A stretch of DNA of 36,271 bases, from contig PBPT01000012.1 of the NCBI GenBank assembly GCA_002724735.1, positions 8,632 to 44,902 on the forward strand, given 5' to 3'. Of the stretch, positions 1-36,271 are shown one piece after another. The notes under the pieces were generated by a model that had not been told where the DNA came from, searched no databases, and saw only the letters and a program-made list of their open reading frames with translations. The stretch's first letter is position 1. Every line of letters begins with the position of its first letter. This DNA is from Fidelibacterota bacterium (GTDB lineage: Bacteria; Fidelibacterota; Marinisomatia; Marinisomatales; TCS55). The translations under genes and the position numbers were made by a program.

Positions 1-428
<428 letters not shown>

Positions 429-439
429 TTAACAAAGAA

Positions 440-469
440 ATTATGTAATAAAAATCGGCTGAAGTTAAA
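440..469 (-). promoter_or_regulatory. Candidate promoter of the glutamate dehydrogenase gene
   Basis: On the minus strand a TTTAAC (469-464) is followed after 18 bases by CATAAT (445-440). Transcription would start about 20 bases upstream of the ATG at 410. The elements match the sigma70 consensus only moderately in a very AT-rich stretch, so this is a positional guess. Confidence 0.35.
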
Positions 470-501
470 GGATTTATATGATAAAAATCATGTAATAATG
501 T

Positions 502-531
502 TTGAACAAAATGGATTAATTAGGGTAATTT
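502..531 (+). promoter_or_regulatory. Candidate promoter of the tRNA gene
   Basis: TTGAAC (502-507) is followed after 18 bases by TAATTT (526-531), 24 bases before the first tRNA base. The spacing suits a sigma70-type promoter, but the -10 match is weak and the region is AT-rich. Confidence 0.35.
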
Positions 532-555
532 TAAATAATAAAAAGATACTGAAAT

Positions 556-629
556 GGCGGAGTAGCTCAGCTGGTTAGAGCAGTGGAATCATAATCCACG
601 TGTCGGGGGTTCAAGTCCCTCCTCCGCTA
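556..629 (+). tRNA. tRNA with CAU anticodon, probably elongator tRNA-Met
   Basis: The 74-base sequence folds into a full cloverleaf. The acceptor stem is GGCGGAG/CTCCGCT with a G-U first pair. The D-arm is GCTC/GAGC, the anticodon stem GTGGA/TCCAC with loop ATCATAA, and the T-arm GGGGG/CCCTC with loop TTCAAGT. The anticodon reads CAU. It lacks the three G-C pairs at the base of the anticodon stem that mark initiator tRNA. The G4-C69 and G5-C68 pairs differ from the C-G pairs seen at those positions in E. coli tRNA-Ile2. A lysidine-modified Ile2 cannot be excluded by eye. The CCA end is not encoded. Confidence 0.93.
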
Positions 630-633
630 CTAT

Positions 634-652
634 CTTTTCTTGATAAGAAAAG
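634..652. other. AT-rich hairpin between tRNA and DUF6090-like gene
   Basis: CTTTTCTT (634-641) and AAGAAAAG (645-652) form a perfect 8-bp stem with a three-base loop, immediately after the tRNA and just beyond the stop of the converging gene at 667. It could end or process either transcript. It has only two G-C pairs and no long U-tract on either side, so a terminator role is weakly supported. Confidence 0.3.
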
Positions 653-666
653 CTCTCAATTTATTC

Positions 667-1356
667 TCAGTCCGTTGTTATTAAATTTATTTTTTGACGA
701 AGTATTTGCAGTCTCTTGCGGTAAGACACAATATTGCGATGGGTGAATTTTCTGATATGTGTTTTTTCTTTTGTGTATCCTAATGCAATATCATCATTGA
801 AAAACCTCTTATAATCCGAAATACTTGCTTTGCTGATTTCGCGATCTGTAATCGTTGGGTAATTTTCGATGATATACTTATTAAAGGAATGATAAAGAAC
901 TCTTTCGTTTTCAACTCCATCAACTATGTGAGAAGGAAAAACCTCATACAAATTATTAATGAGTATTTTGATGGAGTCATTTTCAAGAAGACCAATGCTC
1001 CCATCACTATTTAAAGAATTGTAGACAGATGTAGGTAGATTAATGGCTCTATATGCTTTTAAAGTAAGAATTATTCCTCGATCATTTTTTGTTAAACTAT
1101 CAACATGGTTAAAATCAACTTTCTTCCAATTTTCAATAACATATTCGCCAATACTTATATCTCTTTTGTATTGAGATATTTTTTTATCTACGTAACCAAT
1201 TCTTTGATCTAATTCATTTCCTAAGGAACGAAGATTGTTAATATTTTTATTTTGAACTATTCTATCATCTCTGACATCATCTAGATGAAGAGACAGTATT
1301 ATTCCAATGAAAACAGCCAAAAACTCTATACCTCCTCTTGCTAATATATTTTTCAT
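667..1356 (-). CDS. DUF6090-like membrane-anchored protein, copy A
   Basis: This 229-residue protein opens with MKNILARGGIEFLAVFIGI. It has one hydrophobic segment at about residues 8-25, followed by an acidic/basic tract (HLDDVRDDR) and a long, probably helical soluble region. The N-terminus is nearly the same as in the genes at 1372-2043 and 8247-8927. It resembles the Bacteroidota family DUF6090, in which a short GE-containing membrane helix precedes a coiled soluble domain. A NSDGSIGLLEND stretch at about residues 116-127 takes the place of the SSGRL motif of the other two copies, so this is the most divergent paralog. It is the last gene of the eight-gene unit, 15 bases after copy B. The function is unknown. 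Confidence 0.8.
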   Translation of the reverse strand: MKNILARGGIEFLAVFIGIILSLHLDDVRDDRIVQNKNINNLRSLGNELDQRIGYVDKKISQYKRDISIGEYVIENWKKVDFNHVDSLTKNDRGIILTLKAYRAINLPTSVYNSLNSDGSIGLLENDSIKILINNLYEVFPSHIVDGVENERVLYHSFNKYIIENYPTITDREISKASISDYKRFFNDDIALGYTKEKTHIRKFTHRNIVSYRKRLQILRQKINLITTD

Positions 1357-1371
1357 ATGAATTTTATATTT

Positions 1372-2043
1372 TCACAGTTCTTTGATTTTTTCATCTAGGA
1401 GTAAATCTACCTTTTTCATTTGATTTAATGCATTTTCAGCTTTAATGATATACAGTCCCTGAATTTCATCTATAAATGTTCTAAGTGAACCCAAATAATC
1501 ATTAGAAAATATTGTTTTTATATTTGTTTTTTTCACATCAGGATTAAAAGGTTCAGATCCAAAGTATTTTATTCCAAAATCTGAAGTGTACCAGAATGAA
1601 TCTAATTGTTCTCCGTTCAAATCCATCCTTGAATAGAAATGCCCATATATTATTCCAATTTCATTTGTTATTTCATCGTTTCCAAAGTAGGTGAGCCGAC
1701 CACTAGATACTGAAGCATCATAAGCAGAGGACGTACCAAAAAAAGTTGCGCCATTCCACACGTTACTTAGATTATTTATAAACTTTTCATAGTCGAACAT
1801 TTCTTTATTTTTAATCATTTCTAAAGCTTTCAATCCACTTTGATATGATTTTTGCTGAGAAGCAATAACATTCTTTAATGAAAAAATATCTTTTCTTAAG
1901 TCTTTTTGAATATTTATATAATCTGATTTTAAGCGTTTTTCAATTTCTTTGTCCTGTTTCCACTCATCTACATTGAAGGACAAAGTAATACCTAATAAAA
2001 CTGCTAAAAATTCTACCCCTCCTCTGGCTAAAATATTTTTCAT
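1372..2043 (-). CDS. DUF6090-like membrane-anchored protein, copy B
   Basis: This 223-residue protein begins MKNILARGGVEFLAVLLGI, with a single membrane helix at about residues 8-25 and then a charged, helix-rich domain. The motif SVSSGRLTYFGND at about residues 111-123 is shared with copy C (SVSSGRLNF) and recalls the SSG-x-L core of DUF6090 proteins. No catalytic motif is visible. The gene follows the exporter permease by 13 bases and lacks a clear Shine-Dalgarno, so it is probably translated by coupling within the operon. An adaptor or sensor for the neighbouring membrane proteins is possible but is inference only. Confidence 0.8.
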   Translation of the reverse strand: MKNILARGGVEFLAVLLGITLSFNVDEWKQDKEIEKRLKSDYINIQKDLRKDIFSLKNVIASQQKSYQSGLKALEMIKNKEMFDYEKFINNLSNVWNGATFFGTSSAYDASVSSGRLTYFGNDEITNEIGIIYGHFYSRMDLNGEQLDSFWYTSDFGIKYFGSEPFNPDVKKTNIKTIFSNDYLGSLRTFIDEIQGLYIIKAENALNQMKKVDLLLDEKIKEL

Positions 2044-2056
2044 AAATCAGTAATAA

Positions 2057-3247
2057 TTAATTTCTGAAAAGAGTATTTTCATCATTAAACGCTCTTGCGC
2101 ATCCCAAAACCGACAAAATAGCAAATCCAAAGAGAGACAAATAAACTTCAATCATATAAAAAGGGTTAATTACACCAGCAAATATATCTTTGGAAGCAAG
2201 AGACACATTAAGTATTGGAATCAGCGCAGTAACAGCGTTCAGCTCTATACCTGGCATAGTTCCGATGACGGCTGTAAAAACAATAGCTATATTTAATGGC
2301 GCTGCAATACTCTGAGCTTCTTTAAATGATTTTGCATAAATAGAGAGCCCCAGAAGAGCAGCACTAAAAAACGCAGAAACTGGTAACACCAACGTCATAA
2401 TAATGAAAATGGTTTTAAATGCGAACATATCATCAATCACCTTCATCATTTGAGGCGGAATGTCCGGAATAAAGTTGATACCAATAATTAATCCAGTTAA
2501 TGCTAAAAATGCTGTCAAAAAAGCAGCTAACATAATTACTAAAAATTTTCCAAGAACAATATCAAACCTGCTAGCTGGAGATGAGAGAATGGTCTCGAGG
2601 GTCCCTCTCTCTTTTTCGCCAGATCCAAGGTCTAAAGCAGGATACATTGCACCCAAAAACCCAAATAGAATGAAAATATATGGCAACCATCCGCCGATCA
2701 GACTTCCAATGACTTCCTGTTTTGATGCAACATCAACATATTCTACTTTGTAAGCCTGAACGATGTCCTGTTCAATATTTAAACGAGCCATACGCTTATC
2801 AATAATTTCGTCTTCAGAGGATTTGAGCAAAATTTTTATTACCTCTTGTGTAGTGTTAAATGAATCGGTACCCTTGAATTGAATTTGTATTTTTGCTTGA
2901 CTGTTTTGATCAATTTTTGATTGATAATCCTCTTGAATAGTGACCGATGCATCCAATACTTCGTTCTGCAAATATATTTCAACGCTATCCTCGGGGATGT
3001 CGTTTACAATCACAACCTTTTCCATACTTTCAAACGACCGATATAAGGTTGGAGCAAACTCTTTTCCAACAAAATGTATTTTTATTTTCTGCTCAGATGC
3101 TTTTTCTCTTTGTGAAGATTCTATCTTCATAAGCGTTCCAATGAGCGTTGGAACCAAAAGTAAAGGCATAACTATCATCATCAATAATGTGCGCTTATCT
3201 CTAGCAGTATCAAGAATTTCCTTTTTTGCTATGATCCAATATTTCAT
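2057..3247 (-). CDS. natB: ABC-2 type exporter permease, NatB-like
   Basis: This 396-residue protein matches the NatB/ABC-2 permease architecture. A first helix at about residues 22-40 (after the cytoplasmic segment EILDTARDKRTLLMMIV) is followed by an external domain to about residue 185. A cluster of about five helices follows to the C-terminus. The segment LDLGSGEKERGTLETILSSP is the cytoplasmic coupling motif typical of Na+ efflux/ABC-2 permeases. It lies one base after the partner ATPase gene, as in natAB operons. The substrate is not certain: NatAB exports Na+ in Bacillus, but close relatives export other compounds. Its usefulness here depends on the ATPase, which carries an internal stop. 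Confidence 0.88.
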   Translation of the reverse strand: MKYWIIAKKEILDTARDKRTLLMMIVMPLLLVPTLIGTLMKIESSQREKASEQKIKIHFVGKEFAPTLYRSFESMEKVVIVNDIPEDSVEIYLQNEVLDASVTIQEDYQSKIDQNSQAKIQIQFKGTDSFNTTQEVIKILLKSSEDEIIDKRMARLNIEQDIVQAYKVEYVDVASKQEVIGSLIGGWLPYIFILFGFLGAMYPALDLGSGEKERGTLETILSSPASRFDIVLGKFLVIMLAAFLTAFLALTGLIIGINFIPDIPPQMMKVIDDMFAFKTIFIIMTLVLPVSAFFSAALLGLSIYAKSFKEAQSIAAPLNIAIVFTAVIGTMPGIELNAVTALIPILNVSLASKDIFAGVINPFYMIEVYLSLFGFAILSVLGCARAFNDENTLFRN

Positions 3248-3248
3248 C

Positions 3249-4019
3249 TTATGCCTTACCTATTCTAAAGATGAACTCTTCTTCAAATGTTGATTGAGTC
3301 ATTTCTGATTTAAATTGATCTAAAGTATTATTGTAGTACATTTTTCCATTGTAGATAATGGAAATATCATCACAGACCTGATTGACCTCACCCATGCGAT
3401 GCGTTGAAAAAATCACCGTTTTTCCTTCCCCACGACATGATTTAATGAGTTCGACAATTGACCTGGAAGTCATCACGTCCAGGCCAGAGGTTGGCTCGTC
3501 AAATATCATAACTGCCGGATCGTGAATGATTGTTCGCGCTATAGAGGTTTTTTGCTTCATGCCTGTGCTGAGCCTTGCAATGCGTCGATCAGCAAAAGTG
3601 TTCATGTCTAGCATGCTGAATATTTTGTCTTTTCGCTCTTGAAAGGATTTAGCGTCCATTCCATGGAGGTCAGCAATATATTTAACCATTTCCGTTGGCG
3701 TCAAACGGTCGTAAAGGGCCGTTTGGCCCGTCATAAAGCCAATTTCACCTCTCACAGCTTGTCCCTTTTTGACGGTATCGTAATTGGAAACAGTAATGCT
3801 TCCAGATGTAGGCTTGAGCATGGTTGCTATCATGCGGAGCGTTGTGGTTTTTCAAGCGCCGTTTGGGCCAAGTAAACCAAATATTCGTCCGGGTTTGCAT
3901 TCAAAAGAGATATTGTCAACAGCTTTTAGAGTCTTGGTATTTTTGAAATCATCGCCCATTTCTTTGCGCTGTTTTTTATTCAGGGTAAAATCTTTGACTA
4001 AATTTTCAACTTTGATCAT
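3249..4019 (-). pseudogene. natA: NatA-like ABC ATPase interrupted by TGA in Walker A
   Basis: The full frame from ATG at 4019, with Shine-Dalgarno AAAGGAG four bases upstream, encodes a typical 256-codon ABC ATPase. Codon 56 (3854-3852) is TGA exactly where Walker A needs glycine: the sequence reads GPNGA-stop-KTTT. All other motifs are present: Q-loop region near residue 99, signature LSTGMKQK at 150-157, Walker B with D174-E175, and H-loop H207. The frame does not shift, so a single base change from GGA explains the stop. Reinitiation at Met63 would omit the Walker A lysine and give an inactive ATPase. It is either a recent nonsense mutation or a base error. The partner permease and downstream genes look intact. 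Confidence 0.85.
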
Positions 4020-4069
4020 AAAACTCCTTTGATCATTATTCGATTATAAAAAAATTTTGTTGTATAGGA

Positions 4070-6982
4070 TTAAATTGCTTTCTGAAAGCTAAAGACCCAT
4101 TCGTTTATATTTTCAAGTGAATTTCCATCGATTGTTGCCTCAATGGGCTTGTCAATTCTAAGATATAACGGCTGTCCATAGATGTTTGAAGATAACCGCA
4201 ATCCAAAACCATAATTTAACAATGAAGTGTTATCAAATAAGCGGTCATTTAAAACGAACTTAGAACCGGATAAAATGCCTCCATCGATAAAGGCGGCCAG
4301 CTCTAAACTGATGGGTCCAAATCTTTTATGCATGAATGTCTCAAAACTATTTGAAAGGACTTTTTCAACACCGATAAAATTCTGATTTCCAAAAGCTCGT
4401 AGATTTGCATCGCCTGGCATGTGATAGCGATTTCGTAAGTCATAATCCCCGTAAAAACTCGACGCATCTCTAAGATATCCTTTTTTGAGCATTGCGGCTG
4501 AACCTGCTCCTTCAACAGTAAATCGTTCCTGGGCGGGCACCCCCTTAGCGTCAGACCGCATCCATCCAAAAAAACTTCTATCCCGAACACCGAATAATCT
4601 GCTTTTCTTTTCAAACGTATCTTCCATGGTTAGTCTGGTAAAAGACCAATCCGATATACCAGCTGGAGAAAAGTCGATCATTATCGATCCTCCAGACAAT
4701 CTACTATCCGAAATACCGAACGAAACGACAGAGGTCAATCCTTTGTCAAACAGATTTGTCCGATTAATATTTGAGGCATCTGTAATAGACAAACCAACAG
4801 TTAAAGTGATGGGGCTGGTAGGATTCAGAGCATTGGATGTTGAAATCCTTAAACCCCTCACCCCGCCAAGATCATACAAATGATAATCGTATTTTCTTAG
4901 CCCGCTATGAAGATAGCGTCTCCATCCCGATATTTGCCAATAACCCTTGCCGGTTTCAGAACCTAAATTAAAATCAACGTTCAGTTCTTCATTTATGCCA
5001 TACGTTCTGTTGAGTTTTATGCCAGGCATGTAGCTATCGATATCGTGATACTGAAGCGTGGGATGGTACTGAATCACATATCTATTGCGTGGACGGTAGC
5101 GCATACCAGGCCGATACAACAAAATCTCAGAAGGCATTTTTGTCTGAACAAAATTATTTCTAAAGTCGATATCCATTGTTTGCACATCCGGATCCAGTGA
5201 TGCATTTTTTGGCTCAGAGGGAACGTTGTACGTAAATGAATCGGTTCTTCTGAATTTGTGATTTTTCCACCAGATTCTATGTGCAGATCCATCCGCTAAA
5301 TTTGTTTCAATCAATTGCGGCATATCTCTTTTCCCGTGGCGAACGATATTCAAAGTAACGTCCCACGTACCATTAGGTTTTTGAGTTTTTTTCCAACTTT
5401 TTAATCCATAATCGAGAAGACGAGTATCGTGAAGCCAAGGCCTAAAAAACCAATCAAGATCCTCACCACTGACCTCCTCAACGACATCTATAAAGCGCTT
5501 TTCATTTACGTGCTTTAGTTTCCAACGGCGATAGTATTCTTGCATGCTGTTTAAAAAAATTTCTTCACCTAAAATATATTTTAACTCATCCAGCATTAAG
5601 GATGGTTTCGTGTAAGCATTCGCACCTGCAGCTCTGGTATTTTTAAACATATAGGTTGAGCGACTGATTGGTTCATCAAGGCCACTACTCATAAATCCGA
5701 TCATGCTCCATTGTGTATTGCCTAGGTCGCTTGAAAACTTCCAATACTTTTTTTGCCAGTTTTTCAGTCTATCGCTTTTCATGTCAAACCCTTGATCTCC
5801 GTACCGGTCCACCATATACCATCGCTCTTGAAAGCTCGTAAACCCTTCATCCAGCCAAGACTCACGAACTTCGTTGTTTGCTAATATTCCAAAAAACCAT
5901 ATATGTCCCACCTCATGCAAAATAAGTCCCTCAGACTCACTGCCATCCATTACGAGCATCGGATATTCCATTCCTCCACCAGCCAGCCTATCGGTATTGG
6001 TAACTTGCGGGTAGGCATACATTCCGAACTTTGTACTAAGCCACTCAATCGCACGTTCTGTCCTTGCAACAACCTTTTTGGTCCATTTCTTGCCATTTTT
6101 TTGATTGTAAAGGACATGAACGTCAATACCATTCCAACTGCCGCTTTCGTATAAAAAATTGGGGGTTGTCACCCATGCAAAATCATGCACATTCTCAGCA
6201 AAAAACGTTACGATTCGTCTTTCGCTTTCATCGTATTCATTGCGGTTTTTTTTAAAACCTTTTAGCCACTGACTAAAATTCTGACTGGTATCTACTCGAA
6301 CCTCTTCCCAACCCGGGTCACCATTTGTAACGGTTCCCGTAGAACCAATTATATAACCTCGAGGTACATTCATTGTAACTTCATAATTTCCAAACTCACC
6401 ATAAAATTCTCCTTCAGCATGAAAGGGTTCATTGAACCAGCCATTTTCATCATACACCACTACCCTTGGATACCATTGCGCAAAATTATACTGCACTCCA
6501 ACGCGCCCTGCTCGCTCTAAAAATTCTCCCACATGGTGCGTCCAATCCAAATCAATTACCATTGTAGCTCCGGGCTGAAGACCTTTGGAGAGCTTAGCAG
6601 ACAATATTGTATCATCTATTTTAAAAGTATCCGATAATGCCGATGCGCCATTCTTTATGATGAAATTATTTATTTCGTATTTGCTAAAAAATGGACCTAT
6701 ACCTTTTTTAATGCGCGCTCCTCTATAGGTTCTACCAAGACCCGCTGAATACTCTCTATATTTAACGGTTCCTTCTTGAAAAGCATTTGCATATAGATTT
6801 AAATAGAAGTGATAAAGCGTATCAGGAGAATTATTTTTATAACTGATAGTGGAATGTCCCCCAATGGTATGATTAGCAGTATCCAACTGGACATCCATTT
6901 TATAGGATACAAATTGTTGCCAGTAATCCTCTGCAAAAATTGGAGAAAGACATAATAACAATAAAAGGTTAATTTTTTTCAT
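4070..6982 (-). CDS. Secreted M1-family metallopeptidase with C-terminal barrel-like region
   Basis: The 970-residue product starts with a signal peptide (MKKINLLLLLCLSPIFA). The gluzincin core is complete. The exopeptidase motif region reads GGGMEY (335-340), the zinc motif is HEVGH (356-360), and the third ligand Glu379 lies 19 residues after the second histidine, with the WLDEGFTSF context. A downstream AYTKPSLMLDELKYILG segment fits the catalytic-tyrosine region. After about residue 630 the sequence changes to alternating polar and hydrophobic strands and ends with YGFGLRL...LRID-type stretches. These resemble the last strands of surface-antigen/Omp85 (D15) barrels. Ordinary M1 enzymes lack this. 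It would make an outer-membrane-anchored or surface aminopeptidase. The barrel part is inferred from pattern alone. The stop lies 50 bases before the ATPase gene. Confidence 0.85.
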   Translation of the reverse strand: MKKINLLLLLCLSPIFAEDYWQQFVSYKMDVQLDTANHTIGGHSTISYKNNSPDTLYHFYLNLYANAFQEGTVKYREYSAGLGRTYRGARIKKGIGPFFSKYEINNFIIKNGASALSDTFKIDDTILSAKLSKGLQPGATMVIDLDWTHHVGEFLERAGRVGVQYNFAQWYPRVVVYDENGWFNEPFHAEGEFYGEFGNYEVTMNVPRGYIIGSTGTVTNGDPGWEEVRVDTSQNFSQWLKGFKKNRNEYDESERRIVTFFAENVHDFAWVTTPNFLYESGSWNGIDVHVLYNQKNGKKWTKKVVARTERAIEWLSTKFGMYAYPQVTNTDRLAGGGMEYPMLVMDGSESEGLILHEVGHIWFFGILANNEVRESWLDEGFTSFQERWYMVDRYGDQGFDMKSDRLKNWQKKYWKFSSDLGNTQWSMIGFMSSGLDEPISRSTYMFKNTRAAGANAYTKPSLMLDELKYILGEEIFLNSMQEYYRRWKLKHVNEKRFIDVVEEVSGEDLDWFFRPWLHDTRLLDYGLKSWKKTQKPNGTWDVTLNIVRHGKRDMPQLIETNLADGSAHRIWWKNHKFRRTDSFTYNVPSEPKNASLDPDVQTMDIDFRNNFVQTKMPSEILLYRPGMRYRPRNRYVIQYHPTLQYHDIDSYMPGIKLNRTYGINEELNVDFNLGSETGKGYWQISGWRRYLHSGLRKYDYHLYDLGGVRGLRISTSNALNPTSPITLTVGLSITDASNINRTNLFDKGLTSVVSFGISDSRLSGGSIMIDFSPAGISDWSFTRLTMEDTFEKKSRLFGVRDRSFFGWMRSDAKGVPAQERFTVEGAGSAAMLKKGYLRDASSFYGDYDLRNRYHMPGDANLRAFGNQNFIGVEKVLSNSFETFMHKRFGPISLELAAFIDGGILSGSKFVLNDRLFDNTSLLNYGFGLRLSSNIYGQPLYLRIDKPIEATIDGNSLENINEWVFSFQKAI

Positions 6983-6993
6983 TTTTTTCTTTT

Positions 6994-8214
6994 CTAATAT
7001 TTATTTTCTTCAGAAAAAGAACTTTTGAAGTCACTTCCTGATGGATTTTGAAATACCTTCAGTTCAAATTCTGATACAACAGACAGTAAATGATCAAAAA
7101 TATCAGACTGTATCTTTTCATAATTTGCCCAGTCGGTGTCGTTTGAAAAAACGTAGATCTCAATGGGCAGTCCACTTGCGTTGGGAGGTAACTGTCTTAC
7201 CAAGAATGTCATTTCATTATGAATCTGATTATGATTTCTTAGATATCCTTCAACATAGGCTCTAAACGTACCAATATTGGTCAGAGACCTTCCGTTGATT
7301 AAACCCTCTTCTTCAACCTTGCTATCGCTGTTAAACTGCTGAATTTCTTCAAGTTTTACTTTAAGATAATCGGATATTACATTGAATTTACTATATCTAT
7401 CGATCATTTCTTTTGTGCAAAATTTTATTGTATTCATGTCAATATTTATTGAGCGTTTTATTCTTCTTCCTCCACTCTCTGACATACCTCTCCAATTTTT
7501 AAAGGACGAATCAATGAGCTTATTGGTTGGAATGACACTAATAGTTTTGTCCCAGTTCTGAATCTTTACGGAATGAAGTGCAATGTCTATCACATCACCA
7601 TCGGCTCCAAATTGAGGTGCCTCTACCCAATCACCAACCTTAAATAGGTCGTTAGAGCTTATCTGAACACTAGAAACCAGCGATAGAATTGTATCTTTGA
7701 AAACCAACACAAGGACCGCAGTTAAGGCTCCCAGTCCACTCAATAAATACACCGGTGAATTACCTGTTAGAATCGCCATCACAACGATGATTCCAAAAAT
7801 ATTTATCAAAAGCTTTCCTATTTGTGTATAGCTTTTGATGCTAAACTTTTTTGATAGGTCCGTGAGCTTAAACATCTCATTAAAGGCATTAATAAAGGCA
7901 TTTAATGAGTAGAGAAATACTATGGCAATGGCAGATAGAATTGCTCTATCTAATAGGGCATTCCAAAAAATTATATCCTTTGAATTGTAAAGTATGATCA
8001 GTGGAACAAGATAAGGAAGCTTGTTGAACACTCTTTGTTCAATCAAAATGTCATCAAATTTTGTAGAGGTCTTTTTAAACAAATGAGAGACCGTTCTGAG
8101 TAATATCCTTGATGTTATAAAATAGGCGACCAGACAAAGTATGCCAATGACTAGATAAGAGGAATACCACTGGTCAGAAAAAAGGGACTGTATAAACTCT
8201 TGAGAATCTTGCAT
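6994..8214 (-). CDS. ybdG: Mechanosensitive channel, YbdG (MscS superfamily) type
   Basis: The 406 residues align by eye with E. coli YbdG over most of their length. Shared stretches include ISSNDLFKVGDWVEAPQFGA, IQNWDKTISVIPTNKL, SFKNWRGMSESGGRRIKRSI and TNIGTFRAYVEGYLRNH. Several N-terminal helices precede the pore helix (LSGLGALTAVLVLVFKD, about residues 157-173) and the cytoplasmic MscS beta domain. YbdG is a small-conductance channel involved in osmotic stress in the inner membrane. ATG at 8214 has Shine-Dalgarno AAGGAA. It sits between a DUF6090-like gene (32 bases upstream) and the M1 peptidase (11 bases downstream), so it is part of the same operon. Confidence 0.95.
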   Translation of the reverse strand: MQDSQEFIQSLFSDQWYSSYLVIGILCLVAYFITSRILLRTVSHLFKKTSTKFDDILIEQRVFNKLPYLVPLIILYNSKDIIFWNALLDRAILSAIAIVFLYSLNAFINAFNEMFKLTDLSKKFSIKSYTQIGKLLINIFGIIVVMAILTGNSPVYLLSGLGALTAVLVLVFKDTILSLVSSVQISSNDLFKVGDWVEAPQFGADGDVIDIALHSVKIQNWDKTISVIPTNKLIDSSFKNWRGMSESGGRRIKRSINIDMNTIKFCTKEMIDRYSKFNVISDYLKVKLEEIQQFNSDSKVEEEGLINGRSLTNIGTFRAYVEGYLRNHNQIHNEMTFLVRQLPPNASGLPIEIYVFSNDTDWANYEKIQSDIFDHLLSVVSEFELKVFQNPSGSDFKSSFSEENKY

Positions 8215-8246
8215 GTTTTTCCTTAAAAATTTTAAATGTTAAATTT

Positions 8247-8927
8247 CTATGATAGCTTCTTTTGTAAATAATTATCGATTGACCGCTTTGTAATTTTCAT
8301 TTGCTCTTTGGTGTCACCTAGTCTTTTGAGGTAAAAATTTTCAACGTAATCTAAAATCCAATAAAGCGCATTTTGAAGTTTGTCAGAGTAAAGTATGTTC
8401 AATGTATTTTTGTCAAAAGTTTTTGTCCCATGAACAAGGCTGTAAAAATCTATGAAATAGTCGCTTTTTAGCTTCTGTAGGCGTAAATCATAAAGATTGC
8501 TGTTGGTGTCTAGTCTTTTGTAAAAATGCTCATAGAGTAGCGAAATTTCATTGCTAATAGCCATATCAGTTGAAAAATTCAATCGACCACTAGATACTGA
8601 GGCTTTATAAGAGGTTAAGGATCCGAAGAAAGTTGGAGCGGTAACTCTTTGTATCGATGTTAAAATATCATTTTCATCAAACTGGAGCTTTTTATCACTA
8701 TAGCTAATTATTTTTTTAAGTAAAATTTTTTGATTCTCGACTGAAGCAATAATCCTATTTATGTTTTCCACATCGCTTTGTATTTCGATCGAGATATTTT
8801 TATAATCCTCAATTAATTTTTTTTGAATATCTCTCTCCTGGCGCTGATCTTCAACCCATAAAGATATTGTAATTCCAAACAATACTGCTAAAAACTCAAT
8901 ACCTCCTCTTGCTAAAATTTTTTTCAA
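8247..8927 (-). CDS. DUF6090-like membrane-anchored protein, copy C (TTG start)
   Basis: An ATG at 8963 gives an N-terminal extension, but I place the start at TTG 8927. The two paralogs begin at the equivalent point (MKNILARGG; here TTG-encoded KKILARGGIEFL). The TTG also forms a TTGA overlap with the stop of the sixA gene, a typical translational-coupling arrangement. This gives 226 residues with one helix at about 8-25 (EFLAVLFGITISLWVED) and a helical soluble domain. That domain contains SVSSGRLNF, shared with copy B, and an NEISLLYEHFYKRLD stretch similar to copy B. No enzymatic motif is visible. The function is unknown; proximity to the channel suggests an envelope role. Confidence 0.78.
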   Translation of the reverse strand: MKKILARGGIEFLAVLFGITISLWVEDQRQERDIQKKLIEDYKNISIEIQSDVENINRIIASVENQKILLKKIISYSDKKLQFDENDILTSIQRVTAPTFFGSLTSYKASVSSGRLNFSTDMAISNEISLLYEHFYKRLDTNSNLYDLRLQKLKSDYFIDFYSLVHGTKTFDKNTLNILYSDKLQNALYWILDYVENFYLKRLGDTKEQMKITKRSIDNYLQKKLS

Positions 8928-9424
8928 ACTAAACTTTCTAATTTTTTTGGTTGTTGATGCCATTCAAGAGATCCTGTACCAAACTGTACTTCAGTCCAGC
9001 GCTTTGCTGTAAAATTTATTTTAGCCATATTTGCTGTAGTAAAATTAATATAATCTTCATGCGTTGCTTTTGAAATAAAGTTCGAAAAATTAGGTTCGTG
9101 TCCAACTAGACACAGCACGTTATTGGAGTCGCTTTGAGCATGTATGAGATTTAGAAGATAATCTGGTGAACCTCCATATATACCACCTTCAAGCACAATT
9201 TTAGAATCCCAGTTAGCGCTATTAATTGCAAGCTTAGCTGTGGATTGAGCTCGAAGAGCTGTGGATGAAATGACTAGATCTGGAATTTGATTTTTCTCTG
9301 CAAGAAACCTGCCCATTCTCATTGCAGCATGAACTCCTCTTTTGGATAACGGTCGCTCATGATCACTTCCATAGGATGCATTCCAGTCTGATTTACCATG
9401 TCTAAATAATATTACTGATTTCAT
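8924..9424 (-). CDS. sixA: SixA-type phosphohistidine phosphatase
   Basis: This 166-residue histidine-phosphatase superfamily protein has the RHG motif at 8-10 (catalytic His9 in FRHGKSDWN). The RPLSKRG segment and a C-terminal VGHEPNFSNFI with the second catalytic histidine complete the SixA signature. E. coli SixA acts on phosphohistidine of phosphotransfer proteins, such as ArcB and the nitrogen PTS protein NPr. The substrate here is unknown. It is the first gene of the long minus-strand operon, and its TGA stop is shared with the TTG start of the next gene. Length is close to the usual 160 residues. Confidence 0.92.
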   Translation of the reverse strand: MKSVILFRHGKSDWNASYGSDHERPLSKRGVHAAMRMGRFLAEKNQIPDLVISSTALRAQSTAKLAINSANWDSKIVLEGGIYGGSPDYLLNLIHAQSDSNNVLCLVGHEPNFSNFISKATHEDYINFTTANMAKINFTAKRWTEVQFGTGSLEWHQQPKKLESLV

Positions 9425-9446
9425 ATGTCAATAATAGCGAGAGTAT

Positions 9447-9463
9447 GGATTTTACCAAAATCC
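9447..9463. other. Perfect dyad between divergent sixA and outer-membrane genes
   Basis: GGATTTT and AAAATCC flank ACC, a 7-bp inverted repeat in the 92-base gap between two divergent genes. It could be an operator or, if transcribed into the sixA leader, a small hairpin. A perfect TATAAT on the minus strand at 9501-9496 would place it in that leader. Confidence 0.3.
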
Positions 9464-9516
9464 TTAGTTTGATAAATAAAATTTTTTTAATATTTATTAT
9501 ACCAAAGGAGATAATA

Positions 9517-10023
9517 ATGAAAAAAATCACATTAATTTCGTTACTTATGCTATCAGCAGCTTTTTCTCAATTAAGGGTTGGAGCTGATATATCAAGAGAA
9601 ATGAATCTTGAGGGTCTCGCGGCAGAGAAATCTGAAGGCATGGGAATAACACTTGGCTATGAAAAAATGCTGCTTGGGCTCTTAGGTGCTGGTGGCGAAT
9701 TTACCCTTGGAGGTGACGAAGGTCCTGACATGATTTATGGCTACGGAGTAGCTAAAGTACCAGTAGGACTTCCAATGTTTAGGGGTATAGTTAGAATGGG
9801 TTACTCACTGCCAGTTGGAGAAGACGGTGACATGTACAAAGCAGGTTTAGCATATGGCGCAGGATTGCGATTTAAATTTCCAGTTCAACCTATTGGCGTT
9901 GAAGTGCTCTATACCATTCATAATTTAGAAATGAAAGATCAAGGAGATGGTTTTGCAGAACTGCTAAGCGAACTTGGTTTTACATGGAACGTAATGAATA
10001 TTACTGCCACGTACAATTTCTAA
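9517..10023 (+). CDS. Small outer-membrane beta-barrel protein
   Basis: I start this gene at ATG 9517, not at the in-frame TTG 9445. An AAAGGAG sits six bases before the ATG, and a clean signal peptide (MKKITLISLLMLSAAFSQ) begins there. The mature part of about 150 residues is a series of short alternating strands rich in Gly and Tyr (LRVGADISRE, GMGITLGYEKMLLG, GLRFKFPVQPIGVEVLYTI). It ends in Phe (ATYNF), as expected of an 8-stranded outer-membrane barrel recognised by the BAM complex. I do not recognise a specific family. It is monocistronic, followed at once by a terminator. Confidence 0.85.
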   Translation: MKKITLISLLMLSAAFSQLRVGADISREMNLEGLAAEKSEGMGITLGYEKMLLGLLGAGGEFTLGGDEGPDMIYGYGVAKVPVGLPMFRGIVRMGYSLPVGEDGDMYKAGLAYGAGLRFKFPVQPIGVEVLYTIHNLEMKDQGDGFAELLSELGFTWNVMNITATYNF

Positions 10024-10042
10024 ATCCTTTTTTTTAATAATC

Positions 10043-10078
10043 AAAAGCCCTAATGATTAATTTGTTAGGGCTTTTTTT
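10043..10078. terminator. Bidirectional Rho-independent terminator
   Basis: AAAAGCCCTAA (10043-10053) and TTAGGGCTTTT (10065-10075) form an 11-bp perfect stem with an 11-base loop. A T-tract to 10078 follows on the plus strand, and an A-rich flank on the other side can serve the minus strand. It ends the outer-membrane gene and overlaps the last codons and stop of the converging SGNH hydrolase gene. Confidence 0.9.
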
Positions 10079-10818
10079 ATTTCAATTTTCATAGCAATAG
10101 ATTGACACTTAAGCGCATCTGAAGTTTCAATCATTCCCAAGAAAATTTTCTTACCCTTTTCATCTTTTCGGTCATATCGACGATAAAGCCCTTTCGGTGA
10201 CTCACCAGTTAATGCTTTTAAAAAAACGCATGCTGCAAGATAGCTCCCTATTGGTGATGGGTGTTTACTGTCACTTGTAAAAATTTTTGATTCAGGAAAT
10301 TCACTCTGGAAGAGTCTAAAAGCGGTTCCAACTGGCGCTAGAACTACTTCGTTATTGATTAATGGCATAAGAGCAAGCTCGACAGGATCAAGCCCTTTGT
10401 ATTTCTTAGGTTTCATTGCCTCGTAGGTCCAGGTTCCATAGATGATAACTTTAGCGTTGTGTGATTTTGCGAGACTTATGAACTTGTTAAAATACTTTAG
10501 CGATTCTAAGGTATTTGCAAGTGGATTAGTGCTGTAATCTTGTAGAATTATTGTATCAAATTGACCCTGTTTAATTTTTTCTACAGTGCTAAGGTTTTTA
10601 TTGCCATCCCAATGATCTTTAAGGCTTGCACCTCCTGCAGTTGATTGGTAAATATCGATCTCGATACCCTTTTCTTTTGCCATTGACTCAACAACTAATG
10701 GCATATTGAAATAAAAAGTAAAGCTGTTGCCAACAAATAAAATCTTTTGCGTGGGATTGTTTTCAGCTCCAAAGGAGCTGGGAAACAATAAAAATCCTAT
10801 AATCCAAAGACGTTTCAT
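10057..10818 (-). CDS. Secreted SGNH-family hydrolase
   Basis: The chosen start is ATG 10818, which gives a direct signal peptide (MKRLWIIGFLLFPSSFG); a GTG at 10830 would add only four residues. The 253-residue product has block I FVGNSFTFY with nucleophile Ser32, a TAGGASL glycine block, and the C-terminal catalytic pair in DSKHPSPIGSY (Asp183, His186). This matches the DUF4886-like branch of SGNH hydrolases, which includes deacetylases and esterases acting on carbohydrates. The substrate cannot be named. The protein is probably periplasmic. It is divergent from the M16 gene with only about 56 bases between starts, and it converges on the outer-membrane protein gene. Confidence 0.85.
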   Translation of the reverse strand: MKRLWIIGFLLFPSSFGAENNPTQKILFVGNSFTFYFNMPLVVESMAKEKGIEIDIYQSTAGGASLKDHWDGNKNLSTVEKIKQGQFDTIILQDYSTNPLANTLESLKYFNKFISLAKSHNAKVIIYGTWTYEAMKPKKYKGLDPVELALMPLINNEVVLAPVGTAFRLFQSEFPESKIFTSDSKHPSPIGSYLAACVFLKALTGESPKGLYRRYDRKDEKGKKIFLGMIETSDALKCQSIAMKIEIKKALTN

Positions 10819-10874
10819 GGTTACTTTCACTAACGTTTTTTTAAGTAATTCGTCAAATAAACCTGGATAAAATA

Positions 10875-13697
10875 ATGAAAAAAATTATATCTACATCCCT
10901 TCTTTTGTTTTTAGTGAGCTGTACCTCAAACCCAAAAACAAATTTTGAAATAGATTATGAAGAGTATCAGCTTGATAACGGTTTAACGGTTATTCTACAT
11001 CAAGATGATTCTGACCCTTTGGTTGCAATTGCTACCGTTGTCCATGTTGGCTCGAATAGAGAAAAACCTGGAAGAACGGGGTTTGCTCATTTTTTTGAAC
11101 ATGTATCTTTTACTGCATCAGAAAATACACCTAATGGAGCACATCGCTTACTCATTCCTACGTGGGGTGGACAAAGGAATGGGGGTACCAGTTTTGATTT
11201 TACGTATTACTATGGTGTGGTGCCTAAAGATGCCATGGAAAAACTTGCATGGATAGCGTCTGACATTATTGGTTTTGTTATTAATACTGTTGATGAACAA
11301 ACACTAGAGGGCGAAAAGCAAGTTGTTAAAAATGAGAAAAGGCAACGCGTTGACAACCAACCTTACGGTCATGGAAGAGGAATAATTTTGAAGGCGCTTT
11401 ATCCCAAAGGGCACCCCTACAGCTGGTCGGTAATTGGTGACCTTGAAGACCTTCAGGCGGCAACGGTTGATGATGTAAAAGAATTTTATAAAGAATTCTA
11501 TGGCCCAAATAATATGACAGTCGTTATTGCTGGAGACATTAAAATCGATGAAACGAAAAAAATGGTTGAGAGATGGTTTGGTGAGATTAAACCTTCATCC
11601 AATGTTTCCGCGGACCCTAAACCACAACCTGTTTCGCTTTCTGAATCTAAAAATTTGTTCCATTTGGATAAATTTGCTAAACTTCCTGAATTAAGCATCG
11701 TCTTTCCTACCGTAGAAGAGTATCATCCAGATGCCTATGCGCTTAGTGCTTTAGCTGCTCTTTTATCGGATGGTAAAAATTCACCTTTTTACAAAGAGAT
11801 TGTAGAAAAACAGCGCATTGCTCCCAATGCTTCTGCTTACAACTATTCTTCTGAAATTGCAGGCCAGTTCACCATCAGAGTTCGATCCAATCCCAATACT
11901 AAGCTAGACTTGGTATATGATGCCATCAAGCAAGCACTAGAAAACTTTGAAACTGATGGGGTAAACGAAAAAGATCTTAAAAGAATTAAAGCGGGTCAAG
12001 AAACAGCATTTTATAATGGAATCTCTACAAATCTGAATAAAGCTCTGCAACTTGGACTTTACAGTGAATACGCTGGTGACCCTGGCTTCATAGGTCAAGA
12101 CATTCAAAACATTCTTAATGTGACGGTTGAAGATGTTCAAAGAGCATATGAGAAATATATTAAAGATAAGCCTGCAGTTTTCTTAAGTATAGTTCCTCAA
12201 GATCAATCTAGTCTAGTTCTTTCAAATTCCACACAGGCAGATGTAAAAGAAGAGGAAATTGTTCCAGGAGCTGAAAAAAACTTTAGTATGAAATACGGAA
12301 AAGAAAAATCTGAATTTGAAAAAACTCCAACCAAGTACGACCGATCCGAACCTCCTTTTGGAGAACCTCCTTTATTAGAACTTCCAAAGGTTTGGAGAGG
12401 CGATCTTTCTAATGGTATTAAGCTTTATGGCATTGAAAACGATGAATTGCCCATGATTCAGTTCACGATGCGAATTGATGGAGGTCAAGCGCTTGATCCT
12501 GAAGGAAAAGAGGGCGTTGCTCTTTTGCTGGGATCCATGTTAAAAGAAGGAACAAAAGATAGAACCCCCGCTGAATTAGAAGAGGCCATTGATTTGCTTG
12601 GCTCCAGCATTTCATTATCAGTCGGCTTGGAGGGTATGTACATTTCAGGAAATACTCTTGCAAAAAACTTTAATGAAACCATTTCCATAATGACAGAAAT
12701 GCTCACTGAACCCCGTTGGGATGAGCAAGCGTTTGAAATAGTTAAAAACAGAAGAATTAACTCTATCAAACAGCGAAGAACAAATGCACAATCAGTTGCA
12801 TTTAGCGCCTTGGCTAGACAACTCTACGGCCCTGGCCACCCAGCATCAACACCGCTAGGCGGAACAGAATTCTCAGTAAACTCCATTACGATGGAAGATT
12901 TAAAAAACTATTTCTCTTCAAATCTTTCACCCAAAGTTTCTCATTTCCATATAGCTGGAGATATTAAACAGACCACTGCTCAAAGACTATTGGGTCAACT
13001 ATCTCAAGCTTGGAAAGGCGAAAAGGTGAATATTCCTAAGATCCCTCGCGTTGAACCACCCTCAAAACCAAAAGTATTTTTTATTGACATACCAGACGCA
13101 AAACAGTCGGCCATTAGCGTCGGTACGCTTACGATTCCAGGTAATGATCCAGAGCTGTTTAAGCTAACGGTTGTGAATAATAGATTGGGTGGAGGAATGG
13201 AAGCAAGGCTAATGCGCACACTGCGTTTGGAAAAGGGATATACTTATGGAGCAGGTTCGTTTTTAAGAGCTAACTCATTTCAAACACCCTTCTACGCTTA
13301 TTCGCAAGTTCGCAGTAATGTTACTCTCGAGTCGCTTGATATATTTAAGAATATTATAAACAGCTACTCTGAATCCTACAATGAGGAAGATCTCGAAACT
13401 ACAAAAAACAAATTAATCAAAAGCAATGCATTGCGTTTTGAAAGACTCGGAAGCATGATAAATATGCTTGATACCATGAGCAAATTCAATTTGGGAGACG
13501 CATATATACTTGACGAGCAAGAGGTCTTATCCTCAATGAAACTTGATGAAGCTAAATCTCTTGCTAAAAAGAGGCTCGATGGAAAAAAAATGTACTATGT
13601 AGTAGCTGGAGATGCTAAATCGCAACTTGGCCGTATATCAAAACTGGGTTATGGCAAACCAGTTATACTTGACAGAGATGGAAATAAAGTAAAGTAA
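10875..13697 (+). CDS. M16-family zinc peptidase lipoprotein, two-repeat form
   Basis: The 940-residue protein has a lipoprotein signal with lipobox LVSC (Cys16). The N-terminal half holds the inverted zinc motif HFFEH (72-76) and the third ligand Glu154 within VVKNEKRQR, so it is the catalytic M16 half. The C-terminal half, from about residue 490, repeats the M16 fold (LSNGIKLYGIENDELPMIQF, then RLGGGMEARLMRTLRLEKGY) without HxxEH. Such paired halves form a clam-shell that degrades peptides. The lipoprotein signal places it in the periplasm, tethered to a membrane. It begins a three-gene plus-strand operon; the next gene starts 17 bases after its stop. Confidence 0.95.
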   Translation: MKKIISTSLLLFLVSCTSNPKTNFEIDYEEYQLDNGLTVILHQDDSDPLVAIATVVHVGSNREKPGRTGFAHFFEHVSFTASENTPNGAHRLLIPTWGGQRNGGTSFDFTYYYGVVPKDAMEKLAWIASDIIGFVINTVDEQTLEGEKQVVKNEKRQRVDNQPYGHGRGIILKALYPKGHPYSWSVIGDLEDLQAATVDDVKEFYKEFYGPNNMTVVIAGDIKIDETKKMVERWFGEIKPSSNVSADPKPQPVSLSESKNLFHLDKFAKLPELSIVFPTVEEYHPDAYALSALAALLSDGKNSPFYKEIVEKQRIAPNASAYNYSSEIAGQFTIRVRSNPNTKLDLVYDAIKQALENFETDGVNEKDLKRIKAGQETAFYNGISTNLNKALQLGLYSEYAGDPGFIGQDIQNILNVTVEDVQRAYEKYIKDKPAVFLSIVPQDQSSLVLSNSTQADVKEEEIVPGAEKNFSMKYGKEKSEFEKTPTKYDRSEPPFGEPPLLELPKVWRGDLSNGIKLYGIENDELPMIQFTMRIDGGQALDPEGKEGVALLLGSMLKEGTKDRTPAELEEAIDLLGSSISLSVGLEGMYISGNTLAKNFNETISIMTEMLTEPRWDEQAFEIVKNRRINSIKQRRTNAQSVAFSALARQLYGPGHPASTPLGGTEFSVNSITMEDLKNYFSSNLSPKVSHFHIAGDIKQTTAQRLLGQLSQAWKGEKVNIPKIPRVEPPSKPKVFFIDIPDAKQSAISVGTLTIPGNDPELFKLTVVNNRLGGGMEARLMRTLRLEKGYTYGAGSFLRANSFQTPFYAYSQVRSNVTLESLDIFKNIINSYSESYNEEDLETTKNKLIKSNALRFERLGSMINMLDTMSKFNLGDAYILDEQEVLSSMKLDEAKSLAKKRLDGKKMYYVVAGDAKSQLGRISKLGYGKPVILDRDGNKVK

Positions 13698-13714
13698 ATT
13701 TAAAAGGTTGAGCT

Positions 13715-15160
13715 ATCGCTGACTGGGTCCTATTTGCTTCAATTTTCATTGGAATTTTACTCGTTCTTGGTACGGCTGAGACAGTAAAAACTTACTTAAA
13801 TAAACCAGCAAATTGGACAAGAAAATTCATACATATTAGTGTAGGTTTGGTGGTATCTATTTGTCCATTTTTATTTAAAGTAAATACTCAACTAATCGCT
13901 TTATGTCTTTTATTTATAGTTATTAATACTTACCTATATAATAAAAATAAGGTGAACAGTATGCATAGTATCGATCGAGCTAGCTATGGTACTATTATTT
14001 TTCCAATATCAGTTCTTATCTTATCGGTTTTTTTTTGGGAAAAGCCAATAACTTTCTTTATTTCAATTGTTACCCTTGCTATTGCTGATCCTATGGCCGC
14101 AATTGTTGGTGAACGCTCTAAGGAGCATTTTAAACCCTGGAAGGACCGTAAGTCATTACAGGGATCGCTGGCCATGTTTTCATCAACTTTTATAATTGTT
14201 CTTTTTGGGACAGATTTCATGGTGCGGTTTTTTAATGCATCGTTCTATCTTCCTATTCATATTCTTTTAGGGTTAGCGTTGTTTACATCACTATGCGCTA
14301 CGCTTTCTGAAATGCTATCCTATCGAGGTTCAGATAATTTTTCAATCCCGGTTATCACATTCTTTTCTTATGAAATTTTCTTAATCAACTATACCCATGG
14401 ATCGTTAATAGATCTATTGCTATGGACAGGATTATCCATTCTAATTTTTACCTTATCTTACAGATTAAAGTCTGTTAGCTTAAATGGCGCTATTGGTGGT
14501 TTTTTAATTGGAATCTTAATATTTGGTTCTGGAGGGTGGGCTTTGATATCTCCACTAGTCTTCTTTTTTGTCAGCTCGTCAATTTTATCAAAGACTAAAG
14601 ATAAGAAAGATTCCAGAAGAGATCTTTTGCAGATTTTGGCAAATGGTGCTGTGCCTGCCTTTCTTGCGCTAACCTATTTCTTTTTTTCTTATGAACTAGC
14701 TCTTTTTGCTTATTTTGGGGCGCTTGCGGCTGCCACAGCAGATACCTGGGCTACGGAAATAGGTTATTTTTCAAAGAAAGACCCTATGCTACTAATTGGT
14801 TTCAAAAGAGTAAAAAAGGGGGAATCTGGCGCAATATCCCTTATTGGAACCATTGGTACTATTGCTGGGGGATTGGGCATTGCTTTAATTTCGCAAACTG
14901 TACATGATTCGAAGCTGGCTATTTTTTTTATTACTGCTGCTGGTATTATGGGGTCGTTTGTGGATTCTTTTTTTGGACAATTCATTCAAGCCAAATACCA
15001 GTGCAATATATCTGGTGAAATTGTAGAAGAAAAATATAATCTTAATGAAAAAACTATTCTTTTAAATGGCGTAGAATGGATAGACAATAATTTCGTAAAC
15101 TTGGCAAATACATTGACTGGTGCTTTGGTTGCAGGTCTTTTCTTTTTTCTTTATGGATAA
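13715..15160 (+). CDS. Polyprenol/phytol kinase-like + DUF92 (VTE6-like) fusion, start codon ATC
   Basis: Coding potential reaches upstream to a TGA at 13709. The first codons (GCT ATC GCT GAC TGG...) lead into a first helix (WVLFASIFIGILLVLGTAE) and the motif RKFIHISVG shared by dolichol and phytol kinases. No ATG/GTG/TTG lies before TTG 13847, which would delete that helix and motif. ATC at 13715, seven bases after AAAAGG, sits where a start is expected. It is either a rare AUC start or an altered ATG. The N-terminal half holds the kinase signature IADPMAAIVGE...DRKSLQGS. The C-terminal half is DUF92 (AAATADTWATEIG, KKGESGAISLIGTIG, MGSFVDSFFGQ), the family of plant phytyl-phosphate kinase VTE6. 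It would be an integral membrane enzyme of 481 residues phosphorylating a prenol twice. The stop overlaps msrC by 8 bases. Confidence 0.75.
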   Translation: MADWVLFASIFIGILLVLGTAETVKTYLNKPANWTRKFIHISVGLVVSICPFLFKVNTQLIALCLLFIVINTYLYNKNKVNSMHSIDRASYGTIIFPISVLILSVFFWEKPITFFISIVTLAIADPMAAIVGERSKEHFKPWKDRKSLQGSLAMFSSTFIIVLFGTDFMVRFFNASFYLPIHILLGLALFTSLCATLSEMLSYRGSDNFSIPVITFFSYEIFLINYTHGSLIDLLLWTGLSILIFTLSYRLKSVSLNGAIGGFLIGILIFGSGGWALISPLVFFFVSSSILSKTKDKKDSRRDLLQILANGAVPAFLALTYFFFSYELALFAYFGALAAATADTWATEIGYFSKKDPMLLIGFKRVKKGESGAISLIGTIGTIAGGLGIALISQTVHDSKLAIFFITAAGIMGSFVDSFFGQFIQAKYQCNISGEIVEEKYNLNEKTILLNGVEWIDNNFVNLANTLTGALVAGLFFFLYG

Positions 15161-15605
15161 ATCAATAACATATCAACAAACTGCAAAGAATATAGATCTT
15201 TGTTTTAAAGATTACCCTATCAGTATTATTGGAAAAATGTCTTTGATAGCCTCTATGCTAATGAATGCATTTCCAGATTGGATATTTTGCGGTTTTTATC
15301 GAAAGGTTAGCGAAGAAATGCTAGAAATTGGTCCCTTTCAAAGCGCTATTATCCCCTGTGGACAAATTCATTTTTCAAGTGGGGTCTGCGGCAAGGCAGC
15401 ATCTACTTGTGAAACCGTTATAGTTGAAAACGTAATGAACTTTTCTGGATATATCTCTTGTGATGATGAAACTGTGTCGGAGATTGTAGTTCCCGTTGTC
15501 AAGAACGGTGAGTTAATTGCGGTTTTGGATGTTGATGGTCCTAATGAGGGTCAATTTGATAGCACCGATCAAAAATATCTAGAGAAAATTGTACATCTAA
15601 TATAA
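15153..15605 (+). CDS. msrC: Free methionine-(R)-sulfoxide reductase (GAF-domain type)
   Basis: The start is ATG 15153, overlapping the previous stop by 8 bases. The 150-residue product is a single GAF domain with the fRMsr signatures: IPCG with Cys69, SSGVCGKAA with Cys79, GYISCDDETVSEIVVPVV with Cys103, and the tail LIAVLDVDGP. The three cysteines correspond to the catalytic and resolving set of E. coli fRMsr. It reduces free methionine-(R)-sulfoxide in the cytoplasm at the expense of thioredoxin, a defence against oxidative damage. It is the last gene of the M16-kinase-msrC unit and is followed two bases later by a terminator hairpin. Confidence 0.93.
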   Translation: MDKSITYQQTAKNIDLCFKDYPISIIGKMSLIASMLMNAFPDWIFCGFYRKVSEEMLEIGPFQSAIIPCGQIHFSSGVCGKAASTCETVIVENVMNFSGYISCDDETVSEIVVPVVKNGELIAVLDVDGPNEGQFDSTDQKYLEKIVHLI

Positions 15606-15606
15606 A

Positions 15607-15634
15607 AAAAGGCCCCACAGGGAGGCCTTTTAAT
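15607..15634. terminator. Bidirectional Rho-independent terminator
   Basis: AAAAGGCC (15607-15614) pairs with GGCCTTTT (15624-15631) around a nine-base loop. The plus strand continues in T-rich sequence. The minus strand reads a run of seven T, so it serves both msrC and the converging DUF350-like gene, whose stop is at 15655. Confidence 0.9.
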
Positions 15635-15654
15635 TTTGTGCCTGTAAGAACAGA

Positions 15655-15891
15655 TTAAATCACTTTATATACAATCAGTCCCACCATGACAATCAAAGAG
15701 ACAAATATTAGCGAAACACCCATATTCCCCTTTTTAATTTCTTCCCATTCATCGATATCTGATGATAGCCAATCAAATACCTTTAAGGAAATACCTACGC
15801 CTAAACCAAAACCTATAGCGGCTGTGATTGCCCACAATAATGAACGTCCGTACTGGGCGAACATACCTTCTAAGCTCATTGGATCTAACAT
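15655..15891 (-). CDS. Small two-helix membrane protein, DUF350-like
   Basis: The 78-residue protein has two hydrophobic segments, about residues 18-40 (LLWAITAAIGFGLGVGISL) and 58-77. They are separated by an acidic loop with EWEEIKKGNMGVSLIFVS. The E-x-I-K-K-G-N motif before the second helix resembles the DUF350 family of inner-membrane proteins of unknown role. A strong Shine-Dalgarno (AAGGAGGAA) precedes ATG 15891. It lies 12 bases after the periplasmic protein gene, so the two are probably co-transcribed. The family assignment is by eye. Confidence 0.65.
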   Translation of the reverse strand: MLDPMSLEGMFAQYGRSLLWAITAAIGFGLGVGISLKVFDWLSSDIDEWEEIKKGNMGVSLIFVSLIVMVGLIVYKVI

Positions 15892-15903
15892 TCTTCCTCC
15901 TTA

Positions 15904-16368
15904 TTATAAAGTTTGAATTGAATTCTTAATTAACCTCATAAAACTTGCAGTATCTATTTTACCTTCAGCTAATTTTTTCATTTGGTCAGGGGTCGCCTTT
16001 GCTGATATAACCATACCTTCTCTGGAAATTTTTGTTATAACAGTTACCTCAGTATCATTAGGTATTACAGGTTTGTAGGTTGATTTCTTTTTTGCAAAAT
16101 TTTCTTGATGTTTGATGGCCTGGCCAACTGAAATAAATGCAACCAACATAGGGGTCTCAAAATCATTACGAAGCTTAGCCTGCATTTCAATAGTAAACTG
16201 ATAAGAACCATCACTTTTTTTGGTTAATGACATCTTTTTTTCATCCACTGGCATGCGATACAGCTTACAAGTATTAACCACTTGTCTATAGAATGCATAA
16301 TTTGCAAACACAAGTTGGCTTGTTAACAGAAAAAGCGCTGAAAATGTTATAATTCTTTTAAATGCCAT
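15904..16368 (-). CDS. Periplasmic protein of unknown function
   Basis: This 154-residue protein begins with a clear signal peptide (MAFKRIITFSALFLLTSQLVFA), probably cut before NYAFYR. The mature part is lysine-rich and strand-like, with two segments of extended character (YQFTIEMQAKLRN, DTEVTVITKISREGMVISA). It has a single cysteine (Cys34) and no recognised catalytic motif. It is the first gene of a pair with the DUF350-like membrane protein and sits about 27 bases downstream of a strong predicted promoter. I do not recognise the family. Confidence 0.75.
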   Translation of the reverse strand: MAFKRIITFSALFLLTSQLVFANYAFYRQVVNTCKLYRMPVDEKKMSLTKKSDGSYQFTIEMQAKLRNDFETPMLVAFISVGQAIKHQENFAKKKSTYKPVIPNDTEVTVITKISREGMVISAKATPDQMKKLAEGKIDTASFMRLIKNSIQTL

Positions 16369-16401
16369 TTTATTACCAAATTTTAAATTTAATAGAACAA
16401 G

Positions 16402-16431
16402 ATTTTACAAGAGTAGCTTGCTCGGTGTCAA
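16402..16431 (-). promoter_or_regulatory. Strong sigma70-like promoter overlapping the hutI stop
   Basis: On the minus strand a perfect TTGACA (16431-16426) is followed after 18 bases by TAAAAT (16407-16402). Transcription would start near 16395, about 27 bases before the ATG at 16368. The -35 box contains the TGA stop codon of hutI, so the downstream pair has its own promoter. This is the best promoter match in the window. Confidence 0.72.
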
Positions 16432-17627
16432 GCGCCAAATACTATTTGACCGTTTTTTATTACATGCCTTATCGGATGGTCAGTGACATAGTAGGGTATG
16501 TCAAAAAGGGTATCAATTTCCCAAATAACCAAATCAGCTTTTTTATTGATTTCAATAGATCCAACTTCATTCTCACATCCAAGCGCTAAGGCTCCATTAT
16601 AAGTTGCGGCAATAAATGCCTCCTCAATACTCATTGACATACTCATGACAGCCAATGTCATAATAAAAGGAATTGACTGAATATGGCAACTTCCAGGATT
16701 AAAATCAGTTGCTAATGCGACAATTGCACCATAATCGATTAACTTTCTTGCGGGAGCATACGTTTTTTTATTTAAAAAAAATGTTGTGCCAGGTAGCAGG
16801 GTCGCTACAACGTTATTTTCTACTAATGATTGAATGCTACGATCATCAATCGCCATTAAATGATCTGCTGAAACCGCACCCATATCAGCAGCGAGCTGAC
16901 TTGCGCCGATATTACTAAACTCATCTGCGTGAATGCGAGGAATGAAACCATAGTCTAAACCGCGCTTAATAATTGTACGTGCATGATCTACTGAAAAATA
17001 ACCCTCCTCACAAAACACGTCTATATATTTAGCGATACCTTGCTCATAAACAGCTGGAATCATCTCATCAATGATAAGATTTACAAAACCTTGTTGGTTT
17101 TTTTGATACTCGACAGGAAAAGCGTGTGCGCCCATAAAGGTTGGGACAAGATCAATGCTATGATTTAAATCAAGATTTTTAATTACTTCTAAAGATTTAA
17201 GCTCTGAGTCGGTATTTAATCCATAACCAGTTTTAGCTTCTATCGTTGTAGTACCCAGAGAAATAAACCTATCCATTCTTTTAAACGCTTTGTTATATAA
17301 CTCATCAGCGGTAGAATTTCTGACTCCCTCAATGCTTGAAATTATACCACCACCATTACGAGCTATTTCCTCATAGGTTTCTCCTAGGAGTCGCTGTTGA
17401 TGCTCCTCATTTCGATTATTGTCAAAGATTGGGTGAGTATGTGAATCTATAAAGCCAGGTGTAACTAGTTTTCCTTTACAATCTATTGAGTTATTTGATG
17501 TCGGAGATCCTATGCTTGCAATGTATCCATTTTGAACTTGCAAAGATGTATTTCTTTCATAGCGTAATACATTTCCATCATAAACAGGCAAACACCCAAT
17601 GTTGTGAAGTTCAATATCAAATGACAT
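16428..17627 (-). CDS. hutI: Imidazolonepropionase
   Basis: I start at ATG 17627, one base after the hutU stop, rather than at the upstream in-frame codon. This gives 399 residues, the usual length. Amidohydrolase motifs are in place: HTHP at 63-66 with the first two metal histidines, the EAKTGYGL segment, AHAFP, RIHADEF and LATDFNPGS with the catalytic aspartate. The enzyme opens the imidazolone ring to give N-formimino-L-glutamate, step three of histidine catabolism. It is co-transcribed with hutU. Histidine ammonia-lyase (hutH) and a formiminoglutamate-processing enzyme are not in this window. Confidence 0.97.
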   Translation of the reverse strand: MSFDIELHNIGCLPVYDGNVLRYERNTSLQVQNGYIASIGSPTSNNSIDCKGKLVTPGFIDSHTHPIFDNNRNEEHQQRLLGETYEEIARNGGGIISSIEGVRNSTADELYNKAFKRMDRFISLGTTTIEAKTGYGLNTDSELKSLEVIKNLDLNHSIDLVPTFMGAHAFPVEYQKNQQGFVNLIIDEMIPAVYEQGIAKYIDVFCEEGYFSVDHARTIIKRGLDYGFIPRIHADEFSNIGASQLAADMGAVSADHLMAIDDRSIQSLVENNVVATLLPGTTFFLNKKTYAPARKLIDYGAIVALATDFNPGSCHIQSIPFIMTLAVMSMSMSIEEAFIAATYNGALALGCENEVGSIEINKKADLVIWEIDTLFDIPYYVTDHPIRHVIKNGQIVFGA

Positions 17628-17628
17628 A

Positions 17629-19275
17629 TTATTCTGGAATATCCACCTTCCAGTTTTTGGCATTTTTTATTGCTTCAGGGTAACCTGCGTCAACGTGTCT
17701 AAATATCCCCATTGCGGGATCATTTGTCAGCACTCGTTCAGCTCTTACAGACATTTCCTCGCTTCCATCAACGCAAATGACTTGTCCGGCATGTATTGAA
17801 AGCCCCATTCCAACACCACCACCTTGATGAATAGAAACCCAGGTAGCACCACTTGCAGTGTTAAGTAGAGCGTTTAGCAGAGGCCAATCTGCAACAGCAT
17901 CTGAACCATCCAACATAGATTCTGTTTCTCTAAAAGGAGATGCAACAGATCCACAATCTAAATGGTCCCTACCTATGACCACTGGTGCAGACAATTCTCC
18001 GCTGGATACCATTTTATTGAGCTTAACACCAAACTGTGCCCTTTGACCATAACCAAGCCAACAAATTCGCGATGGCAGTCCTTGAAACTGAACTTGATCT
18101 TTTGCCATTGTAATCCAATTAGACAGTACTGTATCATTTGGAAACATTTCTAATACGGCAGCGTCTGTTTTATAAATGTCTTCAGGGTCACCTGAAAGAG
18201 CTACCCATCTAAAAGGGCCTTTTCCTTCACAAAAAAGAGGACGAATGTATTCAGGTATAAATCCAGGAAAATCAAATGCATTTTCTAAACCTGCTTTTTT
18301 TGCTTGTCCTCTCAAGTTATTTCCATAATCAAAAGCAATTGACCCCTTTTTTTGAAGTTCTAAAATTGATTTACAATGGCCAACCATAGACTCAAACGAT
18401 TTTTCAATATACTCTTTTGGTTTATTTTTTCTAAAATCTTCAGAATTTTCTACAGAAATACCTGAGGGAACATACCCATCCAGCTCATCATGAGCTGAAG
18501 TTTGGTCTGTTACCATATCTGGTGTAAAATCTATTTCAACCATCTCTCTAATTATGTCAGCTGCATTACCAACTAATCCTATTGTAAGGGCTTTTTTATT
18601 GTTTTTTGATTCTAATGCAATTGATATTGCCTCCTTAAGCGAAAATACAGATATATCTAAATATTTTGTCTCAATTCGTCTTTTCATTCTGGATGGATCT
18701 ACTTCTATACAAATGGCAATTCCATTATTCATTTTAATTGCAAGAGGTTGAGCTCCACCCATACCGCCTAATCCAGCAGTAACAACTATCTTACCTGTGA
18801 GGTCGGAATTAAAATGTTTTTTGGCAGCGGCAGCAAACGTTTCATAGGTGCCTTGAAGGATTCCTTGCGTACCAATGTAAATCCATGAACCAGCCGTCAT
18901 TTGGCCATACATCATCAGCCCTTCTTTATCAAGATCGTTAAAAGTGTTCCATGTGGCCCATTCTGGTACCAAATTTGAATTTGCGATTAAAACTCTGGGG
19001 GCGTGAGGTTGTGTTTTAGCAATACCAATGGGTTTGCCAGACTGTATCAATAGAGTTTCATCAATGTCCATCCTCTTTAAACATTTTAAAATAGAATCAT
19101 AAGAGTTCCAGTTCCTTGCGGCCTTACCTTTTCCTCCATACACAACAAGATTATCAGGGTTTTCTGCAACTGATGCATCTAAATTATTTTGTATCATTCG
19201 GAAAGGAGCTTCCAATTGCCAGTTTTTACAATTAAGAGCGCTTCCAGTTGGCGATTGTATTTTACGTGATGTCAT
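17629..19275 (-). CDS. hutU: Urocanate hydratase
   Basis: The 548 residues match the family length of about 550. Visible signatures are [13 protein letters not shown] near residue 50, the NAD-binding [12 protein letters not shown] at 168-179, [16 protein letters not shown], and [15 protein letters not shown] with active-site Cys405. The enzyme uses tightly bound NAD+ to hydrate urocanate to imidazolonepropionate, step two of histidine breakdown. ATG 19275 has no obvious Shine-Dalgarno. The 51 bases upstream, up to the stop of the glycoside hydrolase gene, are AT-rich and show no clear promoter. The gene may therefore be read from further upstream or from an atypical promoter. Confidence 0.97.
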
Positions 19276-19326
19276 TATATTTTTTAAAAAAATATTTAAA
19301 ATAATGCACTGTGATGATAGCTAAAG

Positions 19327-20478
19327 TTATTTATAAATATAATCCTTTATGGTGCGAAAATAAGACATGTTTTGAATTAGTGAGTTGTATGAAAAAAAAG
19401 CAATTGAATTAAATCGTGTTACCTTGGTGTATTTTACCTTGTTTAATGCTTCATTAGGTTTTTGATTATATGTAGAAACTCCCATAACAATTTTCTTACG
19501 ATATTTACTGGGTAAGTTATCATACATAATATCAATGTTTGCTGCGAACACCTTAAGATCAGTAGCATAATTCATTGCAAAGGCTTTATCTAGATAACCT
19601 GCTACCAGCCATACATCCCACTCTTGATAAAATCTTTCTCTAGCCTCATACAGGCTTGGCTTAACTGCCGCCGTAAGCATTACTCCAGGATTAATTAATG
19701 AAATCATATCCTTAGTATCGCTAACAAGATCAGTAACAGACTTTCTTAAATAATCATTCCATGGCTGCGTTGAAAACAAATCATTTTCAGTGCTCAAGCC
19801 TGAAGTATGATTATATTTTTTAAAATTTGCAATGGCATATGGATTTTTTCCGTAATCAGAGTCATGATAACGAACATAATCAAGATGTAGCCCATCAATA
19901 TCATAATTTTGAACTAATTCCTTAAAAACTCGAATAAGATATTTATTTACATTTGGATGGCCCGGTGAAAGATATAACCCCTCAAAGTTTTTTTTAGTTA
20001 TTCTATTTTTTTGCAAGGATTTTTTTACATTTATTGGACCAACATTGTTATTATCTAACCAATCAGAGCGAGAAAACACCAAATGTTCATTTTGAACTGG
20101 CATTGTAGCTGAAGACCATAATAAATATGTGTTTACCCATACATGAACTTTTAAGCCCTTTTGTTTTGCAATTGGGATTAAATATGCAAGAGGGTCAAAG
20201 TCTAAATTTTTTATCAGTGAGGATTTAGGTACAAAAACTGAATTATAATAAGCATCACCCCTACCTCTAACTTGAACTACTATATTATTAAATCTATTGA
20301 TAACTGCATATTCAATCATTCTATCAATACTATTTTCTGTTACTAATGAAGAACGGACAACCCAAATATAACGATCTTTAAATTGTGATTTTTGAGCAGA
20401 AATCTGGATGGTCTGTAAAAACAAAAAGGCAATAAAAATTGCCTTTTTTAAATGAAAATAAATGAGAGAAATTGTCAA
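19327..20478 (-). CDS. Secreted GHL10/DUF187-type glycoside hydrolase-like protein
   Basis: This 383-residue protein starts at a TTG that overlaps the rplQ stop (TTGA). The N-terminus is a signal peptide (LKKAIFIAFLFLQTIQISAQ). The mature part has the features of the family GHL10 (DUF187, YngK-like) TIM barrel. These include IWVVRSSLVTE, VVQVRGRGDAYYNS, KQKGLKVHVWVNTYLLW, YLSPGHPNVNKYL, DIDGLHLDYVRYHDSDY with likely catalytic acidic residues, and a later VWLVAGYLDKAFAMNYATD. Family members are thought to act on peptidoglycan or other glycans; the substrate here is unknown. A hairpin terminator lies within its first codons, so it may be expressed only at the level of read-through from the ribosomal operon. 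Confidence 0.87.
   Translation of the reverse strand: MTISLIYFHLKKAIFIAFLFLQTIQISAQKSQFKDRYIWVVRSSLVTENSIDRMIEYAVINRFNNIVVQVRGRGDAYYNSVFVPKSSLIKNLDFDPLAYLIPIAKQKGLKVHVWVNTYLLWSSATMPVQNEHLVFSRSDWLDNNNVGPINVKKSLQKNRITKKNFEGLYLSPGHPNVNKYLIRVFKELVQNYDIDGLHLDYVRYHDSDYGKNPYAIANFKKYNHTSGLSTENDLFSTQPWNDYLRKSVTDLVSDTKDMISLINPGVMLTAAVKPSLYEARERFYQEWDVWLVAGYLDKAFAMNYATDLKVFAANIDIMYDNLPSKYRKKIVMGVSTYNQKPNEALNKVKYTKVTRFNSIAFFSYNSLIQNMSYFRTIKDYIYK
20423..20448. terminator. Perfect hairpin terminator inside the start of the GHL10 gene
   Basis: AAAAAGGCAAT (20423-20433) and ATTGCCTTTTT (20438-20448) form an 11-bp perfect stem with an AAAA loop. On the minus strand the stem is followed by TTTTTGTTTTT, the layout of an intrinsic terminator 27 bases after the rplQ stop. 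The bases also encode KKAIFIAFLFLQ of the signal peptide of the next gene. It probably terminates or attenuates the ribosomal operon transcript. Confidence 0.7.
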
Positions 20479-20876
20479 GCTTCTTTTGCAGTCTCTTCAA
20501 CCGCATCGTTCTCAACAGAAGTAAAGTCTACAAACTCAATGATGGAGACTGATGCGCGATCGTTATCACGAAAACCTCGCTTGATGATTCTGGTATATCC
20601 TCCATTCCTATCAATGTAAGTTGGAGCAATGTCATGTACAAGACTGTGAACAGAATCTTTGTAAGGTAATTTTTTCATAATTTGTCTGATTGAATTGAAA
20701 TCAGCTTTTTTAGCTTTGGTAATCAATGGCTCGATAAAGGTTCGTAATTCTTTCGCTCTAGAATCAGTTGTTTGAATTCTTTTGTGGAGAATCAAATTCG
20801 AAGCAAGATTACGCAGCAGAGCTTTTCTATGAGATGGATTAACTCCGAGCTTTCTTCCTTTTTTTTGATGGCGCAT
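20475..20876 (-). CDS. rplQ: 50S ribosomal protein bL17
   Basis: The 133-residue protein opens MRHQKKGRKLGVNPSHRKAL, the family signature, and contains the AKELRTFIEPLITKAKK region. The last 20 residues are an acidic extension, as often seen in longer bL17. It lies 3 bases after the rpoA terminal stop, the usual end of the alpha operon. Its TGA stop shares bases with the TTG start of the GHL10 gene. Confidence 0.98.
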   Translation of the reverse strand: MRHQKKGRKLGVNPSHRKALLRNLASNLILHKRIQTTDSRAKELRTFIEPLITKAKKADFNSIRQIMKKLPYKDSVHSLVHDIAPTYIDRNGGYTRIIKRGFRDNDRASVSIIEFVDFTSVENDAVEETAKEA

Positions 20877-20879
20877 TTT

Positions 20880-21854
20880 TTATACTTCTAACTTTAGATA
20901 TTTATCAACATCCATTCCAAAGCTGATTCCCATATCATCTAGCTTTTCAACAAGCTCTGTTAACGACTTTCTTCCGAAATTCTTATACTTTAACATCTCA
21001 CTTTCTTCTTTGCTCACAAGTTCGTAAATATGCTTGATTCCAGCAGCTTGTAAGCAGTTATGGCTTCGAACGGACAGCTCCATTTCGTCTATGGTCAAAT
21101 TGAGCAAATTTCGTACCTGAATGATTTCTTCGCTAATCTTTTCAGTAACTTCAAGAACTTCAGGTTTTGCTATTGCTTAAACTAATTTTAAATGATCCAT
21201 TAAAACAGTTGCTGAATAACTAATTGCATCCTGAGGCGTAACTGAGCCGTCTGTTTCAATTTCCATTGAAAGAATTTCAATTGGGTCTTTAGCTCCAGGA
21301 ACAGGCTGTATGTTGTAAGTTACTTTAGTGACAGGATTAAAAATACTATCCATAGCAAGAGTACCAATTGGAGCATTTGGTAATTCATTTTCATCGGAAG
21401 GTATGTATCCCTTGCCCACACCTATTCTCAATTCAATTTCCATTTTTCCATTGGAATTAATTTCAGTGATATATTGATCTTGATTTAAGACTTCAAATTG
21501 ATCTGTTGCTTTTTGGATGTCAGCTGCTGTAAACACCTTTTTACCTTTCAAGGTTAGCTTAACATTGTCAACATCAGAGTCAGAAAGTTTAAATCTTACG
21601 CTTTTTAAATTTTGAATAATATCGGCCATATCTTCTTTGACGCCAGATATTGTAGAAAACTCATGCAGAACACCATCAACTTTTACATTTGTAATAGCAG
21701 CTCCCGGTAAGCTTGTAAGCAAGACACGTCTTAGTGCATTACCAACTGTAACACCGTACCCTCTCTCTAGTGGTTGAAGAACAAATTTACCATAAGTATC
21801 GGTAAGGGTATCTTTATCTGTTTTTATTTTTAGTTTATATTCTTTTTTTGCCAT
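20880..21854 (-). CDS. rpoA: RNA polymerase alpha subunit, split by an in-frame TAA in the linker
   Basis: The frame from ATG 21854 encodes the complete alpha N-terminal domain (225 residues) with the dimerisation segment LQPLERGYGVTVGNALRRVL, ending HLKLV. Codon 226 (21179-21177) is TAA. The same frame then continues without shift through a linker (AIAKPEVLEVTEKISEEII) and the complete C-terminal domain, including ELSVRSHNCLQAAGI and NFGRKSLTELVEKL, to a second TAA at 20880. Without the first stop the protein would be 324 residues, a normal alpha length. No ATG and only a weak TTG at 21107 could restart the C-terminal domain. A substitution error or a truly two-piece alpha are the options. 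Confidence 0.9.
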
Positions 21855-21874
21855 TAGATTAATTACCTCGTTTT

Positions 21875-22492
21875 TTATTTTGAGTATAACTCAACTACTA
21901 ATTGTTCATTTACCGTAAGCTGCATATCTTCTCGATCAGGAACGGCTACAAAATTACCTGTCATTTTAGCTTTATCTAGTTCTAACCAGGGAAAAGAAAT
22001 ATCACCTTTTACTTTTTTTATTGAATCCATAATTACATCTAGTTTTTTTGATTTATCTCTTACCTTGATAACATCTCCTGGCTTTAATGAAGCTGAAGGA
22101 TAGTTACATTTTCGATCATTAAGCAAGAAATGGGCATGTGAGACTAGTTGACGAGCTTGCGATCTAGTAGAAGCAAAACCCAATCTGTAAACTACACTAT
22201 CAAGCCTGCATTCCAAAAGCTGAAGGAGGCTCGTTCCGGTCTCCCCTTTCATTTTTTCTGCTTTGTGAAAATAATTTCTAAATTGTTTTTCTAGAACCCC
22301 ATACATCGCTTTTATTTTTTGTTTTTCTTGCAACTGAATTCCATAGTTTGATAATCTTTTTCTTCTATTTGGACCATGCTGACCAGGGGTATATGGTTTT
22401 TTGTTTAGCAATGCATCATATTTTGGATTACCAAAAATATTCTCGCCAAATTTCCTAACTAATTTTCCTTTGGGTGTATCAACTTTTGACAT
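21875..22492 (-). CDS. rpsD: 30S ribosomal protein uS4, zinc-free form
   Basis: The start is ATG 22492 (MSKVDTPKGKLVRKFGENIF); the longer in-frame extension is not conserved. The 205-residue protein has YTPGQHGPNRRKRLSNYGIQ, EKQKIKAMYGVLEKQFRNYF and the S4 RNA-binding domain LECRLDSVVYRLGFASTRSQ...VSHAHFLLND. It lacks the N-terminal CxxC zinc site, as in Bacteroidota. It binds 16S rRNA early in 30S assembly. It ends 20 bases before rpoA. Confidence 0.98.
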   Translation of the reverse strand: MSKVDTPKGKLVRKFGENIFGNPKYDALLNKKPYTPGQHGPNRRKRLSNYGIQLQEKQKIKAMYGVLEKQFRNYFHKAEKMKGETGTSLLQLLECRLDSVVYRLGFASTRSQARQLVSHAHFLLNDRKCNYPSASLKPGDVIKVRDKSKKLDVIMDSIKKVKGDISFPWLELDKAKMTGNFVAVPDREDMQLTVNEQLVVELYSK

Positions 22493-22499
22493 AAATATC

Positions 22500-22892
22500 T
22501 TAAACCCTTCTTCTTTTTGGCGGTCTACATCCGTTGTGAGGCAAAGGAGTAACATCTTTGATTGAAACAACCTCTAAACCAGCTACTGCAAGCGCTCTTA
22601 TTGCAGATTCTCTTCCAGCTCCTGGACCCTTAACTCTGACATCTACTGTTTTCATGCCCATCTGAACAGCTTCATTAGCTGCTTTTTCAGCAGCCATTGT
22701 CGCAGCAAATGCTGTGCTTTTTCTTGATCCCTTAAAACCACTAGTTCCAGCAGTCGACCATGCAACAACATTGCCAAATTTATCAGTAAGCGTAATATGA
22801 GTATTATTAAAAGTAGCTTTAACATGGGCTATTCCAGCAGTATCTACGCTGCCTTTCTTTTTTCTTTTTTTAGTATCTTTTGTTTGTGCCAT
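22500..22892 (-). CDS. rpsK: 30S ribosomal protein uS11
   Basis: The start is ATG 22892 ([14 protein letters not shown]), four bases after rpsM. The longer in-frame reading runs into rpsM and is spurious. The 130 residues carry the conserved [35 protein letters not shown] and C-terminal [19 protein letters not shown]. The protein lies on the platform of the 30S subunit near the mRNA exit. It is part of the alpha operon order rpsM-rpsK-rpsD-rpoA-rplQ. Confidence 0.98.
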
Positions 22893-22896
22893 AAAT

Positions 22897-23271
22897 TTAT
22901 GCTTTCTTTCCGAGTCCGATAGTTCTTCTCTTACCTTTGCGTGTTCTCGAGTTTGTTTTTGTTCGCTGGCCATTTACTGGTAGACCGCGACGATGTCTTA
23001 ACCCCTGGTAGCAACCAATATCTCTTTTCCTCTTTATATTCATAGAAACTTGAGTTCTATGCTCTCCTTCTACTCTTATCTCTAGAGCGGTGATTGCATC
23101 TCTAATTGCTACAACTTGATTATCGGTAAGGTCTTTAACTCTTTTATCCTCATCGACTTTAGCTTTAACGCAAATATTTTTTGCCTGGGTAAGTCCAATT
23201 CCATGAATATAGCATAAAGAATATGGAACTTTCTTTTCTCTTGGTATATCTACACCTGCTATACGAGCCAA
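22897..23271 (-). CDS. rpsM: 30S ribosomal protein uS13
   Basis: The 124-residue protein begins [19 protein letters not shown] and has the helix-two-turn-helix [17 protein letters not shown]. The signature [20 protein letters not shown] and a basic C-terminal tail follow. It contacts the 50S subunit and the P-site tRNA at the head of the 30S. It lies 9 bases after rpmJ. Confidence 0.98.
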
Positions 23272-23280
23272 ATTCTACTC

Positions 23281-23394
23281 CTATCCTTGCCTTTGTTTGT
23301 GTTTGGGGTTTTCACATATAACCATAACAACACCTTTGCGACGTATTATTTTACATTTGTCACAAATTTTTTTTACTGATGCTCTTACTTTCAT
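23281..23394 (-). CDS. rpmJ: 50S ribosomal protein bL36
   Basis: This 37-residue gene is [15 protein letters not shown]... ending in KHKQRQG. The zinc ribbon is complete (Cys11, Cys14, Cys27, His32), so it is the zinc-binding form. It sits between infA, which ends at 23396, and rpsM, its normal place. Confidence 0.97.
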
Positions 23395-23395
23395 T

Positions 23396-23623
23396 CTATT
23401 TGTTTCTATAAGTTATTCGACCTCTTGTAAGGTCGTAGGGTGAAATCTCAAGCTTGACGATATCACCCGGTAAAATTTTTATAAAATGCATTCTCATTTT
23501 TCCACTAACATGCGCTAATACTTCGTGTTTGTTATCACCAATTTCAACTTCAACTCTAAACATTGCGTTTGGAAGAGTCTCTTTAATTACCCCTTCAACT
23601 TGTATTGCTTCTTCTTTAGCCAT
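23396..23623 (-). CDS. infA: Translation initiation factor IF-1
   Basis: The start is ATG 23623 ([20 protein letters not shown]), overlapping the map stop by 8 bases. The 75-residue OB-fold protein has the conserved [17 protein letters not shown] and [17 protein letters not shown]-1 occupies the A site of the 30S subunit during initiation. The upstream in-frame codon that would add five residues is not supported by family length. Confidence 0.98.
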
Positions 23624-24374
23624 TTTTAGATACCGCACTTAGTATTTTTGGACCATCTGAAGTAATTGCTATTGTATGTTCAAAATGAGCAGAAACTTTA
23701 CCATCAGCAGTTCTAATTGTCCAACCATCTGCATCAGTTACAACCTCTTTGTTACCCATATTAATCATTGGCTCAATTGCGATACACATTCCTTCACACA
23801 ATTTATAACCTTGTTTGGGATTTCCGTAGTTTGGTATTTGAGGCTCTTCATGTAGATTTGAACCAATTCCATGGCCAACAAGTTCACGAACAACAGAATA
23901 TCCATTTTTTTCTGCATGAGATTGTATAGCATATCCTATATCAGAAACATAATTACCAGGCTTTGCCTCTGCAATGCCTTTCGTTAGACAGTCTTTGGTT
24001 GTTTTCATTAATTTTTGTCTACTTTCTGAAACATTACCTACTGAAAAAGTGATAGCATGATCTCCATAGTAACCTTCTTTTTCAGCGCCGCAATCTATTC
24101 CAACTATCTGACCATCTTCTAAAAATTTGTTGCTGGGGATACCATGAACCACCTCATCGTCAACAGATACGCATAGAGTTGAGGGAAAACCCATATACCC
24201 CTTAAAGGCTGGTCTTGCTCCTTTGGATAAAATGAATTCTTCAGCCATTTGGTCTAAATCAATAATTTTAATTCCGGGTCTTACATGCTCAGAGAGCATA
24301 TTTAAAGTATCAGCAACGATTTGGCAGCTCGCCGAAATAAGGGAAATTTCTCTATCAGTTCTAATATGCACCAT
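23616..24374 (-). CDS. map: Methionine aminopeptidase type I
   Basis: The 252-residue M24A enzyme has all five metal ligands in context: two Asp in [15 protein letters not shown], His in [14 protein letters not shown], Glu in IAIEPMIN and Glu in HFEHTIAI. It removes the initiator methionine co-translationally. It starts one base after secY, without adk in between, the gene order common in the FCB group. Confidence 0.97.
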
Positions 24375-24375
24375 C

Positions 24376-25704
24376 CTAAATTCTTCTTCTGCCTCTTATT
24401 TTACCTTTAGATAGGAAGCCATCATAATGACGACTCATTAAATGAGATTCAATTTGCTGCAATGTATCAAGAGCAACGCCTACAATAATCAATAAACTAG
24501 TTCCTCCAAAAAATGAAGCTAAATCATAGCTTACATCCATAAGCTGCATTAGTACGTAAGGAAAAACAGCAACAGCGGCTAACGCAAATGAGCCTGGTAA
24601 TGTTACGCGAGATAAAATATTATCTATATATTCAGCAGTTTTTTTTCCAGGTCTAATACCAGGTATAAAACCGCCATGTTGCTTCATTTGCTGAGAAACT
24701 TGGGTGGGATCAAAAGCAATGGCAGTATAAAAATATGTAAAAAATACGATCATCAAACCAAATACTATCCAGTAAAAGGGATGGTCAAAAGAAAACCAAC
24801 GCATAACAGCCTGCATGAAAGGACTTTCGTTAAAAAATGTTGCAATAGTGCTCGGTATAAACATTATACTTTGCGCAAAAATAATTGGCATGACACCTGC
24901 AGTATTTACCTTAAGCGGAATGTGCGTAGACTGTCCACCGTAGACTTTTCTACCAACAACGCGCTTGGCATAAGAGACAGGTATTTTTCGAGTTCCCTGT
25001 GTTAACAAAACAACAAAACATATTACAGCTAGCATTATTCCAATTAAAATAAGCTCGCTTAGTAAGCTTCTAACTCCCTCATTAATTAATGCAACTTCAC
25101 CAACAATCACATTGGGAAGTCTTGAAACAATTCCAATCATTATAATAAGAGAAATACCATTTCCTATTCCTCTTTCGGTAATCCTTTCACCAAGCCACAT
25201 TAATAAGATTGTACCAGTAATTAAACAAATTGTACCTGTAAAAATAAATGAAAATCCGGGGTTTATTACTACAGACTGACCACCAGATGACATTGAAGGT
25301 AGAAAAACGGCAACAATACCATATGCCTGCATTGCAGATATTAAAACAGTTAAATATCGTGTTACTTGTGTAATCTTTTTCCTTCCAGCCTCTCCTTCTT
25401 TTTGAAGCCTTTGAAAATAAGGAACAACAGTACTCATTAACTGAATGATAATTGAGGCAGAAATATAAGGCATTATGCCAAGGGCAAAAAGCGTAGCTTT
25501 TTCAAAAGCGCCTCCTGCAAATAAATTATAAAGCCCTAAAAGTGTATTCTGATATCCTTGAAATGCAGCACTTAAGGCATCACTATTAATACCTGGTATG
25601 GGGATATGAGCACCAAGCCTTGCAACAATGAGAACTCCTAAAGTAAAAAGAATTCTTTTGCGTAATTCAGGAATGATAAAAATAGATTTAAGCTTATCGA
25701 TCAT
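24376..25704 (-). CDS. secY: Protein translocase subunit SecY
   Basis: The start is ATG 25704 (MIDKLKSIFIIPELRKRI), four bases after rplO. An upstream in-frame codon would run into rplO. The 442-residue protein has the ten-helix SecY pattern with IPIPGIN, GIMPYISASIIIQLM, ERGIGNGISLIIMIGI and GGFIPGIRPGKKTAEYI. It forms the inner-membrane protein-conducting channel. The C-terminus ends in the basic tail RGRRRI. Confidence 0.98.
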   Translation of the reverse strand: MIDKLKSIFIIPELRKRILFTLGVLIVARLGAHIPIPGINSDALSAAFQGYQNTLLGLYNLFAGGAFEKATLFALGIMPYISASIIIQLMSTVVPYFQRLQKEGEAGRKKITQVTRYLTVLISAMQAYGIVAVFLPSMSSGGQSVVINPGFSFIFTGTICLITGTILLMWLGERITERGIGNGISLIIMIGIVSRLPNVIVGEVALINEGVRSLLSELILIGIMLAVICFVVLLTQGTRKIPVSYAKRVVGRKVYGGQSTHIPLKVNTAGVMPIIFAQSIMFIPSTIATFFNESPFMQAVMRWFSFDHPFYWIVFGLMIVFFTYFYTAIAFDPTQVSQQMKQHGGFIPGIRPGKKTAEYIDNILSRVTLPGSFALAAVAVFPYVLMQLMDVSYDLASFFGGTSLLIIVGVALDTLQQIESHLMSRHYDGFLSKGKIRGRRRI

Positions 25705-25708
25705 TAAA

Positions 25709-26149
25709 TTATTGAACTTCGGCAGTTCCCCCAGCTTTTTCAATTTTAGCCTTTGCAGAAGCGCTAAATGCGCTTGCTACTACATGAATTTTTTTGTCAA
25801 TTTCACCATCACCCAAAACTTTTATTGGTCTTAATGAATATTTCACTAATCCATTATCCTTTAAAACAGTTGGATTTATTTTATCAAGATTCATCAAATT
25901 CAAATCAGAGAGATTGACTAATTGATATTCTTTCTTAAAGAGAAAATTTTTAAACCCTTTTTTAGGCACTCTGCGATGCAGTGGCATCTGACCCCCCTCA
26001 AACCAAGGACGATGTTTAGATCCTGATCTCGAATGGTAGCCTTTGTCACCTCGTCCGGCATTTCTTCCTAGACCTGACCCGTGACCTCTTCCAACTCTCT
26101 TTTTTGATTGAGTGGACCCTGTAGCTGGTTTAAGCTCGCCAAGTTTCAT
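25709..26149 (-). CDS. rplO: 50S ribosomal protein uL15
   Basis: The start is ATG 26149 (MKLGELKPATGSTQSKKRVG), one base after rpmD. The 147 residues include the glycine-arginine-rich RVGRGHGSGLGRNAGRGDKG and the C-terminal VVASAFSASAKAKIEKAGGT. It is a late-assembling 23S rRNA-binding protein. Confidence 0.98.
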   Translation of the reverse strand: MKLGELKPATGSTQSKKRVGRGHGSGLGRNAGRGDKGYHSRSGSKHRPWFEGGQMPLHRRVPKKGFKNFLFKKEYQLVNLSDLNLMNLDKINPTVLKDNGLVKYSLRPIKVLGDGEIDKKIHVVASAFSASAKAKIEKAGGTAEVQ

Positions 26150-26150
26150 A

Positions 26151-26333
26151 TTATTCTTGAACCTCAATTAAATAATCAACTACATTAATCATACCCCGAA
26201 GCTGTGGTGTATCTTTATGCTCTACTACTTGGTTTATTTTTTTCAATCCCAAAGCTTTTAAGGTTAGTTTTGCTTTTTGTTTATACCCTATTGGGCTTTT
26301 AATCTGTTTAATTTTAAGTGTCTTTTTAGTCAT
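26151..26333 (-). CDS. rpmD: 50S ribosomal protein uL30
   Basis: This 60-residue protein has the short bacterial uL30 layout: IKQIKSPIGYKQKAKLTLKA followed by LGLKKINQVVEHKDTPQLRG. It sits between rpsE and rplO as usual in the spc operon. Confidence 0.97.
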   Translation of the reverse strand: MTKKTLKIKQIKSPIGYKQKAKLTLKALGLKKINQVVEHKDTPQLRGMINVVDYLIEVQE

Positions 26334-26339
26334 AAATTT

Positions 26340-26837
26340 TTAGTTAAATACTTCTTTAATTGAAATACCTCTTTTATTTGATACGCTTACTGCGTCTTGA
26401 AGACTAGTAAGTGCTTTCATGGTCGCCTTAGTAACGTTTAGAGGGTTATTTGATCCAAATCTTTTGGTTAAGATATTCTTAATACCGACCTGCTCCATAA
26501 CTGCACGTACCGCAGCACCTGCTATAATACCTGTACCAGGGGCAGCAGGTTTCAACATAACCTTACTGGCACTAAATCTTGATACAATCTTGTGAGGTAT
26601 CGTTCCATTTATCAGATCAATTTTTACAATATTTTGTTTAGCTTCTTCTTTGGCCTTATTAATAGCAGACATTACTTCACCAGCTTTTCCTTGTCCAATA
26701 CCAACATGCCCTTTACCATCTCCAATAACAACAAGTGCTCCAAACCGAAAGTTTTTGCCTCGTGAAGTTACTTTTGCTACACGGGTAACTCTGATAACGT
26801 TTTCTTCTTGTAGGTCTAATTCTGCAGGATTAATCAT
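26340..26837 (-). CDS. rpsE: 30S ribosomal protein uS5
   Basis: The 165-residue protein has the double-stranded RNA-binding-like N domain (RVTRVAKVTSRGKNFRFGAL) and the nucleotide loop VVIGDGKGHVGIGQGKAGEV. The C domain includes PAAPGTGIIAGAAVRAVMEQ. It helps keep decoding accurate and lines the mRNA entry site. Confidence 0.98.
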   Translation of the reverse strand: MINPAELDLQEENVIRVTRVAKVTSRGKNFRFGALVVIGDGKGHVGIGQGKAGEVMSAINKAKEEAKQNIVKIDLINGTIPHKIVSRFSASKVMLKPAAPGTGIIAGAAVRAVMEQVGIKNILTKRFGSNNPLNVTKATMKALTSLQDAVSVSNKRGISIKEVFN

Positions 26838-26850
26838 AAATTCTCAATTC

Positions 26851-27225
26851 TTAAAATTTTAAACCGGCCTTGCGAGCTGCCTCAGCCAGCGCTTTAATTC
26901 TTCCATGATATGGATTTCCATTTCTATCAAAAACAACCTCAGTTATTTTCTTCTTCTTTGCTTTGATGGCTATGGATTCACCGACAACTGTGCTAATATC
27001 TTTTTTTGTAATAGCTTTTTTTAAATCTTTCTGAAGATTTTTATCTAAAGATGAAGAGGAGACTAAGGTTGATTGATTGTGATCATCAACGATCTGAGCC
27101 GTAATATTTTTTAAAGATTTGGATACAACCAGACGTAACCGAGTAGGGTGGGCAACATTATTAGCTTTGCTTCTGTTGGTTCTTCTCAGGTTACGAATTT
27201 CTTTTTTTGTTAAGTTTTTTATCAT
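26851..27225 (-). CDS. rplR: 50S ribosomal protein uL18
   Basis: The 124-residue protein has the basic N-terminus and HPTRLRLVVSKSLKNITAQI, and ends with FDRNGNPYHGRIKALAEAAR. uL18 binds 5S rRNA with uL5. The start overlaps the rplF stop by four bases (ATGA). Confidence 0.98.
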   Translation of the reverse strand: MIKNLTKKEIRNLRRTNRSKANNVAHPTRLRLVVSKSLKNITAQIVDDHNQSTLVSSSSLDKNLQKDLKKAITKKDISTVVGESIAIKAKKKKITEVVFDRNGNPYHGRIKALAEAARKAGLKF

Positions 27226-27767
27226 CCTGTAGCTCCACCTACGGTTTTTCCTTGCTTCGAGCGTACGTATTCGTTTTTATACCTTATGCCCTTACCTTTA
27301 TATGGTTCTGGCTTTCTGAAAGATCTAATTTTTGCAGAAACTTCTCCAACAAGCTGCTTATTGATACCAGACACAACTATATCGGTTTTATTAGCTTTTA
27401 TTTCAATGCCATCAGGTGGTTCGAAGTATATGTCGTGTGAATATCCCAGCTGCAAAATCAGATATTTACCATTCATATTTGCCTGATACCCAACACCTCT
27501 TATTTCAAGTTCTTTTTCAAAGCCATTTGATACTCCTTGAACTGCATTGGCTAACAGCTGCCGCACAGTACCATGCAAAGACCTGAATTTTCTAGAATCT
27601 GAAGGTCTGCTAACTATAATTGTATTATTATCCTTAACCACTTTTAATCCATCATTGATAAAAACATTTAGAGAGCCTTTGGGGCCTGATACTTTAACAT
27701 TATCATTTGAAATATCAAGGCTAACCTTATCAGGGATTTCAATTATTTTATTTCCAATTCTTGACAT
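27222..27767 (-). CDS. rplF: 50S ribosomal protein uL6
   Basis: The 181-residue protein begins MSRIGNKIIEIPDKV and has the duplicated RNA-binding fold. The second half carries LGYSHDIYFEPPDGI and the signature RKPEPYKGKGIRY. It lies near the factor-binding site of the 50S subunit. It follows rpsH by three bases. Confidence 0.98.
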   Translation of the reverse strand: MSRIGNKIIEIPDKVSLDISNDNVKVSGPKGSLNVFINDGLKVVKDNNTIIVSRPSDSRKFRSLHGTVRQLLANAVQGVSNGFEKELEIRGVGYQANMNGKYLILQLGYSHDIYFEPPDGIEIKANKTDIVVSGINKQLVGEVSAKIRSFRKPEPYKGKGIRYKNEYVRSKQGKTVGGATG

Positions 27768-27770
27768 TAA

Positions 27771-28169
27771 TTACCACACATTACAAAGGACTTCGCCGCC
27801 AACACCAATGCGCTTAGCAACTTTATTTGAAATAACACCTTTTGAGGTGGACAGAACAGAAATGCCTAAACCATCTAATACGCGTGGTATTTCATTTTGG
27901 TTAACATAAACTCTTCTGCCAGGCTTACTTACTCTTTCAATACCAGAAATGACAGAGCGTCCTTTATGATCGTATTTAATAAATATTCTAATTTTCTGAC
28001 CAACTTTATTATTAATAAACATGAAGTCTTCAATGTATTTTTCTTCCTTCAAAACATAAGAAATTCTTTTTTTCATATTTGAGGATGGAATATCTACAAA
28101 CCTTTTATCAACAGACATTGCGTTTCTTAGTCTTGTTAGCATATCAGATATAGGATCAGTCATTGACAT
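27771..28169 (-). CDS. rpsH: 30S ribosomal protein uS8
   Basis: The 132-residue protein starts MSMTDPISDMLTRLRNA, and AAGGAG six bases before ATG 28169 supports this start over the ATG two codons later. The C-terminal GLGISVLSTSKGVISNKVAK and CNVW end are typical. uS8 is a primary 16S rRNA binder and in E. coli represses the spc operon; no matching mRNA site was identified here. Confidence 0.98.
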   Translation of the reverse strand: MSMTDPISDMLTRLRNAMSVDKRFVDIPSSNMKKRISYVLKEEKYIEDFMFINNKVGQKIRIFIKYDHKGRSVISGIERVSKPGRRVYVNQNEIPRVLDGLGISVLSTSKGVISNKVAKRIGVGGEVLCNVW

Positions 28170-28179
28170 ATTAATCTCC

Positions 28180-28365
28180 TTACCAACTAGCCTTAATTAC
28201 GCCTGGTATTTCACCTTTTAAGGCCATTTCCCTAAAACAAATACGGCATAAACCAAACTTTCTCATATAACCATCAGGTCGACCACAATTAAAACAACGA
28301 TTGTACTTTCTGGTGCTAAACTTTGGAGCTTTTTTAGCTTTAACAATAAGTGCTTTTCTAGCCAT
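28180..28365 (-). CDS. rpsN: 30S ribosomal protein uS14, zinc type (61 residues)
   Basis: The start is ATG 28365 ([16 protein letters not shown]), overlapping rplE by 8 bases. The 61-residue protein is the short zinc form, with Cys24, Cys27, Cys40 and Cys43 in [20 protein letters not shown]. It assembles into the head of the 30S subunit. Confidence 0.97.
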
Positions 28366-28969
28366 TAGATTCCTCAACAATTACTTCATTTTTAGTTGGT
28401 TTTTCGCGTAATGGTAGGCCTAATAATTTAAGCAACCAGTAAGACTCATCATCAGTATGAGCGGTGGTAGAAAAATTGATATCCATACCTCGAATGCTAT
28501 CAATTTTGTCATAATCAATTTCAGTAAAAATAATTTGCTCTTTGACACCGAAGGAAAAGTTTCCTCTTCCATCGAAAGATTTAAAAGAAAGTCCCCTAAA
28601 ATCTCTAGTTCTTGGCAATGCAACAGATACCAACCTTTCGAAAAAGTCATACATTCTATTTCCTCTCATCGTAACTTTGCAACCTATTGGAAAACCTTTT
28701 CGAATTTTAAAATTTGAAATATCTTTTCTTGATTTTGTAACTATAGGTTTTTGACCTGAAATTAGGGTTAATTCATTGATTCCGCTTTCAAGTTTTTTTG
28801 GATTATCTTTAGCGTCTCCAATACCCATATTTATAGATATATGACGAACTTTAGGTACCTCCATAACGTTCGAATAGTTGAACTGCTTCATCATTGAGGG
28901 AACAACCATATCTGTATACTTTAACCTAAAATTTGGTAAATTTAGCCTAGAAGTTTTCGTCTTCGACAT
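28358..28969 (-). CDS. rplE: 50S ribosomal protein uL5
   Basis: The 203 residues include [20 protein letters not shown], the loop [20 protein letters not shown] and the C-terminal [15 protein letters not shown]. The C-terminus has a short acidic extension ([11 protein letters not shown]). uL5 binds 5S rRNA and contacts P-site tRNA. Its start overlaps the rplX stop by one base (TAATG). Confidence 0.98.
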
Positions 28970-29277
28970 TAGTCTTTAATTTCCTCGCCATTCTTAATTG
29001 AAAATCTAGTTTTGGTACCATCATCAAGCGATTTATACCCAATTCGAGTAGGTGTGCTATTATGTAAAAACATAACGTTTGAAATATGAAGAGATCCTTC
29101 TTTTTCTACAATTCCACCTTTGGGATTGTCTTGAGTAGGTCGGGTATGTTTTTTAATAAGATTTACACCTTCAATAATAACACGATTTTTATTTTTTAAG
29201 ATTTTTAAAATTTTACCCTCTTTACCTTTATGGTTTCCACTAACGACTCTTACATTCATACCGCTTTTAAGACGCAT
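28969..29277 (-). CDS. rplX: 50S ribosomal protein uL24
   Basis: This 102-residue KOW-domain protein has VRVVSGNHKGKEGKILKILK and LIKKHTRPTQDNPKGGIVEK. It nucleates 50S assembly by binding the 5' domain of 23S rRNA. It lies one base after rplN. Confidence 0.98.
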   Translation of the reverse strand: MRLKSGMNVRVVSGNHKGKEGKILKILKNKNRVIIEGVNLIKKHTRPTQDNPKGGIVEKEGSLHISNVMFLHNSTPTRIGYKSLDDGTKTRFSIKNGEEIKD

Positions 29278-29278
29278 A

Positions 29279-29647
29279 TTACAATACCTCCGGAGCCATC
29301 GATATAATTTTCATATAACCACTATCTCTAAGCTCTCTAGCAACTGGACCTAAAACTCTAGTACCTCTAGGCTCACCTGCTTCGTTAAGCAAGACTGCAG
29401 CGTTATCATCAAAACGAATATATGATCCATCTGGTCTTCTAACTTCTTTACGAGTTCTTACAACAACTGCTCTGGAGACCTGACCTTTTTTAACCATTCC
29501 GTCAGGTATAGCGTTTTTGACAGATACTACAATTACATCACCAAGAGATGCATATCTACGGCGACTGCCACCAAGTACCTTAAAACAGAGAACTTCTCTT
29601 GCTCCAGAATTATCTGCTACTTTTAATCTTGTTTCTTGTTGAATCAC
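29279..29647 (-). CDS. rplN: 50S ribosomal protein uL14 (GTG start)
   Basis: The 122-residue protein reads [20 protein letters not shown] and carries the signature stretch [20 protein letters not shown] and [20 protein letters not shown]. The start codon is GTG (29647), three bases after the rpsQ stop. It forms an intersubunit bridge. Confidence 0.98.
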
Positions 29648-29650
29648 TAT

Positions 29651-29917
29651 TCAATTATCTAGTTTGATTGACTTGCGAACAATTTCACTTACTTGCCAAC
29701 GCTTTGTTTTGCTCAAAGGACGAACAGAAGAAATTTTAACTATATCTCCAACTTTAGGGCTTACAGAGGCAACATGTGAATTATACTTTTTAAATTTTTT
29801 CAAAATTTTTCCGTAAACGGGATGTGGGATCTTGCGCGTTACTTGAACAACTACAGTTTTGTCCATTTTATCACTCACAACTTCACCTATCAAAACCTGC
29901 TTTCTTCTATCTTTCAT
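29651..29917 (-). CDS. rpsQ: 30S ribosomal protein uS17
   Basis: This 88-residue OB-fold protein has the family features DKMDKTVVVQVTRKIPHPVY and GDIVKISSVRPLSKTKRWQV. Its ATG overlaps the rpmC stop (ATGA), indicating translational coupling. It is a primary 16S rRNA-binding protein. Confidence 0.98.
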   Translation of the reverse strand: MKDRRKQVLIGEVVSDKMDKTVVVQVTRKIPHPVYGKILKKFKKYNSHVASVSPKVGDIVKISSVRPLSKTKRWQVSEIVRKSIKLDN

Positions 29918-30129
29918 TTAATTTCCTCACCACTTCTGATACCTTTTGCAAACTCACTTTTAACCGTGAGTAATTGAGCTATTTCTTTTTTAATGAATCT
30001 AATCTCCAAAGGGTCCTCTAACTGCTGCAGGGCTTTTTGAAATCGAAGGTTCTGAAGCTTGATTTGATTATCCTTAATCATATCATCCAGGTCAGACATT
30101 TTTAAATCTTTTAATTCACTTTTTTTCAC
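29914..30129 (-). CDS. rpmC: 50S ribosomal protein uL29 (GTG start)
   Basis: This 71-residue two-helix protein (KKSELKDLKMSDLDDMI, then NLRFQKALQQLEDPLEIRFI) begins at GTG 30129, sharing one base with the TAG stop of rplP. It lies near the peptide exit tunnel, where it contributes with uL23 to the docking site for chaperone and targeting factors. Confidence 0.97.
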   Translation of the reverse strand: MKKSELKDLKMSDLDDMIKDNQIKLQNLRFQKALQQLEDPLEIRFIKKEIAQLLTVKSEFAKGIRSGEEIK

Positions 30130-30542
30130 TATAATTCTCTTCTGCTAACAATTTTAGTTTTGATTGGCAGCTTATTTGAGGCATTATGAAATGCTTTTTC
30201 AGCTCCATCTCTATCTACTCCATCCACTTCAAAAAGAATTCTTCCAGGCTTAACTACAGCGACCCAGTATTCAGGTGATCCTTTACCTTTACCCATCCTA
30301 GTTTCTGCTGGTTTCTTTGTGATAGGTTTATCCGGAAAAATTCTAATCCACATTTTTCCAATTTTTCTAACAACACGAGTGATTGATATTCGACATGCTT
30401 CTATTTGCCTGCTTGTAATCCAGCCTGCTTCAATCGCTTTTAAGCCGTATGAACCGAACGCAACATAGTCCCCGCCTTTGGCCATGCCTCTTCGATTTCC
30501 CCGATGATGCCTTCTGTATTTTGTTTTTTTTGGTTCAAGCAT
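30129..30542 (-). CDS. rplP: 50S ribosomal protein uL16
   Basis: The 137-residue protein begins [20 protein letters not shown] and includes [20 protein letters not shown] and [20 protein letters not shown]. The stretch after GKGSPEYW reaches toward the A-site tRNA elbow. It follows rpsC by four bases. Confidence 0.98.
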
Positions 30543-30546
30543 AATT

Positions 30547-31197
30547 CTATTTCACTGACTCACCATTACAAATCCACACCTTTATTCCAATAATTCCATA
30601 TTGTGTTTGCGCTTCTGTTAAAACATAATCAATATCAGCCCTAAGTGTATGAAGTGGCACTCTTCCTTCAGAAAATTTCTCGCTTCTAGCTATTTCAGCC
30701 CCACCGAGCCTTCCGGCTACATTCACTCTAATTCCATCAGCGCCCATACGCATTGTGGATTGAATAGCCTTACTGACTACGCGTCTGTAAGAAACTTTCT
30801 TTTGTAATTGATGCGCAATATTTGCACCAACTAAAGCAGCATCAAGTTCGGGACGTTTGATCTCTGAAATGTTAATTTGAACAGTTTTGGATGAATTGGT
30901 ATCAGTTGATAAATTGGTTAATTGCTTAACTTCATCTTTTAGTCTATTTACTTCTTCACCACCTTTTCCTATAACAATTCCTGGTCTAGCCGTATGTATG
31001 GTAATTGTAATCGTTTTAGATGTACGACTAATATCTACTTTTGAGATACCAGCATTTGGGAGGCGAGCATTTAAATATTTGCGAATTTTAACATCACCTT
31101 CAAGTTCAGTTGCAAAAGAATTTTCAGTAAACCATGTAGACTTCCAATTTTTATTAACTTGTAATCTGAATCCTACTGGATGTGTTTTTTGACCCAA
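30547..31197 (-). CDS. rpsC: 30S ribosomal protein uS3
   Basis: This 216-residue protein has an N-terminal [20 protein letters not shown], a KH type II domain with [14 protein letters not shown], and the C-terminal [20 protein letters not shown]. It forms part of the mRNA entry channel. It lies 16 bases after rplV. Confidence 0.98.
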
Positions 31198-31213
31198 AGT
31201 CTATACTCCTACC

Positions 31214-31561
31214 TTAATTGTCTTCAGTTGAAACAACTATTGTTAAATGCGAAGATTTTTTGTTTAATTTTGAAATTCTACCCATTGAAGCTGCTCTAAA
31301 CCTTTTCATGTGTGGAGCTCCATTTGCAAAACACTCTTTAATATAAATGTCTTTAGTCGAAATATTTTCCTCATCAGATTTGTTCATTAGGTTGGCAACA
31401 GCGGAACTAAGTGTTTTTTCTATTTGATAAGCTGCTTTAGCTTTAGAAAAATGAAGATAATTCATTGCACGATCAACTTTTACCCCTCTGACATCATCTA
31501 AAACTAACCTCATTTTTCTTGGAGACTGTCTGATATGTCTAGTAATTGCTATTGCTTCCAT
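31214..31561 (-). CDS. rplV: 50S ribosomal protein uL22
   Basis: The 115 residues begin MEAIAITRHIRQSPRKMRLV. The extended hairpin loop that lines the exit tunnel reads FANGAPHMKRFRAASMGRIS, without visible insertions or deletions of the kind linked to macrolide resistance. It lies 6 bases after rpsS. Confidence 0.98.
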   Translation of the reverse strand: MEAIAITRHIRQSPRKMRLVLDDVRGVKVDRAMNYLHFSKAKAAYQIEKTLSSAVANLMNKSDEENISTKDIYIKECFANGAPHMKRFRAASMGRISKLNKKSSHLTIVVSTEDN

Positions 31562-31567
31562 AAATTA

Positions 31568-31837
31568 TTAGTTCTTTCTATCCCCTGAATGAAGCCTAAA
31601 AGTTCTTGTTGGGGAAAACTCTCCCAGCTTATGACCCACCATATTTTCAAATACAAAAACAGGAATGAATTTATTACCATTGTGTACTGCAAAAGTGTGT
31701 CCAACAAAATCTGGAGTTATCATGGACCTTCGAGACCAAGTTTTGATTACTTGTTTTTTTCCGCTTTCATTCATCTTGTCTATCTTCTTTAAAAGCTTCG
31801 AATCGACAAATGGTCCTTTTTTTAAAGAGCGAGCCAC
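31568..31837 (-). CDS. rpsS: 30S ribosomal protein uS19
   Basis: The 89-residue protein reads [20 protein letters not shown] and has [20 protein letters not shown] with the family's [16 protein letters not shown] signature. It sits at the head of the 30S next to uS13. It follows rplB by three bases. Confidence 0.98.
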
Positions 31838-31840
31838 AAC

Positions 31841-32665
31841 CTACTTTCTCCTTTTAATTATTAAATCATTTGACTTTTTATTTTTCTTGCGTGTCTTGAA
31901 TCCTTTTGCAGGCTGACCCCATGGTGATACTGGATGTCTTCCACCAGAGGTTTTTCCTTCACCACCGCCATGCGGGTGATCTACAGGATTCATCACAACG
32001 CCTCTAACTTTAGGCCTTTTACCAAGCCATCGAGTTCTTCCTGCTTTTCCAGATACGATCTGTTCATGAGATTTGTTACCTACTTCGCCAATAGTTGCAA
32101 AGCAGGTTTCTCTAACTAGACGAATTTCTCCAGATGGAAGTTTAAGTGTGGTAAATCCCTCATCGTGCGCCATTACCTGAGCAGCGGATCCAGCGCTTCT
32201 TACCATTTTACCACCACAACCAGGTATTAGCTCGACATTGTGCACAAACATGCCTGTTGCTACTTTAAACAAAGGCAATGCATTACCGATTTTTAATGGT
32301 GCGTTATCACCACTAACAACTTCATCTCCAACTTTAATTTGAGATGGAGATAAAATGTATCTTTTCTCCCCATCAGCGTAAAACAAAAGGGCTATGTTTG
32401 CAGAACGATTAGGATCATACTCTATAGCAACAACTTTAGCAGGTATGCTATGCTTATCTCTTTTAAAATCAATAATACGATAACGTCTTTTATGACCACC
32501 ACCGATGTGGCGTGAAGTTATTCTTCCTTTATTATTGCGTCCACCAGTTTTTCTTAAAGCAACTGTTAATGATTTTTCTGGAGATTGTTTTGTAATTTCA
32601 GAAAAATCACTTCTAGATGCAAATCGAGAACCAGGAGTGTTCGGTTTTAAATTTCTTATACCCAT
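31841..32665 (-). CDS. rplB: 50S ribosomal protein uL2
   Basis: The 274-residue protein has the central RNA-binding domain ([20 protein letters not shown]) and the conserved [20 protein letters not shown] loop, whose histidine lies close to the peptidyl transferase centre. The tail is basic. It is directly adjacent to rplW, with no gap between stop and start codons. Confidence 0.98.
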
Positions 32666-32989
32666 TTAACTTTCAACACCCATTTCCATAAGGTCTAAAT
32701 TTTCACCATCTTTTAAGGTGATAATAGCTTTTTTCCAGTTTGCTCTTTTGCCATTGGTGCGAATAGTTTTTCCACCACTTCTTACTGTCATAGTTCTTTC
32801 TTTACCGATCCGGGTCATTGTTGTAACTGAATCAACTTTTACATCAAAAAGAGATTCTATGCTTTTTTTAATTTCTAACTTGTTCGCTTTCATAGAAACT
32901 TGAAAAGAGTATTTCCTATCATCTTCTAATCTGCTCATTTTTTCGGTAAACAGAGGTCTAATTATTATATTTTGAATATCAGTGGACAT
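32666..32989 (-). CDS. rplW: 50S ribosomal protein uL23
   Basis: The 107-residue protein has IIRPLFTEKMSRLEDDRKYS, VSMKANKLEIKKSIESLFDV and a basic loop ending in KRANWKKAIITLKDGENLDL. It is the main docking site at the exit tunnel for trigger factor and SRP. It lies two bases after rplD. Confidence 0.98.
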   Translation of the reverse strand: MSTDIQNIIIRPLFTEKMSRLEDDRKYSFQVSMKANKLEIKKSIESLFDVKVDSVTTMTRIGKERTMTVRSGGKTIRTNGKRANWKKAIITLKDGENLDLMEMGVES

Positions 32990-32991
32990 GA

Positions 32992-33621
32992 TTAATTCTC
33001 AGAAAGTTGATTATTTAATAATTCTAAACCAGATTTCTCAGCAACTATAAAATCGCAATCAATTAAATCATATGTACTTGCTCTTAGGGATTCAACTAAG
33101 TATACATTAGGAATATTTCTAGCTGCTAAGAATAGGTTGTCTTTTTCTGAATCTACTAAAAGAGTTACCTTCTTTTTAGATAGGTTTAAGGAGGAAAGTA
33201 GGCTTGTTAAAAGCTTTGTTTTTGGCTCACTTAATGAAATATCATCTATGACAATAAACTTTTTATTTTGAATTTTATCTGACAATACAGATTTGCGTGC
33301 TAAAAGTCGCATTTTCTTTGTAGTTTTTTTAGTGTAAGAGTGTGGTTCAGGCCCAAAAACTGTTCCACCACCCTTCCATAATGGGGATCTAATTGTACCC
33401 GCTCGAGCTACTCCTCGACCCTTCTGCTTCCATGGTTTTTTGCCTCCACCACGTACCATTGATCTATTTTTTGTGGAATGAGTACCTTGCCTACTGTTTG
33501 ATAGTTCACTAACCACTGCTTGATGGACAACGTGTGTGTTTGGCTCGATACCAAAGACTGAGTCATCAAGAATTATTTGATCGCTTTTGGATCCATCAAT
33601 TTTGTAAATATCTAATTTCAT
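32992..33621 (-). CDS. rplD: 50S ribosomal protein uL4
   Basis: The 209-residue protein has the tunnel loop GGGKKPWKQKGRGVARAGTI and SPLWKGGGTVFGPEPHSY. In E. coli the protein also represses the S10 operon; the leader that would carry such a site is not in this window. It lies one base after rplC. Confidence 0.98.
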   Translation of the reverse strand: MKLDIYKIDGSKSDQIILDDSVFGIEPNTHVVHQAVVSELSNSRQGTHSTKNRSMVRGGGKKPWKQKGRGVARAGTIRSPLWKGGGTVFGPEPHSYTKKTTKKMRLLARKSVLSDKIQNKKFIVIDDISLSEPKTKLLTSLLSSLNLSKKKVTLLVDSEKDNLFLAARNIPNVYLVESLRASTYDLIDCDFIVAEKSGLELLNNQLSEN

Positions 33622-33622
33622 A

Positions 33623-34240
33623 CTATTTTGAAATGAAAATTATTCCATTTTTTGGTCCAGGAACTGAACCTTTTATTAATAATCTATTATTAACCTTATC
33701 TACTGATACTACCTCAAGATTTCTAACTGAGTGATTTTTATTGCCATATTGTCCAGCCATTTTCATACCCTTAAAAACTCTAGATGGGTCAAAAGCCTGT
33801 CCAATAGATCCAGGGGACCTGGGGTGCTCTCTCTGTCCATGGGTCTTTGGACCACCACCGAAACCATGTCTCTTCATTACACCCGAAAATCCTCGACCTT
33901 TAGTAGTTCCTTTGATAGTAACATATTCACCAATCTTGAAAAGCGTAACACCAAACTCTTGACCAGTTTCATAGTTAAAATTTGTCACTGGAACAAATTC
34001 GGCTAAAAAACGCTTTGCATTTGTTTTTGATTTACTAAAGTGACCTGATTGAGGTTTATTTAAATGTTTTTCTTTTATATCACAATAACCAACTTGAATG
34101 GCGTCATATCCATCGCTTGATTTTGTTTTAACTTGAGTAACTACGCAAGGACCAGCCTCAACAACAGTTACAGGAACAGAGATTCCTGATTCGTTGAAAA
34201 TTTGCGTCATACCAATCTTTTTTCCAATTAAACCACGCAC
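33623..34240 (-). CDS. rplC: 50S ribosomal protein uL3
   Basis: The 205-residue protein reads [20 protein letters not shown] and carries the central extension [20 protein letters not shown] and [13 protein letters not shown], which reaches the peptidyl transferase centre. It is an early assembly protein. It follows rpsJ by two bases. Confidence 0.98.
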
Positions 34241-34242
34241 AA

Positions 34243-34551
34243 TTAAACCTTAATTTCTATATCTACACCTGCAGGTAAATCAAGTTTCATCAAGGCCTCA
34301 ACGGTTTTAGGTGTTGAATTTAGAATGTCAATTAATCTTTTATGAATTTTGGTTTGAAATTGCTCTCGTGATTTTTTATCAACAAAGGGAGATCTCAAGA
34401 CAGTATAAATTGTTCTTTTTGTAGGTAATGGGATAGGGCCAGATATTATAGCTCCAGTTGACTTAGCGGTTTTAACTATTTTTTCAGTCGACTTATCAAT
34501 AAGATAATGGTCATAAGCTTTTAAACTGATTCTTATTGTTTGATTAGCCAT
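34243..34551 (-). CDS. rpsJ: 30S ribosomal protein uS10
   Basis: The 102-residue protein has [20 protein letters not shown] and the loop [20 protein letters not shown]. uS10 also acts as NusE in transcription antitermination. It starts five bases after the fusA stop, so tuf, which often separates these genes, is absent here. Confidence 0.98.
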
Positions 34552-34556
34552 ATTTT

Positions 34557-36271
34557 CTAGGAAGCCTTACCGTGAACTTGTTCAATTATCTCTTCTTTCA
34601 CAGAGCTAGGAACTTCTTTAAAATTTGAAAATTCCATATGAAACACAGCTCGACCTTGAGTGATAGACCTTAAATCAGTAGCATATCCAAACATTTTTGC
34701 AAGCGGTACTGTTGCATTTAAAACGTGTGCATCTTTTCTTTGTCCCATTTTGTCAATGTTTCCACGGCGAGAATTAATATCACCCATTACATCTCCTAAG
34801 TATTCCTCAGGCACTACAACCTCCACACTCATCATTGGCTCCATAAGAACAGGAGAAGCTTTTTTACAACCTTCTTGAATTGCCATTGATCCAGCAACTT
34901 TAAAGGCAATTTCGGATGAATCAACGTCATGATAAGATCCAAAAACTAGCTCAACTCTCACATCTTCAATGGGGTAACCAGCAAGCACGCCATTTTTTAA
35001 TGCTTCTTGCATTCCTTCACTAACAGCAGGTATATATTCACGAGGTATAACACCTCCAACAATCTTATTATCAAAATGATAACCCTTGCCAGGTTCATTA
35101 GGTTCAACGTTAATTACCACATGACCATATTGACCACGACCCCCTGACTGTCTTGCAAATTTGACATCAACTTTTTCAACTCTTTTAGTGATAGCTTCTG
35201 TATATGCAACTTGAGGGGTGCCTACGTTGGCTTTAACTTTAAATTCACGAAGCAAACGATCAACTAAAACCTCAAGGTGAAGCTCACCCATTCCAGCAAT
35301 AATTGTTTGTCCGGTTTCTGGATGTATTGATACTTTAAAAGTAGGGTCTTCTTCGGCAAGTTTTGCAAGGCCCTTTGACAATGCATCTTGATCTGCTTTA
35401 GTGGCAGGTTCAACTGAAACTTCAACTACAGGCTCAGGAAATTCCATTGATTCAAGAAGAATTTCCTTCTTTTCTTCACATAGAGTATGACCTGTTTGAG
35501 AATTCTTCAACCCAACAGCTGCAACAATTTCTCCCGCTATGACTTGTTCTAATTCTTCTCTTTTATTAGCGTGCATCAAAAGAATTCTGCTTATTCTTTC
35601 TCTTTTTCCTGTATTAGGGTTCATAACGTAGGATCCTGCATCAAGCTTACCTGAGTAAACTCTCATGAAAGTAAGTTTACCTACATAAGGGTCAGTCATT
35701 ACTTTAAATGCTAATGCACTAAAAGGCTCATCTTCAGATGGACTTCTTTGCATTTCTATGTCTGAATCATTAGGATCAAAACCAGAAATAGAACCAATAT
35801 CGAGTGGGGATGGTAAAAAGTCATTGACGGCGTCTAGAAGGCGCTGAACTCCTTTATTTTTAAAAGCTGAACCGCATAGTGTTGGGACAAAAGTATTATC
35901 AAGACATCCTTTTCGAATAGCTGATTTAAGCTCTTCTTCTGTTATTTCTTTTTCGTCAAGATATTTCTCGAGTAAAAGTTCATCGTAACCAGCGGTTTCC
36001 TCTATTAAATGATGTCTCCATTTATCAGCTTCCTCTTTCATATCAGAAGGTATATCACCCACTTCAAAATGAGCTCCAAGAGATGACTCATTATAAAGTA
36101 TGGCCTTCATGGAGATCAGGTCAATGATACCAGTAAAAATATCACCTGATCCTATGGGGAGTACGATTGGCAAAGGATTTGCCCCTAATCTGTCCTTTAT
36201 CATTTCAAGTACGTTATAGAAATCAGCACCAGTGCGATCCATCTTGTTAACGAATGCTATTCTCGGTACAC
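34557..36271 (-). CDS. fusA: Elongation factor G, C-terminal part (cut by window edge)
   Basis: The frame is open to the right edge, giving about 571 residues from just before the G4 motif ([17 protein letters not shown]) to the C-terminus. Domain II ([17 protein letters not shown]), domain III ([18 protein letters not shown]), domain IV ([20 protein letters not shown]) and domain V ([20 protein letters not shown]) are complete. It drives GTP-dependent translocation on the ribosome. The N-terminal G1-G3 motifs lie outside the window. A second in-window ATG at 36242 is internal, not the start. Confidence 0.98.

Follow-up and report, generated by a model that had tools for sequence, protein, structure and literature searches.

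Does a single membrane protein of a marine bacterium carry both kinase domains needed to turn a free isoprenoid alcohol into its diphosphate, and which alcohol would it use? The question is raised by a gene for a 481-residue membrane protein that occupies one frame at positions 13715-15160 on the plus strand of the window, the term used here for the whole stretch of 36,271 nucleotides analysed. Judged from its letters, the gene had been described as a fusion of a VTE5-like prenol kinase and a VTE6-like DUF92 domain, which will be referred to as the sequence-only reading.

Gene, Reading Frame, and Probable Start Codon

The open frame extends from 13712 to the stop codon at 15158-15160, and an in-frame TGA stop at 13709-13711 precedes the ATC codon at 13715-13717 (+). 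The first in-frame ATG, GTG or TTG of the fusion gene is found at 13847, and a protein initiated there would lack the first transmembrane helix and the greater part of the second, as these are defined by the structural model. Comparison with relatives places the beginning of the conserved protein near 13715. The start coordinate 13715 of the sequence-only reading is therefore retained as the place where the conserved protein begins, but the codon found there is ATC and not ATG, GTG or TTG. An SD-like AAAAGG, recognised by reading the sequence, is located at 13702-13707 (+), 7 nt before the ATC codon.

Among 110 distinct fused genes, 104 possess an ATG, GTG or TTG ahead of the conserved tryptophan; the remaining six comprise the four genes of genus g1, to which the window belongs, and two others. 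The aligned start codons in genus g1 are ATC, ATT, ATC and ATC (window, L003, L004 and L005, respectively), thus ATC or ATT in all four members with the gene, and in each of these four genomes the stop codon of the upstream gene lies 17-28 nt before the AUC or AUU codon. The fifth genome of the genus, which is 58% complete, yielded no match to the fusion. The pattern is consistent across four separate assemblies and makes a non-canonical start in genus g1 probable; AUU and other non-canonical starts have been discussed for bacteria. In two further loci, L113 (about 1867-1869) and L068 (minus strand, N-terminus), an in-frame CTG was observed near the expected start, with no ATG, GTG or TTG there.

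Substitutions were compared with the nearest sister L003 (73% identical). For the N-terminal half pN was 0.137 and pS 0.706, and for the C-terminal half 0.169 and 0.656, respectively, with synonymous sites near saturation; these values indicate purifying selection with similar constraint on both halves. The fusion is more than a chance arrangement, as judged by the low pN relative to pS in each half and by the recurrence of this two-domain frame throughout the phylum.

The N-Terminal Half

The N-terminal half, residues 1-232 (13715-14410, +) with eight predicted transmembrane helices, was assigned as a putative SEC59/VTE5-like (COG0170-type) prenol-kinase domain on the basis of its motif, the structural model and a fold match to CdsA 4q2g. 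The motifs HISVG, ADPMAAIVGE and KSLQGS, on which the sequence-only reading had relied, are all found in this half. The first is part of the conserved segment RKFIHISVG (13820-13846, +), in which R36 and H40 are present in 63/63 sequences of alignment A2 and G44 in 61/63. The CTP-type motif DPMAAIVGERSKEHFKPWKDRKSLQGS covers residues 125-151 (14087-14167, +); D125, G132 and G150 are conserved in 63/63 sequences, A128 and K146 in 62/63, and the one row without K146 reads X. The invariant residues of the N-terminal half in this 63-sequence alignment are R36, H40, D125, G132, G150, E199, D207 and N208.

The core CTP motif D..A...G...K[ST]..G is represented in the window by D125, A128, G132, K146, S147 and G150, and in its loose form, with a spacer of 13-15 residues, it was detected in 62 of 63 relatives. 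In 12,600 shuffles that served as a control, a stricter version of the motif, its spacer fixed at 13 residues, did not occur. In the model, the motif loop 134-147 comes after helix 111-133. The published dolichol-kinase motif is DxxAxxxGxxxGx8KKTxEG (PMC5853391), with which the window protein is in exact register at D125, A128, G132, K146 and G150. Five of the nine positions of this strict motif are thus exact, R145 for K and S147 for T are conservative, and the glycine at motif position 12 and the glutamate at position 25 are replaced; as the full motif is absent, the domain was not filed as a dolichol kinase proper (SEC59/DOLK).

A Pfam search with the N-terminal half of the window protein gave, at E ≤ 1, a SieB match attributed to chance and nothing else. 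PF01148 (CTP_transf_1) was weakly matched by 2 of the 26 members of A1 (best E 3.5e-7), and residues 19-208 of L157 matched it with E 0.0016 and 18.8 bits, below the 24-bit cut-off. Judged by these profile scores, the N-terminal half of the window protein is too divergent for Pfam.

The C-Terminal DUF92 Half

Residues 233-481 (14411-15157, +) form a DUF92/VTE6-like domain, again with eight predicted transmembrane helices and an alignment to CarS 5guf. Its identity as DUF92, recognised earlier by eye, was borne out by PF01940, which matched residues 240-470 with E 1.4e-57 and 195.4 bits against a cut-off of 27.5 and was aligned over profile positions 2-251 of 251; the same match scored 198 bits in the whole-genome profile search. 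With the TIGR00297 equivalog (NCBIfam) 93.1 bits were obtained against a cut-off of 205.85, and the half was not filed there.

The segment ADTWATE (residues 342-348; 14738-14758, +) contains A342, D343, T344, W345, T347 and E348 in 63/63 sequences, and D343 falls within helix five of this domain; D417 (14963-14965, +), the second invariant aspartate of the half, is likewise present in 63/63. The invariant residues of the half in alignment A2 are R302, Q306, N310, D343, T344, E348, D417, Q425, E438, N458 and N462. In relatives, the predicted cytosolic loop 424-457 (14984-15085, +) shows a zinc-ribbon-like CxxC...HC pattern, with C430 in 56/63, C433 in 54/63 and H442 together with C443 in 54/63. 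The window reads C430, S433, N442 and L443 at these positions, and the pattern was found degenerate in its genus. Loss of kinase-type residues was looked for in both halves, and none of them has been lost; both halves thus look alive, and we infer catalysis for each.

Predicted Structure and Topology

The AlphaFold model of the whole protein (pLDDT 93.6, pTM 0.92) consists of sixteen long helices, eight in each half, and as each domain thus has an even helix count, the two would be inserted in the same orientation. Loops after odd-numbered helices contain 26 K/R in 111 residues compared to 2 K/R in 31 residues on the opposite face. The putative active-site loops, 134-147 and 351-375, each follow the fifth helix of their domain in the model. 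As both lie on the K/R-rich face, they should face the cytosol, and the active sites of both domains are presumably cytosolic.

When the N-terminal half was folded alone, CdsA (CDP-DAG synthetase) occupied Foldseek ranks 1-4 (best probability 0.99, E 0.033), and superposition on CdsA 4q2g gave Z 8.9 and rmsd 3.5 over 155 aligned residues, a match that stands above the others but near background for helical bundles. Residues 318-480 of the whole model aligned to CarS 5guf with Z 6.6 and rmsd 4.0 over 121 residues, a score that unrelated rows of the whole-model fold search also reach. Residues 109-226, too, align to CarS 5guf, and to the same part of its core as residues 318-480. Since Z values of this size are close to chance for helical bundles, the fold is assigned largely because motif and family agree with it. 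Profile comparison of the two halves was weak (hhalign probability 3.9%, p 0.011), pairing the AD of ADP with the AD of ADT, and the shared ancestry proposed for the halves rests on their predicted folds. Sequence searches of the PDB with P0001, A3 and A4 gave no relevant solved relatives. On the basis of predicted structures, the kinases of phytol, farnesol and dolichol have been grouped with CdsA and CarS in one superfamily, and EC 2.7.1.182 is described there as including a second, divergent group (PMC13397572).

Distribution of the Fusion

DUF92 was detected in 154 of the 245 genomes searched of the host phylum, Marinimicrobia, and in 68 of the 94 better ones. Among the 150 matches listed, 135 are located in frames of at least 480 amino acids, 5 in frames of 380-479 and 10 in shorter ones; these short frames belong to five f25 genomes, G190 (4.4-kb contig), G033, G097, G149 and G212, and some of the last four are cut at contig ends. 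The fusion of two domains in one frame, as claimed from the single gene, is thus real, is not peculiar to the window organism and is the rule among Marinimicrobia. In a scan of named genomes, 78 of the best 80 of 562 relatives showed frames of at least 480 amino acids; the set favours full-length matches, so the share of fused forms beyond the phylum cannot be read from it. The record titles of these best 80 name Marinimicrobia/Neomarinimicrobiota, Calditrichota, KSB1, Ignavibacteria and Bacteroidetes (Bacteroidota). Several of these relatives are marine according to their titles, and the sample codes in other titles we take to denote deep-mine, digester and hot-spring sources. Alignment A2 retains 63 rows; of the 17 loci among the 80 that it omits, two had broken frames, two had odd starts and the others were near-duplicates.

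The f15 lineage, with genomes of 0.4-1.0 Mb, lacks full-length forms, which indicates that the fusion is dispensable in some relatives. Family f25 (G194-G198; L062-L066) carries stand-alone DUF92 genes; no N-terminal half was found near them in stretches of about 10 kb (L065 7,968 and L067 4,403 bases), and matches to this half in the f25 genomes were weak (E 9e-7 to 3e-10). In a 78-row tree of the DUF92 half, built by a quick method, the five f25 proteins that stand alone fall inside the fused Marinimicrobia rows. This placement suggests, short of a firm conclusion, that f25 lost the N-terminal half; the rooting is unreliable as the outgroup row (Thermomicrobium) is a 29%-filled fragment from a broken frame. 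Searches of plasmids and of phages yielded one weak relative each. At 5001-5711 of L173, on Thermomicrobium roseum plasmid NC_011961.1, there is a DUF92 relative that lacks annotation (identity 40%, query coverage 49%), and its frame is apparently broken by a stop near 5187.

Gene Neighbourhood and Genome Context

Upstream of the fusion lies a gene for an M16-type peptidase, named by reading (10875-13697, +), the stop codon of which precedes the ATC by 17 nt. A same-strand homologue of this gene is found directly upstream in 10 of the best 80 loci. The earlier remark that no pathway gene is visible nearby was confirmed, as none was found beside the fusion, and clustering of 528 flanking ORFs from the best 80 loci gave no isoprenoid partner among the recurrent neighbour clusters. 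The most common of these was a mixed cluster occurring on both sides (27 loci), and a small protein and two Hut-type genes (names by reading) recurred in 14-15 loci each. A GAF-type protein, also named by reading, is encoded downstream in 5 of the best 80 loci. In the window, the last part of the fusion gene is overlapped by a GAF-domain-like frame (15120-15605, +), which by eye looks fRMsr-like.

The only match to the N-terminal half in the window genome is the fusion itself. A separate PF01148 gene is present elsewhere in this genome, so that the role of CdsA need not fall to the fusion. Potential sinks for prenyl diphosphates are encoded as well, namely two polyprenyl synthases, a UbiA member and one SQS_PSY member.

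Proposed Function and Alternative Explanations

The best explanation for both domains is that they are intramembrane CTP-dependent kinases of the same superfamily. We propose, with a probability of roughly 0.6, that these two tandem domains act as prenol kinases, converting a short prenol into its diphosphate within a single membrane enzyme. The N-terminal domain would phosphorylate a short isoprenoid alcohol, most likely farnesol or geranylgeraniol and possibly phytol, to the monophosphate, and the DUF92 domain would add the second phosphate to give farnesyl, geranylgeranyl or phytyl diphosphate, which could then enter the polyprenyl-synthase, UbiA and phytoene/squalene-synthase pathways. With both active-site loops facing the cytosol in the same orientation, the monophosphate could pass from one domain to the other without leaving the membrane. 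CTP use, the order of the two steps, the substrate class and the hand-over are what the respective families lead us to expect. VTE5 and VTE6 of plants phosphorylate phytol in two steps (PMC7580956, PMC5694494), acting in sequence and also accepting geranylgeraniol and its phosphate (PMC13415981), and archaeal DUF92 genes adjoin uppS (PMC5898192). Taken together with the fusion known from Methanosarcina, this chemistry and gene order make the conversion of a prenol to a prenyl diphosphate the best reading. Undecaprenol appears less likely, since conversion of undecaprenyl phosphate to the diphosphate would oppose its normal recycling.

Phytol had been put forward earlier as a possible substrate, and a specific salvage of phytol from algal chlorophyll, yielding phytyl diphosphate for quinones or lipids, would suit the several marine relatives. 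The fusion is, however, also common in relatives from what we presume to be deep mines, digesters and hot springs, so that chlorophyll-derived phytol is unlikely to be the main substrate, and no phytol-releasing gene was seen beside it. Such salvage is indeed performed by plant VTE5 and VTE6 (PMC7580956, PMC5694494), but the same fusion occurs in Methanosarcina (PMC5898192); phytol as the specific substrate is thus unsupported, and we regard it as improbable. The diphosphate might instead be geranylgeranyl diphosphate destined for archaeal-type ether lipids, as the GGGP synthase PcrB is encoded in 156 of 244 genomes of the phylum. Nevertheless, genera g1 (that of the window) and g7 possess the fusion without a PcrB match, and f16 and f19 possess PcrB with no DUF92 among the matches listed and weak N-half matches. 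As the fusion and PcrB each occur without the other, this link, the least probable of those considered, was set aside. As a separate observation, at least two N-half-like matches were counted in 10 of 14 PcrB-bearing genomes of family f1 with an N-half match, compared to 4 of the 21 that lack PcrB. As a guess, an archaeal-lipid cytidylyltransferase may account for these additional matches.

A different lipid substrate is somewhat easier to envisage but still unlikely. The N-terminal domain would then be a kinase of another lipid alcohol, for example a CTP-dependent diacylglycerol kinase (EC 2.7.1.174), and DUF92 a lipid-phosphate kinase or nucleotidyltransferase, with a phospholipid intermediate as product. 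The predicted fold, apparently shared with the cytidylyltransferases CdsA and CarS, would fit such an activity, and EC 2.7.1.174 enzymes have also been placed within the CdsA-like cluster (PMC13397572). The partner domain argues against it, as the plant DUF92 member VTE6 is tied to phosphorylation of phytyl phosphate (PMC5694494), and so does the PF01148 gene already present in the genome. It is also conceivable, with little probability, that only one half is catalytic and the other a structural or regulatory remnant of a domain duplication: f25 retains the DUF92 half alone, so the halves are separable, and the zinc-ribbon-like loop is degenerate in the genus of the window. This is opposed by the charged residues that are invariant in both halves in 63/63 sequences and by the similar constraint on the two.

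The two-kinase reading, by which the fusion probably recycles isoprenoid alcohols into usable building blocks, bears on how farnesol and geranylgeraniol are salvaged, a route that has been called a missing pathway, for which few enzymes are identified and which is known only from plants and cyanobacteria (PMC9782597). The fused form fixes the pairing of both domains and provides a single gene to express, and since one gene would cover the whole salvage step the fusion is worth testing. If it is active, prenol recycling would be part of the ordinary physiology of non-photosynthetic bacteria, and the protein would represent a compact means of supplying isoprenoid pathways with prenols. More tentatively, and with rather less than even odds in our estimation, we suggest that this single chain, a tandem duplication, is the general prenol-recycling enzyme of many bacteria that lack photosynthesis and takes the alcohols as far as the diphosphates, the monophosphate being handed directly from one cytosol-facing site to the other. 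Its synthesis in one marine genus would be limited by a conserved AUC or AUU start coupled to the upstream gene.

Comparison with Known Systems

The predicted folds of both halves resemble, with scores near the background for helical bundles, those of CdsA (4q2g) and CarS (5guf), which consist of one domain, transfer CMP rather than phosphate and show 12-13% identity in the alignments listed. With SEC59/DOLK the N-terminal half shares the core motif in register (D1, A4, G8, K22 and G26), differing by G12 to K, K21 to R, T23 to S and E25 to Q; moreover, SEC59/DOLK has one kinase-like domain and the window protein two. The phytol kinase VTE5 and the farnesol kinase FOLK (COG0170) resemble the N-terminal half in core CTP motif and predicted fold class, and it is by these features that this half, unlike them fused, is set beside them. 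To VTE6 (COG1836, DUF92) the C-terminal half is related by scoring over the Pfam DUF92 cut-off, a likeness of family membership, whereas its TIGR00297 score of 93 versus 206 bits is below the cut-off. VTE6 of plants and cyanobacteria is a separate protein, although fusions may be mentioned in the principal account of VTE6 (vom Dorp 2015). VTE5 and VTE6 are treated as two enzymes in PMC7580956 and PMC5694494.

Our literature search for a bacterial fusion of SEC59-like and DUF92 domains found none. The closest counterpart is Methanosarcina Mbar_A3310, reported by Makarova et al. in 2015 as a fusion of a SEC59-like domain with arCOG02245 (DUF92); their paper places the two domains in the cytidylyltransferase superfamily, notes a pair of conserved aspartates in each and predicts a role as isoprenoid kinase (PMC5898192). 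Compared by this description, Mbar_A3310 agrees with the window protein in both domains and in their order. In the window protein the SEC59-like domain comes first in one frame, and D125, D207, D343 and D417 are conserved in 63/63 sequences, although these may differ from the aspartates meant in PMC5898192. Mbar_A3310 is archaeal, whereas the fusion of the window type is bacterial, usual in Marinimicrobia and found also in Calditrichota, KSB1, Ignavibacteria and Bacteroidota. The architecture as such has thus been published for archaea, and what appears to be new here is its bacterial form.
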